Assembly (NCBI RefSeq): GCF_020711235.1
Contig: NZ_JAJFAV010000007.1
Span: forward strand, 186,001 to 250,000
Length of the DNA stretch: 64,000 bases
Direction: 5' to 3'
Source of the DNA: Hymenobacter sp. 15J16-1T3B
GTDB taxonomy: Bacteria; Bacteroidota; Bacteroidia; Cytophagales; Hymenobacteraceae
The notes under the pieces are model-generated. The model worked only from the letters and a program-made list of their open reading frames with translations. It ran no database searches and had not been told where the DNA came from. Shown here one piece after another: positions 1-64,000 of the stretch; position 1 is the stretch's first letter, and each line of letters opens with the position of its first letter. The position numbers and the translations under genes are program-made.

Positions 1-455
1 CCTACGAAGCCTCGCCCTATGCGGAATACGTCAACGGCGAGAAATACCCCAACGGCTACTTCGACGAATTGGACCCACTCGCCACGACTTACCATTGGAT
101 TGTGGAAGACGGCACCGAAATCATCGGGTCGGTCCGCGCGGCCGTCATCGAGGACCGGAGCTTGCTGCCCGAGGACATTTCCCAGCTGGACGTGCCCCCA
201 ACTGGCACGTTCGCGTACTGCGGCCGCACGGCAGTCCACCCCGATTACCGGACTGGCCGGGTCATGCTGCAACTCGATCATGCGGTCAAAGACTTTATTC
301 TCCAAACGCCCTCGGTTGCATTTGCGCTGTGCTTTATCATCCCCGAGCGGACCAACGCGGTTAAAAGGTTGGGGTTCCACCCGGTGGGCTCCGTCGAATA
401 CGATTGGGGCAACGGCGCCGCAGATCAGCTCGAAGCGTTTGCCCTGATCAAGTAG
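1..455 (+). CDS. GNAT-family N-acetyltransferase, 5' truncated by the window
   Basis: The frame is open from the third base of the window, so the true start lies outside it. The visible ~150 residues have the layout of a GCN5-related acetyltransferase: a strand with IIGSVRAAVI, the segment CGRTAVHPDYRTGRVMLQL where the acetyl-CoA pyrophosphate-binding region is expected, and a late strand ending KRLGFHPVGS. GNAT enzymes move an acetyl group from acetyl-CoA to an amine. The substrate cannot be told from this fragment. A TTG codon at 69 could serve as an internal start, but upstream codons continue the same protein-like sequence (PYAEYVNGEKYPNGYFDEL), so a longer protein is favoured. The next gene converges from the other strand. 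Confidence 0.6.
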   Translation, partial: YEASPYAEYVNGEKYPNGYFDELDPLATTYHWIVEDGTEIIGSVRAAVIEDRSLLPEDISQLDVPPTGTFAYCGRTAVHPDYRTGRVMLQLDHAVKDFILQTPSVAFALCFIIPERTNAVKRLGFHPVGSVEYDWGNGAADQLEAFALIK

Positions 456-539
456 TTGCCGCTCGCACGAACCCGGCGGTAGCCGGGGCACCGGCGGCGC
501 GGCCGCTGGGGTTTATTCACTGGCTGGCGAAGTTCTGGT

Positions 540-1478
540 TCAGCCCGCGCTGCCCTCCTTCTTGCCCGGCCATACCTTCTTCACCAGTCCCACGATTTTC
601 TCGACCACAAACCCCACCATCAGCCCAAACACGCCGCAGGCCAGGGCCTTGGCCAGCCAGGCTACGGCCGGCACGTCGGCCAGGGCAAGTTCCAGCTCGT
701 GCAGCCAGTGGGCGGTGACGGGAATGCCGTGGGCAATGATTTCGGCCCCCACCCAGAGCATGGCGGCCGTCCCGACGTAGCTCAGAATCCGCAGGAAATG
801 CGGCATGAACCGCACGATGCCGCGGCCGAGGTGTTGGGTGGCGGCGCCGTGCTTGTCCTGGGCTAGGTGCAGGCCGATATCATCCATTTTCACAATCAGC
901 CCCACGAAACCATACACGCCCACGGTGATGACCACCGCCACCGCCAGCATGACCAGGATTTGGTTTACTATCGGCTGATCGGTGACTTGGCTGTAGGCAA
1001 TGGCCATGATTTCGGCCGACAGGATGATGTCCGTGCGCACCGCCCCGGCCACCCGCTGCTGCTCCAGCTCCTCCGGTGTAATGGTCGGCAGCGCCTCGTC
1101 TTCGGCTGCGGCCTCGGGGTGCTGGCCGAACAGTGAATGTACTTTCTCGTAGCCCTCGAAGCACAAATACGCGCCGCCCAGCATCAGAATGGGCGTGATG
1201 GCCCAGGGCGCAAAATACCCGAGCAGCAGCGCCGCCGGGCTCAGAATCAGCAGCTTGTTGACGAGGGACTTTTTGGCAATCTGGAAGATGATGGCCAGCT
1301 CCCGGCTGGGGTCCAGGCCCACCACGTATTTGGGCGTCACGGCCGTGTCGTCGATGACTATGCCGGACACCTTGCCGGTGGTTTTGGCCACCTGCGCGGG
1401 CACGTCGTCGAGGCTGGCGGCACTGGCTTTCACCAGCGCCGAAATATCATCTAACAGGGCAAAAAATCCGGAAGGCAT
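540..1478 (-). CDS. DUF808 (YedI-type) inner-membrane protein
   Basis: The 312-residue protein begins MPSGFFALLDDISALVK, the characteristic N-terminus of the DUF808/YedI family, and continues with DDTAVTPKYVVGL and the segment GGAYLCFEGYEKVHSLF, also typical. Several hydrophobic segments (around residues 85-115, 155-195, 235-300) indicate a polytopic inner-membrane protein. The C-terminus is basic (KKVWPGKKEG). The family has no established biochemical function. The frame is open for 57 more codons upstream, but that stretch is low in protein character and the family start is clear. A TACCTTTG element on the minus strand at 1607-1614 could be the promoter, which would leave a long leader; this is uncertain. 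It stands alone, convergent with the acetyltransferase. Confidence 0.85.
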   Translation of the reverse strand: MPSGFFALLDDISALVKASAASLDDVPAQVAKTTGKVSGIVIDDTAVTPKYVVGLDPSRELAIIFQIAKKSLVNKLLILSPAALLLGYFAPWAITPILMLGGAYLCFEGYEKVHSLFGQHPEAAAEDEALPTITPEELEQQRVAGAVRTDIILSAEIMAIAYSQVTDQPIVNQILVMLAVAVVITVGVYGFVGLIVKMDDIGLHLAQDKHGAATQHLGRGIVRFMPHFLRILSYVGTAAMLWVGAEIIAHGIPVTAHWLHELELALADVPAVAWLAKALACGVFGLMVGFVVEKIVGLVKKVWPGKKEGSAG

Positions 1479-1704
1479 GCAGGCGGGTGGTGCTATGGAG
1501 GAACGTGGGTTTGTCAGGACGTACGCAGCGGCTGATTTCGCGGTCCGAAATTGGCCGCTCGAAGTTGTGCTTCGACGGCCTCGGTCGGCGCAACGCCCGA
1601 AGCGGGCAAAGGTATTCGGCTTGTGGCTGCGGCGTGCCGGCAGCAGCACCGGCCCGGGGCAAGAGGGCCTGCATTACGTCTTCGCTCCCGCCGGCCCCGG
1701 TGGC

Positions 1705-1829
1705 TAGTCCCTGCTGGCTCTGGTTAGCCGTGATGACGACGGTGTTGAACACGTCGCCGACGGTGCCACCGCGGCTCAGGTCATGTACGGGCTTGTTCAG
1801 GCCCGGCAATACCGGGTCCGTTGTATGGC
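1705..1829 (-). pseudogene. Decayed second copy of the 3' end of pta
   Basis: Read on the minus strand, this stretch encodes a diverged copy of the last ~36 codons of the phosphate acetyltransferase that lies 1.7 kb away (GLNKPVHDLSRGGTVGDVF here, GLNKPVNDLSRGCTVDDVF in the intact gene). I aligned 1711-1820 with 3376-3485 without gaps and counted about 90 of 110 identical bases. Family-typical residues are lost (N to H, C to G, D to G, I to N), and the stop codon is displaced by a one-base shift so the frame runs on. No N-terminal part is present, so it cannot be functional. The two copies have the same orientation and bracket the AT-rich serine hydrolase gene, which suggests insertion or partial duplication at the end of pta. 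Confidence 0.8.
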
Positions 1830-1920
1830 ATTGCCAGATTACCGAGCTTCGCCGCTGATTGCCAATAACGGCAATTCGGATGTTGGTATAAACTTGCTCT
1901 AAAACAGCAGCTTGATTTTT

Positions 1921-3261
1921 ATGAGAAGACAACTACAAACAATCGTCTTATGCTTATCAACCATTATTTCAGCAAGGGCACAAAGTGGCTACGGCAAAAT
2001 TGACACCCTGCTAAACGCATACGCTTCGGTCCATAAATTCAATGGAACAGCCTTGGTTACCCAAGACCACAAAACAGTGTATGAAAAAAGCTTTGGCTAT
2101 CAAGATGCGGTTACCAAGAAGCTAAATACCAGCAACAGCATATATCCCGTCGGTTCATTAACTAAACCGTTTACTGCTCTGGTGATTTTAAAGCTTGTCG
2201 AAGAAAACAAGTTATCGTTAACTGACCCCGTTAGCAAATTCATACCCGATTACCCGCGAGGCAGCCAAATACAGCTAAAACATTTGCTTACGCATACAGC
2301 TGGTATTTACGAACCGCTCAGAAACCCAAAGTACCTAGAGCAAGTAGTGGCTGACCATGCGTTCAAGCCCGCGGAAGTCATGGGCTTTTTCAAAAACGAG
2401 CCGCTTGATTTTGAGCCCGGCAGTAAGTTTAGCTACTCCAATTCCGGCTACGACTTACTGGGTGTCATTATTGAAAAAGTAACGCGGCTGCCATATTCCG
2501 CGGCCGTTAGCAAGTATATTTTTGGTCCCCTGCAGATGAAGAAGAGCGGCTTCAACTTTCAGAAGCTGCAGGACGACAACAAAGTCACCAATTACGCTTA
2601 TTTATCACCCACAAGGCAAGCCGAGGTAAAAATTTGGAATTCAAACCTGACATATTCATCCGGTGCTTTGTACAGCACTGCGGGAGACCTTCTTAAGTTC
2701 TACGAGGGCCTGAGTAGCTTTAAAATTGTATCAGAGCAAACGTTAGAACAAGCGACCAATCCTCTTCTAGGACATTATGGGTACGGCTGGTTTCTCGACG
2801 TGATACACGGCGACCGAGTTATTGATCATGGCGGCAATATCCCAGGCGCTACCAGCTACTTTCTGTTCTCACCCGAGCACCAAACCTGCATTATCCTTCT
2901 AAACAATATAACCTCGACGACTTTAGAAAAAACAGGCAAATCTATGTACGCCGCGTTACGAAATAAACCATACAGTATCCCTAAGCCCCAACAGGAAATT
3001 AAACTAGGAGAAAAGGCGCTACTCCGATACACTGGCTTCTTCGAAGTATCAGCTAATTACAAATTAGAAATATCACAAGAAGCCGATAAACTCTTTATGA
3101 GAATAAACAACGGAGACAAGGTGAAGCTGTTGGCAGAAAGCGAAAACCGTTTCTTTATCAACGACGAGGACATGGCCTTGGAATTTATTTCTAAAGACGA
3201 TAAAATCGTCCAACTAAAAATAAAACAGGGATTGGCGACAAAAATAGCCGACAAGATATAA
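1921..3261 (+). CDS. Exported serine hydrolase of the beta-lactamase (class C/PBP4*-like) family
   Basis: The protein has a signal peptide (MRRQLQTIVLCLSTIISARAQ) and the beta-lactamase fold motifs: S-x-x-K as VGSLTKPF near residue 75, a tyrosine motif YSNSGYDLLG near residue 175, and the third motif as HGGNIPGA. A C-terminal segment of ~110 residues resembles the lipocalin-like tail often attached to these hydrolases. Members are D-amino-acid peptidases, esterases or beta-lactam-interacting proteins; the substrate is not predictable. The ATG at 1921 is chosen because the signal peptide starts there; an in-frame TTG nine bases upstream is less likely. Base composition is visibly AT-richer than any neighbour, and the gene lies between two copies of the pta 3' end, suggesting horizontal acquisition. 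The function call is firm; the acquisition is inferred. Confidence 0.9.
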   Translation: MRRQLQTIVLCLSTIISARAQSGYGKIDTLLNAYASVHKFNGTALVTQDHKTVYEKSFGYQDAVTKKLNTSNSIYPVGSLTKPFTALVILKLVEENKLSLTDPVSKFIPDYPRGSQIQLKHLLTHTAGIYEPLRNPKYLEQVVADHAFKPAEVMGFFKNEPLDFEPGSKFSYSNSGYDLLGVIIEKVTRLPYSAAVSKYIFGPLQMKKSGFNFQKLQDDNKVTNYAYLSPTRQAEVKIWNSNLTYSSGALYSTAGDLLKFYEGLSSFKIVSEQTLEQATNPLLGHYGYGWFLDVIHGDRVIDHGGNIPGATSYFLFSPEHQTCIILLNNITSTTLEKTGKSMYAALRNKPYSIPKPQQEIKLGEKALLRYTGFFEVSANYKLEISQEADKLFMRINNGDKVKLLAESENRFFINDEDMALEFISKDDKIVQLKIKQGLATKIADKI

Positions 3262-3369
3262 CAGCACCGCACAAAAATTACCCACGCAAATTCAAGGGGC
3301 ATCGATGTTTCAGCCAGAGTTGAAACCTCGACGCCCCTTAGCTACGGCCGTCCGTGTACTGCTCCGCTC

Positions 3370-5463
3370 CTACCCTTGCTGGCTCTGGATGGCTGTGATG
3401 ACAACCGTGTTAAACACGTCGTCGACGGTGCAGCCGCGGCTCAGGTCGTTTACCGGCTTATTCAGGCCCTGCAGCACCGGGCCGATGGCCAGGGCGCCGG
3501 TTTCGCGCTGCACGGCCTTGTAGGTGTTGTTGCCGGTGTTCAGGTCGGGGAAGATGAGCACACTGGCTTGGCCCGCCACGGCCGAGCCGGGCAGCTTCTG
3601 CTGGCCCACCAACGGGTCCACGGCGGCGTCGTACTGAATGGGGCCTTCCACCGGCAAGTCGGGACGCAGCTGGCGCACCAGCTCGGTGGCGCGGCGCACC
3701 TTGTCGACTTCGGCGCCCTCGCCGGAGGTGCCCGAGGAGTACGAAAGCATGGCCACCCGCGGCGCCACGCCGAAGCGCTGTGCGCTTTCGGCCGAGGAAA
3801 TGGCAATTTCGGCCAGCTGCTCGGCCGTGGGGTTGGGGTTCACGGCGCAGTCGCCGAACACGGCCACGCGGTCGGGCAGGCACATGAAAAACACCGACGA
3901 CACGAGCGAGATGCCCGGCTTGGTTTTGATGAACTGCAGGGCCGGCCGGATGGTGTGCTGGGTGGTGTGCACCGCCCCCGACACCATGCCGTCGGCGTGG
4001 CCCTTGTACACCATCATCGAGCCGAAGTACGACACGTCGCGCAGCAGGTCGCGGGCCATGTCCTCGTTCACGCCCTTAGCCTTGCGCAGCTCGTAGAAGG
4101 TCTGCACGTAGTCCTCGTAGTACTCGGAGTGCACCGGGTCGATGACGCGCAAATGGCCCAGCGGCAGGTTCAGCCCCAGGCGCTTGGCCGAGGCGGCTAT
4201 TTCGGCGGGGTTGCCGAGGATGGTCAAATCCACCACGTCCTGCTGCAAGAGCAGCGCGGCGGCCTTCAGAATCCGGTCGTCGTTGCCCTCGGGCAGCACG
4301 ATGTGGCGGCGCTGCTGCCGGGCCCACTGCAGCAGCCGGTACTGAAACATGTGCGGGGTAATGCCCTCCGACTGGTACGCGGCCAGCTGCCGGTCCAGGG
4401 CGGGCACGTCTACGTAGCGTTCAAACGTCTGGATGGCCAGCTGCACCTTTTTGGGGTTGTCGGCGGAAATACGCGACTTCACCGCCGCCAGCCGGGCGCT
4501 GGTTTCGAAGGTACCCGTCTCGACGGCCAGAATGGGCATCACGCCCTGCAGGCCGCGCAGCAGGCGCAGAATGGGCTCCTCGGGCTGCCAGCCGGCCGTC
4601 AGCACCACGCCCGCCACCTTGGGGTAGCTGGCCGACATATTGGCCTGCACCGCGCAGATGACGATGTCGCCCCGGTCGCCGGGCGTGACGATGACCACGT
4701 TGGGCTTGAGGTAGTTCAGGAAGTTGGGCACGTTCATGGCCCCCGTGACGAAGTTGTCGACCTGGCTGCTGAGCAGCTCTTCACCGAAGAGCAGCTTGCC
4801 GCCCACCGCCTCGTGGATTTCGCGCATGGTAGGGTTGAGCAGGGCTTTGTCCTCGGGAATCACCGACAAGCCGGTTTCGGCCGGCAGCTGCGCGCGCAGC
4901 AGTTGCTGCACGTCGGCTACCTGCTCGGGGCCTACCTTGTTGGCCACCACCGTGAGCACCGGCACCTCGCGGGCTTCGAAGCCGCGCAGGGCCGTGAGCG
5001 TGCTGCTGATGATCTGGGCGGTGGTTTTGCCCTCTCCCGACACCACCAGCAGCACCGGTACGCCCAGGTTTTTGGCAATGGTCACGTTCAGGTCGAACTC
5101 GAAGGCTGTGCCCTGCCCCACAAAGTCGGTGCCTTCCACCACGATGAAGTCGTGCTCGTCCTCCAGTTGTTTGTAGCGACGAATGATGGTGTCAATCATT
5201 TCGCCCTGCCGCTCACTTTCCATCAGTTGCAGCACCTGCGCGCCGGTGTAGGCGAAGGTGTCCTCGTAGGCCGTCGGCAGCTGAAAATAGCGCAGCACCG
5301 TGTCGATGTGCGCGTCGCGCTTGTCGGCCGTGGCCGCGTTGACCACGGGCTTGAAGTAGCCGACTTTCTGGGCTTTGCTGAGCAGCATGTTCACCAGGCC
5401 CAGGGTGACGAGGGATTTGCCGCTGTAGGGCTCGGCGGAGGCTATGAAAACGGTTTTGGTCAT
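3370..5463 (-). CDS. pta: Phosphate acetyltransferase
   Basis: This 697-residue protein has the long Pta architecture. Residues 1-210 form a BioD/CobQ-like P-loop domain beginning MTKTVFIASAEPYSGKSLVT. A DRTGG-type domain follows, around residues 215-330, with VVIVTPGDRGDI. From about 370 to the end is the catalytic PTA domain, with RHIVLPEGNDDRIL, SGAVHTTQHTIRPALQ, VFGDCAVNPNPT and the closing GLNKPVNDLSRGCTV motif. It interconverts acetyl-CoA plus phosphate and acetyl phosphate plus CoA in the cytoplasm; its usual partner acetate kinase (ackA) is not adjacent. The length is close to that of E. coli Pta (about 714). The 3' end has a decayed duplicate downstream. No clear promoter was seen in the ~150 bases upstream. 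Confidence 0.96.
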   Translation of the reverse strand: MTKTVFIASAEPYSGKSLVTLGLVNMLLSKAQKVGYFKPVVNAATADKRDAHIDTVLRYFQLPTAYEDTFAYTGAQVLQLMESERQGEMIDTIIRRYKQLEDEHDFIVVEGTDFVGQGTAFEFDLNVTIAKNLGVPVLLVVSGEGKTTAQIISSTLTALRGFEAREVPVLTVVANKVGPEQVADVQQLLRAQLPAETGLSVIPEDKALLNPTMREIHEAVGGKLLFGEELLSSQVDNFVTGAMNVPNFLNYLKPNVVIVTPGDRGDIVICAVQANMSASYPKVAGVVLTAGWQPEEPILRLLRGLQGVMPILAVETGTFETSARLAAVKSRISADNPKKVQLAIQTFERYVDVPALDRQLAAYQSEGITPHMFQYRLLQWARQQRRHIVLPEGNDDRILKAAALLLQQDVVDLTILGNPAEIAASAKRLGLNLPLGHLRVIDPVHSEYYEDYVQTFYELRKAKGVNEDMARDLLRDVSYFGSMMVYKGHADGMVSGAVHTTQHTIRPALQFIKTKPGISLVSSVFFMCLPDRVAVFGDCAVNPNPTAEQLAEIAISSAESAQRFGVAPRVAMLSYSSGTSGEGAEVDKVRRATELVRQLRPDLPVEGPIQYDAAVDPLVGQQKLPGSAVAGQASVLIFPDLNTGNNTYKAVQRETGALAIGPVLQGLNKPVNDLSRGCTVDDVFNTVVITAIQSQQG

Positions 5464-5613
5464 GCCGGAGGGTGCGTTCGGGTGGACAGCAACAGAACCG
5501 CGGAAGGCGGGTTTTGGCTGTACCTACGCAAGAATTCGTTTGCTTGCTATCCTTGAGCAGGCGAAGCCCGCGCTTTCGCGCCGCAAACATCCGGGCTGGC
5601 CCGCCGCCGTAGC

Positions 5614-5961
5614 ATGACAAACGTCACCCTGCTAGCCGAAGTCGTCTTCTACGCCACCAACGCGGATTGGCCGAAGTTTCCCATGAGCGGCCCACGCCGC
5701 ATGTCGCTGTGGGGGCGCGAGGCGCCGGGCTCCACCCCTTCGGAGTTTCAGTTAACCGAGCGCCTGCACGCAGATACCCCGACGGTGGTGCGCATTGCCA
5801 CCATCATTCCCGAGGTGCTCGAGCCCTACCTGCAGGTCGGCAGCACGATTCTATTCGGCACCTACCCGCATGCCGTTGGCCAAGGCTGCATCCTCCGCAC
5901 CGAGCCTTACGAACACAAAACCGTGTGGGTGACGCCCAAAACGCTGAACGGCCCCATCTGA
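5614..5961 (+). CDS. Small protein resembling EF-Tu domain III
   Basis: A 115-residue soluble protein with no signal peptide. It alternates short beta strands, and its order of features (LLAEVVFYATNAD, then MSGPRRMSLW, then LEPYLQVGSTILFG and a closing GQGCILR) resembles the third beta-barrel domain of EF-Tu, as in stand-alone proteins of Bacteroidota annotated as EF-Tu C-terminal-like. No GTPase domain is present, so it is not a translation factor. The resemblance is my pattern recognition, not a search result. It is divergent from pta and convergent with the pectinesterase gene. The start is the first ATG; a weak promoter-like TATCCTTG lies at 5548-5555. Confidence 0.55.
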   Translation: MTNVTLLAEVVFYATNADWPKFPMSGPRRMSLWGREAPGSTPSEFQLTERLHADTPTVVRIATIIPEVLEPYLQVGSTILFGTYPHAVGQGCILRTEPYEHKTVWVTPKTLNGPI

Positions 5962-6047
5962 GTAGATGGAGCCGTCCGGCCACCAAGGCCAGTCCTCAGC
6001 GGACCGGGTGTTGCTTTGGGCACCGGCCTCCCAGCCTGACGTACACG

Positions 6048-8618
6048 CTAAAGCTTGCTGACGGGTACGGTGAAGCGCTGGGAGCCGCTGGTGTAGTGCA
6101 CGACGTAGTGCCCGCTGCCCAGGCCGCGCAGGCTCACCTGGGTTTCGCGGGTGCCGGGGGCGCACGGCAGCCGGCGTACGCACTGCCCGAGCACGGTGTA
6201 CACGGCCAGCTGCGCGTCGGCCGGCGCGGCCGGGTGCGTGAGGGTTAATTGCTCAGTGGCGGGGGTGGGGTACGCCTGCACGGCGCTGCTGCGGGCCGGG
6301 CGGGTGCCGTTGACGATGCTGGCTTCGCCCTTCACGACCACGTTGCGCAAGGTGGCAAAGCGGGTGGTGACGGTGGTGGAGCCGCAGCTGTAGTAGAGGC
6401 GGAAGGTCAGCGCTTGGCCGGGCTGCAGCGTGACGCCCGCGGCGCCGGCGAACGAGAGGCGGTAGGTGCTTTGGGCGCCCAGCAGAATGGGCGTGGCAAA
6501 GGCGCCGTTGGCCGTGCTCAGCAGCGGGCCGCCGGGGCCGCTGCCGCCGGTTACGTCGGCCGAGTCGGCGGCAAAGCCCGATTTCGACCACGCCACGGCC
6601 AGCTTGGTGCCGGTGGTGGAACTGGTCACGTACGAGGTCAGCAGCAGCGAATCGAGGCGCAGCGGGCTGCCGGGCGTGCCCCGCACGGTGAACTGCTCGT
6701 AGTACGTGCGGTTCAGGTTCGAGCCGTTGCCGCCCACGGCCGGCGTCCAGCCGCCTTCGGCCGAGGGCGCAAAGGCCTGCCCGTAGCGGGCCGAGTACGG
6801 CGGAATAACGGCCGTGGCCGAGCCGGTGGAAACCGCCAGCTTGCGGAAAGTGGGCGCGCTGGCCAGCATCTGGGCCGCGCGCACGGCCGCGCTGTCCTGG
6901 TTGTTGCGCGTCAGGGGCCACCACTGCAGCGGGATAGACTGCGGCAGCGGGCTGCTTTGCACCGTGCCGCTCAGCGGCAGCGTCACGGGCGCGGCGCCCG
7001 GGCTGGTCAGCGTCAGGTTGCCCGCGTAGGCGCCGGCCGCGGCCGCATTCAGCCGCAGCGCCAGCGGGGTGCTGGCCACCGCCCCGGCCGTCGGGGCCAG
7101 GGTCAGCGGCGCGGCGTTGCCAAACCAGGTAGTGCCGCCGTTGGCGGAAACCTGATAGCCCGCCGGCGGCGTCACGACCAAGCCCGCCGTCAGGTTCTCG
7201 CCCGTTACCAACAGAGTTTGTGCCGCCGAGGGCAGCCCCACGCCCTGCAAAAAGGCCTGCAGCGTGCCGCTGGTGGTAATGGTGGGCGTGCTCGAAATCT
7301 GCAGCGTGTCGGTGAGGTGCGCAGCCAGGCCGGTTTTCGTGGCCTGCACGTAGTAGAAGTACGAGGTGCCGGCCGCCGGCACGGCGTCGGTCGTGCCGAA
7401 ATTCACGTCGGTAGCCACGGCGCCGGTAGTTGTATACACCGGGGCGTAGGGGCCGCGGCGGCTGGTGCTGCGCAGCAGCTGGTACTGCACGCCGCCGATG
7501 GGCCAGCTCAGGTTCCAGGTCAGCGCGGAGGGCGTGGTGCCCGTGCCCTTCACCGCCCGGAAGTTGGCCACGGCAATGGGCGCGGGCGCGCTGCCGCAGA
7601 AGCCCGGCAGGGCGCAGGGGTTCCAGCTACCGAGCACGGCGGCGCGGGTGTACTGCGCGGTGTCGGCGTCGGTGAGCTGTTGCGACCAAGCAATGCGCTG
7701 GCTCACGTCGACCAGGTTGCCGCTGAAGTCGCGGCTTTTGTACTCGGCGTAGGTGATGACGCTGGGCACGGTGCCCGCGTCCCAGAGCTGCCAGCCCACC
7801 GGCCGGATGGTCGAGCCCATCGTCGCATTCAGCCACACCACTTTCGTGTGCGAGCGGTCGGTGGCGGTCGAGCCGGCGTCGTTTTGCCAGGGGCGGCCCA
7901 GGGTGTAGGTGGTCACGCCGCGGTTGTTAAGAATGGTGCAGTTGCGGAACACGAAGCCATAGGGCTGGCCGGGCTGGGTGTTGGCCGCCGTGATGTAGCC
8001 CAGGCTGCCGCCGTTCTGCCGCGTCTTGGGGTAGATCATGCAGGTTTCGAACACGCCCCGGGCGCTGCCAAAGATGAAGTCAACCACCCCGTCGATGTAG
8101 CAGTCCTTGAAGTAGTTGCGGTTGCCGACACCCGAGTTCAGCTGCATCGTATCCTGCCCGCCCAGAAAGCGGCAGTTCTTGAAGGCTATTCGGTCACCGG
8201 TGGTGTACATGGCCAGGGCCTGCGGCGACTCGCCAAAGGAGTTTTCGAAGCTGATGTTCAGGGCCGAAAAGTCCGAGGCGTTGACGATGACCGTGGACGA
8301 GTTGCCCGGAAACGTGGGCGTGTTGGCGTCGTTCCAGGTAATGAACGTGTTGGCCACGCTCTCCCCGACCAGCTGCAAAAACGGCTTGGAGGCCGGCACG
8401 GTCAGCTTCTCGCGGTACTTGCCGTTCTTGATGAAGATAACCCAGGGCGTGGTGCGGCCCGCGGGCGCGGCGTTGACGGCCGCCTGCACCGTGGCGTAGG
8501 TGCCGCTGCCGTCTTTGGCCACCACGGCGTCGTAGGTTTGGGCGTAGGCGCTCAGGCTTAGCAGCAGCAACAATAGGCTCAGCCAGCTGCGCCGGCGACG
8601 GGTAGAGGTTGGGGTCAT
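6048..8618 (-). CDS. Secreted pectinesterase with T9SS sorting domain
   Basis: The 856-residue protein starts with a basic n-region and hydrophobic signal sequence ending at about AYAQ. Residues ~20-330 are a carbohydrate-esterase family 8 pectin methylesterase with its motifs in order: NGKYREKL (GxYxE), SPQALAM (QAL), GGQDTM (QDT), VDFIFGS (catalytic Asp) and YTLGRPW. A fibronectin-like region and Ala/Thr/Pro-rich segments follow. The last ~80 residues (VQAYPTPATEQLTLTHP to the end TVPVSKL) match a type A T9SS sorting signal, so the enzyme should be exported across the outer membrane and anchored or released. It removes methyl groups from homogalacturonan. No other pectin gene is nearby. Start: the second in-frame ATG is preferred because the signal peptide begins there. 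Confidence 0.93.
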   Translation of the reverse strand: MTPTSTRRRRSWLSLLLLLLSLSAYAQTYDAVVAKDGSGTYATVQAAVNAAPAGRTTPWVIFIKNGKYREKLTVPASKPFLQLVGESVANTFITWNDANTPTFPGNSSTVIVNASDFSALNISFENSFGESPQALAMYTTGDRIAFKNCRFLGGQDTMQLNSGVGNRNYFKDCYIDGVVDFIFGSARGVFETCMIYPKTRQNGGSLGYITAANTQPGQPYGFVFRNCTILNNRGVTTYTLGRPWQNDAGSTATDRSHTKVVWLNATMGSTIRPVGWQLWDAGTVPSVITYAEYKSRDFSGNLVDVSQRIAWSQQLTDADTAQYTRAAVLGSWNPCALPGFCGSAPAPIAVANFRAVKGTGTTPSALTWNLSWPIGGVQYQLLRSTSRRGPYAPVYTTTGAVATDVNFGTTDAVPAAGTSYFYYVQATKTGLAAHLTDTLQISSTPTITTSGTLQAFLQGVGLPSAAQTLLVTGENLTAGLVVTPPAGYQVSANGGTTWFGNAAPLTLAPTAGAVASTPLALRLNAAAAGAYAGNLTLTSPGAAPVTLPLSGTVQSSPLPQSIPLQWWPLTRNNQDSAAVRAAQMLASAPTFRKLAVSTGSATAVIPPYSARYGQAFAPSAEGGWTPAVGGNGSNLNRTYYEQFTVRGTPGSPLRLDSLLLTSYVTSSTTGTKLAVAWSKSGFAADSADVTGGSGPGGPLLSTANGAFATPILLGAQSTYRLSFAGAAGVTLQPGQALTFRLYYSCGSTTVTTRFATLRNVVVKGEASIVNGTRPARSSAVQAYPTPATEQLTLTHPAAPADAQLAVYTVLGQCVRRLPCAPGTRETQVSLRGLGSGHYVVHYTSGSQRFTVPVSKL

Positions 8619-8645
8619 AGGCAAAGGCGTTGAGGCGGCAGGCAC

Positions 8646-8984
8646 CGGGCCGTTCGGCCCTTGCTACTCCACCTATTCCGAAAGCGGCAAGCAGATTACG
8701 CCGGCTTCGGAATCGTTTTCAGTGCCCTAAGGTGGACGCCCGCCGCGGCCTCGCCAAGCATTTCCCGGGAATAACTACTGGCATCGTTCCCGGCAACGAT
8801 GGCGCCGCCAGCCCGTGAGCCGGCCTTGAAAAGCAGCCGCTTAGAAAATCTGCGGCTCTGCCGCACTTGCCGCGGCCCGCCCCGCCATAGCGACCTGTGC
8901 CCAAAGCTGGCGGCCCGCATCCAGGCGGACGTGTTGCCTTCTGCCCCACTGCGGCGGAACAGCCAGCGGGCCTGAGCTGACCAC
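8646..8984. other. Intergenic stretch with no supported gene
   Basis: About 340 bases between the pectinesterase start and the recR terminator. Short open frames on both strands have no protein-like character. It must contain the pectinesterase promoter, but I see no convincing TAnnTTTG element. No repeat family recognised elsewhere in the window is present. Confidence 0.5.
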
Positions 8985-9020
8985 GAAAAAAGCGCCGCCC
9001 TGAGCAGGACGGCGCTTTTC
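8985..9020 (-). terminator. Intrinsic terminator of recR
   Basis: On the minus strand a GC-rich stem (AAAAGCGCCGTCC pairing with GGGCGGCGCTTTT) with a short loop is followed by a T run. It begins 27 bases beyond the recR stop codon. Confidence 0.85.
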
Positions 9021-9047
9021 GCGAGGTTGATGGTTGCTTGGCGGGCG

Positions 9048-9662
9048 TTACCGGGCCTGCCGCTGGCGCTCCACGATGGAGCGGCCCAGGGTAATTTCGT
9101 CGGCGTACTCCAGTTCGCCGCCCACCGGGATGCCGCGGGCAATGCTGCTGATGTGCACCTCGGGCGTTTCGCGCAGGCGGCGGGTGAGGTAAAAGGCCGT
9201 GGTGTCGCCCTCCATCGTAGGGCTGATGGCCAGGATAACTTCCTTCACTTCCGAGCCTTCGGTTTGCACGCGCGTCAGCAGGGAGTCAATGTGCAAATCG
9301 GCCGGGCCAATGCCCTCGATGGGCGAGATGACGCCGCCGAGTACGTGGTACACGCCCTGGTACTGCCCGGTGTTTTCGATGGCAATAACGTCGCGGATGT
9401 CGCACACGACGCAGACGGTGCTGTGGTCGCGCAGCTTGTTGGCGCAGATCGAGCACTCTTCCGTGTCGGAGATGTTGTGGCAGCTCTGGCAGTAGCGAAT
9501 GTCGAAGCGCATCTTGGCCAGGGCCTCGGCCAGGGAACTGGTGGTATCGGTATCCGCTTTGAGCAGGTGCAGGGCCAGGCGCAGGGCCGTTTTGCGGCCG
9601 ATGCCCGGCAGCTTGGCCAGCTCGCCGACGGCGTTTTCGATGAGTTTGGAGGGAAATTCCAT
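9048..9662 (-). CDS. recR: Recombination protein RecR
   Basis: The 204-residue product has all RecR landmarks: an N-terminal helix-hairpin-helix region ([17 protein letters not shown]), a four-cysteine zinc finger (C58, C61, C70, C73), a Toprim domain beginning [14 protein letters not shown] and containing [16 protein letters not shown], and a C-terminal segment with [17 protein letters not shown]. RecR acts with RecO (and RecF) in the cytoplasm to load RecA at single-strand gaps and breaks. Length is normal for the family. clpS lies upstream on the same strand, but the two are separated by a long inverted repeat, so co-transcription is doubtful. Confidence 0.97.
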
Positions 9663-9676
9663 TCAGTCTATACGGA

Positions 9677-9779
9677 TGTCATCCTGAGCTTTGCAAGGGA
9701 CCTTACGCCGTCGAAACGGCATACGTCAGATAACAATTACCCGGCGTGATAAGGTCCTTCGCGAAGCGCAGGATGACAG
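9677..9779. repeat. Family B foldback repeat, short copy (B1)
   Basis: An imperfect inverted repeat with arms TGTCATCCTGAGC...AAGGGACCTTA and TAAGGTCCTTCGCGAAGCGCAGGATGACA. It lies between clpS and recR. The same GTCATCC(T/G)GAGCGCAGCGAAGGACCTT arm bounds three longer elements in this window (near 32.3, 57.5 and 62.9 kb). This copy lacks their internal GAAGCGCAGCC hairpin. Confidence 0.8.
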
Positions 9780-9798
9780 ATATTTTCTTCGGCAAAAG

Positions 9799-10080
9799 CT
9801 ACACCACGTCGGCCGAAATGCCGCGGTCGTGGATGGCGGTGCACAGGGGTTCCAGCTCTTCGTACGAACCGATTTTGACGGTGCACTTGCCCTTGTGGTG
9901 GATCAGCAAAGTGCACTGCTCGGCCTGCATGGGCTCGTGCTGGCACACGTCGATGAGCGTCTGGATAACGTGGTCGAAGGTATTTACGTCGTCGTTGTAG
10001 ACGATGAGGTCACGCAGGTCGGTGGTTTCTTCCAACAACAGAACGTCCTCGTCGTGTGCAATCTGCGGGTTGGTGTTCAT
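9799..10080 (-). CDS. clpS: ATP-dependent Clp protease adaptor ClpS
   Basis: A 93-residue protein with the ClpS core: DLIVYNDDVNTFDHVIQTLIDVC followed by HEPMQAEQCTLLIHHKGKC and a closing TAIHDRGISADVV. The NDDVNTFDHV stretch corresponds to the N-degron-binding segment of the family, and HHKG to the conserved His/Gly turn. ClpS delivers N-end-rule substrates to ClpAP/ClpCP in the cytoplasm. The ATG at MNTNPQ is preferred over an upstream ATG 17 codons earlier because it fits family length and lies next to a promoter-like TACCTTTA on the minus strand, which would make the leader very short. Confidence 0.95.
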   Translation of the reverse strand: MNTNPQIAHDEDVLLLEETTDLRDLIVYNDDVNTFDHVIQTLIDVCQHEPMQAEQCTLLIHHKGKCTVKIGSYEELEPLCTAIHDRGISADVV

Positions 10081-10266
10081 GGTGGTAAAGGTACGGATTA
10101 GGGCGCTAGGTTCGTGTCTCGCAAAAAGCACCCCTTAACACTGCGGCCGGCCGGATAGTGCCGCCGGGCTTGGGGAATTTGTAGGCGGGCGGGTCTGTTG
10201 ATTCCGCCGTAAATTCCCGGCCCGAACCGCCTGCCTTCCCCTCCCCTTCTCTCGTTGCTTTTCGCT

Positions 10267-12495
10267 ATGACCCTGACGTTCCGGCGCCTCGCGCTGCCCG
10301 CCCTGCTGCTGACCCTGGCCGCGGCCCCCACCACCGCCCTGCGCGCCCAGCAGCAGCTGCTCACCGTGGAAGACGCCTTCCGCAACCCCGCCCTCGCCCC
10401 CGCCAACCTCAAGCAGCTGACCTGGATTCCGGGCTCGAACGACGAATTCAGCTTCGTGCGCACCGAGAACGGACAGGACGAGCTGGTGCGCGGCCGCGCG
10501 GCCGGCGGCCCTTTGCAGCCGGTGGTGAGCATGGCCAACCTGTACAAAGCCCTGCAGGCCGCCGGTGCCCCCACGCTCAAAGCCGCCGCGTTTCCGCAGC
10601 TGCAGTGGGCGGGCCCCGACGCGTTTGTGGTGAGCATGCCCAGCCGGGACGTGTTCCGGTACAGCGTCGCCGACGGCAAAGCCACCAAGCTGCTAAGCTA
10701 CCAGGCCGGCGCCGACAACGTGGACTTCGACCCCGCGAAAACCCGCGTGGCCTTCACCAAGGAGCAGAACCTGTACGTGAGCCTGCCGGGCCAGGAAAAC
10801 GTGGCCGTGACCACCGAAGCCAACCCGGCCATCGTGAACGGGCAGGCGGCGCACCGCTCGGAGTTTGGCATCACCAAAGGCACGTTCTGGAGCCCCAAGG
10901 GCACCAAGCTGGCCTACTACCGCATGGACCAGACCATGGTGACGGACTACCCGCTGGTGTCGGTGGCGCCCACGCCGGCCCAGGCCGAGCCCATCAAGTA
11001 CCCCATGGCCGGCGACAAAAGCCACGAAGTAACCGTGGGCGTGTACGACGTGGCCTCGGGCAAGACAGTGTTTTTGCAGACCGGCGAGCCGAAGGAGCAG
11101 TACCTCACCAACATCAGTTGGAGCCCGGATGAGAAGAGCATCTACGTGGCCGTGCTCAACCGCGACCAAAACCACATGTGGCTGCGCCAGTACGACGCCA
11201 CAACGGGCGCGCTGGTGAAAACCTTGTTCGAGGAAACCGACACCGAGTACGTGGAGCCCACGCACCCGCTGATGTTCGTGCCCGGCCACCCCGACCAGTT
11301 CGTCTACCAGAGCGAGCGAAGCGGCTACAACCACCTCTACCTCTACTCGACCTCGGGCAAGCTGCTGCGCCAGCTCACCCAGGGTACCTGGCTGGTAACG
11401 GACGTGCTCGGCTTCGACGCCAAGGGCAAGACGCTGTACTACGCCAGCAACCAGGACGGCACCATTCAGCGCCACCTCTACAGCGTGGGCCTGAGCGGCG
11501 GCAAACCCAAGAAGCTGACTAGCCAGGCCGGCACGCACGCGGGCACACTCAGCCCTTCCGGTGAGGCCCTACTCGACAGCTACAGCAGCCAAACCACGCC
11601 GCGCACCGTTGCGGTGCTGGGCACCAAGGATGGCAAGGCGCGCCAGCAGCTGCTGAACGCGCCCAATCCCATCAGCAACTACCGCCTGGGCCAGACCAAG
11701 GTCTTCCCGATCAAGGCCGCCGACGGGCAGACGGACCTGTACGCCCGCCTCATCACCCCGCCCGGCTTCGACCCGAATAAAAAGTACCCGGCGGTGATTT
11801 ACGTGTACGGTGGCCCGCACGTGCAGCTCGTCACCGACTCCTGGCTGGGCGGCGGCAACCTCTGGATGCAGATGATGGCCGAGAAGGGCTACGTGGTGTT
11901 TACCGTCGACTCGCGCGGTAGCGGCAACCGCGGCCTGCCCTTCGAGCAAGCTACGTTCCGCCAGCTCGGCACCCAGGAGCTGGCCGACCAGCTCAAGGGC
12001 GTGGACTACCTCAAGAGCCTGCCCTACGTGGACAGCCAGCGCATCGGCGTGCACGGCTGGAGCTTCGGCGGCTTCATGACCACCACCATGCTCACCCGCG
12101 CCCCCGAGGGCACCTTCAAGGTGGGCGTGGCCGGCGGCCCGGTTATCGACTGGCGCATGTACGAGGTGATGTACACGGAGCGCTACATGGACACCCCGCA
12201 GCAAAACCCCGAGGGCTACCAGAAGGCCAACCTGCTCGGCTACGTGCAGAACCTGAAGGCCCCGCTGCTCATGATTCACGGCACTGTGGACGACGTGGTG
12301 GTGTGGCAGCACAGCCTCGACTACCTGAAAAATGCCGTCGACCACGGCGTGCAGCTCGACTACTTCGTGTACCCCGGCCACCCGCACAACGTGATGGGCA
12401 AGGACCGCGTGCACCTCTACACGAAGATTACCAACTACCTCGACCAGTACCTGAAGCCCGAAGCCCCGGCCGCCGGCACCAGCAACGGGCAGTAA
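10267..12495 (+). CDS. Exported S9 family prolyl oligopeptidase / dipeptidyl-peptidase IV-like protease
   Basis: The 742-residue protein has a signal peptide (ending near ALRAQQQ), an N-terminal beta-propeller of the DPP IV type (residues ~40-480) and a C-terminal alpha/beta-hydrolase domain (~490-735). The catalytic triad is visible: Ser599 in GWSFGGFMT, Asp in HGTVDDVVV (675/676) and His707 in GHPHNVMG. Such enzymes release dipeptides from N-termini, preferring Pro or Ala at position two, and act in the periplasm or on the cell surface. The ATG at 10267 is preferred over an in-frame TTG twelve bases upstream because it opens the signal peptide. It is a single transcription unit followed by a family C inverted repeat. 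Confidence 0.94.
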   Translation: MTLTFRRLALPALLLTLAAAPTTALRAQQQLLTVEDAFRNPALAPANLKQLTWIPGSNDEFSFVRTENGQDELVRGRAAGGPLQPVVSMANLYKALQAAGAPTLKAAAFPQLQWAGPDAFVVSMPSRDVFRYSVADGKATKLLSYQAGADNVDFDPAKTRVAFTKEQNLYVSLPGQENVAVTTEANPAIVNGQAAHRSEFGITKGTFWSPKGTKLAYYRMDQTMVTDYPLVSVAPTPAQAEPIKYPMAGDKSHEVTVGVYDVASGKTVFLQTGEPKEQYLTNISWSPDEKSIYVAVLNRDQNHMWLRQYDATTGALVKTLFEETDTEYVEPTHPLMFVPGHPDQFVYQSERSGYNHLYLYSTSGKLLRQLTQGTWLVTDVLGFDAKGKTLYYASNQDGTIQRHLYSVGLSGGKPKKLTSQAGTHAGTLSPSGEALLDSYSSQTTPRTVAVLGTKDGKARQQLLNAPNPISNYRLGQTKVFPIKAADGQTDLYARLITPPGFDPNKKYPAVIYVYGGPHVQLVTDSWLGGGNLWMQMMAEKGYVVFTVDSRGSGNRGLPFEQATFRQLGTQELADQLKGVDYLKSLPYVDSQRIGVHGWSFGGFMTTTMLTRAPEGTFKVGVAGGPVIDWRMYEVMYTERYMDTPQQNPEGYQKANLLGYVQNLKAPLLMIHGTVDDVVVWQHSLDYLKNAVDHGVQLDYFVYPGHPHNVMGKDRVHLYTKITNYLDQYLKPEAPAAGTSNGQ

Positions 12496-12509
12496 GTTTA
12501 GGACTACCC

Positions 12510-12635
12510 GAACGTCATGCCGAGCGAAGTCGAGGCATCTCGCGTGTTTAGCCAGCTAGTAGAGTCTTCGTTGAACGAAAGACGGCTATTCAACGTCAGC
12601 ACGCGAGATGTCTCGGCAAGCTCGACATGACGTTC
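12510..12635. repeat. Family C foldback repeat
   Basis: A ~126-base inverted repeat. The left arm GAACGTCATGCCGAGCGAAG...GCATCTCGCGTG pairs with the right arm CACGCGAGATGTCTCGG...CATGACGTTC. It fills the gap between the S9 protease and the next gene. A half-site-like trace (AACGTCCTTCCGAGCG...AATGACGTTC) occurs at 16075-16105. It may act as a transcript end, but there is no T run. Confidence 0.8.
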
Positions 12636-12677
12636 TTATTCATTTGATTCCTCACTCCTCGTTCTTTCCTGACAAGA

Positions 12678-13229
12678 ATGCCCGCTCCCAGTACCGACTT
12701 CAAGCGCGCCCTGCGCCAGCTCACCGACAAGGAAAAGGAAGACCTGCTGCTGAAAGCCGTGCGCCGCGACGCGGAGCTCTACGACTTGGTGCGCTACGAA
12801 ATCCTGCCGGAAGTGGACCTGCGCGCCGTGCAGGACGAGCACGCCGAGCGCATTGCCGAGCTGCTGCAGAAAGCCAACGGCCGCGTGATGAACCGCGCCC
12901 TGGCCCGGGCCCTGGGCAAAGCCGCCAAGGAAGTGGCCCGCGCCAAGCGCATCACCAAGGACAAGCGCTTGGAAGTGGAGCTGAACATGTACGTGCTGCG
13001 CCTCGTGCTCGAAGAGTACCAGCAGTACTTCGACGGCTACTTCCACTTGTTCTACGTGGCCACGGTGCGCTTCGTGGTGCGCACGGCCAAGCTCATTCCG
13101 AAGCTGCACGAGGACCTCTGGCTGGAGTACAAGGACGACTTCGACGAAATGCTGCGCACCCTGCGCGCCCACGACAAGCACCGGCAGCTGCGCTACCCGC
13201 TGCCCACCGAACTGGAGCTGCCCGCCTAG
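12678..13229 (+). CDS. Conserved hypothetical, all-helical cytoplasmic protein
   Basis: A 183-residue protein without signal peptide or membrane segment. It is strongly charged and predicted helical throughout (for example KRALRQLTDKEKEDLLLKAV and ALGKAAKEVARAKRITKDK), with a more hydrophobic tyrosine-rich part around residues 105-145 (YQQYFDGYFHLFYVATVRF). I do not recognise the family. The start codon lies 40 bases downstream of the family C repeat. Codon use is like the neighbours. The stop codon lies inside a terminator stem, so the gene ends its own transcript. Confidence 0.75.
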   Translation: MPAPSTDFKRALRQLTDKEKEDLLLKAVRRDAELYDLVRYEILPEVDLRAVQDEHAERIAELLQKANGRVMNRALARALGKAAKEVARAKRITKDKRLEVELNMYVLRLVLEEYQQYFDGYFHLFYVATVRFVVRTAKLIPKLHEDLWLEYKDDFDEMLRTLRAHDKHRQLRYPLPTELELPA

Positions 13230-13244
13230 GGCAGCTCTTTTTTT
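13215..13244 (+). terminator. Intrinsic terminator overlapping the stop codon of the preceding gene
   Basis: GAGCTGCCC pairs with GGGCAGCTC around a five-base loop containing the TAG stop, followed directly by seven T residues: a textbook intrinsic terminator that begins inside the coding sequence. Confidence 0.9.
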
Positions 13245-13258
13245 ACGTGCGGCGGTTG

Positions 13259-13288
13259 TTGGCTGGCCAGCGGCAAGCGGTATCTTTG
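13259..13288 (+). promoter_or_regulatory. Bacteroidota-type promoter for the 13.3 kb lipoprotein gene
   Basis: TTG at 13259-13261 is followed after 19 bases by TATCTTTG at 13281-13288, a perfect match to the TAnnTTTG -7 box. The start codon follows at 13343. Confidence 0.7.
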
Positions 13289-13342
13289 AAAGTTCGACAC
13301 TTGTTCACGTTTCCTTCATCCCCACCGTTTACCCGTTTCTCT

Positions 13343-14059
13343 ATGCGTTTGACCGCTACGCCCCTGGCCGCTGGCGTCCTGGCCCTGGCCCTGAGCAGCT
13401 GCGCTGGCAGCTACCGCCAAATCCGCCCGGCTACTTATACCCGCTACCAATCCGTGAGCCCGGCCGGCGCGCCGGTGGAGTTCAGCTACCAGTTCAGCGC
13501 CCTGCAGCTGGCCGGCGGCAACCGCAAGTACATCAAGAAGGAACGCAAGCGCGGCTACCAAACCGTGGCCGTGCGCGTGAAAAATAACACGAGCACCGAC
13601 CTGAACTTCTCCCGCGACCTGGAGCTGTACTTCGGCGAGCGGCCCACCATCCCGGTGCCGGCCATCCAAGCCGCCAACGATATGAAGCAGGGCGTGGCCA
13701 TCTACGTGCTCTACTTCCTGGGCATCGGCCAGGTGGGCGGCACCTACGACCCCTACACCGGCCAGACCACCGGCGGCACCCTGCTGCCCTGGGGCCCGAT
13801 TGTGGGCGCCGGCAACATGATCGGGGCGGCTACGGCCAACTCCAACATGCGCAAGGAATTCGTGTCGCAGGAAATGACCAACAAAATCATCCGCCCCGGC
13901 GAAACGGTGTACGGCATCATCAGCCTGCGCGAAATGAACGTGGCCCCGCTGCGCCTGCAGCTGCGGGGCGCCGCCGCCGCGGCGCCCACGGCCGTGCCCG
14001 CCGAACCGGCCGCTCCGGCCGCTCCGGCTACCACCGTGCCGGCTTCGGGCGGCCAATAA
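13343..14059 (+). CDS. Putative lipoprotein of unknown function
   Basis: The 238-residue protein starts with a lipoprotein signal (LALALSSCAGS, with Cys as the lipidation site). The body includes YQTVAVRVKNNTSTDLNFS, which reads like a beta-sandwich domain describing properties of the protein surface, and a glycine-rich hydrophobic stretch around residues 115-165 (YVLYFLGIGQVGG, GPIVGAGNMIGAA). The tail is rich in Ala and Pro. I do not recognise the family. An upstream in-frame extension exists but the promoter and the signal peptide fix the start. A strong bidirectional terminator follows. Confidence 0.8.
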   Translation: MRLTATPLAAGVLALALSSCAGSYRQIRPATYTRYQSVSPAGAPVEFSYQFSALQLAGGNRKYIKKERKRGYQTVAVRVKNNTSTDLNFSRDLELYFGERPTIPVPAIQAANDMKQGVAIYVLYFLGIGQVGGTYDPYTGQTTGGTLLPWGPIVGAGNMIGAATANSNMRKEFVSQEMTNKIIRPGETVYGIISLREMNVAPLRLQLRGAAAAAPTAVPAEPAAPAAPATTVPASGGQ

Positions 14060-14074
14060 GCGCCGGGCTACCTG

Positions 14075-14131
14075 CCCAAAAGCGAAACGGCCCCTTCACC
14101 GCAGCGGTGAAGGGGCCGTTTCGCTTTTGGG
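14075..14131. terminator. Bidirectional terminator between the lipoprotein and yceI-like genes
   Basis: A near-perfect long hairpin: CCCAAAAGCGAAACGGCC and the following CCTTCACC pair with GGTGAAGG and GGCCGTTTCGCTTTTGGG. T and A runs on either side allow it to serve both convergent genes. Confidence 0.92.
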
Positions 14132-14157
14132 CCGGGTTGCGGACGAAATATCAACGA

Positions 14158-14805
14158 TTACTGCTTGGCAATGACGTTGAAGCTCAGGGTGAAGTTGTCT
14201 TCGATGGCCTTATCGGCAGCGGCGCCAAACAGGGTCGAACCGTACTTCACGTCGTACTTGGTGCGGTCCACGGTAGCCACGCCCGAGGCCGAAGCCACGC
14301 CGTCCTTCACGCCTACTTTGGCGGGGAAGCTCACGGGGTTGGTTTTGCCTTTGATGGTCAGGTTACCGGTGATTTGGGCGTTGTTGCCGGCGGCGTCAGC
14401 CTTGATGGGCTTCACCGAGGTGATGACGAAATTGGCCGTCGGGTTCTTGTCCACGGCGAAGAAGTCGTCATTCTTCAGGTGCCCCACCAGCTTGCCGTTC
14501 CACTCGGCGTCCTTCAGGTCTTCCACCTTGATGGTGTTCATGTCGAAGGCGAAGGTGCCGCCCACAATTTGGTTGCCTTTCACTTGCACGGCGCCGTCCT
14601 TTACGGAGATGGTGCCGTTGTGCTGACCGCCCACTTTTTTGCCCACCCAGCCCAGGGTGCTCAGCTGCGGCTGCACGGCGTAGGTTTGGGCGCCTTTGGT
14701 GGATTTGCCCACGGCAGCAACGGCGGCGGTGGCTTTTTGCTGGGCCTGAGCCGGAGCAGCAAACAGGGCACCGGCAACGAGCAGAGGCAGGATCAATTTT
14801 TTCAT
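14158..14805 (-). CDS. YceI family periplasmic protein
   Basis: The 215-residue protein has a signal peptide (ending at AQAQQ) and a YceI lipocalin-like beta-barrel: STLGWVGKKVGGQHNGTISVKDG, then VGGTFAFDMNTIKVEDL, KLVGHLKNDDFFAVDKNPTA, ITGNLTIKGKTNPVSFP and the closing ALEDNFTLSF-like strand (AIEDNFTLSFNVIAKQ). YceI proteins bind isoprenoid-type lipids in the periplasm; their role is often linked to stress. The MarR-family regulator gene lies 54 bases upstream on the same strand, so the two may be co-transcribed, a common pairing in this phylum. Confidence 0.93.
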   Translation of the reverse strand: MKKLILPLLVAGALFAAPAQAQQKATAAVAAVGKSTKGAQTYAVQPQLSTLGWVGKKVGGQHNGTISVKDGAVQVKGNQIVGGTFAFDMNTIKVEDLKDAEWNGKLVGHLKNDDFFAVDKNPTANFVITSVKPIKADAAGNNAQITGNLTIKGKTNPVSFPAKVGVKDGVASASGVATVDRTKYDVKYGSTLFGAAADKAIEDNFTLSFNVIAKQ

Positions 14806-14858
14806 GTTTTGAAAACGGTGAGAGAGTCTGGGGTTGGTTTGACTGAGATATGCGGCCG

Positions 14859-15308
14859 TCAGTCGCGGATTTTATCGAGCAGGTCGCTCAGCTGAGCGGC
14901 TTCTTCGTCGTTGAGGTTGTGCAGGCCCCGGTGCTGCGAGTCGGCCAGGCTTTCCGTCTGGCGCAGCAGCTCCAGGCCGGCTTCGGTGATGCGGATGTCC
15001 ACGGCGCGGCGGTTGCTGGGGCAGATCTGCCGCGTAACCAGATGCTTGGCTTCCAGCTTGTCGACGATGCGCGAGGCATTGCTGGTTTTGTCCAGCATCC
15101 GCTCGATGAGCAAGTTGACGGTGGCCGGCTTGGGGTGCTGCCCGCGCAGGATGCGCAGCACGTTGTACTGGGGCAGGGTCAGGCCGTAGGGCTTGAAGGC
15201 CGCGGCCAGGCGCTGCTGCAGCCAGCCCGCCGTGAACACCACGTTCAGGTGAGCTTTCTGGTGGACGTTTTTAAAGGCGCGCTGCTGGATTTCGTCTTCA
15301 AGCTTCAT
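14859..15308 (-). CDS. MarR family transcriptional regulator
   Basis: The 149-residue protein has the MarR winged-helix layout: helix LTLPQYNVLRILRGQHPK, recognition region TVNLLIERMLDKTSNASRIVDKLEAKHLV, wing with RQICPSNRRAVDIRITEAG, and a C-terminal dimerisation helix. Such dimers repress genes and are released by small ligands or oxidants; a single Cys (in RQICPS) is present, but redox sensing is only a possibility. The start at MKLEDEI is preferred because an upstream in-frame ATG would lie inside the operator/promoter. The likely target includes itself and yceI (see the palindrome just upstream). Confidence 0.93.
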   Translation of the reverse strand: MKLEDEIQQRAFKNVHQKAHLNVVFTAGWLQQRLAAAFKPYGLTLPQYNVLRILRGQHPKPATVNLLIERMLDKTSNASRIVDKLEAKHLVTRQICPSNRRAVDIRITEAGLELLRQTESLADSQHRGLHNLNDEEAAQLSDLLDKIRD

Positions 15309-15328
15309 GGCAGAACCAAATGACGGTG

Positions 15329-15348
15329 CAAATATATGTACATACATT
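15329..15348 (-). promoter_or_regulatory. MarR promoter -7 box overlapped by a palindromic operator candidate
   Basis: On the minus strand TATATTTG (15329-15336) matches the TAnnTTTG -7 box. It overlaps an imperfect 18-base palindrome at 15331-15348 centred on TATGTACATA. The layout is that expected for autorepression by the adjacent MarR protein. The site also lies upstream of the divergent DUF6799-like gene. Confidence 0.6.
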
Positions 15349-15474
15349 TAATGTCACAACATTGGTTCCATACTTTTTTAGGTATCCCGCAGGCTACCAC
15401 CCTGCCGCGGCATCTTGCGTATGCAGGGGCGCGCTTCTACCAACAACCACACCACATTTCCCCACTGCTCCGCC

Positions 15475-16059
15475 ATGAAACCGTTTGCCCCCCTCTTGGT
15501 TTTGCTCGCCGCCCTGGCCGCCGCCCCCGTTGCCCAGGCCCAATCCTCCAAAACGCCCGCCGACAACCGCGTGGATTTGCAGAACGGCGACCAGTTTGTG
15601 ATGCAAAACGGGGCCGTGGTGCGCCGCCGCAACGGCCAGACCACCGGCCTGAGCCAGAACGTGCGCCTGCCCAACGGCACGAAGGTGAACGTGAAAAGCG
15701 GCATCGTGGAGCTGCCCACCGGCAAAATGATTACTCTAAAGGAGGGCGACTACGTGGCCGCCGACGGCGGCGTGATGTACGCCACACCCCAGAGCGCGGC
15801 CGCCGCGCGGGGCGAAACCGCCCCGGCCGATGCCAAGTTTGGCGAGGTGGTCGACCGCGGCCCGGCCCCGACTTCCGCCGCCGATGTCGACGCACGCCTT
15901 TCGGGCCTGAACCGCCGCGTGGAGCTGATGGCGCAGAAGATTCAGCTGCTCAATCAAAAGATCAGCCTGCTCAGCCAAGGCAACCCCAAAGCCCCCGACA
16001 CCACCCAGCTCGACGGCCAGCTCAAAGCGCTGGACGAGCAGCTGCGGGCGGTAAAGTAA
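15475..16059 (+). CDS. Exported DUF6799-like protein with C-terminal helix
   Basis: The 194-residue protein has a signal peptide (ending at VAQAQ). Residues ~30-100 contain two similar short beta units: GDQFVMQNGAVVRRRNGQT and RLPNGTKVNVKSGIVELPTGKMITLKEGDYV. I associate this pattern with DUF6799, common in Hymenobacter; the assignment is from memory. The tail (residues ~140-194) is a predicted coiled coil (LNRRVELMAQKIQLLNQKI). Function is unknown. The start is at the signal peptide; an upstream in-frame ATG is less likely. A related N-terminal domain occurs in the exported Ppx/GppA-like protein 1.3 kb downstream. Confidence 0.82.
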   Translation: MKPFAPLLVLLAALAAAPVAQAQSSKTPADNRVDLQNGDQFVMQNGAVVRRRNGQTTGLSQNVRLPNGTKVNVKSGIVELPTGKMITLKEGDYVAADGGVMYATPQSAAAARGETAPADAKFGEVVDRGPAPTSAADVDARLSGLNRRVELMAQKIQLLNQKISLLSQGNPKAPDTTQLDGQLKALDEQLRAVK

Positions 16060-16133
16060 AGACGAGCTTACAGAACGTCCTTCCGAGCGTGCCGCGGAAT
16101 GACGTTCATTTTGTTGGGTTGCTCGGCTGCGCC

Positions 16134-17162
16134 CTACCCTAGTTGCGGCACCTGCGGCTGCGGCATCAGGCGGCCGCTTTCTTCCTGCACCACGCCAAAG
16201 GGCTCGTCGCGGACGATGAGCAGGCCGTCCAGGTCGCAGATTTCGCAGAGGCCGCTGACCTGCAGGGCCGACCAGATGCCCAGCGAGGTTTCGACCATGC
16301 AGCCGACCATGGTGCGCAGGCCGTGGGCCCGGGCCTCGTTGAGCAGCCGGATGCCGTTGAGGTAGCCGCCGGCCTTCATCAGCTTCATGTTCAGCACGTG
16401 AAACTGCCGGGCAATGTCGTGGAAGTCGGCCGCGTCGGTGACGGACTCGTCGGCAATGAGCGGCCAGGGGCTGCGCGGGCGCAGGTAGCGGTAGTCGTCG
16501 GCGCAGGCGGCGGGCAGGGGTTGCTCCAGCAGCTGCACGTTCAGCGCGGGCACCCGCTGCACCTGCTCGATAAAGCGCAGCAGCGCGTCGGCGTCGGTCC
16601 AGGCCTCGTTGCCGTCGACGAGCACCGGCCGGCCGGGCAGCAGGCGGGCTACTTCGGCCAGCAGGTCGGCGCCCAGTTCCTGGTTTACTTTCACCTTCAG
16701 CAAAGGGAAGCGCGCCAGCCCGTACCGCTCGATGAACCCGGCTACCTCCGCGGGCGCCATAATCGGCAGGGTAAAGGCCGTGCCCACGGCCGGCAAGGGC
16801 GCGGGCACGCCTAGCAGAGCCGGCACCGACTGCCCGCGCCGCTGCGCCAGGTAGTGCACGTAGGCCGACTCGACGGCGAAGCGCAGGGCGTGGGCCGGCT
16901 GCTGGGCTTCGAGCAAGGCCGTCAGGTCCGGTAGTTCCTGCACCTGGGCCAGGCCGGCCTGCAGCAGCCCTTCGAACTGCGTCAGCAGCAGCGCCGGCGA
17001 CTCGCCGTAGCGCACGTTGGGGGCCGCCTCACCCCAGCCGGACGCGCCCGCCGCCTCGCCCACGCGCACCACCAGGTTGGTCTTGGCGTCGGAGGCGTTG
17101 CGGGAAATTTTCCAGGTAAAGCGGAGCGGCAACTCCAGCGGGCGGATCGACCAGTGTAGCAT
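16134..17162 (-). CDS. Dipeptide epimerase (enolase superfamily)
   Basis: The 342-residue protein has the muconate-lactonising-enzyme subgroup residues: the KxK motif (K156, K158 in PLLKVKVN), metal ligands D183 (VDGNEAW), E213 (LLEQPL) and D238 (IADES), the second catalytic lysine K260 or K263 (NMKLMKAGG), and a C-terminal DLDG motif (D310, D312) typical of L-Ala-D/L-Glu and related dipeptide epimerases. Such enzymes invert the second residue of dipeptides such as those from murein turnover, in the cytoplasm. It sits between two DUF6799-like genes on the opposite strand and has no peptidase partner beside it. Substrate is not certain. Confidence 0.9.
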   Translation of the reverse strand: MLHWSIRPLELPLRFTWKISRNASDAKTNLVVRVGEAAGASGWGEAAPNVRYGESPALLLTQFEGLLQAGLAQVQELPDLTALLEAQQPAHALRFAVESAYVHYLAQRRGQSVPALLGVPAPLPAVGTAFTLPIMAPAEVAGFIERYGLARFPLLKVKVNQELGADLLAEVARLLPGRPVLVDGNEAWTDADALLRFIEQVQRVPALNVQLLEQPLPAACADDYRYLRPRSPWPLIADESVTDAADFHDIARQFHVLNMKLMKAGGYLNGIRLLNEARAHGLRTMVGCMVETSLGIWSALQVSGLCEICDLDGLLIVRDEPFGVVQEESGRLMPQPQVPQLG

Positions 17163-17266
17163 TGGCAGCAGAAACGTAAAGCGGCCGAAGATGGGCAGAA
17201 ATTCGCTTAGCCAGTATTGAAGGGCTTTGGGACAGAAATTAGCGGCGTTAGGGCAAATTTTATTTT

Positions 17267-17293
17267 ATATGACTATTATCATATCTATCTTGC
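17267..17293 (+). promoter_or_regulatory. AT-rich promoter region with operator-like palindrome
   Basis: ATATGA-N6-TCATAT (17267-17284) is immediately followed by TATCTTGC (17286-17293), one base short of the TAnnTTTG box. The gene starts at 17322. This is much more AT-rich than most intergenic DNA in the window. A bound protein here would block the promoter; the regulator is unknown. Confidence 0.45.
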
Positions 17294-17321
17294 AACACTG
17301 TTCTACACTCTCCTATTGCAC

Positions 17322-18563
17322 ATGAAAAACTTCTTACTCCTTTGCCTCCTGTGGGCCTTGACCATGCCGACGCGCTTATGGGCGCAAACGGGCGGCGGAG
17401 CCGGCTTCACCTCGTGGTTCGCGGTGAAAGACAACTCCTTGGTGGTCCAAACCAACACCAAGTCCACCCCGCTGACCAAGAGCGTGGTGCTCATCAACGG
17501 CACCCGCCTCGATTACCAGACGCGCACGGCCATGCTGCCCGGCGGCCAGAAAGTGGTGCTACGCGAAGGCGACACCGTGACGCTGTACGGCGAAGTGCAC
17601 CAAGCCAAAGAAAGCGCCGTGGCCTCGGCGGCGCCTACGCCGGCCACGCCGGCCCCCACCCCGACGGCCGAAGCTCCTGCTACGGCCGTAGCCTCGGCTG
17701 CCCCGGTGGCCGCCGCGCCGGCTCCCGTAGTCAAGCCGGCCCCCGCCAAAACACCTATGACCTTCAGCTTCCGTCCTGCTGCGCCGGTCAACGGCAAGCT
17801 GCGCGGCGTGGTGGAGCTCGGTGCCAGCGGCTTCAACTCCTTCATTGTGCGCGTCGACGCGGACAAAAACTGGAAGCTGGAGAAGTCGGAGTTCGGCAAT
17901 AGCCTGGTGATGGAAAATCTGGCCTCCGAGGATGATATCCGCAAGGGCCTCAAAACCTACATCGGCAAGATGCTCGACTACGGCGTGGGCGGGCGCGACA
18001 TTCACTTCGTGGTCAGCTCCGGCGCCGTGGCGGCCGAGGGCACCCAGAAAATCATCAAGGCGCTGCGGGCCATGAACTACGTGGTCATCACCGTCACGCC
18101 GGAGCGCGAAGCCGCCCTGGGCCTGCGCGCCGCCCTGCCCGCCGCCTACGCCGATAAGGCCTTCCTGACCGACATGGGCTCGGGCAACACCAAGCTGGCG
18201 TGGCTGGAAACCGGCACGGTGCAAACGGCCGACACCTACGGCTCGAAGTACTTCCAGAAAAACGCCGACCCGGCCGCCGTCGCCGCCGATGTGCAGGCCA
18301 AAGCCCAGCAAGTGCCGGCCGAGGAGCGCGCCACCTGCTTTATCATCGGCGGCATTCCGTACGAGCTGGCCAAGCCCCACCGCCAAGGCACGGAGCGCTA
18401 CACCGTGCTGAAAGCGCCCGCCGACTATACTTCGCTGGAAGGCGCCAAGGCCCAGGCCGGCGTCAACATCTACCAGGCCGTGGCCAAGGCCACCGGCTGC
18501 CAGCAGTTTGTGTTCGACTGGGACGCCAACTTCACCATCGGCTACCTGCTCACGCTGCCCTAG
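17322..18563 (+). CDS. Exported protein: DUF6799-like domain fused to a Ppx/GppA-like domain
   Basis: The 413-residue protein starts with a signal peptide (MKNFLLLCLLWALTMPTRLWAQ). Residues ~30-90 hold a DUF6799-like unit (MLPGGQKVVLREGDTVTLYG). An Ala/Pro-rich linker (~95-145) leads to a C-terminal domain that reads like the N-lobe of the Ppx/GppA phosphatases: VELGASGFNSFIVRVD for the first phosphate loop, a GLKTYI helix, VVSSGAVAAEG, then VTPEREAALGLRAAL where Ppx/GppA has its catalytic Glu, and FLTDMGSGNTKLAW for the second phosphate loop. Family members split polyphosphate or pppGpp in the cytoplasm; this one appears exported, so its substrate and location are open. The match is by eye. 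The linker fits a two-domain protein. It is followed by a promoter for the symporter gene. Confidence 0.72.
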   Translation: MKNFLLLCLLWALTMPTRLWAQTGGGAGFTSWFAVKDNSLVVQTNTKSTPLTKSVVLINGTRLDYQTRTAMLPGGQKVVLREGDTVTLYGEVHQAKESAVASAAPTPATPAPTPTAEAPATAVASAAPVAAAPAPVVKPAPAKTPMTFSFRPAAPVNGKLRGVVELGASGFNSFIVRVDADKNWKLEKSEFGNSLVMENLASEDDIRKGLKTYIGKMLDYGVGGRDIHFVVSSGAVAAEGTQKIIKALRAMNYVVITVTPEREAALGLRAALPAAYADKAFLTDMGSGNTKLAWLETGTVQTADTYGSKYFQKNADPAAVAADVQAKAQQVPAEERATCFIIGGIPYELAKPHRQGTERYTVLKAPADYTSLEGAKAQAGVNIYQAVAKATGCQQFVFDWDANFTIGYLLTLP

Positions 18564-18583
18564 TCGCTCGATTTGCGCTGCCG

Positions 18584-18612
18584 TTGGGCTCTGCCCCAAT
18601 CGGCTATCTTTG
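18584..18612 (+). promoter_or_regulatory. Promoter of the dicarboxylate symporter gene
   Basis: TTG at 18584-18586 is separated by 18 bases from TATCTTTG at 18605-18612, matching the Bacteroidota consensus. The start codon is at 18665. Confidence 0.7.
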
Positions 18613-18664
18613 CCGGACGCTGCCCCCTTCCCACCGGGCAGCGTCCGTCCTTTTTATCTGCTGT

Positions 18665-20098
18665 ATGAAGCTTACCCGCTTTGCCGTGCCGGCGCTGCTC
18701 CTATTGCTCGTGGCCGCGCTGCTGACTGCCCTTTCTCACTACGGCGTGCTGGCCCTGCCGCCCGCGGTGCCGCTGGCTGCCCGCTGGTTGGCCCTCGTGG
18801 CCCTGATTGCCTGGGCCGTGCAGCGCCGCTCCCTCACCTTCTGGATTGTGGTGAGCATGCTCGTCGGGGCCGAAGCGGGGGCCGACTTTCCGGAAGGCGC
18901 GCAGAACCTGAAGGTGCTGTCCGACGTGTTCCTGCGCCTCGTCAAGACCATCATTGCCCCGCTGGTATTTGCCACGCTGGTGGTGGGCATTGCCGGCCAC
19001 GCCGACCTGAAGAAGGTGGGCCGCATGGGCGTCAAGGCCCTGGTGTACTTTGAAATCGTCACCACGTTTGCCCTCTTCATCGGCTTGGCCGCCATCAACC
19101 TCACGCAGGCCGGCAAGCTAGACCCGGCCGTACTGGCCGCCGCCCGCGCCGGCAATACCACCAACGACGCCATTGCCACCGCGCCCAAGCAGTCGGCGGC
19201 CGACATCATCGCCCACATCTTCCCCGAAAACATTGCCAAATCGGTGGCCGAAGGGCAGGTGTTGCAGGTAGTGGTTTTCGCCATCATCTTCGCCATTGGC
19301 CTGGCCATGGTGCCCGAAAAGCACCGCCGGCCCATGCTGGAGTGGTCGGAAAGCCTCTCGGAGGTGATGTTCAAATTCACCAACGTGGTCATGTTCTTCG
19401 CCCCGCTGGGCGTGGGCGGCGCCATTGCCTACACCGTGGGCAAAATGGGCTTTGCCCCCCTGCTGAACGCCTTGCAGCTGCTGCTGACGCTCTACGGCGC
19501 GCTCATTGCCTTCATCCTGCTGATTCTGCTGCCGGTGGCTCTCATTGCCCGCATCCCGATCAAGCGCTTCGTGCAGGCTATTGCCGAGCCGGTGAGCATT
19601 GCCTTTGCCACCACGTCGTCGGAGGCGGCCCTACCCCGGGCCATGGAAGCCATGGAAAGCATCGGCGTGCCGCGCCGGGTGGTGGCCTTCGTGATGCCCA
19701 CGGGGTACTCCTTCAACCTCGACGGCACCACCCTGTACCTCTCGCTGGCGGCCATTTTTGTGGCCCAGGCGGCCGGCGTGCCGTTGAGCTTCGGCGAGCA
19801 GCTGGTGATGGTGTTTACCCTGATGCTCACGTCCAAGGGCGTGGCCGGCGTGCCGCGCGCCTCGCTGGTGATTCTGCTGGCCACGGTGGCCTCGTTTAAC
19901 CTGCCGCCCTGGCCGGTGTTCATTATCCTCGGCATCGACGCGCTGATGGATATGGCCCGCACCGCCGTCAACGTCATCGGCAACTGCCTGGCCTCGGCCG
20001 TCGTGGCCCGGTGGGAAGGTGAATTTGTCGATAACTACCAGGGGCAGCCCGTCAGTGAGCTGTTTGAGGAAGCGCAACCGGCCGGCCACCTGCACTAG
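18665..20098 (+). CDS. Dicarboxylate/amino acid:cation symporter (DAACS family)
   Basis: The 477-residue membrane protein has the family's landmarks: LVKTIIAPLVFATLVVGIAG in the third/fourth membrane segment, the serine-rich re-entrant loop ATTSSEAALP, the substrate/cation region PTGYSFNLDGTTLY, the second re-entrant loop MLTSKGVAGVPRAS and the C-terminal NVIGNCLAS. These proteins take up glutamate, aspartate or C4-dicarboxylates with protons or sodium at the inner membrane. The extra hydrophobic N-terminus (~60 residues) adds one or two membrane segments. The start follows the promoter by ~50 bases. It is a single unit closed by a strong hairpin. Confidence 0.94.
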   Translation: MKLTRFAVPALLLLLVAALLTALSHYGVLALPPAVPLAARWLALVALIAWAVQRRSLTFWIVVSMLVGAEAGADFPEGAQNLKVLSDVFLRLVKTIIAPLVFATLVVGIAGHADLKKVGRMGVKALVYFEIVTTFALFIGLAAINLTQAGKLDPAVLAAARAGNTTNDAIATAPKQSAADIIAHIFPENIAKSVAEGQVLQVVVFAIIFAIGLAMVPEKHRRPMLEWSESLSEVMFKFTNVVMFFAPLGVGGAIAYTVGKMGFAPLLNALQLLLTLYGALIAFILLILLPVALIARIPIKRFVQAIAEPVSIAFATTSSEAALPRAMEAMESIGVPRRVVAFVMPTGYSFNLDGTTLYLSLAAIFVAQAAGVPLSFGEQLVMVFTLMLTSKGVAGVPRASLVILLATVASFNLPPWPVFIILGIDALMDMARTAVNVIGNCLASAVVARWEGEFVDNYQGQPVSELFEEAQPAGHLH

Positions 20099-20123
20099 AC
20101 CTGCGGCCCAAACGCAAGCGGCT

Positions 20124-20165
20124 CACAACGCCCGGACAAGCCATCGTGCTTGTCCGGGCGTTGTG
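20124..20165. terminator. Strong hairpin after the symporter gene
   Basis: CACAACGCCCGGACAAG pairs perfectly with CTTGTCCGGGCGTTGTG around an eight-base loop. A long T run is missing, so it may work as a weaker terminator or a transcript-stabilising stem. Confidence 0.75.
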
Positions 20166-20321
20166 CGTTTACTGAGCTATGAACGCCGAATACACGCATT
20201 TTATTCATATAAATTATTTTTAAAGTATAAATAATAGTCAACAATAAGTTATACTTGCAATTAATAATATCCTGTTGCCTCCTCTCCTGCTCCACTGGCC
20301 ATTGGCCTTTCTGCTACCGCC

Positions 20322-20987
20322 ATGCCTAGCCCGATTCGCATTTGTTTCCTGCTGTTAGCCTCAGCACTGCTGGTCGGCAGCTGCAAATCAGTCGACAAAG
20401 TGCTGTTCCAGCCTTCACCGGCGGCCTTGGTCGACCGGCTCCCGTCGTTGGAAATAGCCGTCGAAAATGGGCCGCTCGACCAATCAACGGGCGCGTCATT
20501 GGAAGATGCGCAGCGCCTGTTTGAGCGGGATGTGCGCATGAACCTTTCGGACCCGGAAGACACGGCGCGCTACGGCTACGCCCGGCTGCTGGTAAAAGAG
20601 GCCCGCACCGTCCGCACCGGCAAGGTGCTGCAGAGCCTGCAGATGCTCACTTTCATGACGCCGTCGTTGCTGGGCGTGCCGCTGGAGTGGTACGAAACCG
20701 ACCTGAAAGCGGCCGTGCAAATCATCAGCGCCAAGGGCGACACCTTGGCGACGTACACCGGCGCGGGCAAATCCAGGGTTCGGGTGGCCATGTACCACGG
20801 CTACCCGCAAACGCAGGCCCACCGCCTGGCTGATATGGAAGCCCTGCGGCTGGCGCTGGCGCACATCAAGCCCCAGCTGGACTTGGACGCCGCCCGCCTG
20901 CGCGAGGCACTGCTGACCGCCGGCAAAGTGCGGGGCTACTCCGCCGCCGCGGCACCGCCCGACGGCTCGGCGCGGGTCGAACCGTAG
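20322..20987 (+). CDS. Putative lipoprotein of unknown function
   Basis: The 221-residue protein begins with a lipoprotein signal (LLLASALLVGSCKS, lipidation at Cys). The mature part has mixed alpha/beta character: LPSLEIAVENGP, the charged ERDVRMNLSDPEDT, RYGYARLLVKEA, and a hydrophobic FMTPSLLGVPLEWYETDLKAAVQI. It ends with a Pro/Ala/Ser tail. I do not recognise the family; its layout suggests an outer-membrane-associated assembly or stress lipoprotein, but this is a guess. The ~150 bases upstream are unusually AT-rich (20195-20275) and probably hold the promoter. Confidence 0.78.
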   Translation: MPSPIRICFLLLASALLVGSCKSVDKVLFQPSPAALVDRLPSLEIAVENGPLDQSTGASLEDAQRLFERDVRMNLSDPEDTARYGYARLLVKEARTVRTGKVLQSLQMLTFMTPSLLGVPLEWYETDLKAAVQIISAKGDTLATYTGAGKSRVRVAMYHGYPQTQAHRLADMEALRLALAHIKPQLDLDAARLREALLTAGKVRGYSAAAAPPDGSARVEP

Positions 20988-21225
20988 CGCGCCGGCCCCG
21001 GCGACACGCAGCCGGTAGCGCCGTTCGGCTACCGGAATTGGCTTACTGGGGCCGCCGGCTGGGTCCGGATACTTGCCAGCTTGTCCCCATCGGCAGGGCT
21101 TGCTTGTAGTAGCGCCTTGTCAGGCGCGCCTAGCGAGCATCTGCTTCACCCAACTTAACGCGCGGGCCACGGCTCCGCCTTCCTGGGCCCGCTGCAACGG
21201 TTGGCCTCTATCCCGTTTCTTTGCC
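20988..21225. other. Intergenic stretch with a small hairpin, no gene
   Basis: CCGGTAGC pairs with GCTACCGG at about 21012-21035, a possible end of the lipoprotein transcript. A weak promoter-like TTTCTTTG lies at 21216-21223. Nothing here reads as a protein. Confidence 0.5.
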
Positions 21226-21251
21226 GCGCCGCCCCGCAACCGGGGCGGCGC
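21226..21251 (+). promoter_or_regulatory. GC-rich hairpin in the leader of the first M16 protease gene
   Basis: GCGCCGCCCCG pairs perfectly with CGGGGCGGCGC around a CAAC loop and is followed by a T-rich stretch (GTTTGTGCTTTTT). It lies between the likely promoter and the ATG at 21279, so it could end transcription early (attenuation) or end transcripts entering from upstream. Confidence 0.5.
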
Positions 21252-21278
21252 GTTTGTGCTTTTTCCATTGCCATTAAT

Positions 21279-22643
21279 ATGAAACACGCATTTCGGTCGC
21301 TTGGCCTGGCCGCTAGTCTGCTGACGGCCGCCGCGCCCACCACCCGGGCGCAGCAGGCGGCCGCCAAGGGCGCCTTCCCCTACGCCATCGAGCAGAGCCA
21401 ACTGCCTAATGGGCTGAAAATCGTAACGGTGCCCTATGCCTCGCCGGGACTGGCCTCGGTGTTTCTGGTGGTGCGCGCCGGCTCGCGCGACGAAGTGGAG
21501 GCCGGCAAAACCGGCTTCGCGCACTTTTTCGAGCACGTGATGTTCCGCGGCACCGAGAAGTACTCCAAGGAGCAGTACGACGAGGTGCTCAAGAGCCTGG
21601 GCGCGGCGGCCAACGCCAACACTTCGCTGGACCGCACCGTGTACCACATGACCGGCAACGCCCGCATGCTCGATAAGATGCTGGAAGTGGAAGCCGACCG
21701 GTTTCAGCACCTGAAATACTCCGAGCACGACTTCAAAACCGAGGCCGGCGCGGTGAAGGGCGAGTACACCAAGAACTCCGCTTCGCTCTACACCCAGCTC
21801 AACGAGAAGGTGGCCGACGCGGCCTTCGACCAGCACACCTACGAGCACACCACCATGGGCTTCTTCAAGGACGTGGTGGACATGCCCAACCAGTACGCCT
21901 ACTCCAAGACCTTCTTCGACCGGTTTTACCGCCCGGAGTACACCACCCTGCTGGTGGTCGGCGACGTGAAAGCGGCCGAGGTCAACCAGCTGGCCCAGAA
22001 ATACTTCAGCGGCTGGCAGCGCGGCTCCTACGTGCCCAACATGAAGGCCGAGCCCGCGCAGACGGCCCCGCGCTACGTGCACATCCAGAACGCCAACTTC
22101 CCGCCCTTCCTCAGCCTGAGCTACAAGGGCCCGGCTTTTTCGGACCAGAGCAAGGACCTGCCGGCCCTGGACGTGCTGATGACCATGCTCTTCGCCGAAA
22201 ACTCGGAGCTGTACCAGCAGCTGGTGGTGAAGGAGCAGAAAGTGCGCTTCGTGGGCGGCGCCCCCAACATGACCCGCGACCCGTACCTGACCAGCATCCG
22301 CGCCTCGGTGGTGAAGGCCGACGACATTCCCTACGTGAAGCAGCGCATCGTGCAGGCCCTGGAGGACGCGAAGACCAAGCCCATCGACCAGAAGAAGCTG
22401 GCTGACACCAAATCGGCGCTGAAGTACGGCAACCTGATGAGCCTGGACGCACCCGACAACATTGCCAACGCGCTGTCGGAATTCATCTGGCTCAGCGGCG
22501 ACGCGCAGTCGGTAAACCGCTACTACGGCCTCTACGACCAGGTGACGGCGGCCGACATTCAGGCCGCGGCCCAGAAGTACTTCGTGCCGGAGCACTTGAC
22601 TGTGGGCACCATCGGCCCGAAGGACACCGGCGGCGTGCAGTAA
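21279..22643 (+). CDS. Exported M16 family zinc peptidase (catalytic subunit)
   Basis: The 454-residue protein has a signal peptide (ending at TRAQQ) and a complete M16 zinc site: H82-x-x-E85-H86 in AHFFEHVMFRG, with the third ligand Glu162 in GAVKGEYTKN, 76 residues later as in pitrilysin-type enzymes. The second half is the non-catalytic M16_C domain. Such proteases work in the periplasm of Gram-negative bacteria as heterodimers with an inactive partner. The next gene encodes exactly such a partner, 136 bases downstream on the same strand. The start is at the signal peptide. Confidence 0.94.
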   Translation: MKHAFRSLGLAASLLTAAAPTTRAQQAAAKGAFPYAIEQSQLPNGLKIVTVPYASPGLASVFLVVRAGSRDEVEAGKTGFAHFFEHVMFRGTEKYSKEQYDEVLKSLGAAANANTSLDRTVYHMTGNARMLDKMLEVEADRFQHLKYSEHDFKTEAGAVKGEYTKNSASLYTQLNEKVADAAFDQHTYEHTTMGFFKDVVDMPNQYAYSKTFFDRFYRPEYTTLLVVGDVKAAEVNQLAQKYFSGWQRGSYVPNMKAEPAQTAPRYVHIQNANFPPFLSLSYKGPAFSDQSKDLPALDVLMTMLFAENSELYQQLVVKEQKVRFVGGAPNMTRDPYLTSIRASVVKADDIPYVKQRIVQALEDAKTKPIDQKKLADTKSALKYGNLMSLDAPDNIANALSEFIWLSGDAQSVNRYYGLYDQVTAADIQAAAQKYFVPEHLTVGTIGPKDTGGVQ

Positions 22644-22750
22644 CCATGTGGCGCGGGCTGGGCTACGCCGACCTTCGGTTTGGCCCGCGTCCGCCAGATA
22701 CCAGTTTTCATTTGCCCGAGCGACGCCGCTTTGCCGTCATCGGTCTACAT

Positions 22751-22773
22751 AACGCGGGCTAAAGCCCGCGCTG
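22751..22773. repeat. Family D short palindromic repeat (D1)
   Basis: AACGCGGGCTAAAGCCCGCGCTG, a palindrome (CGCGGGCT/AGCCCGCG) just before the second M16 gene. The same unit occurs twice near 42.4 kb. Confidence 0.7.
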
Positions 22774-22779
22774 CTTCCC

Positions 22780-24342
22780 ATGAAACAGACCTTTCTCCGC
22801 GCCTCTCTCGGCCTGCTGCTGGGCGCGGCTACCATCACCGCCCGTCCGGCCCTGGCCGCCGACGTGGTAGAACTCAAGCAGCCCAACGCCGCCAAGGTGG
22901 TGGTGATGCTGCGCTTCCAGAACGGTTCGGCTTCTGACCCCAAGGGCAAGGAAGGCCTGGCCTACCTCACCTCCCAGCTCGTGACCGAGGGCGGCACCAA
23001 GGAGCTGACGGCCAGCCAGCTCAAGGACAAGCTCTACCCCATGGCCGTGCGCTACGGCGCCCGCACCGACAAGGAAGTCACCACCTTCACCTTCGAGTTT
23101 CACCGCGACTTCCTCGACCAGTTTTATCCGGTGCTCAAGGGTCTGATGCTCACCCCAAGCTTCACCCCGGAGGATTTTGCCCGCCTCAAGTCCAACCAGC
23201 TCAACTACGTGGAGCAGGTTATTCGGGCCTCCTCGGATGAGGACTACAGCAAGTTTGCCCTCGAAGACCAGCTTTTCCGCGGCACCCGCTACCAGCACAT
23301 GACCCGCGGCACCGCGGCCGGCGTGCAGAGCCTCACGCTCGACGACGTGAAGAAATTCTACGCCGCGGCCTACGGCAAAAACAACCTCACCATCGGCCTG
23401 AGCGGCAATTACCCCGAAAGCTTCGTGCAGAAGCTCAAGAAGGACATGGATGCGCTGCCCACCGCCACCGTGAAGCCCGACGTGCCCAAAGCCGCCGCGC
23501 CAAAAGGCGTGCAGGTGGAAATTGTGAGCAAGCCCGACGCGCTGGGCTCGGCCGTGTACGCGGGCTTCCCCATCGAAACCACCCGGGCCAAGGATGACTT
23601 TGCGGCCCTGATGGTGGCCAATTCCTTTCTCGGGGAGCACCGCAAAAGCTACGGCAAGCTCTACGACAAAATCCGCACGGCCCGCTCGATGAACTACGGC
23701 GACTACAGCTACATCGAGTGGTACGAGGCCGGCGGCAACAACATGCTGCCCGTGCCCGGCGTGCCCCGCCACGCCAACTACGCCAGCATCTGGATTCGGC
23801 CGGTGCAAATTGCCGAAGGCCTGCGCAAGCAGTACCCCGCCGAGCTGGGCGACCTGAAAGTGGGCCAAGCGCCTTTCGCACTGCGCTTGGCCCTGCGCGA
23901 AATGGACGGGCTGGTGAAGAACGGCATGTCGAAGGAAGACTTCGAGCTGACGCGCACCTTCCTGCGCTCCTACACCAAGCTTTACGGCCTGACCTCGGCC
24001 AAGCAGCTCGGCTTCCTGCTCGACTCCAAGTTCTACGGCCGCAAGGACTGGCTGCAGGAGCTGGACGGGCAGCTGGCCAAGCTCACGCTGGACGACGTCA
24101 ACAAAGCCATCAAGAAGTACTGGCAGGTGCAGAATATGTACGTCACCATCGTTACCGACGACAGCGAAGCCCAGCCCCTGGCCGAGGTGCTCAAAACCAA
24201 CACCGCCTCGCCCATGAGCTACGCCAAAGTGGTGCGCGAAGGCCTGCCCAAGGAAATCCTGGCCGAAGACGAGCAAGTGGCAACGTACAAGCTGAATGTG
24301 ACGAACGTAAAGGTGGTTGACACGAAAGACACGTTCAAGTAA
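22780..24342 (+). CDS. Exported M16 family protein lacking the zinc site (regulatory subunit)
   Basis: The 520-residue protein has a signal peptide (ending at ALAAD) and the overall M16 fold, but the catalytic HxxEH is replaced by YLTSQ in GLAYLTSQLVTEGG, so it cannot bind zinc. It keeps the glycine-rich region found in regulatory subunits of M16 heterodimers (RTARSMNYGDYSYIEWYEAGG), which in mitochondrial processing peptidase takes part in substrate handling. It likely pairs with the catalytic subunit encoded just upstream. A short palindrome separates the genes, but the same orientation and small gap favour one transcript. The start is at the signal peptide. Confidence 0.92.
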   Translation: MKQTFLRASLGLLLGAATITARPALAADVVELKQPNAAKVVVMLRFQNGSASDPKGKEGLAYLTSQLVTEGGTKELTASQLKDKLYPMAVRYGARTDKEVTTFTFEFHRDFLDQFYPVLKGLMLTPSFTPEDFARLKSNQLNYVEQVIRASSDEDYSKFALEDQLFRGTRYQHMTRGTAAGVQSLTLDDVKKFYAAAYGKNNLTIGLSGNYPESFVQKLKKDMDALPTATVKPDVPKAAAPKGVQVEIVSKPDALGSAVYAGFPIETTRAKDDFAALMVANSFLGEHRKSYGKLYDKIRTARSMNYGDYSYIEWYEAGGNNMLPVPGVPRHANYASIWIRPVQIAEGLRKQYPAELGDLKVGQAPFALRLALREMDGLVKNGMSKEDFELTRTFLRSYTKLYGLTSAKQLGFLLDSKFYGRKDWLQELDGQLAKLTLDDVNKAIKKYWQVQNMYVTIVTDDSEAQPLAEVLKTNTASPMSYAKVVREGLPKEILAEDEQVATYKLNVTNVKVVDTKDTFK

Positions 24343-24443
24343 GCCGCCCCGCAAGCTGCTGGCTCCCCGTCCTTGCGCGGCAGCCATCCGGCTTCCCCAG
24401 GCCAGCAGCGCGAGGAGGTAGGCCGCCGACGGTAGCACCCGGT

Positions 24444-24681
24444 AGTCCTTGCGAGCAACGCGCGGCACCCGCAGGAAGGCGTAGCCAATCGTTCCGCTAG
24501 TAGCACGACGGTACAAGAAGCACTAACCAAAACCGGACCGCCCGCAACCAACATCTGTGGTTCCGGGCGGTCCGGCTTTTGGGCCGATGTATTCAGGTCG
24601 GTAGGTATTGAGACGGCGGTGCTGCTAGCGAAAGGACTGGCTACGCCTTCCTGCGGTTACCGCGCGTTGCTCGCAATGACT
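24444..24681. repeat. Family A foldback repeat (A1)
   Basis: Outer arms of ~64 bases (AGTCCTTGCGAGCAACGCGC...GTTCCGCTAGTAGCAC and its inverse ending GTTGCTCGCAATGACT) enclose a perfect inner hairpin (CCGGACCGCCCG/CGGGCGGTCCGG, ~24535-24577) followed by CTTTT. A one-sided core TAGGTATTGAGACGGCGGTGC lies before the right arm and is shared with the other two copies. It fills most of the gap between the M16 pair and the Spy-like gene. Confidence 0.85.
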
Positions 24682-24797
24682 AGGGAGTGAACCAATGCTT
24701 TCTGGTCCGGATAATTTTCCATCACCGCGTTAAACTCCCCGACCACTTACGCCTCTATGTGAGCAGAAAACGGTAACTATTTCCTCCTCGCATAAGC

Positions 24798-25739
24798 ATG
24801 AAAACCTCCTCCTGGCTGAAGGTCCTCGCCTTTTCCTGCGCCCTGCTGCCCGCCACGGCTGGCTTCGGCGCCTCTCTCCAACACGGCCCCGGCTTTGAGC
24901 GGCCCGGGCTGGGTGGCCCCGGCCACCACCGCGGCAACGGCGAAGTGCGCGCCTACGTCGAGCAGAACGTGCTGCCGGTGGTGCGGCAGCAGCGCCAGAA
25001 GCTGGAAACCCAGCTTGCCGCCGCCGACCAAGCCCAGCTCGCCACCTACCGCACCCAGCTCAAAGCCCTGCGCGAGCAAGGCAAGGCCCTGCGCGAAACG
25101 CTTAAGCCGGCGGCCGGTGCCACACCCGGCCAGCGCCCGGCCCTCACCGATGCCCAGCGTCAGCAGCTGCAGCAGTTGCACGAGCAGCGCCGCACCATTA
25201 TGCAGGGCGTCGGCCAACTGGCCACCAAGTACGCGGCGCAGATCAACCAGCTGAAAACCGAGGTGCAGCCCCAGCGCGAAAAGTGGGCCACCGATATCAA
25301 AGCACTGGTGCAGAAGCAGCTCACGCCCGAGCAGCAGCAGAACCTGGCGCAGCACCAAGCCCACGGCGGCCCGCGCGGGCACCACGGCCGCGGCGGCCAC
25401 GGCCCGAAGCAGAACTTCTTCGGCGCCACGCGCTTCCTGCTCTTGGACCCGAACGCCTCCGCCCCGGCTACGGCCGTGGAAGCCAGCCGCCCGGCCGCTA
25501 TGTATCCCAACCCCGCCAGCAGCGCCCAGCGCCTGGATTACGAGATAAAAAAGGACGGCAACGTGAAGGTGGAACTGCTCAACGAGCAGGGCAAAACCCT
25601 GCGCACCGTGTTCGACGGCAAGCAGGACAAGGGCAGCCACTCGCTCGACGTGAATCTCGCGGACCTGAACCGCGGCACGTACTACTACAAAATCACGAGC
25701 AAAGGCAGCTCCGAAACCCGCCGCTTCGTGAAGGAGTAA
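24798..25739 (+). CDS. Spy/CpxP-like coiled-coil protein with T9SS sorting domain
   Basis: The 313-residue protein has a signal peptide (ending at GFGAS), then a long helical region (residues ~50-190) rich in Gln, Lys and Ala with LTPEQQQNLAQHQAHGG, which resembles the LTxxQ motif of Spy/CpxP periplasmic chaperones, followed by a Gly/His-rich linker (GPRGHHGRGGHGPK). From ~225 on is a beta domain beginning MYPNPASSAQRLDYEI and ending TSKGSSETRRFVKE, a type A T9SS sorting signal. A Spy-like protein that is routed to the cell surface is unusual. The His-rich linker could bind metal. Function is not known; the T9SS call is firm, the Spy relation moderate. Confidence 0.8.
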   Translation: MKTSSWLKVLAFSCALLPATAGFGASLQHGPGFERPGLGGPGHHRGNGEVRAYVEQNVLPVVRQQRQKLETQLAAADQAQLATYRTQLKALREQGKALRETLKPAAGATPGQRPALTDAQRQQLQQLHEQRRTIMQGVGQLATKYAAQINQLKTEVQPQREKWATDIKALVQKQLTPEQQQNLAQHQAHGGPRGHHGRGGHGPKQNFFGATRFLLLDPNASAPATAVEASRPAAMYPNPASSAQRLDYEIKKDGNVKVELLNEQGKTLRTVFDGKQDKGSHSLDVNLADLNRGTYYYKITSKGSSETRRFVKE

Positions 25740-25745
25740 CGGCCC

Positions 25746-26307
25746 TAAGAGCGTGTTGGGGATTCGTAGAAAGGGACATAATCGGCTGCTATTGAACGTA
25801 GCGGTCAATACGCTCTTTGGGACTATAGCTGATCACACTGTCCCCCTGGAATCTTAACTCCCAGAGTTCATAGTTATAGCCAGGTGGAGGTGGTGGCGGC
25901 GGCCCATCTACCTCTCGTTGGATGGGTGGCTTGCTTCGAGCAGGACGTTTCGTTGGCTGATAAATGTATGGATTGGGTTTGCCAACGAAATAAAGATCGT
26001 ACTTACCAAGGTGCTCGACTCCTAGTAAAACATCTTGTATCTGTGTGGCCATTGCGGTAGTCATTGGTTCGCTATGGATAGAGACTCGCGCTGAATCGAA
26101 ACCGATAATGATGATTGTGTCTGACTTCTGATCTACTTTGTGAGCTTCCATATAGCCTTTTACAAACGGCATGAGGACTGGGCTCACTTTCTCCAGACCA
26201 GCATTTCTATCAGACTGGCAAGCAGACATACCGGCCATTACCAGCAGCTTCCAACACCGAGTTACACGTTCGAGCATGGATAAAGGTAAATCCCCAACAC
26301 GCTCTAA
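25746..26307. mobile_element. Inverted-repeat-bounded mini-element carrying one gene
   Basis: Perfect 16-base inverted repeats GAGCGTGTTGGGGATT (25749-25764) and its inverse (26289-26304) bound 556 bases. Directly outside both ends is the same triplet TAA (25746-25748 and 26305-26307), which looks like a 3-base target duplication of the TNA type known from some IS5-family subgroups. Inside is a single lipoprotein gene of lower GC content than the surroundings and no transposase. It therefore looks like a non-autonomous transposable element with a passenger gene, which would need a transposase encoded elsewhere. Confidence 0.65.
25789..26277 (-). CDS. Small lipoprotein inside the mini-element
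   Basis: A 162-residue protein with a lipoprotein-type N-terminus (KLLVMAGMSACQSD, lipidation at Cys). The mature part includes VSPVLMPFVKGYMEAH, then a conserved-looking IIIIGFDSARVSIHSEP, and a proline run (GPPPPPPPGY) near the C-terminus; the last stretch is WELRFQGDSVISYSP. I do not recognise the family. The gene fills the space between the two inverted repeats almost exactly: its start codon lies 12 bases inside the right repeat and its stop 25 bases inside the left one, so its promoter may lie in or beyond the repeat. It is AT-richer than its neighbours, consistent with import. An in-frame upstream extension runs out of the element and is not favoured. Confidence 0.7.
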   Translation of the reverse strand: MLERVTRCWKLLVMAGMSACQSDRNAGLEKVSPVLMPFVKGYMEAHKVDQKSDTIIIIGFDSARVSIHSEPMTTAMATQIQDVLLGVEHLGKYDLYFVGKPNPYIYQPTKRPARSKPPIQREVDGPPPPPPPGYNYELWELRFQGDSVISYSPKERIDRYVQ

Positions 26308-26556
26308 GTGCCCCAGCCGGCCGGACGTCGGCGCGAGCGGCCAGTTGCTGAGCCTAGTGAAGACCCGCGGTGCCACGACCCCCACGTCGTGGCACCGCTG
26401 CGTTTGGGCCGCGCGTGACCGGTGCCGGAAGTCAGCACTGCGCGGTCGGCCCGCCTGGTCCGGGCTTTACTGGCTTGGTACCACTATTTTTACGGGCCGT
26501 TCGTTAAGCTTCTTCGCAGCCGGTCCCGCGTGGGGGCGGCTGCCCCGCGTTTTGTG

Positions 26557-27165
26557 ATGAAATTCTCCTCTGCTGTGCTGCTCCGGTCCGTGGTTTTTCC
26601 GCTGTTGTGCGCCGCCCTGTTTGCCGGCTGCTGCGGCTCGGTGTCGTGCAATTGCCAGAACTACCGCGCCGACGCGCTGCTGTTCAACTTCAAGCCCGGC
26701 TCCTTTACCGCGGCCCAGCTCGATACGGTGCTGCTGGTGCGCTCGGTGTACCCGCGCGACACGTCTACCACCACCGCCACTGGCATCACGTACGCCAAGG
26801 GCGACACGGCCAGCATCGTCCGCGACCGGTCCCTGGTCTTCACCACGCCCATCGTGCTCGACAATGCCGAGCCGTTTGCGGCCGTCAACGGGCGCAAGCT
26901 CGGCGACTCCACAGCCAGCAAATCGTACCGCTACACCATTCTGGTGCGCGAGCCGGCGCGCCGGGGCCGGGTGGTGGCGCGTTATTACATCGGGCGGGTG
27001 CAGCTTCGGGGGCAGTACGAGGCCGATGGCTGCTGCAGCTGTTACCGCAACGAGTCCAAGCAATTTACCCTCAGCTCCTTCGCCAATGGCACCCGCCGCG
27101 ATACGCTCGTCGACGCGCACACGCCCCCCGGCACCGAGCCGCGGGTAACTATTCTGCGGCGCTAG
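26557..27165 (+). CDS. Cysteine-rich putative lipoprotein of unknown function
   Basis: The 202-residue protein has a lipoprotein signal (LCAALFAGCCGS), then a cysteine cluster (CCGSVSCNCQNY) right at the mature N-terminus and a second one in the middle of the chain (DGCCSCYRNES). The body looks like beta strands (SYRYTILVREPARRGRVVARYY). The two Cys clusters might form disulfides or bind a metal; I cannot tell. I do not recognise the family. An in-frame extension upstream has no protein character; the start is set by the signal. It faces away from the mini-element gene and precedes the 779-residue orphan on the same strand. Confidence 0.75.
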   Translation: MKFSSAVLLRSVVFPLLCAALFAGCCGSVSCNCQNYRADALLFNFKPGSFTAAQLDTVLLVRSVYPRDTSTTTATGITYAKGDTASIVRDRSLVFTTPIVLDNAEPFAAVNGRKLGDSTASKSYRYTILVREPARRGRVVARYYIGRVQLRGQYEADGCCSCYRNESKQFTLSSFANGTRRDTLVDAHTPPGTEPRVTILRR

Positions 27166-27319
27166 ACGGTCGGTTTGGGCCGCGCCTTGCCGAGCTGCCG
27201 CGCGGCCGTCGACGCGGCGGCCACGCGGCGGGCCGCCCGGGCTACGTCCGCCGGGCGGGTGGCTGCGTATATGTCCGGTAGTTGCGCCGATTGCCGCCCT
27301 GGCTGACTTCCCCTTCCGT

Positions 27320-29659
27320 ATGCCCCGCCCTTCCGACGTTGCCCCGGCACCCGCCGCGCCGACTTTTTTCTTTCAGACCACCCTGAGCCTGGAGCCCATC
27401 ATTGCGTGGTGGCAGGCCCGCACCGACGACCCCAACCCCGGCGTGTCGCTGCTGGCGCGCGGCATTTTGCGGGAGTTGGAACAGGCCCCCGAGCTGCGCG
27501 GCCCCCTGACCGAGCCGGCCGTGCTCGACGCTCACCAGCCCCTAGTGCAGGCGCTGATGGTGGCCGTGTTTCCGCCCGCTTCCTTCGATAAAGACATCAG
27601 CGGGGCCATTCCGCCCTTTCAGCGCTTTAGCTTCTACCACACCCCGCACTTCGCGGAGGTGCTGCTGGCGCCCGACAAGCGCGTGAAGCAGCCGCTCAAC
27701 ATCGACGCGGCCACCATGGAGCGCCACATGGTGCACATGGTCTACGCCCAGATCATGGAGAAGCTCTACGGCGAGGAGCTGCCCGACCACTACGGCAGCA
27801 TCATCTTCACCGTGCCCGACTACAGCATCGGCCTGTACCGGCACTACAGCGTGGCCTTCAACTCGGCATTTCTCGACGTGAAAGTGGTGGGCGACAAGCC
27901 CGAGCTCAGCCCGGACGACCTGGAGCAGCTGCGCCGCAACCCCTACGACGTGGCCCTGTGGCGCCAGCTGCTGCCGCCCGAAAACTTCGCTCTCGAAGGC
28001 TTCAACATCCTGAACCTGAGCGACGTCACCAACCAGGAAATCCTCTCCGAGCTGAAGTACGACCTGCTGGAGCGGGACGTGCTGCAGGCCTCCGACCGGC
28101 TGGAGCAGATCCAGGAAAAGCTGCGCGTGCTCTTCGGCCGGCCCTTCCTGCAGCTCGGCATTGCGGCCTACGACGAGAAGAAAAAGGCCTTTGTGGACTT
28201 CGGGCGCAAGATCAACCACAGCTTCCTGATGAAGCAGCTGCAGCGTCAGGATGCCAACTCCGGCTTCCGGCGCGTGTACGCCCAAGTGACGCAGGAGCGC
28301 CGCCCGCTGGTGCTGGAAGACGTGGCCACGGCCGACATTCCGGAGGATTTGCGCGAGCAGCTCACCAGCATCGGCATCCGCTCGGCCATTCTGGCCCTGC
28401 TGCCCTACGGCGACGACGCGGTGGGCCTGCTGGAGCTGGGTTCGCCCAACGCCGGCGACCTGGACGAGTTTTCCCTGGATAAAGTCACGGCCTTTTTGCC
28501 GCTGTTTGCGGTGGCGGTGAAGCGCAACGCCGAGGAAATCCAGACCCGGGTGCAGGCCATCATCAAGGAGAAGTTCACGGCCATTCACCCCAGCATGGAG
28601 TGGCGCTTCACCGACGCGGCCTTGAACCTGCTCGAGAAAATCGAGGACGGCAACAAAAACGCGGAAATGGAGCCCATCGTGTTCCAGGACGTGTACCCGC
28701 TCTACGGCTCGTCGGACGTGCGCGGCTCGAGCACGGCCCGCAACGAGGCCATTCAGGGCGACTTGATCGAGCACCTGACGCTGGCCAACCGGGTGCTCAA
28801 AAAAGCCACCGAGTTTCAGGCCCTGCCCATTCTCGACGAGCTGAAATTCTACGTCACCAAAAATCTGAAGCGCCTGCGCCAGGGCATTTTGTCGGGCGAC
28901 GAGGTGAGCATTCTGGAGTCGATTAAGTCGGAGGTCGAGCCGCTGTTCGAGTACCTGGCCCAGCACACGCCCGAGCTGCGCCCGGTTATCAGCGAGTACT
29001 GGTCCAACATTGACCCCGAGCTGGGCATTCTGTACAAGCGCCGCAAGGCCTTCGAGCAGAGCATCACCCAGCTCAACGACGCCGTCAGCGACTACCTCGA
29101 CGAGGAAGACCGCCGCGCCCAGCAGATGTTCCCGCACTACTTCCAGCGCTTCAAGACCGACGGCGTGGAGTACAACATCTACGTGGGCGCCGCCCTGGTG
29201 CACGACAAGCCTTTCGACCTCATCTTCCTCAAAAACCTGCGCCTGTGGCAGCTGCTGGTAAGCTGCGAAATTACCCGCCTCACCCACCGCCTCAAGCCCA
29301 CGCTGCCCGTCCCGCTCGATACCACCCAACTGGTGCTCATCCACTCGCAGGCCCTAAGCATCCGCTTCCGCATGGACGAGCGGCAGTTCGACGTGGACGG
29401 GGCCTACAACATCCGCTACGAAATCATCAAGAAGCGCGTGGACAAGGCCACCGTGGCCGGCACCGGCGAGCGGCTCACCCAGCCCGGCCACATTGCTCTG
29501 GTGTACGCCCAGGCCCGCGAAGCCGCCGAGTACCGCGAGTACGTGGACTACCTGCAGGACCGGGGCCTGCTCGACCCCGGCGTGGAAGAGCTGGAATTAG
29601 AGGAATTGCAGGGCGTGAAAGGCCTGCAGGCCATCCGGGTGAAGGTCAAGCTGGACTGA
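27320..29659 (+). CDS. 779-residue orphan protein with GAF-like region
   Basis: A large cytoplasmic protein with no signal peptide or membrane segment. Residues ~270-400 have the size and pattern of a GAF domain (GIAAYDEKKKAFVDFG, then VLEDVATADIPEDLREQL and AILALLPYGDDAVGLLELGS, followed by a long helix). The rest is not recognised: an N-terminal ~260 residues with a His-rich segment (ERHMVHMVYAQIMEKLYGEE), and a C-terminal half rich in charged helices with RMDERQFDVDGAYNIRYEI near the end. Similar-sized GAF-annotated proteins occur singly in Bacteroidota genomes to my knowledge. No output domain (kinase, GGDEF) is seen. Function unknown; likely a signalling or stress protein. Confidence 0.72.
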   Translation: MPRPSDVAPAPAAPTFFFQTTLSLEPIIAWWQARTDDPNPGVSLLARGILRELEQAPELRGPLTEPAVLDAHQPLVQALMVAVFPPASFDKDISGAIPPFQRFSFYHTPHFAEVLLAPDKRVKQPLNIDAATMERHMVHMVYAQIMEKLYGEELPDHYGSIIFTVPDYSIGLYRHYSVAFNSAFLDVKVVGDKPELSPDDLEQLRRNPYDVALWRQLLPPENFALEGFNILNLSDVTNQEILSELKYDLLERDVLQASDRLEQIQEKLRVLFGRPFLQLGIAAYDEKKKAFVDFGRKINHSFLMKQLQRQDANSGFRRVYAQVTQERRPLVLEDVATADIPEDLREQLTSIGIRSAILALLPYGDDAVGLLELGSPNAGDLDEFSLDKVTAFLPLFAVAVKRNAEEIQTRVQAIIKEKFTAIHPSMEWRFTDAALNLLEKIEDGNKNAEMEPIVFQDVYPLYGSSDVRGSSTARNEAIQGDLIEHLTLANRVLKKATEFQALPILDELKFYVTKNLKRLRQGILSGDEVSILESIKSEVEPLFEYLAQHTPELRPVISEYWSNIDPELGILYKRRKAFEQSITQLNDAVSDYLDEEDRRAQQMFPHYFQRFKTDGVEYNIYVGAALVHDKPFDLIFLKNLRLWQLLVSCEITRLTHRLKPTLPVPLDTTQLVLIHSQALSIRFRMDERQFDVDGAYNIRYEIIKKRVDKATVAGTGERLTQPGHIALVYAQAREAAEYREYVDYLQDRGLLDPGVEELELEELQGVKGLQAIRVKVKLD

Positions 29660-29723
29660 GTCTGGGTAGGCGGATGCGAGTTGAGTCGGTTATCGTTGCA
29701 AGGACTTCCTACTGCGCACCCGT

Positions 29724-30398
29724 CTACCCTTTTGCCCCCATGCGGCGCAGGCGGCGGCGCACGGCGGTCTGTACCAGCACTACCCAAGCCACCCCGGCCG
29801 CGAAGCCGGCCAGCACGTCGGTGGCGTAGTGCACGTGCAGGTAGATGCGCGTCAGACCAATGAACAGGGCCCAGACCACTAGCAACACCGCCCAAGCCGG
29901 GTGCCGGCCGTGGCGCCACAGCTGCCAAGCCAGCATGCCGTACAGCGCCAACCCGATCATGGAATGGCCGCTGGGAAAGCTCAAGCCGGGTTGGTAGACC
30001 AGGGCCGTGAGCGGCCGGACGCGGCCGAAAAAGTGCTTGAGCAACTGATTCAGCAAGGCCGAGCCGGCAATGGCGGCAAAGACCTCCACGGCTTCGCGCT
30101 GCCGCTTCAGCCCCCACCACAGCAGCGCGGGCAGCGCCACGGCCGCAATGACAAACCAGCGGGCCGAGCCGAAAAACGTCACGCGCAGGGCCCATTCGGT
30201 CAGGCCCGGCGTGGCGGCGCGCAGCCGGTCCATTAAATCGAAGGCAGCTTGGTCGAAGTGCTCCGGGCCGGCCACGAACACCAGGCGCGTGAGGTACAGA
30301 AAAGCCAGAAAGGACGCTACGAAGGCCCCGGCTAACGTCAGCACCTCGGCCGTGAGCTGGCCGGTCAGGCGAAGCAGGAACTGGGCAAGACGGTTCAT
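29724..30398 (-). CDS. PAP2 superfamily phosphatase (membrane)
   Basis: The 224-residue protein has about six membrane segments and the three PAP2 motifs in order: KHFFGRVRP (KxxxxxxRP), SFPSGHSM (PSGH), and RIYLHVHYATDVLAG (RxxxxxHxxxD). These enzymes remove phosphate from lipids such as undecaprenyl diphosphate, phosphatidic acid or phosphatidylglycerophosphate at the outer face of the inner membrane. A paralogue of the same length lies on the same strand on the other side of the tRNA gene. Stretches at the N-terminus are hydrophobic without a cleavable signal. Substrate not predictable. Confidence 0.93.
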   Translation of the reverse strand: MNRLAQFLLRLTGQLTAEVLTLAGAFVASFLAFLYLTRLVFVAGPEHFDQAAFDLMDRLRAATPGLTEWALRVTFFGSARWFVIAAVALPALLWWGLKRQREAVEVFAAIAGSALLNQLLKHFFGRVRPLTALVYQPGLSFPSGHSMIGLALYGMLAWQLWRHGRHPAWAVLLVVWALFIGLTRIYLHVHYATDVLAGFAAGVAWVVLVQTAVRRRLRRMGAKG

Positions 30399-30480
30399 AA
30401 CTGGCCTTGGCTTACGGCAAAACCCGGCGGGCGGTCCAAGGCGGCCTTGGCAGGGCGTCCAACCGAAAACGCCAAAAAGG

Positions 30481-30512
30481 CGAAAGCCGGCCCTTTCGGA
30501 ACCGGCTTTCGG
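30481..30512 (-). terminator. Terminator of the tRNA-Leu transcript
   Basis: On the minus strand CCGAAAGCCGG pairs with CCGGCTTTCG around TTCCGAAAGGG, followed by CCTTTTTGG. It starts five bases after the tRNA 3' end. Confidence 0.8.
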
Positions 30513-30516
30513 CTTG

Positions 30517-30598
30517 TGCGGTCGGAGAGACTCGAACTCTCACACCTTTCGGAACTGCCGCCTGAAGACAGCGCGTCTACCAATTTCGCCACAACCGC
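30517..30598 (-). tRNA. tRNA-Leu, anticodon CAG
   Basis: A complete 82-base class II tRNA. Acceptor GCGGTTG pairs with CGACCGC, followed by discriminator A. The anticodon stem CTGTC/GGCAG closes the loop TTCAGGC, giving anticodon CAG (reads CUG). A long variable arm (TTCCGAAAGGTGT) and the T arm GAGAG-TTCGAGT-CTCTC are present. CCA is not encoded. It has its own promoter and terminator and sits between two PAP2 genes. Confidence 0.97.
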
Positions 30599-30647
30599 AG
30601 CTTTTAAAAACTCGCCGCTGTTGGTAGGTCAGTGGCGAATTGTGATA

Positions 30648-30678
30648 CAAAAGTAGAGGGCTTCCGGGCAGTTGTCAA
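30648..30678 (-). promoter_or_regulatory. Promoter of the tRNA-Leu gene
   Basis: On the minus strand TTGACA (-33 side, 30673-30678) is followed after about 20 bases by TACTTTTG at 30648-30655, matching TTG-N-TAnnTTTG. Transcription would start about 45 bases before the mature tRNA. Confidence 0.75.
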
Positions 30679-30771
30679 GCACTCGGGCAAAGATTTTTCC
30701 CATCAGCTGCTTTTTATCCTGACAATCAGCGGGAAATTTTTCACCGGCCGTAACCTACCGGTAACGCTGCG

Positions 30772-31488
30772 TTACTCGGCCGGCAGGATGGAATCGGCCG
30801 TGGCGGTGCGCACGCGGTGCTTAACGGTGCGTTCGAGCCGGTTGAGCAGCGGAATGGCAATCAGCAGCCACAGCCCGCCCGCCGCGAAGCCGGCCAGCAC
30901 GTCGGAGGCGTAGTGCACGCGCAGATACACCCGCGTCAGGCCAATCAGCAGGATGAGCGTGCCGATGAGCACAGTAAGCAGCCAGCGCAGGGAGCGGTTG
31001 TCGACGTGGCGCCAGACGAGGTAGATGAGCAAGCCGTAGAACGAGGCCGAAATCATGGCGTGGCCGCTCGGAAAGCTCAGGCCCGAGGCCGACGTCAGCG
31101 GCAGCAGGGGCCGCGGGCGGTGGTAGAAGTTTTTCAGCAGCAGGTTGAGCGTGATGCTGCCCAGGGCCACCACCGGCACTTTCAGCGAGTACCAGCGGTG
31201 CTGGCGCAGAAACAGAAAATAGCCGATAACGGCCAGCGCGGCCCCGATGATGAAGTTGCGCGAGGCCAGAAAGGTGATGAAATCCACCCAGCGGCGGTTG
31301 GCTTCGCCCAAAAACGCGTGCGACCATGCGAAAGCGCCTTCGTCGAAGCTGAGCTGCCCGTCGCCGAGCACCTGCCGGCCCAGCAGCAGGAACACGACCA
31401 CCCCGGCGGTGCCCACAGCCAGGGTCAGGGCAAATTCGGTGAAAAACAGGACGAAGCCGGCGAGCAGGCGGCGGAGCGTGGTGGTCAT
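30772..31488 (-). CDS. PAP2 superfamily phosphatase (membrane), second copy
   Basis: The 238-residue paralogue of the PAP2 gene downstream. Motifs: KNFYHRPRP, SFPSGHAM and RVYLRVHYASDVLAG, with the same six membrane segments. The two share the closing RVHYA-like/ DVLAGFAAG segment, which points to an old gene duplication with the tRNA-Leu unit now between them. Expected to act on lipid-linked phosphates at the inner membrane's outer face. Start at the first ATG. The divergent methyltransferase gene begins ~100 bases away. Confidence 0.93.
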   Translation of the reverse strand: MTTTLRRLLAGFVLFFTEFALTLAVGTAGVVVFLLLGRQVLGDGQLSFDEGAFAWSHAFLGEANRRWVDFITFLASRNFIIGAALAVIGYFLFLRQHRWYSLKVPVVALGSITLNLLLKNFYHRPRPLLPLTSASGLSFPSGHAMISASFYGLLIYLVWRHVDNRSLRWLLTVLIGTLILLIGLTRVYLRVHYASDVLAGFAAGGLWLLIAIPLLNRLERTVKHRVRTATADSILPAE

Positions 31489-31588
31489 GCGCAGGGGGAA
31501 GCGGTGACGGGTACCGGAAACAACGCAAAGCCGCCGCCGAAGGATACCCCTTGGCCGCCGTCCGCGTATGATCGGGCAACTTTGCGCT

Positions 31589-32230
31589 ATGGCTGCTGCT
31601 CCTGATTTTGATTTTGTGGCCGGCGTCTACGACCCGCTGGCCCGGCTGGTATTCGGCTCCACGCTGCTGCGGGCCCAGCGCGCGGCGCTGCGGGCCGGGC
31701 TGCCGCTGGCCGGGGCCGCGCCGCGGGTGCTCTTCATCGGCGGAGGCACGGGGCGGGTGCTGCCCGAGCTGCGGGCGGCTAGCCCGGCAGCCAACGTCTT
31801 GTATCTGGAGGCTTCGGCCCGGATGCTGGCGCAGGCCGAGCAACTGGCGCGGCAGCTGCCCGGCGCCGCGGCGCGCATCAGCTTCCGCCACGGCACCGAA
31901 GCCGCCCTACAGCCCGCCGAGCAGTTCGACGTCATCATCGCGTTTTTCCTGTTCGATTTGTTTCCGCCGGCCGAGCTCAGCGCGCTGCTGGTGCGGCTGC
32001 GCCAGCACGCGCACGGCGGCACGCACTGGCTGGTGGCCGATTTTGCCCCGCCCCGGCGCGGCTGGCAGCGCGGCCTGCAGTGGCTGATGTACCGCTTCTT
32101 CGGGCTGACCTCGGGCGTGCGCGGGCGGCGCATGCCCGACATAGCCGCCGCGTTGGGCGGGCTGGGCCTGCGGCCAACCTGGGAGCAGCGCTGGGCCGAT
32201 GGCTTGGTGCAGGCCGGGGTGTGGCAGTAA
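31589..32230 (+). CDS. SAM-dependent class I methyltransferase
   Basis: A 213-residue cytoplasmic protein with a Rossmann-type methyltransferase core: motif I VLFIGGGTGRVLPEL (SAM-binding glycine loop), an acidic residue at the end of the second strand (VLYLEAS), FRHGTEAAL and FDVIIAFFLFDLFPP for motifs III-IV. The C-terminal part contains a basic, Trp-rich segment (RRGWQRGLQWLMYRFFG). The substrate is unknown. The ATG lies only about five bases after a promoter-like AACTTTG, so the transcript could be leaderless; an upstream in-frame ATG lies before this element and is rejected. Confidence 0.85.
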   Translation: MAAAPDFDFVAGVYDPLARLVFGSTLLRAQRAALRAGLPLAGAAPRVLFIGGGTGRVLPELRAASPAANVLYLEASARMLAQAEQLARQLPGAAARISFRHGTEAALQPAEQFDVIIAFFLFDLFPPAELSALLVRLRQHAHGGTHWLVADFAPPRRGWQRGLQWLMYRFFGLTSGVRGRRMPDIAAALGGLGLRPTWEQRWADGLVQAGVWQ

Positions 32231-32266
32231 CCCGAGCTCCGTGTTGAGTAGGTGTTGTTGATGTTG

Positions 32267-32485
32267 CCCGTCATCCTCATCTGGCGTACGCCTAAGCGAA
32301 GGACCTTCCTCTCACCCTGCACCGCCGCTGCCGAAGCAGTGCCGACGCTTTCGTACTGGCGGCGAAACGCCGAAGCGCAGCCATCAAGCCGGTGTAGCAG
32401 GGCGTTGGTGACTGCGCTTCGTGGCTGGTGCGGGATTGGAGAAAGGTCCTTCGGCTGCGCCGTACGCCAGATGGAGGACGACGGG
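32267..32485. repeat. Family B foldback repeat (B2)
   Basis: Arms CCCGTCATCCTCATCTGGCG...AAGCGAAGGACCTT and the inverse AAGGTCCTTCGG...CAGATGGAGGACGACGGG enclose an inner GAAGCGCAGCCA/TGACTGCGCTTC pair and a CCCTGCACCGCCGC-type segment. It differs from B3 and B4 by an insertion (CTGGCGTACGCC) in the arms. Short open frames across it are not genes. Confidence 0.8.
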
Positions 32486-32595
32486 CGGATAAACGGGCTC
32501 AGTCCTGGCAACGGCCAGGCGCAACGGCCGAGCCGGTTTCGGTGTCTGCTGGCGGGCGCGTACTTTCGGGCCCTTTCCCGCTGACCTTCCCCCGT

Positions 32596-34482
32596 ATGCT
32601 TTCTTCTTCCGCTGCCGCCCGGCTGCTGGGCCTGGGCCTGCTGGCCGTTCCGCTGACTCTTTCGGCCCAACAGGCCGCCGCGCCGGTGCAATACCGCATC
32701 AGCTTCCCCAACGCCGTGCACCACGAGGCGCAGGTGGTGGCGCAGTTTAGCCAAGTGCCCGCGGGCCAGCCGCTGCACGTACGCATGGCCCGTTCCTCAC
32801 CCGGCCGCTACGCCCTGCACGAATTCGCCAAGAACGTGTACGACGTGAAGGCCACCGACGCCCAGGGCCGCCCCCTGCCCCTCACCCACCCCGACCCCTA
32901 CGGCTGGGACGTGACGCCCGGCCCCGACGGCACCGTGCGCCTGAGCTACACGCTCTACGGCGACCGAACCGACGGCACCTACGCCGGCATCGACCAGCAG
33001 CACGCCCACCTGAACATTCCGGCCACCTTCGCTTACGCCCGCGGGCTGGAACAGCGCCCGGTGCGCGTGGTGTTTGAGCAGCTGCCCGCCGACTGGAAAG
33101 TGGCTACCCAGCTCATCCCCGTGCAGCTCAACGGCACAACCGTGCCCGGCCAGTACGAGGCGCCGCACCTGCAGTATTTCATGGACTCGCCCACTTCCTT
33201 GGGCGCCCAGCAGGTGCGCAGCTGGCAGGAAGCCGGCCAGCAGATCGAGCTGGCGGTGCTGCACCCGGGCGCGGAGGCCGACCTGGACCGCTTTGCCGAG
33301 CTGACCAAGAAAGTGGTTACCGAAGCCCGCGCCGTGTTTGGCGAGCTGCCCGCCTACGACTTCGGCCGCTACACCTTCGTGGCCGACTACCTGCCCCAAG
33401 CCAGCGGCGACGGCATGGAGCACCGCAACTCCACCTCGGTGACCAGCCCGCGCCCCCTCAGCGGCCCCGGCGCCCTGGACAACCTGGGCACCGTGTCGCA
33501 TGAGTTTTTCCACAGCTGGAACGTGGAGCGCATCCGCCCGCGCGACCTGGAGCCCTTCGACTTCGAGCGGGCCAACATGAGCGACATGCTCTGGTTTGCC
33601 GAGGGCTTCACGCAGTACTACGGCGAGCTGGTGCTGCGTCGCTCGGGCGCCTATGCCACCGACCAGCAGTACTGCGAGGAGGCGCTGACGGGCCTAGTCA
33701 ACGCCATGCAGGCGCCCGGGGCCAAGCGCTACGGGGCCATCTACATGAGCCAGCAGGCGCCGTTCGTGGATGCCGCCAAGTCCATCGACCCGAGCAACCG
33801 GGCCAACACCTACCAATCGTACTACCCGCTGGGCGGGGCCACCGCCCTGGCCCTGGACCTGACCCTGCGCCAGCGCTACCGCACCACCCTCGACCAGTAC
33901 ATGCGCCTGGTGTGGCACCAGCACGGCAAACCCCAGCAGAACTACGCCCCCGCCCGCCCCTACACCGTGCCCGACCTGCAGCGTCTGCTCGGGCAGGTCA
34001 GCGGCGACACGGCCTTTGCCGGGCAGTTTTTCCGCCAGCACATTTACTCGGCCGCCGCGGCCCACGACTACGCCACGCTGCTGGCCCCGGCCGGCCTGCT
34101 GGTGCGCCCGGCCCGGCCCAACGACCCCAGCCTGGGCCTGCCCGGGCAAGTGGCCTTCAACAACGGCCGCTTCGTCATCACTTTCAATACCCAGACGGGC
34201 ACCCCGCTCTACCAGGCCGGCCTCGACCGCGACGACGAAATCCTGCGCCTCGACGGCAAGGAGCTGAAAAAAGAAGCCGACCTGGCCAAGGCGCTGAAAA
34301 AGCACAAGGTGGGCGACACGGCGGCGCTGGAAGTCCGCTCGCGCGGGCAGGTGCGTACCGTGCAGGTGCCGCTGCTGGCCTCGTCGGTGCTGGAAGTGCT
34401 GACGTTGGAAAAAGCTGGGCAGCAGCCCACGGCCGAGCAGCTGGCCTTCCGCACGGCCTGGCTTGGCACCCAGGTGAAGTAG
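32596..34482 (+). CDS. M61 family (glycyl aminopeptidase-like) metallopeptidase with PDZ domain
   Basis: The 628-residue protein has a signal peptide (ending near LTLSAQQ), an N-terminal beta domain with YRISFPNAVHHEAQV, a thermolysin-like catalytic domain with H302-E-F-F-H306 (SHEFFHSWNVERIRP) and the third zinc ligand Glu336 (WFAEGFTQYY), and a C-terminal PDZ-like segment (LDRDDEILRLDGKEL, residues ~530-600). M61 enzymes prefer N-terminal Gly or Ala. It is expected in the periplasm. The start at MLSSS opens the signal; upstream in-frame codons lie within the family B repeat. Confidence 0.93.
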   Translation: MLSSSAAARLLGLGLLAVPLTLSAQQAAAPVQYRISFPNAVHHEAQVVAQFSQVPAGQPLHVRMARSSPGRYALHEFAKNVYDVKATDAQGRPLPLTHPDPYGWDVTPGPDGTVRLSYTLYGDRTDGTYAGIDQQHAHLNIPATFAYARGLEQRPVRVVFEQLPADWKVATQLIPVQLNGTTVPGQYEAPHLQYFMDSPTSLGAQQVRSWQEAGQQIELAVLHPGAEADLDRFAELTKKVVTEARAVFGELPAYDFGRYTFVADYLPQASGDGMEHRNSTSVTSPRPLSGPGALDNLGTVSHEFFHSWNVERIRPRDLEPFDFERANMSDMLWFAEGFTQYYGELVLRRSGAYATDQQYCEEALTGLVNAMQAPGAKRYGAIYMSQQAPFVDAAKSIDPSNRANTYQSYYPLGGATALALDLTLRQRYRTTLDQYMRLVWHQHGKPQQNYAPARPYTVPDLQRLLGQVSGDTAFAGQFFRQHIYSAAAAHDYATLLAPAGLLVRPARPNDPSLGLPGQVAFNNGRFVITFNTQTGTPLYQAGLDRDDEILRLDGKELKKEADLAKALKKHKVGDTAALEVRSRGQVRTVQVPLLASSVLEVLTLEKAGQQPTAEQLAFRTAWLGTQVK

Positions 34483-34568
34483 CTCTAGAGCCCCTTTCGA
34501 ATCATTTGCCTAGCTGCGGGTGTCCTAGGGCCGTCACCCGGGCAGCGTGGCTTCGTTACCCAAAGTGC

Positions 34569-34596
34569 AAAGCCGGACCTCAACCGTCCGGCTTTG
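34569..34596 (+). terminator. Terminator after the M61 peptidase gene
   Basis: AAAGCCGGAC pairs with GTCCGGCTTT around CTCAACC, followed by GTCGT. It separates the M61 gene from the MFS gene. Confidence 0.75.
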
Positions 34597-34622
34597 TCGT
34601 ACTTGCTACTTTCTGATCCATT

Positions 34623-35873
34623 ATGCCCCCACCCGACCGTCGCCTCTGGCTGCTTTACGCCATCATCCTGGTCGACGTGATTGTAGGGGCAGCTACTGGG
34701 CCAATAGTACCGGAGTTTGTGCGCGGGCTGCCGCGGCCGCAGCTGTGGCTGGCGCTGGGCACGGGGCTGTTTCTGGGGGTGCAGCTGGTGGCCGCGCCGC
34801 TGCTGGGCAAGCTCTCCGACGGCTACGGGCGCCGGCCCATTCTCATCGTGTCGGCCATCGGCACCTTGCTGGCCAACGGGCTGCTGCTGCCGGTGCGGGC
34901 CGGGCTGTACTTCGTCAACCGCCTCAGCGACGGGCTCACCAACGGCATGTACGCCACCGTGCGCTCGGCCATTACCGACGTGTCGCCGCCCGAAAGGCTG
35001 TTTCGCAACCTGGGCATAGAGGGCGCCATCATTTCGCTGGGCTTTGTGCTCGGGCCCATGGCCGGCGGCCTGCTGCTGACCGTGTACGACTTCACGCCCC
35101 AGCAGCAGGCCCGCGCCGTGGTGGGGCTGGCGGTGGCCTTGGCGGCCCTGAACATCGGGCTGAGCGTGCTGCTGCGCGAAACCCACGCCGAGCGCACCGG
35201 CCTGAGTCGCCAAGAGCTGCGCCGCACCGTGGTGGAGGCCCTGAACGTGCCCCAGCTGTGGCGGCGGCTGCAGCGCAAGGGCCAGGAGCACCCCGGCCTG
35301 CTGCCGCTGGTGCTCACGCAGCTGCTCTTCACGCTCAGCATCGGCTACTACTCCTACTTCGTGCCCTACGCCAGCCTGAGCGCGCTGCGCATGGATGCCC
35401 GGGCCATTTCGCTGTTCTTCATCTTCTTCGGCACGCTCAGCATTGCCATCAACTACGGCTTCTTCACCTTCCTGGCCGACCGGCTCAACCAGCGCCGCCT
35501 CATTCAGTGGCTGGCCGTGCTCGGGGTGCCGGTGCTCGGGGCCTACGGCCTGGTGGGCGCCTCGCGTCCGGCGCTGTTCAGCATCGTCGCCGTCGATTGT
35601 CTCACCCTCTCGCTTATTCCTGGCCTGCTCGACGGCCTCATCGCGCAGCACACCTCCGAGCAGGACCGCGGCGAAATATTCGGGCTGAACCAAGCCGTGC
35701 AAGGCCTGGCCAGCATCACCTCCACGCTGCTGTACGGGGCCTTGTCGGTGGTCGATTTGCGGCTGCCGTGGGCGTGGTTTGCGCTGTGCCTGGCGGGCGT
35801 GGCGGTGGTAGCCTGGCGCGGACTCAGTCGCCCCCAAAATACAGCTGCAGGCCCACCCACGTCACGAGGCTGA
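34623..35873 (+). CDS. MFS transporter (tetracycline-resistance-like group)
   Basis: The 416-residue protein has 12 hydrophobic segments and the MFS signature between segments 2 and 3, as GKLSDGYGRRPILI, plus a second-half equivalent (FLADRLNQRRLIQW). The conserved GFVLGPMAGG in segment 5 fits the drug:H+ antiporter group 1. It likely exports a small molecule at the inner membrane. Its 3' end overlaps the convergent gene by 50 bases. The start is the first ATG after the terminator of the previous gene. Substrate unknown. Confidence 0.9.
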   Translation: MPPPDRRLWLLYAIILVDVIVGAATGPIVPEFVRGLPRPQLWLALGTGLFLGVQLVAAPLLGKLSDGYGRRPILIVSAIGTLLANGLLLPVRAGLYFVNRLSDGLTNGMYATVRSAITDVSPPERLFRNLGIEGAIISLGFVLGPMAGGLLLTVYDFTPQQQARAVVGLAVALAALNIGLSVLLRETHAERTGLSRQELRRTVVEALNVPQLWRRLQRKGQEHPGLLPLVLTQLLFTLSIGYYSYFVPYASLSALRMDARAISLFFIFFGTLSIAINYGFFTFLADRLNQRRLIQWLAVLGVPVLGAYGLVGASRPALFSIVAVDCLTLSLIPGLLDGLIAQHTSEQDRGEIFGLNQAVQGLASITSTLLYGALSVVDLRLPWAWFALCLAGVAVVAWRGLSRPQNTAAGPPTSRG

Positions 35874-36483
35874 CCACGCCCAGGGCTACGATGCGAAGGC
35901 CGTGCACGCGCTCCTCGGCCGCAAAAGCGGGCACCAGCTGCCCGGTGGTGAGCCGGCGCCGGTGCGCGTAGAGGTGCCAGCCGATGGCCAGGCCCAGCAG
36001 CCCGCCCAGCAAGGCCGACACGTAGCCCAGCATCACCCAGGCGGTCTGCTTTTCGGGCGGCTTGTTCAGCTCCGCGTGGCGGCGCTGCTCCAGCAGGCGC
36101 ACCGTGTCGGGGCTGACGGGTTGGCCCCGTTCGCGCAGTAGGCGCTGGGCCAGCAGCACGTCGAAGCGGCTCCACTCGTCGGGGTGCACCAGCAGGTCCA
36201 TCAGTTCCTCGTTGCTGAAGCCGAAGAGGTAGTGCTCGGGCCCGGTGGCGGCCACGAGCTGGGCGTTGGCCTCGTCCTGCAGGACGTCGGCGCGGGCGAA
36301 ATCGGCGGGCCGCAGCTTCACCAAAAAGCTGCGGTCGTGCTCGTTGAAGGCAAAAGCCGGCTCCACAGTGGCGCGGTCTTCCTGCAGGCGGTAGGACACG
36401 TCGTGCTGCTGCAGCAGGGCCAGCAGCGGTTCGGTGGCCGCCAGGGTGGGATACTTCTGGTAAGTCTGAAAATCGGCTTCCAC
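35824..36483 (-). CDS. Membrane protein with DUF2007-like N-terminal domain
   Basis: A 219-residue protein. Residues ~1-75 (MEADFQTYQKYPTLAATEP, then RQDRATVEP-like and FLVKLRPADFARADVL) follow the pattern of the DUF2007-type putative signal-transducing domain. Around 100-130 there is a helical region and residues ~135-215 have two membrane segments (WVMLGYVSALLGGLLGLAIGW and IVALGVVSLVTWVGLQLYF). The start is taken as GTG at 36483, because the next upstream ATG (36645) lies before the terminator hairpin of the neighbouring gene. Function unknown. Its 3' end overlaps the MFS gene by 50 bases on the other strand. Confidence 0.72.
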   Translation of the reverse strand: MEADFQTYQKYPTLAATEPLLALLQQHDVSYRLQEDRATVEPAFAFNEHDRSFLVKLRPADFARADVLQDEANAQLVAATGPEHYLFGFSNEELMDLLVHPDEWSRFDVLLAQRLLRERGQPVSPDTVRLLEQRRHAELNKPPEKQTAWVMLGYVSALLGGLLGLAIGWHLYAHRRRLTTGQLVPAFAAEERVHGLRIVALGVVSLVTWVGLQLYFGGD

Positions 36484-36510
36484 GGTTTTGGGACTAGTCA
36501 GGATAACAAC

Positions 36511-36545
36511 GAAGCGCGCCGCTGATAACTCAGCCGGCGCGCTTC
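36511..36545 (-). terminator. Terminator of the BI-1/YccA-like gene
   Basis: GAAGCGCGCCG pairs with CGGCGCGCTTC around CTGATAACTCAGC on either strand. It follows the BI-1 gene stop by ~20 bases and precedes the GTG-started gene. Confidence 0.85.
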
Positions 36546-36566
36546 GGGAACAGAGACGAGCAGGTG

Positions 36567-37304
36567 CTACTTGCGCCGGCCGAAGAAGCGCAGCAAGTAG
36601 AGGAACAGGTTCACGAAATCGAGGTAGAGCGTGAGGGCGCCCCATACGGCGGCTTTGCGGTCCACTTCCTCGTCTTCGAGGCCAACGAAGGCCAGCTCCT
36701 TGATTTTCTGAGTGTCGTAGGCGGTCAGGCCCACGAAGATGAACACGCCCAGCAGGGAGGTAATCCAGTAGAGCATGCTGTTTTGCAGGAACAGGTTGAC
36801 CACTGTGGCGATGATGACGCCAATCAGCGCCATCAGCAGCAGGTTACCCCAGCGCGAGAGGTCGGTGCGGGTGAAGTAGCCGTAGGCGCTCATCACCCCG
36901 AAGGTGCCGGCCGTCACGAAGAAGGTGGAGGCAATGCTGTCGGCGGTGTACACCATGAAAATGATGCCCAGGGTGAGGCCGTTGATGACGGAGTAGGCCG
37001 CGAAGGCGCCGATGGCCTGGCTGGCCGACATCTTCATGAGCCGCGCGCCGATGTAGCCGACGATGAATAGCTCCAGCAACAACAGCCCCCAGAATACCAA
37101 GCGGTTGCCAACGACCAGCTCCTGCAGCTCGGGGGAGGCGCCGACCACCATGGCCACGCCGCCGGTGACGGCCAGCGCGCCGGTCATCCAGCCGTAAACC
37201 TGGGTCAGAAAGCGGGTTTGGATGGCGGAGGCCTCTTCGGCCGATAAGGTAATCTGGCGGGGGCGCGGCTCGTGGGTTTCTTCGGCCGGGGTAAGGTTTT
37301 CCAT
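36567..37304 (-). CDS. Bax inhibitor-1/YccA family membrane protein
   Basis: The 245-residue protein has seven hydrophobic segments after a hydrophilic N-terminus (MENLTPAEETHEPRPRQ), and the family's features: FLTQVYGWMTGALAVTGGVAM, IGARLMKMSASQAIGAFAAYS, YTADSIASTFFVTAGTFG, FVGLTAYDTQKIKE, and ALTLYLDFVNLFLYLLRFFG. Close homologues act as Ca2+ leak channels (BsYetJ) or bind FtsH (YccA). No more specific role can be assigned. The start at MENLTP is preferred over an upstream ATG 26 codons earlier. It is a single gene with its own terminator. Confidence 0.94.
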   Translation of the reverse strand: MENLTPAEETHEPRPRQITLSAEEASAIQTRFLTQVYGWMTGALAVTGGVAMVVGASPELQELVVGNRLVFWGLLLLELFIVGYIGARLMKMSASQAIGAFAAYSVINGLTLGIIFMVYTADSIASTFFVTAGTFGVMSAYGYFTRTDLSRWGNLLLMALIGVIIATVVNLFLQNSMLYWITSLLGVFIFVGLTAYDTQKIKELAFVGLEDEEVDRKAAVWGALTLYLDFVNLFLYLLRFFGRRK

Positions 37305-37430
37305 GAAAGCGGAACGGTGGATATGAGAAAAGCGGAAACAGGAAGGCAAATGCGGGGGTAAAATAGTTGTTTGCCGCCGCAAAACCAGCCGCCGGCCGGG
37401 CTACCTTTCGCGCCGATTCTGCCCCCGCTT

Positions 37431-38459
37431 ATGCCTTCTTCCCGCCGCGTCCGCAACGAGCAGCTGCCGACCATCCGCCCCAATTACCCCGGCAACCTGA
37501 TGGTGGGCCGCGAGTTTGCCAACGCCAACGAGCAGCTCTACGAACCGGCGTTTTCCACGGTCTTTCGCTGGAAAGTGCTCAGCAAGAACCCGCAGGCAGA
37601 GGCCAAAAAGCAAGACACTTGGGCCCCGGCCGTGCAGCCCTGCGCCGAGGTGCTGCGCCAGCCCCCCGAGGGCACGCTCATCTGGCTGGGCCACGCCTCG
37701 TTCTGGCTGCGCTGGGGCGGGCGCACCTTCCTCTTCGACCCGGTGCTCTTCGATCTGCCCCTCATCAAGCGCCGCCACCCGCTGCCGTGCGCCCCCCAGG
37801 ACCTGACCGGCATCGACTACCTGCTGCTCAGCCACGGCCACCGAGACCACCTCGACGACGACTCCATCCGCCTGCTGGCCCGCCAGAACCCCGGGATGCA
37901 GGTGCTGGGCCCGCTGCGGGTGGCCGGGCTGCTGAAGCGCACCGCCGGCGCGCTGCCGCCCACCCAGGAAGCGGGCTGGTGGCAGCAGTTCGACCTCGGC
38001 CCCGACGCGCCCGTGGAAGTGGTTTACCTGCCGGCCGCCCACTGGCACCGCCGCGGCATCGGCGACCTGAACACCGTGCTCTGGGGCTCGTTTTTGCTGC
38101 GCGAAAAGGAGTCGGGCCGCACGCTTTACTTCTGCGGCGACTCGGCCGACGGGCCGCACTTCGTTCAAATCGAGGAGCAGTTCGGGCCCCTCGACGTGGT
38201 GCTGCTGCCCATCGGAGCCTACAAGCCGGCCTTTATGATGCAGCGCAGCCACATGAACCCCAACGAGGCGGCCAAAATCAGCAACCAGCTGCGGGCCGGG
38301 CACTTCGTCCCCATGCACTACGGCACCTACGACCTCTCCGACGAGCCCGCCTCCGAGCCGCTGCGCACCGTGGAGCAAGTGGCGGCCGAGGGCATGCTCA
38401 ACGCCCAGCTGCACACGCCCGCCGTGGGCCAGCCGTTGCGCCTGGCGGATATGGAATAA
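37431..38459 (+). CDS. Metallo-beta-lactamase-fold hydrolase (NAPE-PLD/UlaG-like)
   Basis: The 342-residue protein has the di-metal motif HxHxDH as LLSHGHRDHLDDD, a later His/Asp pair (AAHWHRRG, then FCGDSADG) and a C-terminal MHYGTYD, as in the phospholipase D-like and lactonase-type MBL-fold group. The front third (YEPAFSTVFRWKV and IWLGHASFWLRWGGRTFLFDPV) is typical of this group. The substrate (a phosphodiester or lactone) is uncertain. A TACCTTTC promoter-like element lies at 37402-37409. The start ATG follows it by 22 bases; an upstream in-frame ATG precedes the promoter and is rejected. Confidence 0.9.
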   Translation: MPSSRRVRNEQLPTIRPNYPGNLMVGREFANANEQLYEPAFSTVFRWKVLSKNPQAEAKKQDTWAPAVQPCAEVLRQPPEGTLIWLGHASFWLRWGGRTFLFDPVLFDLPLIKRRHPLPCAPQDLTGIDYLLLSHGHRDHLDDDSIRLLARQNPGMQVLGPLRVAGLLKRTAGALPPTQEAGWWQQFDLGPDAPVEVVYLPAAHWHRRGIGDLNTVLWGSFLLREKESGRTLYFCGDSADGPHFVQIEEQFGPLDVVLLPIGAYKPAFMMQRSHMNPNEAAKISNQLRAGHFVPMHYGTYDLSDEPASEPLRTVEQVAAEGMLNAQLHTPAVGQPLRLADME

Positions 38460-38571
38460 GCTCCGCCGTAGGGGTTGCGGGCGCCAGCTCGGCCTTAACA
38501 CCCCGCTGGCGGGCGCGTAACTGTTGCGGCGGCCGGACGTGCCCGCCGCCCACAACCAACCCCGTTACGCC

Positions 38572-39069
38572 ATGCTGTTTGACAAGCTCGAAACCCTGGA
38601 TGATTTGCTGCTGATGTGCCTCAAGGACCTTTACAGCGCCGAAACGCAACTGGTGGAAGCCCTGCCCCAAATGGCCGAATCGGCCAAGGACGGCCGCCTG
38701 CGCCGCGGCCTGGAGCGGCACTTGCGCGAAACCGAAGAGCAGGTTAAGCGGCTGGAGCGCATCGGCAAGTCCCTGGGCCAGGACCTGACCGGCGAAACCT
38801 GCGTGGCCATGAAAGGCCTGATCAAGGAGGGCCAGAAGCTGATGTCGGAAAACGCCACCGAGGAGGTCATGGACGCCGCCCTGATCGGAGCTTCGCAGAA
38901 AATCGAGCACTACGAAATAGCCTGCTACGGCACGGCCGCCCATTACGCCGAGCGCCTGGGCTACACCGACGCCGCCGATTTGCTGCGCAAGACGCTGGAA
39001 GAAGAGCAGTTCACCGACACCAAGCTCAACGAGCTGGCCAAGAACTACCTGAACAAGAAAGCCGAGTAA
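38572..39069 (+). CDS. DUF892 (YciE/YciF-like) ferritin-like protein
   Basis: A 165-residue all-helical protein with the DUF892 pattern: TLDDLLLMCLKDLYSAETQL, LRRGLERHLRETEEQVKRL, LIGASQKIEHYEIACYGTAA, and LRKTLEEEQFTDTKLNELA. The Glu and His residues placed like those of a ferritin four-helix bundle (E in SAE, ExxxxH in TEEQ/ EHYE) suggest a di-iron or related site. Members are stress-induced. It is followed by the family A foldback repeat. The start is ATG at the conserved MLFDKLETLDD. Confidence 0.92.
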   Translation: MLFDKLETLDDLLLMCLKDLYSAETQLVEALPQMAESAKDGRLRRGLERHLRETEEQVKRLERIGKSLGQDLTGETCVAMKGLIKEGQKLMSENATEEVMDAALIGASQKIEHYEIACYGTAAHYAERLGYTDAADLLRKTLEEEQFTDTKLNELAKNYLNKKAE

Positions 39070-39085
39070 GTGCCCCCGGCTCACG

Positions 39086-39295
39086 CCGCCGTCATTGCGA
39101 GCGAAGCGCGGCAATCCTTCCGCTAGCAGCACAACGCTACCGCTGGCAGAAACCGAAAAGCCATTCGGACGCAACCGGCCCCGGCCGAAACCTGCAGACG
39201 CGGGGTTTCGGCCGGGGCCGTTGTCTGGCAAGTAGGTATTGCAGCGGCGGTGCTACTAGCGGAAGGATTGCTTCGCGTTGCTCGCAATGACGGCG
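39086..39295. repeat. Family A foldback repeat (A2)
   Basis: Outer arms CGCCGTCATTGCGAGCGAAG...CCTTCCGCTAGCAGCAC and the inverse ending in GCTCGCAATGACGGCG, with an inner hairpin (AACCGGCCCCGGCCGAAACC with GGTTTCGGCCGGGGCCGTT, ~39173-39222). The core TAGGTATTGCAGCGGCGGTGC before the right arm is shared with A1 and A3. Confidence 0.87.
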
Positions 39296-39324
39296 AGGGT
39301 GAGCCGCCGGGCATGAGCTGGGCG

Positions 39325-39579
39325 TTAGCGAATCTTGCCTTGCAAGTCCCAGTGGCTGTGCCGTACCTCCAGCGAATTGGGCACGCGCTTGATGGTGCGG
39401 GTGTACCGCTCGCCGACAATGGCGCCGTCGGGGCGTCGCCGGCCGAAAAAGAGCACGACCGGTTCGCCGTGCTCGTTGGTGAGGAAGGTGATGTCGTAGC
39501 CCTTGAACACGTCGTCGACGCGCGTTTTGGGCTCGTACTGCTTGCTGAGCTTTTTATCGAGTTCGGGATGCAATGGCAT
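39325..39579 (-). CDS. Small conserved hypothetical protein
   Basis: An 84-residue cytoplasmic protein: MPLHPELDKKLSKQYEPK, then YDITFLTNEHGEPVVLFFGRR, a GERYTRTIKR motif and a C-terminal RHSHWDLQGKIR. Alternating beta strands and the basic C-terminus suggest a small beta-fold protein; the family is not recognised by name. The start codon is the ATG that opens the folded part; an in-frame upstream extension has no protein-like composition. It is convergent with the foldback repeat side and divergent from the nitronate monooxygenase gene. Confidence 0.7.
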   Translation of the reverse strand: MPLHPELDKKLSKQYEPKTRVDDVFKGYDITFLTNEHGEPVVLFFGRRRPDGAIVGERYTRTIKRVPNSLEVRHSHWDLQGKIR

Positions 39580-39725
39580 GGCGCAGGGGAAAGTTGGTAT
39601 GGGGAGAGGTACGCACCGCCGCGGCGCCTGTTTTGGTCGAGCTGCCCTGCCAACACCCGAACCTTCGGTGGCCCTCCGGCATATAACCACCTGGAGCCGC
39701 GTACTCGGCGTCTCCGCCCGCTGCC

Positions 39726-40787
39726 ATGCCCGACCTGCTCACTCGCCTGGGAATCCCGCACCCCATCATCCAAGCGCCCATGGCCGGCGTCTCCACCCCG
39801 GCGCTGGCGGCGGCCGTGTCGGAAGCCGGCGGGCTGGGCTCGGTGGCGGCGGGCTCGGCCCCGGCCGCGGCCCTGGCCCAGCAGATAGCCGAGGTGCGCG
39901 CCCGCACGGCGCGGCCCTTCAACGTGAACCTGTTCTGCCACGCGCAGCCCGCCCCCGACGCATCCGGCGACGCCGCGTGGCTGGACTACCTGTTACCGCT
40001 GTTCACCGAATTCGGGGCCGAGCCGCCCGCGGCCCTCGCCGAGCCCTACCCCAGCTTCGCCGACAACGACGAACTGCTGGCCCTGCTGCTGGATGCGCGG
40101 CCGCCGGTCATCAGCTTCCATTTTGGCCTGCCGCCCGCCGACACACTGGCCGCGCTGCGCAGCACCGGGGCCGTGCTGCTGGCCTCAGCCACCACGCTGG
40201 CCGAAGCCCGGCAGGTCGAGGCCGCCGGCCTCGACGCGGTGGTGGCGCAGGGCGCGGAAGCGGGCGGGCACCGCGGCGTGTTCCGGCCCGAACTGGGCGA
40301 CGCCGGCCTGGGCACGCTGCCGCTCACGCGCCTGTTGGTGCGCACGCTGCGCCTGCCGGTGGTGGCGGCGGGCGGCATCATGGACGGCGCCGGCATTGCG
40401 GCCGTGCGCCGGCTCGGCGCCGCGGCGGCCCAGCTCGGCACGGCCTTCGTGGTCTGTCCCGAGTCGGCGGCCGATGCGGCGTACCGGGCCCGGCTGCTAA
40501 GCCCCGACCAGCCGCCCACGGTTATCAGCAGCGTGATTTCCGGCCGGCCGGCGCGGGGTTTTCTGACGCGTTTGGTGCGCGAAGCGGACGCGCCGGGCCG
40601 GGCGGCCGTGGCGGCGTACCCGCGGGCCTACGAAGCGGCCCGCGCACTGATTGCCGCCGCTCAAGCCCAAGGCGCCGCCGACGTCGCGGTGCAGTGGGCC
40701 GGGCAGGGCGCGCCGCTGGCCCGGGCCCTGCCGGCGGCCGAGCTGGTGGGCGCACTGCTGGCCGAGCTGGCAGCAGCGGGCGGCTGA
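39726..40787 (+). CDS. Nitronate monooxygenase / 2-nitropropane dioxygenase-like flavoprotein
   Basis: The 353-residue protein is a TIM barrel of the NPD family: LGIPHPIIQAPMAGVSTPAL at the N-terminus (FMN contact), SFHFGLPPADTLAALR, the conserved AQGAEAGGHRG loop with the family histidine, VVAAGGIMDGAGIAAVRRLGA, and AAQLGTAFVVCPES. Such enzymes oxidise nitronates such as propionate-3-nitronate using FMN and O2 in the cytoplasm. Some family members have other roles. Single gene; the start is the first ATG. Confidence 0.92.
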   Translation: MPDLLTRLGIPHPIIQAPMAGVSTPALAAAVSEAGGLGSVAAGSAPAAALAQQIAEVRARTARPFNVNLFCHAQPAPDASGDAAWLDYLLPLFTEFGAEPPAALAEPYPSFADNDELLALLLDARPPVISFHFGLPPADTLAALRSTGAVLLASATTLAEARQVEAAGLDAVVAQGAEAGGHRGVFRPELGDAGLGTLPLTRLLVRTLRLPVVAAGGIMDGAGIAAVRRLGAAAAQLGTAFVVCPESAADAAYRARLLSPDQPPTVISSVISGRPARGFLTRLVREADAPGRAAVAAYPRAYEAARALIAAAQAQGAADVAVQWAGQGAPLARALPAAELVGALLAELAAAGG

Positions 40788-40830
40788 GCGGCGCCGCTGC
40801 CGGGGTGTCCGCCGCGGGGGTGGCATTGCG

Positions 40831-40838
40831 TATCTTTG
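40831..40838 (+). promoter_or_regulatory. Promoter -7 box of the first sodium:solute symporter gene
   Basis: TATCTTTG matches TAnnTTTG exactly and precedes the ATG at 40858 by 19 bases, giving a short leader. No clear TTG lies at the expected distance upstream. Confidence 0.55.
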
Positions 40839-40857
40839 CCGCCTACTTTCCCCGCCT

Positions 40858-42360
40858 ATGTCGCCTACCCTGGTCCTGAGCCTGATTGCCGGCTACTTCG
40901 TCATTCTCATCATCATCGCCTTCCTGACCTCGCGCAAAGCCACCAGCGCCTCGTTCTTCGTGGCCAACCGCAACGCGCCCTGGTACATGGTGGCTTTTGC
41001 CATGATTGGCACCTCGCTGTCGGGCGTGAGCTTCATCTCGGTGCCGGGCATGGTGTACGCGCAAGCCTGGAGCTACATGGCCGTGGTCATGGGCTACCTG
41101 GTGGGCTATTTGGTTATCGGCACGGTACTGCTGCCGCTGTACTACAAGCTCAACCTGGTCAGCATCTACACCTACCTGGAAAAGCGCTTCGGCTTTTGGA
41201 GCTACAAGACCGGCGCGGCTTTGTTCTTGATTTCCAGGGCCGTGGGCGCCGCCCTACGCCTCTACGTGGTGGCCGGGGTGCTGCAGTTTGCCGTGTTCGA
41301 TCAGCTGGGCGTGCCCTTCGCCGTGACGGTGGCCGTGAGCATTCTGCTGATTTACCTCTACACCTTCCGCGGGGGCCTGAGCACCATTCTCTGGACCGAC
41401 ACCTTCCAGACCCTGGCCATGCTCACCTGCGTGGCCGTGAGCGTGTACTTAATTTCCGACGAGCTGAACCTGGGCTTCGGGCAGGTGATTAGCACCATCA
41501 AGAACTCGGAAATGTCGCGCATCTTCTTCTGGGAGTGGACGGACTCGCGCAAGTTCTGGACGCAGTTCATCTCGGGCATGTTCATTACCATCGTGATGAC
41601 CGGGCTGGATCAGGACCTGATGCAGAAGAACCTGAGCTGCCGCTCCCTTAAGGACGCGCAGAAGAATATGTTCTGGTTTGCCCTCATCCTGGTGCCGGTG
41701 AACATGCTCTTCCTCTCGCTGGGCGTGCTGCTCTACCAATACGCCGCCGCCAAGGGTATTCAGTTGCCCGTCGGGCCCAACGGCAAGGTTATCGGCGACG
41801 ACGTGTTTCCGATGCTGGCCACCGGGCACTTCACCCTGTTTGCCGGCATCATCTTCATCCTGGGCATCATTGCCGTCACTTACTCCTCCGCCGACTCGGC
41901 CCTGACGGCACTGACCACCTCCTTCTGCGTCGACTTCCTGAGCATCGGCAAGTATTCGGAGGAGCGGCAAACTACCCTGCGCCACCGCACCCACCTCATG
42001 TTCACGGTGGTGCTGGTGGCCATCATCCTGGTGTTCCGGGCCCTGAACAACCAGAGCCTGATTACGGCCGTGTTCAAAGCCGCGGGCTACACCTACGGGC
42101 CCATGCTGGGTCTGTTCGCCTTCGGCATTTTCACCAAGCGCCAGCTCATCGACAAGTACGTGCCCTGGATGTGCGCCTGGCCGCCGGTGTTCTGCTACAT
42201 CCTCAACGCCAACTCCAAAGCCTGGCTGGGCGGCTACGAATTCGGTTTCGAAATTCTGCTGGTCAACGGCCTGCTCACGTACTGCTCGCTGCTGGCCATT
42301 TCGCGCCCGGCAGAAGTCGCGGCGGCGGTGAACCCCGCTGCCCCCGAATTGGTTAGCTAA
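40858..42360 (+). CDS. Sodium:solute symporter (SSS family)
   Basis: The 500-residue protein has about 13 membrane segments and SSS features: an early SRKATSASFFVANRNAPWYMV loop, GTSLSGVSFISVPGMVYA in segment 2, YTFRGGLSTILWTDTFQTL, and the discontinuous eighth-segment region with TYSSADSALTALTTS, which carries the sodium-site serines. It takes up an organic solute with Na+ at the inner membrane. Substrate cannot be assigned; Bacteroidota have many SSS proteins for sugars and acids. The ATG at MSPTLVL is preferred: a longer in-frame extension overlaps the previous gene and lies before the promoter. Confidence 0.92.
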   Translation: MSPTLVLSLIAGYFVILIIIAFLTSRKATSASFFVANRNAPWYMVAFAMIGTSLSGVSFISVPGMVYAQAWSYMAVVMGYLVGYLVIGTVLLPLYYKLNLVSIYTYLEKRFGFWSYKTGAALFLISRAVGAALRLYVVAGVLQFAVFDQLGVPFAVTVAVSILLIYLYTFRGGLSTILWTDTFQTLAMLTCVAVSVYLISDELNLGFGQVISTIKNSEMSRIFFWEWTDSRKFWTQFISGMFITIVMTGLDQDLMQKNLSCRSLKDAQKNMFWFALILVPVNMLFLSLGVLLYQYAAAKGIQLPVGPNGKVIGDDVFPMLATGHFTLFAGIIFILGIIAVTYSSADSALTALTTSFCVDFLSIGKYSEERQTTLRHRTHLMFTVVLVAIILVFRALNNQSLITAVFKAAGYTYGPMLGLFAFGIFTKRQLIDKYVPWMCAWPPVFCYILNANSKAWLGGYEFGFEILLVNGLLTYCSLLAISRPAEVAAAVNPAAPELVS

Positions 42361-42364
42361 GCCG

Positions 42365-42372
42365 TACCTTTG
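42365..42372 (+). promoter_or_regulatory. Promoter -7 box of the TonB-C-domain gene
   Basis: TACCTTTG matches TAnnTTTG. It lies five bases after the symporter stop codon, so the leader of ~110 bases spans the two family D palindromes. Confidence 0.55.
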
Positions 42373-42378
42373 CCCGGT

Positions 42379-42475
42379 AGCGCGGGCTTGAGCCCGCGTC
42401 CGTCGGACGGTACCTGCCTGCCGTGCGCAGGTTGCCGCCCGATGAACGCGGGCTCGGGCCCGCGCTGCGTTGTAA
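42379..42475. repeat. Family D double palindrome (D2) in a leader region
   Basis: Two palindromes, AGCGCGGGCTTGAGCCCGCG and AACGCGGGCTCGGGCCCGCG, with TCCGTCGGACGG and a CTGCCTGCCGTGCGCAGG hairpin between them. Related to D1 at 22751. They lie between promoter and GTG start, so RNA structure there could affect expression. Confidence 0.65.
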
Positions 42476-42487
42476 CCCCTTCTGCCC

Positions 42488-42970
42488 GTGAAATATCACC
42501 TGCTCTTCATCCTGCTGCTGGCAACTTGCGGCTCGGCCGCCGTGGCCCAACGCCGCCCGCCCAACGTGCGCGGTCCGGTGGTGATGCGCGCCGACCAGAT
42601 GCGCCCGCAGCTCAAGCCCGGCGAAAACCGCCCCGACGTGGCTCCGGCTTACCCCGGCGGGCAGCCCGCGCTCAGCGAGTTTATTCAGCAGAACGTGAAA
42701 ACCCCGCAGGCCATGCTCGACCAGCAGAAATCGGGCGTCGTCTTCACCAGCTTCAACGTGGGCGAAGACGGCCGCCTGTCGAACCTCAAGGTGGAGAAAG
42801 GCTACAACGCGGAGTGCGACGCCGAAGCGCTGCGGGTGCTCGGGCTGATGCCGGCTTGGAAGCCCGCCACGCGCAAGGGCAAGCCCGTAGCCGTGGACGT
42901 GACGCTGCCGGTGCCCATCGGGCACTCCGGGGAATTAATTGTAGAGAAGGGCAAAGTAAAATTTGAGTAA
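42488..42970 (+). CDS. Small exported protein with TonB C-terminal domain
   Basis: The 160-residue protein has a signal peptide (MKYHLLFILLLATCGSAAVAQ; GTG start). Residues ~75-150 match the TonB-C pattern: ALSEFIQQNVKTPQAML, GVVFTSFNVGEDGRLSNLKVEKG, NAECDAEALRVLGLMPAWKPATRKGKPVAV. It lacks the transmembrane anchor and the long Pro-rich spacer of a true TonB, so it is more likely a periplasmic TonB-C-domain protein of the kind frequent in Bacteroidota. Function open. Confidence 0.83.
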   Translation: MKYHLLFILLLATCGSAAVAQRRPPNVRGPVVMRADQMRPQLKPGENRPDVAPAYPGGQPALSEFIQQNVKTPQAMLDQQKSGVVFTSFNVGEDGRLSNLKVEKGYNAECDAEALRVLGLMPAWKPATRKGKPVAVDVTLPVPIGHSGELIVEKGKVKFE

Positions 42971-42984
42971 CAGCGACTACAAGG

Positions 42985-43073
42985 GTGAATTTGTGAAGTG
43001 GTGAAGTAGTGAATCTGATGTTCAAGCAGTTAGAACCACACTTTCCATTTCACCACTTCACAACTTCACCACT
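42985..43073. repeat. Family E foldback repeat (TTCACCACTTCAC type)
   Basis: GTGAATTTGTGAAGTGGTGAA (42985-43005) recurs inverted as TTCACCACTTCACAACTTCAC (43049-43069) with one mismatch. It sits directly before the ABC exporter gene. AT-richer than the other repeat families. Confidence 0.7.
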
Positions 43074-43083
43074 TGCATAAAGG

Positions 43084-44934
43084 ATGGCAGCCAGAAGCGG
43101 AATGAATACCAGCGGCCAGGTGGGGGCCGACGTACCCAAGGTCAAGCTCACCAAAGAAAACTTCCAGCGCGGGCTGCGGATTTTCCGCTTCGTGCTGCCT
43201 TACAAGGCGCCGTTCATCGCGGGCCTGTTGCTGCTGGTTCTCAGCAGCGTCTCCACGATGGTGATGCCCAAAATGCTGGGTTACCTCGTCAACATTGCCA
43301 ACCACCAGACGGCCACCCTGCCGCCCTACCTGCCCAAGACCATCACCGGCGTGGCTTTGGTGCTGTTCGGCGTGGTGCTGCTGCAGGGCATCTTTTCCTT
43401 TTTCCGCATTTTCTTCTTCTCGCGGGTCAGCGAGTTTACGGTGCGCGACATTCGCCGCACGCTCTACCAGAAGCTCGTCACGCTGCCGATTCCCTTCTTC
43501 GAGCAGCGCCGGGTTGGCGAAATCACCTCCCGCCTGACCTCGGACGTGGCCAACATCCAGGACACGTTCACGCTGACGCTGGCCGAGTTCATGCGCCAGA
43601 TCCTGACCCTGCTGGCCGGCGTGGCCTTCATCATGTGGGAGTCGTGGCGGCTGTCGTTATTTATGCTGGCCACGTTTCCGCCGCTGGTGCTGCTGGCCTT
43701 CTTGTTCGGGCGCAGCATCCGCAAGCTCTCGAAGCAAACCCAAGATGAGCTGGCCAAAACCAACGTCATCGTGGAGGAAACCATGCAGGGCATCAACTCG
43801 GTGAAGGCCTTCACCAGCGAGCAGCACGAGGTGCAGCGCTACGGCGCCGGCCTGAACCGCACCGTGCAGGCGGCCTTGAAGGCCAGCGTATTCCGCGGCG
43901 GCTTCGTGTCGTTTATCATCGTGGCCATCTTCGGCGGCATCTTCCTGGTACTCTGGCGCGGCGCCACCTACGTGGAGCTGCCCGCCTCCGACCCGCGCCA
44001 CCTGCCCATGGGCGACTTGGTGTCGTTCATTCTCTACACCATGTTTATCGGCGCCTCAGTGGCCGGGCTGGGCGAGATGTACGGCAAGATTCAGAGCAGC
44101 CTCGGCGCCTCGGAGCGCATCCTCGAAATCCTGGACGAAACCTCCGAGCCGGTGCACCAGCCGCGCCCGGCCGGCGCTGCGCCGCTCAAGGTGCACGGCG
44201 ACATCGAGTACCAGAACGTGGAGTTCCGCTACCCCACGCGCCCGGACCTGACCGTGCTCAAAGACATCAGTTTCCACATCGAAGCCGGCGAAAAAGTGGC
44301 TTTGGTGGGCCCCTCGGGCGCGGGCAAGAGCACCATCGTGCAGCTCCTGATGCTGCTCTACCCCCTCAGCGGCGGTAGCATCCGCGTCGACGGCCGCGAC
44401 ATTAACGACCTGGACCTGACCGAGCTGCGCCAGCACATCGGCATCGTGCCGCAGGAAACGCTGCTGTTCGGCGGCACCATCCGCGAAAACATCCTCTACG
44501 GCCGCCCCGACGCCCCCGAGGCCGACATCATCGACGCGGCCCGGCGCGCCAACGCCTGGCAGTTCATCCAGAGCTTCCCCGAGGGGCTCGACACCGTGGT
44601 GGGTGAGCGGGGCATCAAGCTCTCGGGCGGGCAGCGCCAGCGCATTGCCATTGCCCGCGCCATCCTGAAAAACCCCGCCATCCTGCTGCTCGACGAAGCT
44701 ACTTCCGCCCTCGATTCGGAAAGCGAGAAACTGGTGCAGCAAGCCATGGACGAGCTGATGCAGAATCGCACCAGCATCATCATTGCCCACCGCCTGAGCA
44801 CCATCCGCAAAGTCGACAAGATTCTGGTTATCGACGGCGGCCGCATCGTGGAGCAAGGCACCCACGAGGAACTGAGCCACGACGACAACGGGCTGTACGC
44901 CAACCTGCTCAAGCTGCAGTTTGAGCTGACATAA
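43084..44934 (+). CDS. ABC exporter, fused membrane and ATPase domains (MsbA-like)
   Basis: The 616-residue half-transporter has six membrane segments in residues ~35-320 (with the coupling-type TLPIPFFEQRRVGEITSRLTSD and ETMQGINSVKAFTSEQHEV stretches) and a nucleotide-binding domain from ~375: Walker A GPSGAGKST (from residue 409), Q-loop IVPQETLLFGGTIRENI, signature KLSGGQRQRIAIARA (from ~512), Walker B ILLLDEATSALD and the switch His in IIAHRLST. It works as a homodimer exporting a lipid, drug or peptide. Start at 43084 overlaps nothing; a second ATG at 43102 is possible. Confidence 0.93.
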   Translation: MAARSGMNTSGQVGADVPKVKLTKENFQRGLRIFRFVLPYKAPFIAGLLLLVLSSVSTMVMPKMLGYLVNIANHQTATLPPYLPKTITGVALVLFGVVLLQGIFSFFRIFFFSRVSEFTVRDIRRTLYQKLVTLPIPFFEQRRVGEITSRLTSDVANIQDTFTLTLAEFMRQILTLLAGVAFIMWESWRLSLFMLATFPPLVLLAFLFGRSIRKLSKQTQDELAKTNVIVEETMQGINSVKAFTSEQHEVQRYGAGLNRTVQAALKASVFRGGFVSFIIVAIFGGIFLVLWRGATYVELPASDPRHLPMGDLVSFILYTMFIGASVAGLGEMYGKIQSSLGASERILEILDETSEPVHQPRPAGAAPLKVHGDIEYQNVEFRYPTRPDLTVLKDISFHIEAGEKVALVGPSGAGKSTIVQLLMLLYPLSGGSIRVDGRDINDLDLTELRQHIGIVPQETLLFGGTIRENILYGRPDAPEADIIDAARRANAWQFIQSFPEGLDTVVGERGIKLSGGQRQRIAIARAILKNPAILLLDEATSALDSESEKLVQQAMDELMQNRTSIIIAHRLSTIRKVDKILVIDGGRIVEQGTHEELSHDDNGLYANLLKLQFELT

Positions 44935-44952
44935 GACTGCAGGACGGACAAT

Positions 44953-45005
44953 AAAAGCCAAGCGGCGCGGGTTATGCTGAGCATACCTCGCGCCGCTTGG
45001 CTTTT
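44953..45005. terminator. Long bidirectional terminator after the ABC exporter
   Basis: AAAAGCCAAGCGGCGCG pairs with CGCGCCGCTTGGCTTTT; the loop contains a second self-complementary GTTATGCTGAGCATAC. The T and A runs allow function on either strand. Confidence 0.9.
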
Positions 45006-45012
45006 CGGCTCT

Positions 45013-45651
45013 ATGATTGCTGCTCCTCTTTACCCGCGCCGCCCTCGTCGCACCTTCTGTTTACCGGACCGGTCTGCTCTTGCGGCTACTTTACTAGCTA
45101 TTAGCACGGCTTGGCTTGCTTGCGCGGATATTTACTATTCTGATATTTCACAGCCGCCACACGTTCATCTGCCGGTGCTTAATTCTGGTGTCAGCAGATG
45201 CATGCCCGATAAAGGCTCAATTGTTATTAGCATGGATGCCGCGGGCCGCAGCTACTTCTCTGCTGATTCCAGGTCCATTCAGACCGCCACAATTCAGCAG
45301 CTAGCCAATCGGCACAATGTTCACTTCTCTGCTGCCCAGCAGCGGGAGCTGGCCCAGTTGCCATACCTGGGCATGGACGTCCGACAACTCCCGGCTTATC
45401 TGTCATTGCCAAGCTATGCGCGGCCGCAACAAGCGTTATCCGGCTTGCCTTACAACTATTCCAACGACCAGCTAACAGCTTGCGTTATTACTGGCCGTCA
45501 GAGCAACATTCGCCTACTGAACAGCGCGCCGTATATCGTGCTGAACGCCGACAGCCGCACCCAAATGGCTGACATCAAACGCTTCATGCGCACCTTGCAG
45601 CGTCAGCATCTTTATCGGTTTTACGTCAGACACCTAGCCTTTTCCCGCTAA
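45013..45651 (+). CDS. ExbD/TolR-like protein
   Basis: A 212-residue protein with one N-terminal membrane segment (SALAATLLAISTAWLACAD) and a periplasmic domain. IVISMDAAGRSYFSADSRSI, then RHNVHFSAAQQRELAQLPYLGMDVRQLPAYL and VLNADSRTQMADIKRFMRTLQRQHLYRF, follow the layout of ExbD-like proteins of Hymenobacter that I recall: a strand, an amphipathic region and a helix-strand end. No ExbB or TonB gene lies next to it. The start at 45013 is preferred over 44974 because the latter lies in the terminator hairpin. Assignment is by eye and moderate. Confidence 0.55.
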   Translation: MIAAPLYPRRPRRTFCLPDRSALAATLLAISTAWLACADIYYSDISQPPHVHLPVLNSGVSRCMPDKGSIVISMDAAGRSYFSADSRSIQTATIQQLANRHNVHFSAAQQRELAQLPYLGMDVRQLPAYLSLPSYARPQQALSGLPYNYSNDQLTACVITGRQSNIRLLNSAPYIVLNADSRTQMADIKRFMRTLQRQHLYRFYVRHLAFSR

Positions 45652-45700
45652 ATGCTTGCTCCAACAAGTATGGAAAGATTCATTGTATTGCACACGGACA

Positions 45701-45744
45701 ACGCAACAAGGCCCCGCAGCTACCGCCGCGGGGCCTTGTTGCGT
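45701..45744. terminator. Bidirectional terminator
   Basis: ACGCAACAAGGCCCCGC pairs perfectly with GCGGGGCCTTGTTGCGT around AGCTACCGCC. It could end the ExbD-like gene and the decayed minus-strand gene remnant beyond. Confidence 0.88.
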
Positions 45745-45757
45745 CGTTAGGCTACCT

Positions 45758-46005
45758 TTACTGCTTCACCACCCTGATGGTATGGCTGCCCAGTTCGCTC
45801 TGGTAGCGGACCAAGTACACGCCGGCGGGCAGGGGGCTCTGGCGGAAGCTGGCCTGCAGGTTTTGCACGCCCCCTGCTGCACGCGGCCGGTCAGGTCCAT
45901 CAGCATGGCCTGGGCTTGCTACTCGGCCTTGTCCACGCGCAGGGTCACGGTTTCGGTGACGGGGTTAGGTATGGGCTGCAGCCGTACGCCAACCGTCTGG
46001 GCGCG
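45758..46005 (-). pseudogene. Remnant of a T9SS-sorted protein (C-terminal sorting domain)
   Basis: On the minus strand the sequence reads QPIPNPVTETVTLRVDKAE, then an in-frame TAG stop, MLMDLTGRVQQ, a frameshift, and then NLQASFRQSPLPAGVYLV followed by RYQSELGSHTIRVVKQ and a stop. Together these are a complete but broken type A T9SS C-terminal sorting domain, minus its protein. The rest of the gene is absent; the upstream sequence is the divergent YcxB-like gene. It is a fossil of a secreted protein's end. Confidence 0.75.
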
Positions 46006-46011
46006 CGTGGC

Positions 46012-46019
46012 TATCTTCG
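46012..46019 (+). promoter_or_regulatory. Promoter -7-like box just before the first YcxB-like gene
   Basis: TATCTTCG (one mismatch to TAnnTTTG) ends five bases before the ATG at 46025, so the transcript would be leaderless or nearly so. Confidence 0.45.
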
Positions 46020-46024
46020 CTCTC

Positions 46025-46525
46025 ATGCAGCCCATTGTCATTGCCGACGTCACGGTATCATTCGAGGAGTTTGAACGCCTGAACAAACAGCTCACCAGCC
46101 GGCGCCTGCTCAGGCTGTGGGCGCTGCCGGTGTTGAGCGGTTTTGTTTCCTGGAGCACGCTTACCCGCGGCGGCACCGAGCCCCTCACTGCCGCAAACGC
46201 GGTGATAATTGCGCTGTTGCTGGGCTTCGTGGTCGTGATGCTGCAGGTACTTTCCCGTCGTGCCGTGCGGACGGCCTACACCGCCAACCGCGCCTTGTCG
46301 ACGCCGACGACCTACATCTTGAGCGAAGAAGGCGTGAGCATTTTCAGCACCTCCGTTAGCAGCAATGTGCAGTGGAGCGCCTTTCACCGCGCTGCCGTTG
46401 CCGACGGCTGGTGGCATCTGCAGACGACCACCGGTAGCTACCTGCTGCCCGCCGACCGGGTGCAACCGCCCGCTAGCTCCGCCGACGTTACCGCCCTATT
46501 GCGCCAACGCGGCCTGCTGGCCTGA
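46025..46525 (+). CDS. YcxB-like membrane protein, first of a tandem pair
   Basis: A 166-residue protein with two central membrane segments (LRLWALPVLSGFVSWSTL and AVIIALLLGFVVVMLQVL) and a C-terminal domain with TYILSEEGVSIFSTSVSSNVQWSAFHRA and LQTTTGSYLLPADRV, as in YcxB-like proteins. The N-terminus (IVIADVTVSFEEFERLNKQLT) is short. No biochemical role is known. The next gene encodes a similar protein 14 bases downstream, so they are likely co-transcribed. Confidence 0.72.
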   Translation: MQPIVIADVTVSFEEFERLNKQLTSRRLLRLWALPVLSGFVSWSTLTRGGTEPLTAANAVIIALLLGFVVVMLQVLSRRAVRTAYTANRALSTPTTYILSEEGVSIFSTSVSSNVQWSAFHRAAVADGWWHLQTTTGSYLLPADRVQPPASSADVTALLRQRGLLA

Positions 46526-46539
46526 GCTACAACGATTCT

Positions 46540-47043
46540 ATGTACTTCATTGCCATTCCCGATGTCCGCCTGGCGTTTGGGCAGTATTTCCTGCTCGCCT
46601 GGCGTTTTACTCTTAAAACCAATCCGGCCCTGTGGGTGGTGCTGCTGCCGTTGCTAAGCGTGGTCAGTGGAATAATCAGCTTCATCACCAAGCCTCACCT
46701 GCTGGGAGAAGCGCTCCGCGAACCGCCGTTGGTGTTCATCATCCTGCTGGGTTCCCTGCTGCTAATACCTTTTCAGATGCGGAAACAGTACCGCCGGACG
46801 CCGCTGCTGAGCGGCAGCACTTCCTACGAGCTAAGCGACAACGGGCTGCGGGTGGTCAATGAGCAGCAAAACACGCAGCTAGACTGGCAGGTGCTGCCCC
46901 GCGCCTATCAATTCGGCCATTGGCTCATCCTAAACGGCGGAGGGCAGCAAGGCTTCTTTCTCGACCTGCGCCGCGTGCAGCCGCCTTATGCGGCCGACAA
47001 CGTGCTGCGCCTGCTCCAACACCACGGCGTCGCCCTCGGGTAA
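46540..47043 (+). CDS. YcxB-like membrane protein, second of a tandem pair
   Basis: A 167-residue paralogue of the preceding protein: IAIPDVRLAFGQYFLLAWRF, membrane segments LWVVLLPLLSVVSGIISFI and LVFIILLGSLLLIPF, then SYELSDNGLRVVNEQQNTQLDWQVLPRAYQFG and FFLDLRRVQPP. The shared order of strands in the C-terminal half (E/D-x-G then V or W pattern) shows the relation. Function unknown. Confidence 0.72.
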   Translation: MYFIAIPDVRLAFGQYFLLAWRFTLKTNPALWVVLLPLLSVVSGIISFITKPHLLGEALREPPLVFIILLGSLLLIPFQMRKQYRRTPLLSGSTSYELSDNGLRVVNEQQNTQLDWQVLPRAYQFGHWLILNGGGQQGFFLDLRRVQPPYAADNVLRLLQHHGVALG

Positions 47044-47052
47044 CTACAAGCC

Positions 47053-47301
47053 ATGCAAACCCGCCTGCGCGTCACCTTCAACGAAAATTACCTCGATGTG
47101 CCCACGGTGCAGCAGCTGTTCTACGCGGCCATGGACGCCGGGGCGCAATACAGCCGGGGCTACAGTCCGGCACCTGCCACGGTGACTTTCACGCTGTACG
47201 GGCCCTACACGCAGGTGTCGCTGCAGCGGTTTTGGCGGCTGCTGCACCACCACGATTCGTTTGCGCGCCTGCTGATCGATGGCCAGGTGTTCCGGGGTTA
47301 A
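47053..47301 (+). CDS. Small hypothetical protein after the YcxB-like pair
   Basis: An 82-residue protein starting nine bases after the previous stop: MQTRLRVTFNENYLDVP, VQQLFYAAMDAGAQYSRGY, TVTFTLYGPYTQVSLQRFWRLLHHHD. It reads as a compact alpha/beta protein. No family recognised. Its tight spacing suggests the same transcript as the two YcxB-like genes. Confidence 0.6.
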   Translation: MQTRLRVTFNENYLDVPTVQQLFYAAMDAGAQYSRGYSPAPATVTFTLYGPYTQVSLQRFWRLLHHHDSFARLLIDGQVFRG

Positions 47302-47409
47302 AGGCACCGTTTGCTAATTTCATTGACAAAACCAGTGGCTTTAGCACGGCTACTTTGGCCGAAAGCCGTACTTTTACCGGCACGTATCAACTCCACTTAC
47401 TCTCCTTTC

Positions 47410-48468
47410 ATGTTGCTACAAACCCGGATTTCGCGGCTGGCCGGCTCGGCCGTGGCAGGCGTACTGCTCCTTAGCGCTTCGGTTGCCCAGGCCCAGCTCA
47501 ACACCCCCGCCGCCAGCCCCAAAAGCACCGTGCAGCAGCGCGTGGGCCTCACCGACGTCACCGTGACGTACTCGCGCCCCAGCGCCAAGGGCCGCGCCGT
47601 GTACGGCGCCCTGGTGCCCTTCGGCAAGCGCTGGCGCACCGGCGCCAACAGCACCACCAGCATCAAGTTTTCGGACGACGTGACGGTGGAAGGCAAAAAA
47701 GTGCCCGCCGGCGAGTACGGCATCTACACCATTCCGGGTAAAACCGAGTGGCTGGTGGTGTTCAACAAGGACCTGAAGCGCGGCGCCGACGTGGACAAGT
47801 TCATGGACGACCAGGACGTGGCCCGCTTCACCATCAAGCCCTACAAGCTCAGCTCGAAGGTGGAAACCTTCACCATCAACTTCGCCGACCTCACTCCCGC
47901 CACCGCCAACGTGGATATGCAGTGGGAACTGACCGGCGCCAAGTTTAAAATCACCGCCGACGTGGAGCCCAAGGTCATGGCCCAGATCGACGAGAAGGTG
48001 GTGAAAAACGCCACCCCCGCCGCCGGCGACCTGGCCGCGGCCGCTTCGTACTACTACGACAACAACAAGGACCTCACGCAGGCCCTGACCTGGATTCAGA
48101 AGGCCAACGCCACGGACCCGAAGTTCTGGAACGTGCACACCGAGGCCAAAATCAAGCTGAAGCAGAAGGACTACAAGGGGGCCGCCACGGCCGCCGAACA
48201 GTCGCGCACCTTGGCCCTGGCCGCCAACAACGCCGACTACGTGCGCCTGAACGACCAACTCATCGTGGACGCGAAGAAGGCCGAGCTGGGCGGTGGCTCC
48301 GACGAGAAAGTGAAGGTGAAAGCCGAAGCCAAGCCCAAGGGTGACGACAAAGCGGAGGTGAAAACCAAAGTCAAAGCCGACGACAAGAAGGCTGAGGTGA
48401 AGGAAAAAGCCCTTTACAAGCCCAAAGCCGACGACAAGAAAGCTGACGAGCCGGCCAAGAAAAGCTAA
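47410..48468 (+). CDS. DUF2911 exported protein with Lys-rich tail
   Basis: The 352-residue protein has a signal peptide (ending at VAQAQ). Residues ~30-185 are DUF2911: QQRVGLTDVTVTYSRPSAKGR, GALVPFGKRWRTGAN, TVEGKKVPAGEYGIYTIPG and NFADLTPATANVDMQWE. Residues ~200-290 look like helical repeats (TQALTWIQKANATDPKFW) suited to TPR-like packing. The C-terminal ~60 residues are a Lys/Glu/Asp/Ala-rich, low-complexity tail with units such as KADDKKAEVKEKA and KPKADDKKADEPAKK. Function unknown. The start is set by the signal peptide; a longer in-frame extension exists. A strong terminator follows. Confidence 0.88.
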   Translation: MLLQTRISRLAGSAVAGVLLLSASVAQAQLNTPAASPKSTVQQRVGLTDVTVTYSRPSAKGRAVYGALVPFGKRWRTGANSTTSIKFSDDVTVEGKKVPAGEYGIYTIPGKTEWLVVFNKDLKRGADVDKFMDDQDVARFTIKPYKLSSKVETFTINFADLTPATANVDMQWELTGAKFKITADVEPKVMAQIDEKVVKNATPAAGDLAAAASYYYDNNKDLTQALTWIQKANATDPKFWNVHTEAKIKLKQKDYKGAATAAEQSRTLALAANNADYVRLNDQLIVDAKKAELGGGSDEKVKVKAEAKPKGDDKAEVKTKVKADDKKAEVKEKALYKPKADDKKADEPAKKS

Positions 48469-48487
48469 GCTGCTTTTCTAGCCGCCA

Positions 48488-48529
48488 CGAACGGCCCGCT
48501 GCCCTCCGGTAGCGGGCCGTTCGTTTTTT
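48488..48529 (+). terminator. Terminator of the DUF2911 gene
   Basis: CGAACGGCCCGCT pairs with AGCGGGCCGTTCG around GCCCTCCGGT, followed by six T residues. Confidence 0.92.
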
Positions 48530-48577
48530 CAACCTATTTGCCACGTTCAGCCGCTCAACCCAGCGGTTCGGGTGGTA

Positions 48578-48760
48578 GTCATTGCGAGCGAGGCGCGGCA
48601 ATCCGACCCCTCGCGGCGCGACGATACAGCTGGCAGCAACTAAAAAACAGCCGCGCCCGAAACTGTAGCATCAGTTCTGGGCGCGGCTGTTTTCGGGTAA
48701 TAAGTATTGCGTCGGCGGTGCAGCTAGCGGAAGGATTGCCGCGCTTCGCTCGCAATGACG
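48578..48760. repeat. Family A foldback repeat (A3)
   Basis: Outer arms GTCATTGCGAGCGAGGCGCGGC and the inverse ending GCTCGCAATGAC, with an inner hairpin (AACAGCCGCGCCC paired with GGGCGCGGCTGTT, ~48647-48693), then AAGTATTGCGTCGGCGGTGC as the core and CTAGCGGAAGGATTGCC at the right arm. Same build as A1 and A2. Confidence 0.87.
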
Positions 48761-48787
48761 GCCGGGGCTACCGTGTTGAGCTGGGGC

Positions 48788-50521
48788 TCAACCGACCACG
48801 GCTTCCTGGTTATGCGCTGTTGGTTGGGTTTTCGGCTCGGGCCAGAGGCGCTGCAATAGCGCGGCCAGCAGCATCACGGCGGCGCAGCCGAGGATGTTGT
48901 ACCAGAGGTAGGCAATGTCGGTGAGCCAGAAGCAGAGCACGGTGGCCAGCTGCACGGCGGCGGCGGCCCAAAACACGGCGCGGCCGTGCACCTGCTTCTG
49001 GAAAAAGGCCACGGCGAAAATGCCCAGGATGGTGCCGTAGAACAAAGAGCCGAGGATGTTGACGGCCTGAATGAGGTTTTCCATGCGGGCGGCAAACAGC
49101 GCAAAGCCGATGCCGAGCACGCCCCAGCCCACCGTGGCCCAGCGCGACACGCGCACGAGGTGCTCGTCGGTGCACTGCTCGCGGCGGGTGTAGGGGCGGT
49201 AGAGGTCGATGAGGGTGGTGGAGCCAAGCGAGTTCAGCCCGCCCGCGGCCGAACCCAGGGCGGCGCTCAGCACCACGGCTATCAGCAGCCCGACGAGGCC
49301 CTGCGGCAGGTAGCGCAGCACAAAGGAAATGAACACGTAGTCGGTGTCCTTGGCGTCGGCGGCGGGCGCGGTTTGCTTGACCAGCGCCAGCCAGTCTTGG
49401 CGCAGACCGGCGGCGGCGGCTTGGGCGAGCTGCAGGCGCTGGCGGGCGGCGGCCTGGCCCGGCGTGTCGTGGGCGTGGCGGGCCCGCACGAAGGCGGTGG
49501 CCGCCTGCTGCTGGGCACGCTGCAGGTCCTGGTGTTGTTGTTCCAATTGGCGGGCAGCGGGGGCCTGGGCGCCCTGCATCACCCGGTCGTACACAGGGCG
49601 GTTGAAAGTAAGCGGAGCCGGCTGAAAGAGGTAGAACACGAACATCAACACGCCGATGAGCAGGATGCCGAGCTGCATGGGCACTTTCACCAGGCCATTC
49701 ATGAGCAGGCCAAGGCGGCTTTGGGTAACGCTTTGCCCCGAGAGGTAGCGCTGCACTTGGCTTTGGTCGGTGCCGAAGTACGAGAGGGCCAGGAACAGGC
49801 CGCCGGTCATGCCGGTCCAGAAGTTGTAGCGGTCGGTCCAGCTAAAGTGGAAGTCGACGAAGTTCAGCCGGCCCAGGCCCCCGGCCAGGTGCAGCGCGTC
49901 CTGAAAGCCGACCTCCCGGGGCAGGTAATGCACGAGCAAATAGCCGGCCGTGGCCATGCCGGCGAAGATGACGGCCACCTGCCCCTGCTGGGTGACGGTG
50001 ACGGCCCGGGTGCCCCCGCTGACGGTGTAGGCTATCATCACCGCGCCGAGCAGCAGCACGGTGGCGGTGGTGTTCCAGCCCAGAATGGCGGAGAGGACCA
50101 GCGCCGGGGCGTAGAGCGAGAGGCCGTTGCTGAAGCCGCGCTGCACCAGGAACAGGCCCGCGGCCAGGGTGCGGGTGCGGCGGTCGAAGCGGCTTTGCAG
50201 GTATTCGTAGGCGGTGTAGACGCGCAGGCGGTGGTAGATGGGCACGGCCACCACCGCAATCAGCACCATGGCCACGGGCAGGCCGAAGTAGAACTGAATG
50301 AAGCGCATGCCGTCGGCGTAGGCCTGGCCGGGCGTGCTCAGGAAGGTAACGGCCGAGGCCTGAGTGGCAATGATGCTCAGGCCCACGCCCCACCAGCGCG
50401 TCTGGCGGCCGCCGAGCAGGTAGCCATCGAGGGAGTGACCGGCGCGGCGGGTGCGCCAGGTGCCGTAGCCGATGATGAAGAGCAGAGCGCCGCAGAGTAC
50501 GGCCCAATCAAGTGCACTCAT
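48788..50521 (-). CDS. Sodium:solute symporter with a large hydrophilic insertion
   Basis: The 577-residue SSS protein has ~13 membrane segments, SLDGYLLGGRQTRWWGVGLS in the first loop, ASAVTFLSTPGQAYADGM in the family position, AYTVSGGTRAVTVTQQGQV and LSYFGTDQSQVQRYLSGQS. Between segments, residues ~350-430 form a Gln/Ala-rich hydrophilic helix (QLEQQHQDLQRAQQQAATAF and AARQRLQLAQAAAAGLRQ) likely to form a coiled coil, unusual for the family. The start overlaps the stop of a small upstream gene by four bases (ATGA). Substrate unknown. Confidence 0.9.
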   Translation of the reverse strand: MSALDWAVLCGALLFIIGYGTWRTRRAGHSLDGYLLGGRQTRWWGVGLSIIATQASAVTFLSTPGQAYADGMRFIQFYFGLPVAMVLIAVVAVPIYHRLRVYTAYEYLQSRFDRRTRTLAAGLFLVQRGFSNGLSLYAPALVLSAILGWNTTATVLLLGAVMIAYTVSGGTRAVTVTQQGQVAVIFAGMATAGYLLVHYLPREVGFQDALHLAGGLGRLNFVDFHFSWTDRYNFWTGMTGGLFLALSYFGTDQSQVQRYLSGQSVTQSRLGLLMNGLVKVPMQLGILLIGVLMFVFYLFQPAPLTFNRPVYDRVMQGAQAPAARQLEQQHQDLQRAQQQAATAFVRARHAHDTPGQAAARQRLQLAQAAAAGLRQDWLALVKQTAPAADAKDTDYVFISFVLRYLPQGLVGLLIAVVLSAALGSAAGGLNSLGSTTLIDLYRPYTRREQCTDEHLVRVSRWATVGWGVLGIGFALFAARMENLIQAVNILGSLFYGTILGIFAVAFFQKQVHGRAVFWAAAAVQLATVLCFWLTDIAYLWYNILGCAAVMLLAALLQRLWPEPKTQPTAHNQEAVVG

Positions 50522-50670
50522 GCGGCGAAATAGCGGGTGAGGGCAGCCATCAGGGCTATTTCGGCGGCCAGCGCGGCCAGCACCAGCGCGTACCAGGCTC
50601 GCCACGAGGACAGCAGCGGGGGCCGGGCATCGTTGGCGGCATCGGCGGGCGAAGTGGCAGGCTGGGGCAT
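50518..50670 (-). CDS. Small one-membrane-segment protein coupled to the symporter
   Basis: A 50-residue protein: MPQPATSPADAANDARPPLL, then one membrane segment (WYALVLAALAAEIALMAAL) and TRYFAA. The stop codon TGA shares ATGA with the symporter start, so translation is coupled. It resembles in size and place the small partners of some sodium:solute symporters. An earlier in-frame start (50739) is possible. Too short for domain evidence; the coupling is the main argument. Confidence 0.6.
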   Translation of the reverse strand: MPQPATSPADAANDARPPLLSSWRAWYALVLAALAAEIALMAALTRYFAA

Positions 50671-50739
50671 GGGCAGGGCGGGAATGCGCGGAAGGGACGT
50701 GGGCGGCTGGGCGCAGGTTGCGGCGCGGACGCTGGTCAT

Positions 50740-51118
50740 CAGCCGGCAATATCGTGCCAGATGGCGGGAAGCGACGCAGCGCCGGCCGGCACAAGCGGCG
50801 AGGCAGCCGGACACTTCGGCGGTAGCAGCGTCGGCGAGGCGGCAGAAAGTGTCGGTGAGCCGGTAGCAACACGCGAATGGCGGCCGGGCGCCACGGACAA
50901 CCGACGGAACCGATTACCAGGCTGCCGGCGCAGCCTGATTGGTGGCAATGCGTTGCGGGCAAGTGTAGCTTTCAGCGTCAGCAACGACGGTCCGCCACCC
51001 AGGCCGCCGCTGGCGCGGCGGCTTCCTCCTCGTCCGAGGAGGGTAGTTGGTCGTTCTGCTGCCCCTGCCCTACCTGGCCGATTCAACTTCTAAACAACTA
51101 CCCTCATTCCTGCCGGCC
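50740..51118. other. Intergenic stretch with no gene seen
   Basis: About 380 bases between the small symporter-associated protein and the PIG-L gene. A CCTCCTCG/CGAGGAGG mini-palindrome lies at about 51025-51043 and a promoter-like TACACTTG on the minus strand near 50965. No protein-like frame and no repeat family was recognised. Confidence 0.45.
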
Positions 51119-53854
51119 CTAATTCGCCTTGTCCTTGCCCAGCTCGATCATGTTGGTGATGAGGCGGTAGGCGCCGGGCACGCCGGCGGGCAGCTCGCGG
51201 AAGAACGAGAGGCCGGTGTAGATATAGTGGCCCTTGCCGTAGTCGGTGACGAGAATGGCCGATTCCTTGGGCTTTTCGCCGGGGTCCTGGGAGCTGATGA
51301 CGGTCTGGTACTTCGGGTCCCAGGAGCTGGGGTAGTAGAGCCCCTGCTCCTGCTGCCAGCCCTCAAAATCCTTGGCGGTAATCTTGTTGGGCAGGCTCAT
51401 GAGCTGGTGCTGGGGCCGGGTGATGGTCACCGGCGCGTCTTCCACCGTCACGCGGTCATTCGATAGCTGCATGGGGTACGGGCCGATTTCGGGCAGCACC
51501 GTGCCGCGGTTGACGGTGTACTGCACCACCAGCGTCCCGCCCTTTTCCACGTATTCGAGCAGCTCCTTCTGCTGGTATTTAAGCCGGTCGACGGTGTTGT
51601 AGGCGCGCACGCCGAGCACCACCGCGTCGAAGCGCTTAAGCTTGTCGGCCGACAGCTCCTCGGGCTTGAGCAGGGTGACGCGGTAGCCGAGCTGGCGCAG
51701 GGCGTCGGGCACTTCGTCGCCGGCGCCCATGAGGTAGCCGATTTCCTCCTTGCGGCGCTTCACGTCGAGGCGCACCAACGGGGCCACGGCTTCGGGGAAG
51801 AGCGTTTGCGTCGGAATGTGTGGGTAATTGATCTGCTGGATGCCGCGCGTGAGCTTGCGGGGCCCCTCCGGGCCCGGCACGCAGAAATAGCCGCTGTAGC
51901 TAACCACAGCCCGTAGCTCGGCCTGCCCGGGGGCCACCTCCGGTCCGGGCTGCACTTGGAAATACAGCGTTTTCTCTTCGTTTTTGGTGGCCAGTTTGAA
52001 CTCGGTTGCGGCCGGGCTGACCTTCCAGCCCGCGGGTACCGACAAGCTTACGGAGCCACTGGCGTTGGCTTGCCCGGCCCGCACCGTGACGGGCACCGTT
52101 TTCGGTTGCTGATCGGCAAACACGTAGGCCCGGGCGCCGGGCAGGTTAACCAGAATCGGCGGCAGCACCACCAGCGGCTGGTAGATTTCGCCCACGGCCG
52201 GATCGACGCGCTTGAACTGCACCGGCACGCTGATCAGCAGCGGCGGCGTCTCCCCGACCTGCACCGCCACCGAAGCAACGGCCAGCGTTGGGTTTTCAGG
52301 GCGGCCGAGCAAGTCGTGCGTGCCGGCCTGGTAGGCTTTGGTGCCATCCGGGCTGGTTAAATTCGTCAAGAATACCAGCTCTTGAGCCCCGATCAGGGAG
52401 TGCGGCGCATCCAAGTTGTCGCCCGGCCGCACCCAGCGGTTGAGGCTGACGGCATACGGCAGTTCGTACATGCCTGCACCTTGGCTACGCTGCTGCAGCC
52501 AGTAGGGCTGCGAGTTGGGGCCGCAGTCGGGAATGGAGAAAGCCGGGCGCAAGGTCAGCAACTTGCCCGGCAGCAGGGTCTGCGTCCAGGTAGTATCCTT
52601 GGCCAGGCCCGGCGTGGTGCCGTCGAATGACACGTCCGTCACCTTCACCGGCATGCTCGAGCGGTTTAGCACTTCCACGCGCAGGCGCGTCTGTTCGCGG
52701 GCGCCTAGCAAGGGAGCCGGCGCCAGCGCCTCCACGCTCAGGCCCAGCGCCGCTTGGCACAGCTGCTCCAGCTCCTGCTGCTTTTCCCGGGCCCAAAAGG
52801 ACTCGGTGGTCGGCAGGCTATTCTCCCCCACGTTCTGACTGAGCTTCGCCAGGACCGCCCGCACCTTGAGCAGCGCGGGCACCGAGGCTTCCGGCTTGCT
52901 CGCATCGTACTTGCGGATGACTTCGTCAATGAGCTTGCCCACGGCGGCGCCGCCCTTCACGCGGTTCCAGCTCAGGTCCACGCCGTCGAGCGGGTCTTTC
53001 GTGGCCTTCTCCCCTTTCACCAGCTGCAGGTACTCCAGCGCCTCGCCGCGCTGGGCGGCCGAACCGAAGCCCTGGGAACGGTGCTGGGAGCGGCTGCGGG
53101 CGGCAATTTCGCCGTAGCTCTGGCCGAGCAGGGCGTTGTAGCCACCGGCGTCGAGCTTGAGGTAGCCCTCCATCGACTCGCCGGGCTTCACGAAGAAGGA
53201 GCCCGTGTTCCAAAGCAGGCGCTTCGGGCTCCAGGGCTGCACGTACTTGAGCTGCTCGGGAAAGCGCTTCGGGTCGCCGGCGGCGTCGAAGGCTTCGGCG
53301 GCGAGGATGGCGGAGGCTTGGTGGTGGCCGTGGCCGGCGCGGGCGTCGGGCGGGAAACGGGTGATGAGCACGTCGGGCCGGCGCTGGCGAATCACCCAGA
53401 CCATGTCGGCCAGCACTTGCTCCTTGTCCCAGATCTTGAACGTCTCGTCGGAGGTCTTGGAGAAGCCGAAGTCGTTGGCGCGGGAGAAAAACTGCCGGCC
53501 GCCGTCGATGCGGCGGGCCGCCAGCAGCTCCTGGGTACGGATGACGCCCAGCTGCTCGCGCAGCTCCGGGCCGATGAGGTTCTGGCCGCCGTCGCCGCGG
53601 GTGCAGCTGAAGTAGCCCGTTTCCACGAGGCGGCCGTTGGCCATGTAGGCAATCAGGCGCGTGTTTTCGTCGTCGGGGTGGGCGGCAAGGTAGAGCACCG
53701 AGCCCAGGACGTTGAGCTTTTTGAGGCCCAGCAGAATTTCCGAGGACGAGTAGATTTTGGGCGCCTGGGCCTGGGCTTGGGCGGGGAAGAACGACGCGGC
53801 AAACAGGCTGAGGGCCGGCAGGGCGGCGCGGACGAGGCGACGGGTCAAAGACAT
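51119..53854 (-). CDS. Exported PIG-L family deacetylase with large C-terminal extension
   Basis: The 911-residue protein has a signal peptide (ending near AQAQAP). Residues ~50-270 are a LmbE/PIG-L de-N-acetylase domain: YLAAHPDDENTRL with the metal-binding AHPDDE, FSCTRGDGGQNLIG, VWVIRQRRPDVLITRFPPD and AGHGHHQASA with the later His ligands. About 350 residues of beta-rich and linker sequence follow, and the last ~220 (KRRKEEIGYLMGAGDEVPDA, FDAVVLGVRAYNT, GTLVVQYTVNRGTV, GKGHYIYTGLSFFRELPAG) resemble a type 1 glutamine-amidotransferase-like/ThuA fold. Members remove N-acetyl groups from amino sugars. Substrate unknown. A minus-strand TACCTTTA lies upstream near 53883. Confidence 0.88.
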   Translation of the reverse strand: MSLTRRLVRAALPALSLFAASFFPAQAQAQAPKIYSSSEILLGLKKLNVLGSVLYLAAHPDDENTRLIAYMANGRLVETGYFSCTRGDGGQNLIGPELREQLGVIRTQELLAARRIDGGRQFFSRANDFGFSKTSDETFKIWDKEQVLADMVWVIRQRRPDVLITRFPPDARAGHGHHQASAILAAEAFDAAGDPKRFPEQLKYVQPWSPKRLLWNTGSFFVKPGESMEGYLKLDAGGYNALLGQSYGEIAARSRSQHRSQGFGSAAQRGEALEYLQLVKGEKATKDPLDGVDLSWNRVKGGAAVGKLIDEVIRKYDASKPEASVPALLKVRAVLAKLSQNVGENSLPTTESFWAREKQQELEQLCQAALGLSVEALAPAPLLGAREQTRLRVEVLNRSSMPVKVTDVSFDGTTPGLAKDTTWTQTLLPGKLLTLRPAFSIPDCGPNSQPYWLQQRSQGAGMYELPYAVSLNRWVRPGDNLDAPHSLIGAQELVFLTNLTSPDGTKAYQAGTHDLLGRPENPTLAVASVAVQVGETPPLLISVPVQFKRVDPAVGEIYQPLVVLPPILVNLPGARAYVFADQQPKTVPVTVRAGQANASGSVSLSVPAGWKVSPAATEFKLATKNEEKTLYFQVQPGPEVAPGQAELRAVVSYSGYFCVPGPEGPRKLTRGIQQINYPHIPTQTLFPEAVAPLVRLDVKRRKEEIGYLMGAGDEVPDALRQLGYRVTLLKPEELSADKLKRFDAVVLGVRAYNTVDRLKYQQKELLEYVEKGGTLVVQYTVNRGTVLPEIGPYPMQLSNDRVTVEDAPVTITRPQHQLMSLPNKITAKDFEGWQQEQGLYYPSSWDPKYQTVISSQDPGEKPKESAILVTDYGKGHYIYTGLSFFRELPAGVPGAYRLITNMIELGKDKAN

Positions 53855-53980
53855 TCGGGCAAGACTAGAAACGCGGGGCGTAAAGGTAGACCGCCGAAGG
53901 GGTAAGATGTTTCGGCAGACTCGGCAGGCCCGCGGTGCTGGCAGTCACTGCCCAGCCGGGCGCCGCCGGGTACTGCCCAG

Positions 53981-54445
53981 CTACTCAATAAGGGCGGGCA
54001 GGCCCAGGGCCAGTGCGCCACAGCCCAGGCAGTAGCGCGTGGACCAAGCGGTGGCCAGCGAGCTGGGTGAGGCGTGCACTAGCGCGTACCAGCCCACAGC
54101 CGCCCCCAGCTGCAGCGTCCGCGGCCGCGCGTGCAGGTAGCGCCGGTACGAGGGCCACGGGCTCCAGAAGGCTTGCACGACCACGAGTGCGCTGAACACC
54201 AGCAGGCAGCCCAAGAAGAAGAAAGCGGCTTCGAGGGAGTTGCCGAATACCTGCAGCGCCCCGGCCAGCCCGGCCGCGGGCGGCGGCGCTTCGGCGGCCG
54301 GGCTGGCCGGCACGGACCGCGGCTCCAGCCAGGGCAGCAGCACGGCTAGCGCCAGCACCGGCAGCACCAGTAGCCAGGCTATGCCCAGCACACCGGCCCA
54401 CACCTGCGGCGGCAACCGATGGAGAGTATCGGGCCGGTAATTCAC
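53981..54445 (-). CDS. Hypothetical membrane protein
   Basis: A 154-residue protein with four membrane segments: VWAGVLGIAWLLVLPVLALAV, the middle LEAAFFFLGCLLVFSALVVV, LGAAVGWYALVHA, and a last CLGCGALALGLPAL. Between the first two is an Ala/Pro-rich linker. No known family. Nearby genes give no functional hint. The start is the first ATG. Confidence 0.55.
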   Translation of the reverse strand: MNYRPDTLHRLPPQVWAGVLGIAWLLVLPVLALAVLLPWLEPRSVPASPAAEAPPPAAGLAGALQVFGNSLEAAFFFLGCLLVFSALVVVQAFWSPWPSYRRYLHARPRTLQLGAAVGWYALVHASPSSLATAWSTRYCLGCGALALGLPALIE

Positions 54446-54608
54446 GCGGCGGGAACGAGATATACCACAATATCAGTTAAAGCCTATGGATAGAAAAACC
54501 TGACTTGGCCGCAACGCCCGCCCTCCGGCTGGCGTCAGTGGCCTATCTTTCCGGCACGCAATTCGTTTGGTTGCCGCCGCACCTTACCCTAGATTTTTCC
54601 CTTTGCCC

Positions 54609-56270
54609 ATGCGCATTTCCCTCCGTCCCTGGCTGACCGTGCTCGGCGTGGCCCTGCTGCCCGCCGCGTCTTTTGCCCAAAGCGCCGCCCCGGCGCCGGC
54701 CGCCGCCCCCCAGTGGACGATGCTCGACCCCAAGGCCAACAACGTGATGGGTATTAGCGCCGACCGCGCCTACGCCGAGCTGCTAAAAGGCCGTACCGCC
54801 GCCCCGGTGGTGGTGGCCGTCATCGACTCGGGCGTGGACACGGCCCACGTGGACCTGAAACGCGTGCTCTGGCACAACCCCAAGGAAATTGCCGGCAACG
54901 GCAAGGACGACGACGGCAACGGCTACGTCGACGACATTTACGGCTGGAACTTCCTCGGCGGCAAGGACGGCCGCAACGTGGACACCGACACCTACGAGGA
55001 GACGCGCCTGGTCGCCAAGCTCAAGCCGCTCTACGAGGGCAAAAGCCGCTCGGCGGTAGCCAAAGACAAGCAGGCCGAGTACGACCTGTACCAGCGCGTG
55101 AAGAAGGACTACGACAAGAAAGTCAAGGAAGACACCGAAAACGCCCAGCAGTACGGCCCGCTGAGCGAAACCATCGGCAAGAACGTGGACATCGTGAAGA
55201 AGGTGCTGGGCGTGCAGCGGCTGGATACGGCCGTGCTGCGCAACCCGCCCACCCAGGATGCCCGCCTGAAATCGGTGGCCTCGCAGTGGTACCAGAGCTT
55301 GGTGGCCTCGGGCGCGCCCGACATGGAATCGGTGGTGACGCAGATGCAGGAGGCGGCCACCAGTTCGGAGAAGCGGGTGAAATACTCGCTGAACCTGGAC
55401 TATAATCCCCGGGCCGAAATCGTGCAGGACGACGAAAACAACGTGGCCCAGCGCACCTACGGCAACAACGACGTGCACGGCCCCGACCCCATGCACGGCA
55501 CCCACGTGTCGGGCATCATCGCCGCCGACCGCCGCAACAACGAGGGCGTGCTCGGCGTGGCTGATGCGCCGGTGCGCATCATGGCCGTGCGCGCCGTGCC
55601 CGACGGCGACGAGCACGACAAGGACGTAGCCAACGCCATCCGCTACGCCGTCGACAACGGCGCGACGGTCATCAACATGAGCTTCGGCAAGTACTACTCG
55701 CCCCAGCGCAAGGCCGTGGAGGACGCTATCCGCTACGCCGGCTCCAAGGGCGTGCTGCTGGTGCACGCGGCCGGCAACGAGTCGAACAACATCGACCAGG
55801 TGGACCACTTCCCGGCTGCCATTGCCGAGGGCGCCAAAACCACTTACCCCAACGTGCTGACCGTGGGCGCCTCGGCCAGCAAAAACGACGAGAAGCTGGC
55901 GGCTGAGTTTTCCAACTACGGCAAGCGCGTCGACGTTTTCGCCCCGGGCGTAGCCATCTACAACACGCTGCCCGGCAGCAAGTACGGCAACGAAAGCGGC
56001 ACCAGCATGGCCGCGCCCACGGTGGCCGGCGTAGCGGCGGTGCTCAAAAGTTACTTCCCGCAGCTGCAGGCCGCCGACCTGAAGCGCATCATCATGCAGT
56101 CGGCCGAGCCGGTGCACACGCAGGTGCTCAAGCCCGGCGAGGAAAAGAAAAAAGTCGATTTCACGACCCTGTCGAACACCGGCGGCGTGGTGAACCTCTA
56201 CCGCGCCGTGCAACTGGCCCAGCAGGCCACGGCCTCGGCTAGCGGCGCCACTTCCGCCGGCGGCAAATAA
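54609..56270 (+). CDS. Exported S8 family serine protease (subtilisin-like)
   Basis: The 553-residue protein has a signal peptide (ending at ASFAQ) and the full catalytic triad: Asp73 (VAVIDSGVDTAH), His296 (MHGTHVSGII) and Ser466 (SGTSMAAPTVAG). The 220 residues between Asp and His, against ~40 in subtilisin, carry a long charged helical insert (YEGKSRSAVAKDKQAEYDLYQ) of the kind seen in this branch of Bacteroidota proteases. Likely acts in the periplasm or outside. A -7-like TATCTTTC lies at 54544-54551. The start is at the signal peptide. Confidence 0.93.
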   Translation: MRISLRPWLTVLGVALLPAASFAQSAAPAPAAAPQWTMLDPKANNVMGISADRAYAELLKGRTAAPVVVAVIDSGVDTAHVDLKRVLWHNPKEIAGNGKDDDGNGYVDDIYGWNFLGGKDGRNVDTDTYEETRLVAKLKPLYEGKSRSAVAKDKQAEYDLYQRVKKDYDKKVKEDTENAQQYGPLSETIGKNVDIVKKVLGVQRLDTAVLRNPPTQDARLKSVASQWYQSLVASGAPDMESVVTQMQEAATSSEKRVKYSLNLDYNPRAEIVQDDENNVAQRTYGNNDVHGPDPMHGTHVSGIIAADRRNNEGVLGVADAPVRIMAVRAVPDGDEHDKDVANAIRYAVDNGATVINMSFGKYYSPQRKAVEDAIRYAGSKGVLLVHAAGNESNNIDQVDHFPAAIAEGAKTTYPNVLTVGASASKNDEKLAAEFSNYGKRVDVFAPGVAIYNTLPGSKYGNESGTSMAAPTVAGVAAVLKSYFPQLQAADLKRIIMQSAEPVHTQVLKPGEEKKKVDFTTLSNTGGVVNLYRAVQLAQQATASASGATSAGGK

Positions 56271-56289
56271 GCAAGCTCCCTCCTTCGGC

Positions 56290-56330
56290 AGCCGCCACCG
56301 GCGCTTCGGCGTTGGTGGCGGCTTCGTTTT
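56290..56330 (+). terminator. Terminator of the S8 protease gene
   Basis: AGCCGCCACC pairs with GGTGGCGGCT around GGCGCTTCGGCGTT, followed by TCGTTTTT. Confidence 0.85.
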
Positions 56331-56509
56331 TGGGCCATACGCGCCGGAGCCCTCGGCGTGCCCGCGGGCGGGCTCAGCGGCGGCTTGGTTCGGAAAGGGC
56401 AGGCCCGTTGGGTAGCCTTTTTTCGCAGCCGCCCGGCTAGGGTACGCTCATTCCGGTCAAAAAACCATCTTTGGCCGTACCTAGCACTATTACCTAGCCT
56501 CGCCGCCGC

Positions 56510-57469
56510 ATGCTGATCCAACAACTCATCATCCGCAACGTCCTCCGCCAGCAACAAGCCGACGGCCCCACGCCCGGACCCTCCAACCACGAGCTGTGGC
56601 AGCAGGCGCGGCGGCTGCTGCGGCGGCAGCTCGTCAACGCAGGGCTGATGCTGGCGGGCATTTTCTCGGCGGCGCTGGGCTTGAAGGGCTTTCTGTTGCC
56701 CAACGACTTCATCGACGGCGGCGTGACGGGCATGTCGCTGCTGACGGCGCACGTGACGGGCTGGCCGCTGTCGGTGCTCATCATCGTCATCAACGCGCCG
56801 TTTCTGCTGCTGGCTTATTTCCACCTCGACCGGGTGGTGGCCGTGCGCGCCACGCTGGCCATTATTGGTCTGGCCCTGGTGCTCTACTTCGTCACCTTCC
56901 CGGTGCTGACCACCGACAAGCTGCTGATTTCGGTGTTCGGCGGGTTTTTCCTCGGGGCGGGCATCGGCCTCACCATCCGCGGCGGCGGCGTGCTCGACGG
57001 CACCGAAATTCTCTCGGTCTTTGCCAGCCGCAAAAGCCCGCTGAGCGTGGGCGACGTGATTCTGCTCATCAACATCGTCATCTTCCTGGTGGCGGCCTGG
57101 GTGCTGTCGGTCGAAACCGCGTTGTACTCCATCCTGGCCTACCTCTCGGCCTCCAAAACCGTCGATTTCATGATTGACGGCCTCGAAGAGTACACCGGTG
57201 TCACCATCATTTCCAAGCGCAGCGAGGCCATTCGCCTGATGATTACCGAGAAGCTCGGCCACGGCGTGACCATCTACGCCGGCCGCACCGGCTACGGCGG
57301 CCACGGCCACCAGCAGGAAGGCCTCGACATCGTCTTCACCGCCGTCACGCGCCTGGAACTCACCCGCCTGCGCACCGAAGTCGAAGCCATTGACCACCAG
57401 GCCTTCATCCTCATGCACAGCATCAAGGACACCCGCGGCGGCTTGATTAAAAAACGGCCGCTGCATTAG
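56510..57469 (+). CDS. YitT family membrane protein with DUF2179 domain
   Basis: The 319-residue protein has a ~35-residue cytoplasmic N-terminus, five membrane segments with GLKGFLLPNDFIDGGVTGMSLL and GIGLTIRGGGVLDGTEIL, the family hallmarks, and a C-terminal soluble DUF2179 domain (~residues 225-305) with VTIISKRSEAIRLMITEKLG, HGVTIYAGRTGYGG and VFTAVTRLELTRLRTEVEAID. The family's transport function is not established. It stands alone, with a promoter-like ATCTTTGG upstream at about 56468. Confidence 0.92.
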   Translation: MLIQQLIIRNVLRQQQADGPTPGPSNHELWQQARRLLRRQLVNAGLMLAGIFSAALGLKGFLLPNDFIDGGVTGMSLLTAHVTGWPLSVLIIVINAPFLLLAYFHLDRVVAVRATLAIIGLALVLYFVTFPVLTTDKLLISVFGGFFLGAGIGLTIRGGGVLDGTEILSVFASRKSPLSVGDVILLINIVIFLVAAWVLSVETALYSILAYLSASKTVDFMIDGLEEYTGVTIISKRSEAIRLMITEKLGHGVTIYAGRTGYGGHGHQQEGLDIVFTAVTRLELTRLRTEVEAIDHQAFILMHSIKDTRGGLIKKRPLH

Positions 57470-57506
57470 CGGCTTTGTGGCGGAGTGGATGAGCAGATGA
57501 GTAAAA

Positions 57507-57701
57507 CAGCCCGTCATCCGGAGCGCAGCGAAGGACCTTCTTCGTGCCCCGCACCAACCGAGAAGCGCAGCCCCCAACGGCCTTCATATTGGTCGTGGTG
57601 GCTGCGCTTCGCCTTTAGGGCTGGTTAGCGTCTGCTCGTTGGCATTAGGGGATATGCAAGGTGCCAACAAGGTCCTTCGCTGCGCTCCGGATGACGGGCT
57701 G
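57507..57701. repeat. Family B foldback repeat (B3)
   Basis: The 33-base arms CAGCCCGTCATCCGGAGCGC...GAAGGACCTT (57507-57539) and their inverse (57669-57701) match perfectly. Between them lie CCCCGCACC, GAAGCGCAGCCC paired with GTGGCTGCGCTTC. It fills the gap between two convergent genes. Confidence 0.88.
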
Positions 57702-57729
57702 ATTGGTTCGTCCAATTGCTGCCCGCCCG

Positions 57730-58551
57730 CTACGGCAGCCAGAAGTGCATGACGTAGATCCAAAAGGCCACCCAGTTGGCGCCGAAGTTGATCAGCCCGG
57801 CCAGCAAACTGACCGCCAGCGCGCTGCCAAGGGCCCGCGGCCAGCTTAGCTCCAAGCCGCCCCGCCCAATCCAGCTCAGGTAGCCGAAGTACACCAGGCC
57901 TTGCAGCAGGGCCGTGCTGCTGCCCGGCTCCAGCCCCACGAACAGAAACACGCTTACCAGCGCCAGAATCAGCAGCAGCTGAAAGGCGCTGCCGATGACG
58001 ACCAGCACGAAGAACGACTCGGCGTAGTTGAGCCGGCGGCGGTAAACGGCCCAGGCCACCAGCGCGTGCACGGGCATGAGGCCCAGCCACCACACGTTGA
58101 AAAACTTACCGACGGCGTGAAAATACCGGCCCACCCGCGCCAGCACGGCCGCCGGGGCGCCGTGGGCCTGCATGGTGTGCTGCACCTGCTCGCCGATGCG
58201 CTCATAGTAGTGCAGCTGCACGGCCAGTACCGTGGCCACGCCCACCGCCAGCAGCAAGAACTGAAACGGGTTGAAATACCGCTTGCGGCGCCCGGCCAGG
58301 TAGTCGCGCACCACGCGGCCGGGGTGCAGCAGCACCTGCCCCACGAAGCCGACGATGCTCTTGTCGGCGTGGGTAAATACGTGCAGGATTTCGTGCAGCA
58401 CGTGGGCCGTGGAAAGGCGGTGCGGGCGCGGCTGCCCGCAGTGCGGGCAGTAACCGGCCCCGGCCAGCAGGGGCTGCGCGCAGTTCAGGCAGGGCTCGGC
58501 CGCGGGCGGCAGTTCCGCCACGTCGGCGGGCAGAGTGGCGGCGGGATGCAT
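57730..58551 (-). CDS. DUF3667 membrane protein with zinc ribbon
   Basis: The 273-residue protein has an N-terminal zinc-ribbon-like motif with four Cys (PCLNCAQPLLAGAGYCPHCGQPRP), then a short helix HEILHVFTHADKSIVGFV and RRKRYFNPFQFLL (typical of DUF3667) and about five membrane segments. The family has no known function. Start: first ATG. It is divergent from the MOSC gene, with the two starts ~80 bases apart. Confidence 0.85.
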   Translation of the reverse strand: MHPAATLPADVAELPPAAEPCLNCAQPLLAGAGYCPHCGQPRPHRLSTAHVLHEILHVFTHADKSIVGFVGQVLLHPGRVVRDYLAGRRKRYFNPFQFLLLAVGVATVLAVQLHYYERIGEQVQHTMQAHGAPAAVLARVGRYFHAVGKFFNVWWLGLMPVHALVAWAVYRRRLNYAESFFVLVVIGSAFQLLLILALVSVFLFVGLEPGSSTALLQGLVYFGYLSWIGRGGLELSWPRALGSALAVSLLAGLINFGANWVAFWIYVMHFWLP

Positions 58552-58617
58552 AGCAACGGCACCACTGGTAAGCAGCGGCTCCGCAGTTTACCCCCTTTCC
58601 GACTCCCGCGCAAGCCG

Positions 58618-58625
58618 TACCTTCG
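58618..58625 (+). promoter_or_regulatory. Promoter -7-like box of the MOSC gene
   Basis: TACCTTCG (one mismatch to TAnnTTTG) ends seven bases before the ATG, giving a near-leaderless transcript. Confidence 0.45.
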
Positions 58626-58632
58626 TCCCACT

Positions 58633-59463
58633 ATGGCCGATACCTCCGCTCCGCTCACGCTGACCGATTTATACCTCTACCCCGTCAAGTCGCTCGGGGG
58701 CCTGCGCGTGCCCGAGGCCGAGCTGACCAGCCGCGGCCTGCGCCACGACCGGCGCTGGCTGGTGGTCGACCAGCGCGGGCAGTTTCTGACGCAGCGCACC
58801 CACCCGCAAATGGCGCTGCTCCACCTCGACTACGCCCACAACGGCTTCATCATCCGCCACATCCAGCGCCCCGACCTACGCCCCTTGCTCGTGCCCTTCG
58901 AGGCCGAACACAAGGGCACGCAGTTCGTCACCATCTGGGACGACATGGTGTTTGCCTTCCGCGGCCTCAAGGAGCACGACGAGTGGCTGACCGAGGCCCT
59001 GGGCTTGCCGGTGCGCCTGGTGCACATGCCCGAAGCCGCCCTGCGCGACGCCGACGGCGGCTACGCCCCCGGTCTGGTTAGCTTCGCCGATGCCTACCCG
59101 TACTTACTCATCGGCCAAGCTTCGCTCGACGATCTGAACCAGCGCCTGCCCGAGGCCGTGCCCATGAACCGCTTCCGCCCCAACCTAGTGGTGAGCGGCG
59201 CGGCGCCCTACGCCGAGGACACTTGGTACGAGTTTCAGCTCGGCGGCGTGACCTTCCACGGCATTCGGCCCTGCGCCCGCTGCGTGCTCACCACCACCGA
59301 CCAGCAAACGGCCCAGCGCGGCCCCGAGCCCCTGCGCACCCTGGCCGGCTACCGCACCCAGGGCAACAAGGTCATGTTCGGCATGAACGTCGTCGGGCCG
59401 GCCCAGGGGCTGCTGCGCGTGGGCGCGGCGGCGGCCGTGGTCAGCCACCACCTGCTCACGTAG
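58633..59463 (+). CDS. MOSC domain protein (YcbX/mARC-like)
   Basis: The 276-residue protein has the N-terminal beta barrel (LYLYPVKSLGGLRVPEAELT and GLRHDRRWLVVDQRGQFLTQR) and the MOSC domain, with FADAYPYLLIGQASLDDLNQRL, RFRPNLVVSG and the molybdenum-cofactor cysteine in RPCARCVLTTTD. Homologues are molybdoenzymes that reduce N-hydroxylated compounds (mARC, YcbX). Cytoplasmic. The membrane protein gene begins 79 bases after its stop, on the same strand. Confidence 0.92.
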   Translation: MADTSAPLTLTDLYLYPVKSLGGLRVPEAELTSRGLRHDRRWLVVDQRGQFLTQRTHPQMALLHLDYAHNGFIIRHIQRPDLRPLLVPFEAEHKGTQFVTIWDDMVFAFRGLKEHDEWLTEALGLPVRLVHMPEAALRDADGGYAPGLVSFADAYPYLLIGQASLDDLNQRLPEAVPMNRFRPNLVVSGAAPYAEDTWYEFQLGGVTFHGIRPCARCVLTTTDQQTAQRGPEPLRTLAGYRTQGNKVMFGMNVVGPAQGLLRVGAAAAVVSHHLLT

Positions 59464-59542
59464 CCCCCGCCGCCCCGTCCGGCCTGCCCCCACTCGTTTT
59501 GCCCGCCGCCGGGTTTTCAGCCGCCGCTTCGCCCCGCTTGCC

Positions 59543-60613
59543 ATGCCCCAGCCCGCCGCTACCGCCGTTGTTGCCCCGCCCCTGCTGCTGCCGCGCCTCG
59601 TGGCGCTGTGGGCGCTGAGCGAAGCCCTGCTCGGCGGGGTGCTGCACGCGTTTCGGCTGCCGGTGACGGGCTTGCTGGTGGGCGGCGCGGCCGTGGTGCT
59701 GCTGACCCTGCTGGGCCACTACCGCCGCGGCCCCGGCACGGTGCTGCGCGCGCTGCTGGTGGTGCTTACCATCAAGGCGCTGCTGAGCCCGCATACCTCG
59801 CCCAATGCCTACGTGGCCGTGGCTTTCCAGGGCCTGCTGGGCGAAGTGCTGAGCTGGCCGCGGGCCCTGCCTCGCCTGCGCGGCCTGCTGCTAGGCTTGC
59901 TCACGATGGTGGAGTCGGCCGGGCAGCGGGTGTTGACGCTGTGGCTGCTGGGCGGCCAAGCTCTGCCGGCCGCCTTCAATGATTTTGTGCGCGGCTTGCT
60001 CGGCACCACCGCTACCAGCCAGCCGAACTACGCGCTCTGGCTGGTGGGCCTGTACTTCGGCGCGCACGCCGTGGTGGGCGCGGCGCTGGGCTGGTGGGCC
60101 GGGGGCTTGCCGGCCCGCCTACCCGGCCTCGTGCAGCGCTACGCCTGGCTGCAGCTGCACCCCGAGGCCTCCCACGACGAGACGGAAAGCCCAGCTGAAT
60201 CGGCGGCGAACCGCCCCCGCCGCGGGGGCATCAGCCGCTTGCTGCTCGGGCTCTGGCTGGGGTGCCTGGGGCTGTGGCTGGCCGCCGAGCTGGGCTGGGT
60301 GCCGGCCGCGGCGGCCAACGAGCACCGCCTAGGCGGCCTGCTGCTGCGCTCCGTTTTGCTTTACGGCGCGTGGACGCTGCTGCTCGGGCCCTGGCTCACC
60401 CAGCGCCTGCGCCACTGGCTCACGCGGCCGCGCGGCCGCTGGGCCGCCGACCTACGTCACACCCTCGCTTTGTTGCCCGCCACCCGGCAGCTGGTAGCTA
60501 GTTGCTGGCGGCACTCGGCCGGGTACCGCGGCCGCAACCGCCTGCGCTGGTTTGGCCGAGCCCTGGCCGTCAACGTCCTGCTGCGCCCCGACGACGGGCC
60601 GCCGGCTGCCTGA
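59543..60613 (+). CDS. Membrane protein of unknown function, coupled to an NTPase gene
   Basis: The 356-residue protein has about eight membrane segments: an N-terminal PRLVALWALSEALLGGVLHAF, then TVLRALLVVLTIKALLSPHTS, the conserved-looking NAYVAVAFQGLLGEVLSW, and C-terminal segments separated by an acidic loop (EASHDETESPAESAANRPRR). It resembles in character small membrane components of import systems, but I cannot name it. It ends 3 bases before the NTPase start, so the two are surely co-translated. Confidence 0.6.
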   Translation: MPQPAATAVVAPPLLLPRLVALWALSEALLGGVLHAFRLPVTGLLVGGAAVVLLTLLGHYRRGPGTVLRALLVVLTIKALLSPHTSPNAYVAVAFQGLLGEVLSWPRALPRLRGLLLGLLTMVESAGQRVLTLWLLGGQALPAAFNDFVRGLLGTTATSQPNYALWLVGLYFGAHAVVGAALGWWAGGLPARLPGLVQRYAWLQLHPEASHDETESPAESAANRPRRGGISRLLLGLWLGCLGLWLAAELGWVPAAAANEHRLGGLLLRSVLLYGAWTLLLGPWLTQRLRHWLTRPRGRWAADLRHTLALLPATRQLVASCWRHSAGYRGRNRLRWFGRALAVNVLLRPDDGPPAA

Positions 60614-60616
60614 GCC

Positions 60617-61087
60617 ATGCAGATTCACTTACTCAGCGGCCCCATCCGCTCCGGCAAAACCACTTGCCTGCGCCGCTGGGTCGCCGGCCAGGCCGGAGTA
60701 GGCGGGTTGCTTATGCCCACCGACTACCAGAGTCAGCGGCACTTCCTGGACCTGCGCAGCGGCTTGCGCTGGCCCGTAGCGGCGCGGCCGGGCCAGTGGC
60801 CGGTTTTGTCGGTGGGCCGCTTTCAATTTTCTCCGGCGGCCTTTGCCTGGGCCAACGCCGCCCTGCGCGGCGCCGCTACGGACCCGGCTGTTCACTGGCT
60901 AGTGGTCGATGAAATTGGCCCACTGGAGCTGCGCGGCGAGGGACTGGCCCCAGCCCTGACCGACGTGCTCAGGGCAGCATCACATCCGGATCATTTGATA
61001 ATTGTGGTCCGCAGTGGGCTGGTCGAAGCAGTGTGGCGGCGGTTTAAACTGCACCGTTGGCCTATGTCCCATTTTGGTAACAGCTAA
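60617..61087 (+). CDS. P-loop NTPase, THEP1-like nucleoside triphosphatase
   Basis: The 156-residue protein has Walker A GPIRSGKTT (residues ~8-16), Walker B WLVVDEIGPLELRG and a final HLIIVVRSGLVEAV. Overall the size and motif layout fit the THEP1-type nucleoside triphosphatase family. Coupled to the membrane protein just upstream: the gap is 3 bases. A regulator or energiser of the membrane partner is possible. Confidence 0.78.
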   Translation: MQIHLLSGPIRSGKTTCLRRWVAGQAGVGGLLMPTDYQSQRHFLDLRSGLRWPVAARPGQWPVLSVGRFQFSPAAFAWANAALRGAATDPAVHWLVVDEIGPLELRGEGLAPALTDVLRAASHPDHLIIVVRSGLVEAVWRRFKLHRWPMSHFGNS

Positions 61088-61127
61088 CAATTATTACATA
61101 TCCCTTCCGGAATAATTTTATTTAGCA

Positions 61128-61158
61128 TTGGTAAAATGCCGGCTTGATTATACTTTTG
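61128..61158 (+). promoter_or_regulatory. Promoter of the DUF547 gene
   Basis: TTG (61128-61130) is 20 bases before TACTTTTG (61151-61158), matching the consensus. The surrounding 80 bases are AT-rich. Confidence 0.7.
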
Positions 61159-61244
61159 CCACGCGCAAGTGGCTGGCTCTTATCCCGAAATAGGAACAGG
61201 CCCTTGGCAAAAGTTCTTTTCGCGCCCCTGCCTGCACCTAAGCA

Positions 61245-62042
61245 ATGATTCAACCCCGCTTCGTTTGGTCACAGCTGCTCCTGTGGCTTACGCTGCTCAT
61301 CAGCACCGGCGCCCGCGCCGACAACAACACCCTCGAGTTGTTGCACCAGCCCTGGGATGATCTGCTCAAACGAAACGTGCAGGCCGACGGCCGCCTGAGC
61401 TACGCCGACCTAGCCGAGCACGACGACCAGCTGCGCGGCTACCTGCAGGCCCTGCGCCGCACCACGCCCCAGGCCGCTTGGTCGCGCCAGGACCAAGCGG
61501 CGTTTTGGCTGAATGTGTACAACGCGTACACGGTGCACTTGGCGGTGGAGTATTACCCCGTGCAGCGCCTGAGCGACATCAAAGTGAAGACCGTGGGCGG
61601 CTACCGCTCGGTGTGGGAAGCGCCCGAGGTCAACGTGGGCGGCAAGCAGTACTCGCTCAACCAGATTGAGCGCGAAATCCTGCCCCGCCTGCTGCCCCAG
61701 GACCCGCGCCGCTTCCTGGCCCTGCACTGCGCCGCCGCCTCCAGCCCAACCCTGCTGCCCGAAGCCTTCAGCGGCCCACAGCTCGACGCGCAACTCGACG
61801 CCCAGGCCCGCCGCTTCGTCAACGACGCCACGCGTAACCAGCTCACGCCGGCGGCCGTGCAGGTGTCCAGCGTGTTCGACTGGCACGCCGCCGAGTTTGG
61901 CGACGCGGCCCGGCTCGTGGCCTTTCTCAACCGCTACGCCCAGACGCCGGTAGCGCCCACCGCCACGGTGCAGTACCTGCCCTACGATTGGTCGCTCAAC
62001 GAGGCGGAACACCCCGGCGTGATGGCCCAGCGCCACCGCTAG
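61245..62042 (+). CDS. DUF547 exported protein
   Basis: The 265-residue protein has a signal peptide (ending near GARAD). The DUF547 domain spans residues ~75-195 with AAFWLNVYNAYTVHLAVEYYP, VNVGGKQYSLNQIEREIL and FLALHCAAASSPTLLPEAFSG, with the family Cys/His. The fold is of unknown function, sometimes linked to thiol chemistry. The last 30 residues are unremarkable. Confidence 0.9.
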   Translation: MIQPRFVWSQLLLWLTLLISTGARADNNTLELLHQPWDDLLKRNVQADGRLSYADLAEHDDQLRGYLQALRRTTPQAAWSRQDQAAFWLNVYNAYTVHLAVEYYPVQRLSDIKVKTVGGYRSVWEAPEVNVGGKQYSLNQIEREILPRLLPQDPRRFLALHCAAASSPTLLPEAFSGPQLDAQLDAQARRFVNDATRNQLTPAAVQVSSVFDWHAAEFGDAARLVAFLNRYAQTPVAPTATVQYLPYDWSLNEAEHPGVMAQRHR

Positions 62043-62080
62043 CCGCGGGGGCGGCCCGTGTTGCTCCTTATCCAAACCCC

Positions 62081-62107
62081 AAGGCCCGGCAACGGGCCTT
62101 TTTCTTT
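62081..62107 (+). terminator. Terminator of the DUF547 gene
   Basis: AAGGCCCG pairs with CGGGCCTT around GCAA, followed by TTTTCTTT. Confidence 0.85.
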
Positions 62108-62197
62108 GCCGGCGGCACTAACCACCGTCTCGGGTGGTTGTTCATCACCGGGCCCGCCGGCCCGCTTTTCGCACTTCCCACTTCCCCTTCTCCGCCC

Positions 62198-62872
62198 GTG
62201 ACGGACCTCGCCCCCGTACTCGAGTTTCTGCGCCAGCTCAAGCAGAACAACAACAAACCCTGGATGGACGCGCACCGCGCCGACTACCAGCGCGCCCGCA
62301 AAACCTACACCGCCCTCATTGCCGACCTGCTGCAGCGCGCCCAGCAGTTTGAGCCCGGGCTCCTGACGCTCAGCCCGTCGGACGTGATGTACCGCATCAA
62401 CAAAAACGACCGGTTTCAGCAAAGCGACGAGCCCTACAAAAACCACATGGGCGCCGGCCTCAAGCGCGACGGCCGCCAAAGCCCCTGGGCCGGCTACTTC
62501 GTGGCCCTCGAGGCTGGCGGCGAAACCTACGTGGGCGCCGGCCGCTGGCAGCCCGAACCCCAGCAACTAGCCCGCATCCGCCAGGAAATTCACTACAACG
62601 CCGACGCCTTCCACTCCATTCGCCAAGCTCCCGAGCTGCTGCGCGAATTCCCCAATGGCCTCGACATGAGCCAGGCCCTGCGCACCGCCCCCAAAGGCTA
62701 CGACCGCACCGACCCCGACATCGAGTGGCTGCGGCTGAAAAGCTTCTTCGTGTGGCGCGCCTTCCCCGACAAAGAAGTGCTCCGCCCCGACTTCCCCGAG
62801 CGCGTGCTGGCCGCCTGGCAAGCCGCGCAGCCGCTGGTCAGCTTCCTGAACGAAGCCATGGCGGGGGAATAA
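62198..62872 (+). CDS. DUF2461 / TIGR02453 family protein
   Basis: The 224-residue cytoplasmic protein carries the family pattern: VLEFLRQLKQNNNKPWMDAHRADYQRARK, DVMYRINKNDRFQQSDEPYKNHMGAGL, and WAGYFVALEAGGETYVGAGRWQPEP. Catalytic role unknown. GTG is used as start; no ATG is available at the conserved N-terminus. Confidence 0.9.
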   Translation: MTDLAPVLEFLRQLKQNNNKPWMDAHRADYQRARKTYTALIADLLQRAQQFEPGLLTLSPSDVMYRINKNDRFQQSDEPYKNHMGAGLKRDGRQSPWAGYFVALEAGGETYVGAGRWQPEPQQLARIRQEIHYNADAFHSIRQAPELLREFPNGLDMSQALRTAPKGYDRTDPDIEWLRLKSFFVWRAFPDKEVLRPDFPERVLAAWQAAQPLVSFLNEAMAGE

Positions 62873-62900
62873 GGGAGTAAAGAGTAAGGAGCCCGATCAT

Positions 62901-63089
62901 CCCGACAGCCATCCTGAGCGCAGCGAAGGACCTTCCTCCTACCCCGCACCGCCGCGGCTTACGCAGAGCCAAGCCCAAACGCCCCGCTCGACAGGATAGC
63001 AAAAAGAAGCGCAGCCACCAGATCGGTGGCTGCGCTTCTTTTTAACGGGGCTGAAGGAAGATCCTTCCCGCTGCTCAGGATGACGGGGC
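62901..63089. repeat. Family B foldback repeat (B4)
   Basis: Arms CAGCCATCCTGAGCGCAGCG and inverse CTGCTCAGGATGACGGGG, with inner GAAGCGCAGCCACCAG/ CGGTGGCTGCGCTTC hairpin followed by TTTTT and CCCCGCACCGCCGC. It closes the DUF2461 and kinase genes that converge on it. Confidence 0.87.
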
Positions 63090-63092
63090 TTC

Positions 63093-63716
63093 TTAAAACA
63101 AGCCGAACAGCTTGCCCTGAATCTTCTCGATAATGACGCCCAGGTCTTCGGGGCGGGCCACGTAGTCGAGCTGGTTTACGTCGATGACGAGCAGCTTACC
63201 GGCGTCGTAGCTGCTGATCCACCGCTCGTAGTGCTCGTTGAGGTTTTTGAGGTACTCAATGCGCATGTGCGTCTCGTAGTCGCGGCCGCGCTTCTCGATC
63301 TGCTGGATGAGCTTGGGCAGATCGGCCTTGAGGTAGAGCAGCAAATCGGGCGGCTCCACCATGCTGATCATCGAATCGAACAGCGAGCGGTAGTTTTTGA
63401 AGTCCCGCTCGTTCATCAGGCCCGATTCGTTCAGGTTCGCGGCGAAGATGTGGGCGTCCTCGTAGATGGTGCGGTCCTGAATCACGCCCTTGTTACCCTT
63501 CTGCAGCTCCTTGATGCGCTGCGTCTGGCGGAAGCGGCTGTTGAGGAAGTACACCTGCAGGTGGAAGGCCCACCGCGGCATGTCGTCGTAAAAATCCTTC
63601 AGGTAGGGGTTGTCGTCGACGTCTTCCAGGAACACTTCCCACTGGAAGTGGTGGGCCAGCTTGTGAGCCAGGGTAGTCTTACCGGCGCCGATGTTGCCGA
63701 CAATGGCGATATGCAT
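63093..63716 (-). CDS. Deoxynucleoside kinase
   Basis: The 207-residue protein starts MHIAIVGNIGAGKTTL with the P-loop (residues 7-14), then FLEDVDDNPYLKDFYDDMPR, FLNSRFRQTQRIKEL, the DRT motif GVIQDRTIYEDAHIFA and the LID-type RGRDYETHMRIEYLKNLNE. It phosphorylates deoxyribonucleosides (probably dA/dG) with ATP. The start is at the conserved MHIAIVGN; an in-frame ATG upstream lies above the promoter. Confidence 0.93.
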   Translation of the reverse strand: MHIAIVGNIGAGKTTLAHKLAHHFQWEVFLEDVDDNPYLKDFYDDMPRWAFHLQVYFLNSRFRQTQRIKELQKGNKGVIQDRTIYEDAHIFAANLNESGLMNERDFKNYRSLFDSMISMVEPPDLLLYLKADLPKLIQQIEKRGRDYETHMRIEYLKNLNEHYERWISSYDAGKLLVIDVNQLDYVARPEDLGVIIEKIQGKLFGLF

Positions 63717-63746
63717 GGGTGGAGGGCAAATGCAGAATGAGGCCGA

Positions 63747-63754
63747 CAAAAGTA
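63747..63754 (-). promoter_or_regulatory. Promoter -7 box of the deoxynucleoside kinase gene
   Basis: On the minus strand TACTTTTG matches TAnnTTTG and ends 30 bases before the ATG. It supports the shorter start. Confidence 0.65.
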
Positions 63755-63828
63755 CGGGAAAGCCGCGGGCCGATTGTGCTGAGTGCGCAGGAATTGCGGG
63801 GCCGCTGGAAATATGGTAACTTATCTAT

Positions 63829-64000
63829 ATGCCGCTGTCTGCCCCGCTTCCCCGCACCTGCAAAATCCATTCGCCCGTGGAATTGGTCTACCACGTCGAC
63901 GACGCACACGGGCAGCGCGTGGCCGACTTCGGCTATTTTGCCGCCGAGCGCGTGCTCTACATCCGTTGGCACGGCCACCTCACCGCCGACGAGGTCATCC
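63829..64000 (+). CDS. Hypothetical protein, 3' truncated by the window
   Basis: The frame is open to the window end: MPLSAPLPRTCKIHSPVELV, then YHVDDAHGQRVADFGYFA and AERVLYIRWHGHLTADEVI. It reads like the start of a small soluble domain with strands, perhaps of the STAS/SpoIIAA-like kind. Only ~57 residues are visible, so no function is assigned. Confidence 0.5.
   Translation, partial: MPLSAPLPRTCKIHSPVELVYHVDDAHGQRVADFGYFAAERVLYIRWHGHLTADEVI

Follow-up and report, generated by a model that had tools for sequence, protein, structure and literature searches.

A putative mobile insertion cassette with IS5-family ends and a single lipoprotein-like gene in Hymenobacter

Mobile insertion cassettes (MICs) are described as inverted repeats without a transposase, usually accompanied by a target duplication (PMC3913671; PMC3129680), and the IS231A transposase is reported to mobilise one of them, MIC231A1, in trans (PMC3913671). 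Many members of one insertion sequence (IS) subgroup, which by the papers cited in that source is IS231, are reported to carry putative passenger genes between the left end and the transposase gene and are called 'modular' (PMC2266710). The transporter ISs (tISs), which carry passenger genes unrelated to transposition (PMC3129680; PMC9330008), were reported later than the modular IS231 elements (PMC3129680). The IS1031 subgroup, as exemplified by ISLrh, has a length of 857 bp, 17-bp ends starting with GAACCTGT and a 3-bp TNA duplication, and the section on ISLrh mentions no cargo (PMC12016507).

The locus described here was found in a window of 64,000 nucleotides, the whole stretch of DNA analysed, from Hymenobacter sp. 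15J16-1T3B. With a probability of about 0.86, it is a MIC that has IS5-family (IS1031-like) ends, carries a single host-derived gene and was most likely moved in trans. It resembles MIC231, mic-qnrD and mic-qnrS2, as these are described, in having a gene without a role in transposition between inverted repeats, no transposase and a duplicated target (PMC3913671). These MICs belong to other IS types or have ends without a known transposase, whereas the present cassette, which was presumably also moved in trans, combines IS5/IS1031-like ends with a TNA target and a Bacteroidota host. Its closest precedent is IS231/MIC231 of Bacillus cereus. No description of an IS5-family case of such a cargo and cassette system was recognised in the open-access literature searched. 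The features of the locus are as follows.

24798-25739, plus strand: left neighbour gene, 313 aa, adjoining the right neighbour in seven of seven congeners
25746-25748, no strand: left copy of the target-site duplication, TAA; TNA duplications also flank the relatives of the element
25749-25764, plus strand: left terminal inverted repeat, GAGCGTGTTGGGGATT; the same end occurs in relatives
25789-26277, minus strand: cargo gene, 162 aa, lipoprotein-like, with an MSAC|Q lipobox-like site and no Pfam family
26289-26304, minus strand: right terminal inverted repeat, the exact inverse of the left (direct match)
26305-26307, no strand: right copy of the target-site duplication, TAA (direct match)
26557-27165, plus strand: right neighbour gene, adjoining the left neighbour in seven of seven congeners

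Direct matching confirmed the original prediction that perfect 16-base inverted repeats (0 mismatches) bound 556 bases (25749-26304), with TAA on each side. They enclose one gene only, which runs on the minus strand from a start at 26277 to a stop at 25789. The gene fits the element as tightly as had been claimed, with a small correction to the distances: 11 bases separate the start codon from the right repeat and 24 separate the stop from the left repeat, instead of 12 and 25. The next longest ORFs within the cassette are 58 and 47 aa; the long ORF matched no transposase family, and there is no transposase gene inside. Inspection by eye revealed no convincing cargo promoter near the right repeat. 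The gene had also been described as AT-richer than its surroundings, and the GC content of the cassette is indeed 48.6%, compared with 64.2% for the whole window and 65.0% for the 2-kb flanks on each side. Only 2.1% of 556-bp windows are equally AT-rich.

The cassette shows properties of a MIC in its inverted repeats, the lack of a transposase gene, the TAA/TAA duplication and the IS-matching ends. Identity as a MITE was rejected because MITEs have no coding capacity and the cassette encodes an intact protein of 162 aa with homologues in six other genomes. A tIS possesses its own transposase in addition to the passenger, and here the transposase is absent. A composite transposon was rejected as well, since inspection by eye found no transposase ORF on either side in 22-30 kb and the two ends pair with each other. 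The view that the locus is a non-autonomous element whose sole cargo is a lipoprotein-like gene is supported. Two points need correction: elements of this sort are known by name, as mobile insertion cassettes, and the cargo of the relatives is often not a lipoprotein.

The cassette is an insertion between two conserved neighbour genes, as judged from the adjacency of these genes without the element in all seven congeneric genomes (G001-G007), where their aligned parts are 107-239 bases apart. Neither the cargo gene nor the repeats were found between them in any of the seven. The site is thus unoccupied, as had been anticipated for close strains, and its spacer is too diverged to reveal the exact single TAA that was also anticipated. 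A gene at the same place without the repeats, named beforehand as evidence against mobility, is absent, there being no homologue at the site in the seven congeners. A second copy of the cassette was not found by a DNA search of 197 genomes, which returned its own genome only. The start codon of the right neighbour is probably the ATG at 26557, which is in frame within an ORF that opens at 26422. The C-terminus of the left neighbour resembles a type IX secretion sorting domain.

The cassette shares its ends with an IS5-family, IS1031-like insertion sequence that is present in Hymenobacter relatives. At no more than one mismatch, GAGCGTGTTGGGGATT occurs in six of eight genomes of the genus, the own genome included. 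TNA precedes 25 of the 28 places examined in other genomes (exceptions L016, L024 and L030), and at 16 of the 28 a contig edge is no more than about 130 bases away, which fits collapsed multicopy elements. The original prediction had proposed a search for a transposase gene between identical ends, and in relatives paired ends that equal or nearly equal those of the cassette do enclose IS5-family transposases (NF033580; DUF4096 and DDE_Tnp_1) with TNA duplications. The NF033580 scores for the transposases of two relatives are 187.3 and 179.8 bits (cut-off 110), and the transposase of one relative, when used as the query, had matches in 33 of 204 family genomes at E <=1e-60. Most of the delimited IS copies are plain, with lengths of 854-880 bp and flanks that are mostly TAA or TTA, and at many of them, but not at every one, the left and right TNA flanks agree. 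In size, ends and TNA duplication these plain relatives match the IS1031 subgroup as ISLrh represents it (PMC12016507), while the cassette differs in having no transposase.

No other copies of GAGCGTGTTGGGGATT were found in the own genome at one mismatch or fewer. Taken literally, this is the outcome that had been named in advance as refuting the element; it counts for little, since congeners have these ends in multiple copies. At two mismatches there are four further places, versus three for a reversed-pattern control. One of the four marks an end of a MITE (L003 1366-1516, G000:C11) that is 151 bp long, has TTA/TTA flanks and departs from GAGCGTGTTGGGGATT by 2 bases at one end and 3 at the other. 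Other Hymenobacteraceae genomes also contain elements of 151-152 bp whose ends are related (L243, L245, L246, L247 and L259). A cognate transposase was not detected in the own genome with either of two queries: the first gave no matches at E 1e-3, in a search without a positive control, and the second, which matched 33 other genomes, gave none at 1e-60. The own assembly consists of 42 contigs, and a collapsed transposase copy may be missing from it.

Within the window, GAGCGTGTTGGGGATT at up to three mismatches occurs at two places, which are both ends of the cassette, versus 0.59 expected, and 12 of 100 shuffles also reach two places. In 40 first-order Markov simulations of the window, in which perfect 16-bp inverted repeats within 1500 bp were counted, a mean of 0.1 positions per window had such a repeat and none had matching 3-nt flanks. 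The real window contains other perfect 16-bp inverted repeats, with arm starts that are all 212 bases or less apart. The status as a transposon is better argued from the presence of the same end around transposons in related genomes than from chance counts.

A scan of named genomes (47 loci), together with further stretches, yielded nine candidate elements with both a transposase and cargo, eight of them firm and one doubtful, in six named genomes.

L164 (also L104), Solirubrum puertoriconensis: 1504 bp, cargo of 204 aa, exported-looking
L167, Solirubrum puertoriconensis: 1378 bp, cargo of 142 aa
L169 (also L109), Hymenobacter sp. CRA2: 1332 bp, cargo of 141 aa, lipoprotein-like by eye
L170 (also L111), Hymenobacter sp. 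CRA2: 1199 bp, cargo of 100 aa with three membrane-like segments
L171 (also L112), H. jeollabukensis: 1411 bp, cargo of 172 aa
L165 (L165/L105), H. jeollabukensis, doubtful: 1264 bp, cargo of 101 aa, membrane-like
L172, H. gummosus: 1279 bp, cargo of 89 aa, Cys_rich_CPCC
L189 (also L148), H. sediminis: 1383 bp, cargo of 129 aa, lipoprotein-like; transposase gene disrupted
L166, H. psychrotolerans: 1401 bp, cargo of 152 aa, membrane-like

The cargo is located to the left of the transposase gene in six of these elements and to the right in three (L165-L167). The GC content of the cargo regions is 43-58%, versus 60-69% for the transposase genes. Eight relatives possess their own transposase plus a passenger, the transposase gene of L189 being disrupted, so the term tIS fits them; the 556-bp cassette, without a transposase, differs. 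The relatives also resemble the modular elements of IS231 (IS4 family, Bacillus cereus group), as those are described, in carrying extra DNA with passenger genes. They differ from IS231 in IS family and phylum, in the right-side cargo of two firm elements and in damaged inner ends that point to end replacement. A second transposase-free cassette, L154, is 498 bp long, with an ORF of 131 aa and unequal flanks (GAA/TAA).

The cargo proteins of the 556-bp cassette, L154 and the nine elements form a set of 11, in which no pair is related at E <0.1. By inspection of hydropathy and lipoboxes (L109 by eye), four are exported or lipoprotein-like, three have membrane-like segments and four have neither; a leaning to envelope proteins is not established by this tally because it has no background rate. 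Among the ten cargoes of relatives, only that of L172 passed the Pfam cut-off (Cys_rich_CPCC). Anti-phage defence was rejected as the nature of the cargo, with no PADLOC matches among the six of 11 proteins queried. Among 204 genomes, the L109 cargo has a homologue in one other, a broken fragment of 44 residues, and the L104 cargo has homologues in two others; paired IS-type ends were found at none of these places. The L166 element is also present on the 137-kb plasmid NZ_CP043646.1 of Hymenobacter sp. NBH84 (L268 2918-4318). On the plasmid, a DUF4236 gene contains the element in its 3' part and encodes, as annotated, a protein that ends in IS-encoded residues; the left flank is the same as in H. 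psychrotolerans.

In eight of the nine elements with transposase and cargo, the 3-nt flanks are equal at the outer ends, and this target duplication indicates that the cargo moved with the unit. The exception is L165, where the left flank CTA equals the CTA at the inner end and the outer right flank is TAA, which makes it doubtful that the gene on its right is cargo. Solirubrum puertoriconensis has, on another contig, a second L104 unit (L107) that has decayed and shows 83% identity to the first across both cargo and transposase. In L170 and L172 (2 mismatches each) and in L166 (3 mismatches), the inner end that was bypassed can still be seen clearly, though damaged. Weak remnants with 6 mismatches occur at the expected place in L171, L189 and L167, a level also met at wrong places in L169 and L189, and none was seen on the cargo side of L164 and L169. 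The damaged end of L172 is followed by TGAGTAGGGCGT, as are the undamaged ends at three contig edges of CRA2. From the damaged inner ends and this shared TGAGTAGGGCGT, it follows that some elements at least have exchanged their original end for an outer one.

A maximum-likelihood tree was constructed from 40 distinct transposases (loci from L104 onwards, each represented by a single HSP covering 220 or more query residues, with identical rows merged). Broken or split transposases were kept outside the tree (L148/L189, the second copy L107, L155/L196, L192, L193, L204 and others), and cargo labels were set by hand, the doubtful L165/L105 being labelled as cargo. All eight cargo-labelled rows fall in one clade of ten (support 96/95). 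The other 30 rows all lack the label; 27 of these 30 are delimited at 854-880 bp (all but L146, L153 and L259). The label requires three changes on the tree, which was reached by none of 500 shuffles. CRA2 shows three of each end at contig edges. Plain copies within the clade that are almost identical collapse at such edges, which leads to an overestimate of the share of insertions with cargo.

The protein encoded by the cassette has homologues in six other genomes of 204, all from one related genus (g5), with 27-58% identity and no paired ends near them. A separate scan of the named genomes and a search of the plasmid collection each returned no relatives of the protein, Pfam gave no match, and the one NCBIfam match was below the cut-off. 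In an alignment of the cassette protein with five homologous places from four genomes, Cys20 of the lipobox-like MSAC|Q is invariant in all six sequences. MSAC fits the loosened lipobox pattern only, and the hydrophobic stretch is weak (1.55). A single-sequence structure model was uninformative (mean pLDDT 38.6). Comparison with the nearest homologue gave a pN of 0.25 and a pS of 0.75, with dS saturated; this ratio mostly reflects time outside the element. The cargo is probably a captured chromosomal gene of the kind represented by these homologues.

We infer mobilisation of the cassette in trans by a transposase that would come from a related, complete insertion sequence, present in this lineage today or in the past, with insertion at a TAA target between the two neighbour genes. 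Cargo uptake would begin with the use of an end-like sequence on the far side of a neighbouring gene instead of the end that the element has there; this inner end, now bypassed, would decay, and the neighbouring gene would travel with the element. End replacement may be the general route of cargo uptake, and the 556-bp cassette would be the transposase-free form of an element family of Hymenobacter and relatives, one transposase clade of which has exchangeable single-gene cargo.

Two origins can be considered for the cassette itself. The first, which has close to even odds, is direct capture, in which a host lipoprotein gene happened to lie between two pre-existing solo or MITE ends that then acted as a single transposon. 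Several genomes of the family contain solo ends of this type and MITEs, roughly 80-180 bp long, that have them; one such MITE is in the own genome, and the gene family is chromosomal in the six other genomes without paired ends nearby. Moreover, the outer left end of L148/L189 in H. sediminis leads into GTCATGCTGAGC, which follows four of eight solo ends inspected, and this favours recruitment of a nearby pre-existing end. Direct capture is harder to reconcile with the very tight fit of the gene and with the sequence inside both repeats; beyond the 16 bp, the cassette ends are unlike any IS, MITE or solo ends seen.

The second origin, possible and somewhat more doubtful, is deletion of the transposase gene from a cargo-bearing IS. 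The position and orientation of the cargo relative to the left end are as in L104, L109 and L111, and the stop codon is 15-30 bases from the outer repeat in those elements and 24 in the cassette. L241 and L242 might illustrate such losses, since each has a right end and a short transposase remnant beside exported-looking genes, but a second end was undetected in both. Furthermore, the right end of the cassette retains neither a transposase remnant nor IS subterminal sequence, and the gene lies 11 bases from the repeat. L241 1-1085 and L242 1-2183 are themselves solo right ends with a C-terminal transposase remnant and are possible relics of cargo-bearing copies. That the repeats formed by chance around an ordinary resident gene was rejected as very improbable, for although the GC-rich window has other inverted repeats and the own genome no other exact end copy, congeners have this very repeat as a transposon end, the TAA flanks match as in no simulation, and the site lacks both gene and repeat in seven of seven congeners.

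Whichever way the cassette arose, its reading as a MIC places it beside a modular lineage of single-gene carrier ISs whose IS family and phylum are not those of IS231/MIC231. The preserved intermediates, with damaged inner ends behind new outer ends, suggest the route by which cargo was taken up. A broader proposal can be made tentatively and is less likely than not: that one IS1031-like transposase lineage of the Hymenobacteraceae is a general system for single-gene capture by outer-end switching and inner-end decay, leans to AT-rich genes for envelope proteins, and yields transposase-free cassettes, the present one among them, by which these genes spread on plasmids and from one species to another. 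Because it looks like a lone small gene, a cassette of this kind can easily be overlooked, and part of the pool of small accessory genes in environmental Bacteroidota may be mobile by such means.

Two other repeated families are present in the window. A palindromic intergenic repeat at 24425-24693, with inverted arms near 24449-24488 and 24639-24676, recurs as numerous partial copies, in particular in the own genome and in three congeners (G001, G003 and G006). The second family is also intergenic, has 39-bp inverted arms of the CCGTCATCCGGAGCGCAGCGAAGGACCTT type and is found at 57504-57704 and partly at 32371-32460 and 62910-62950.
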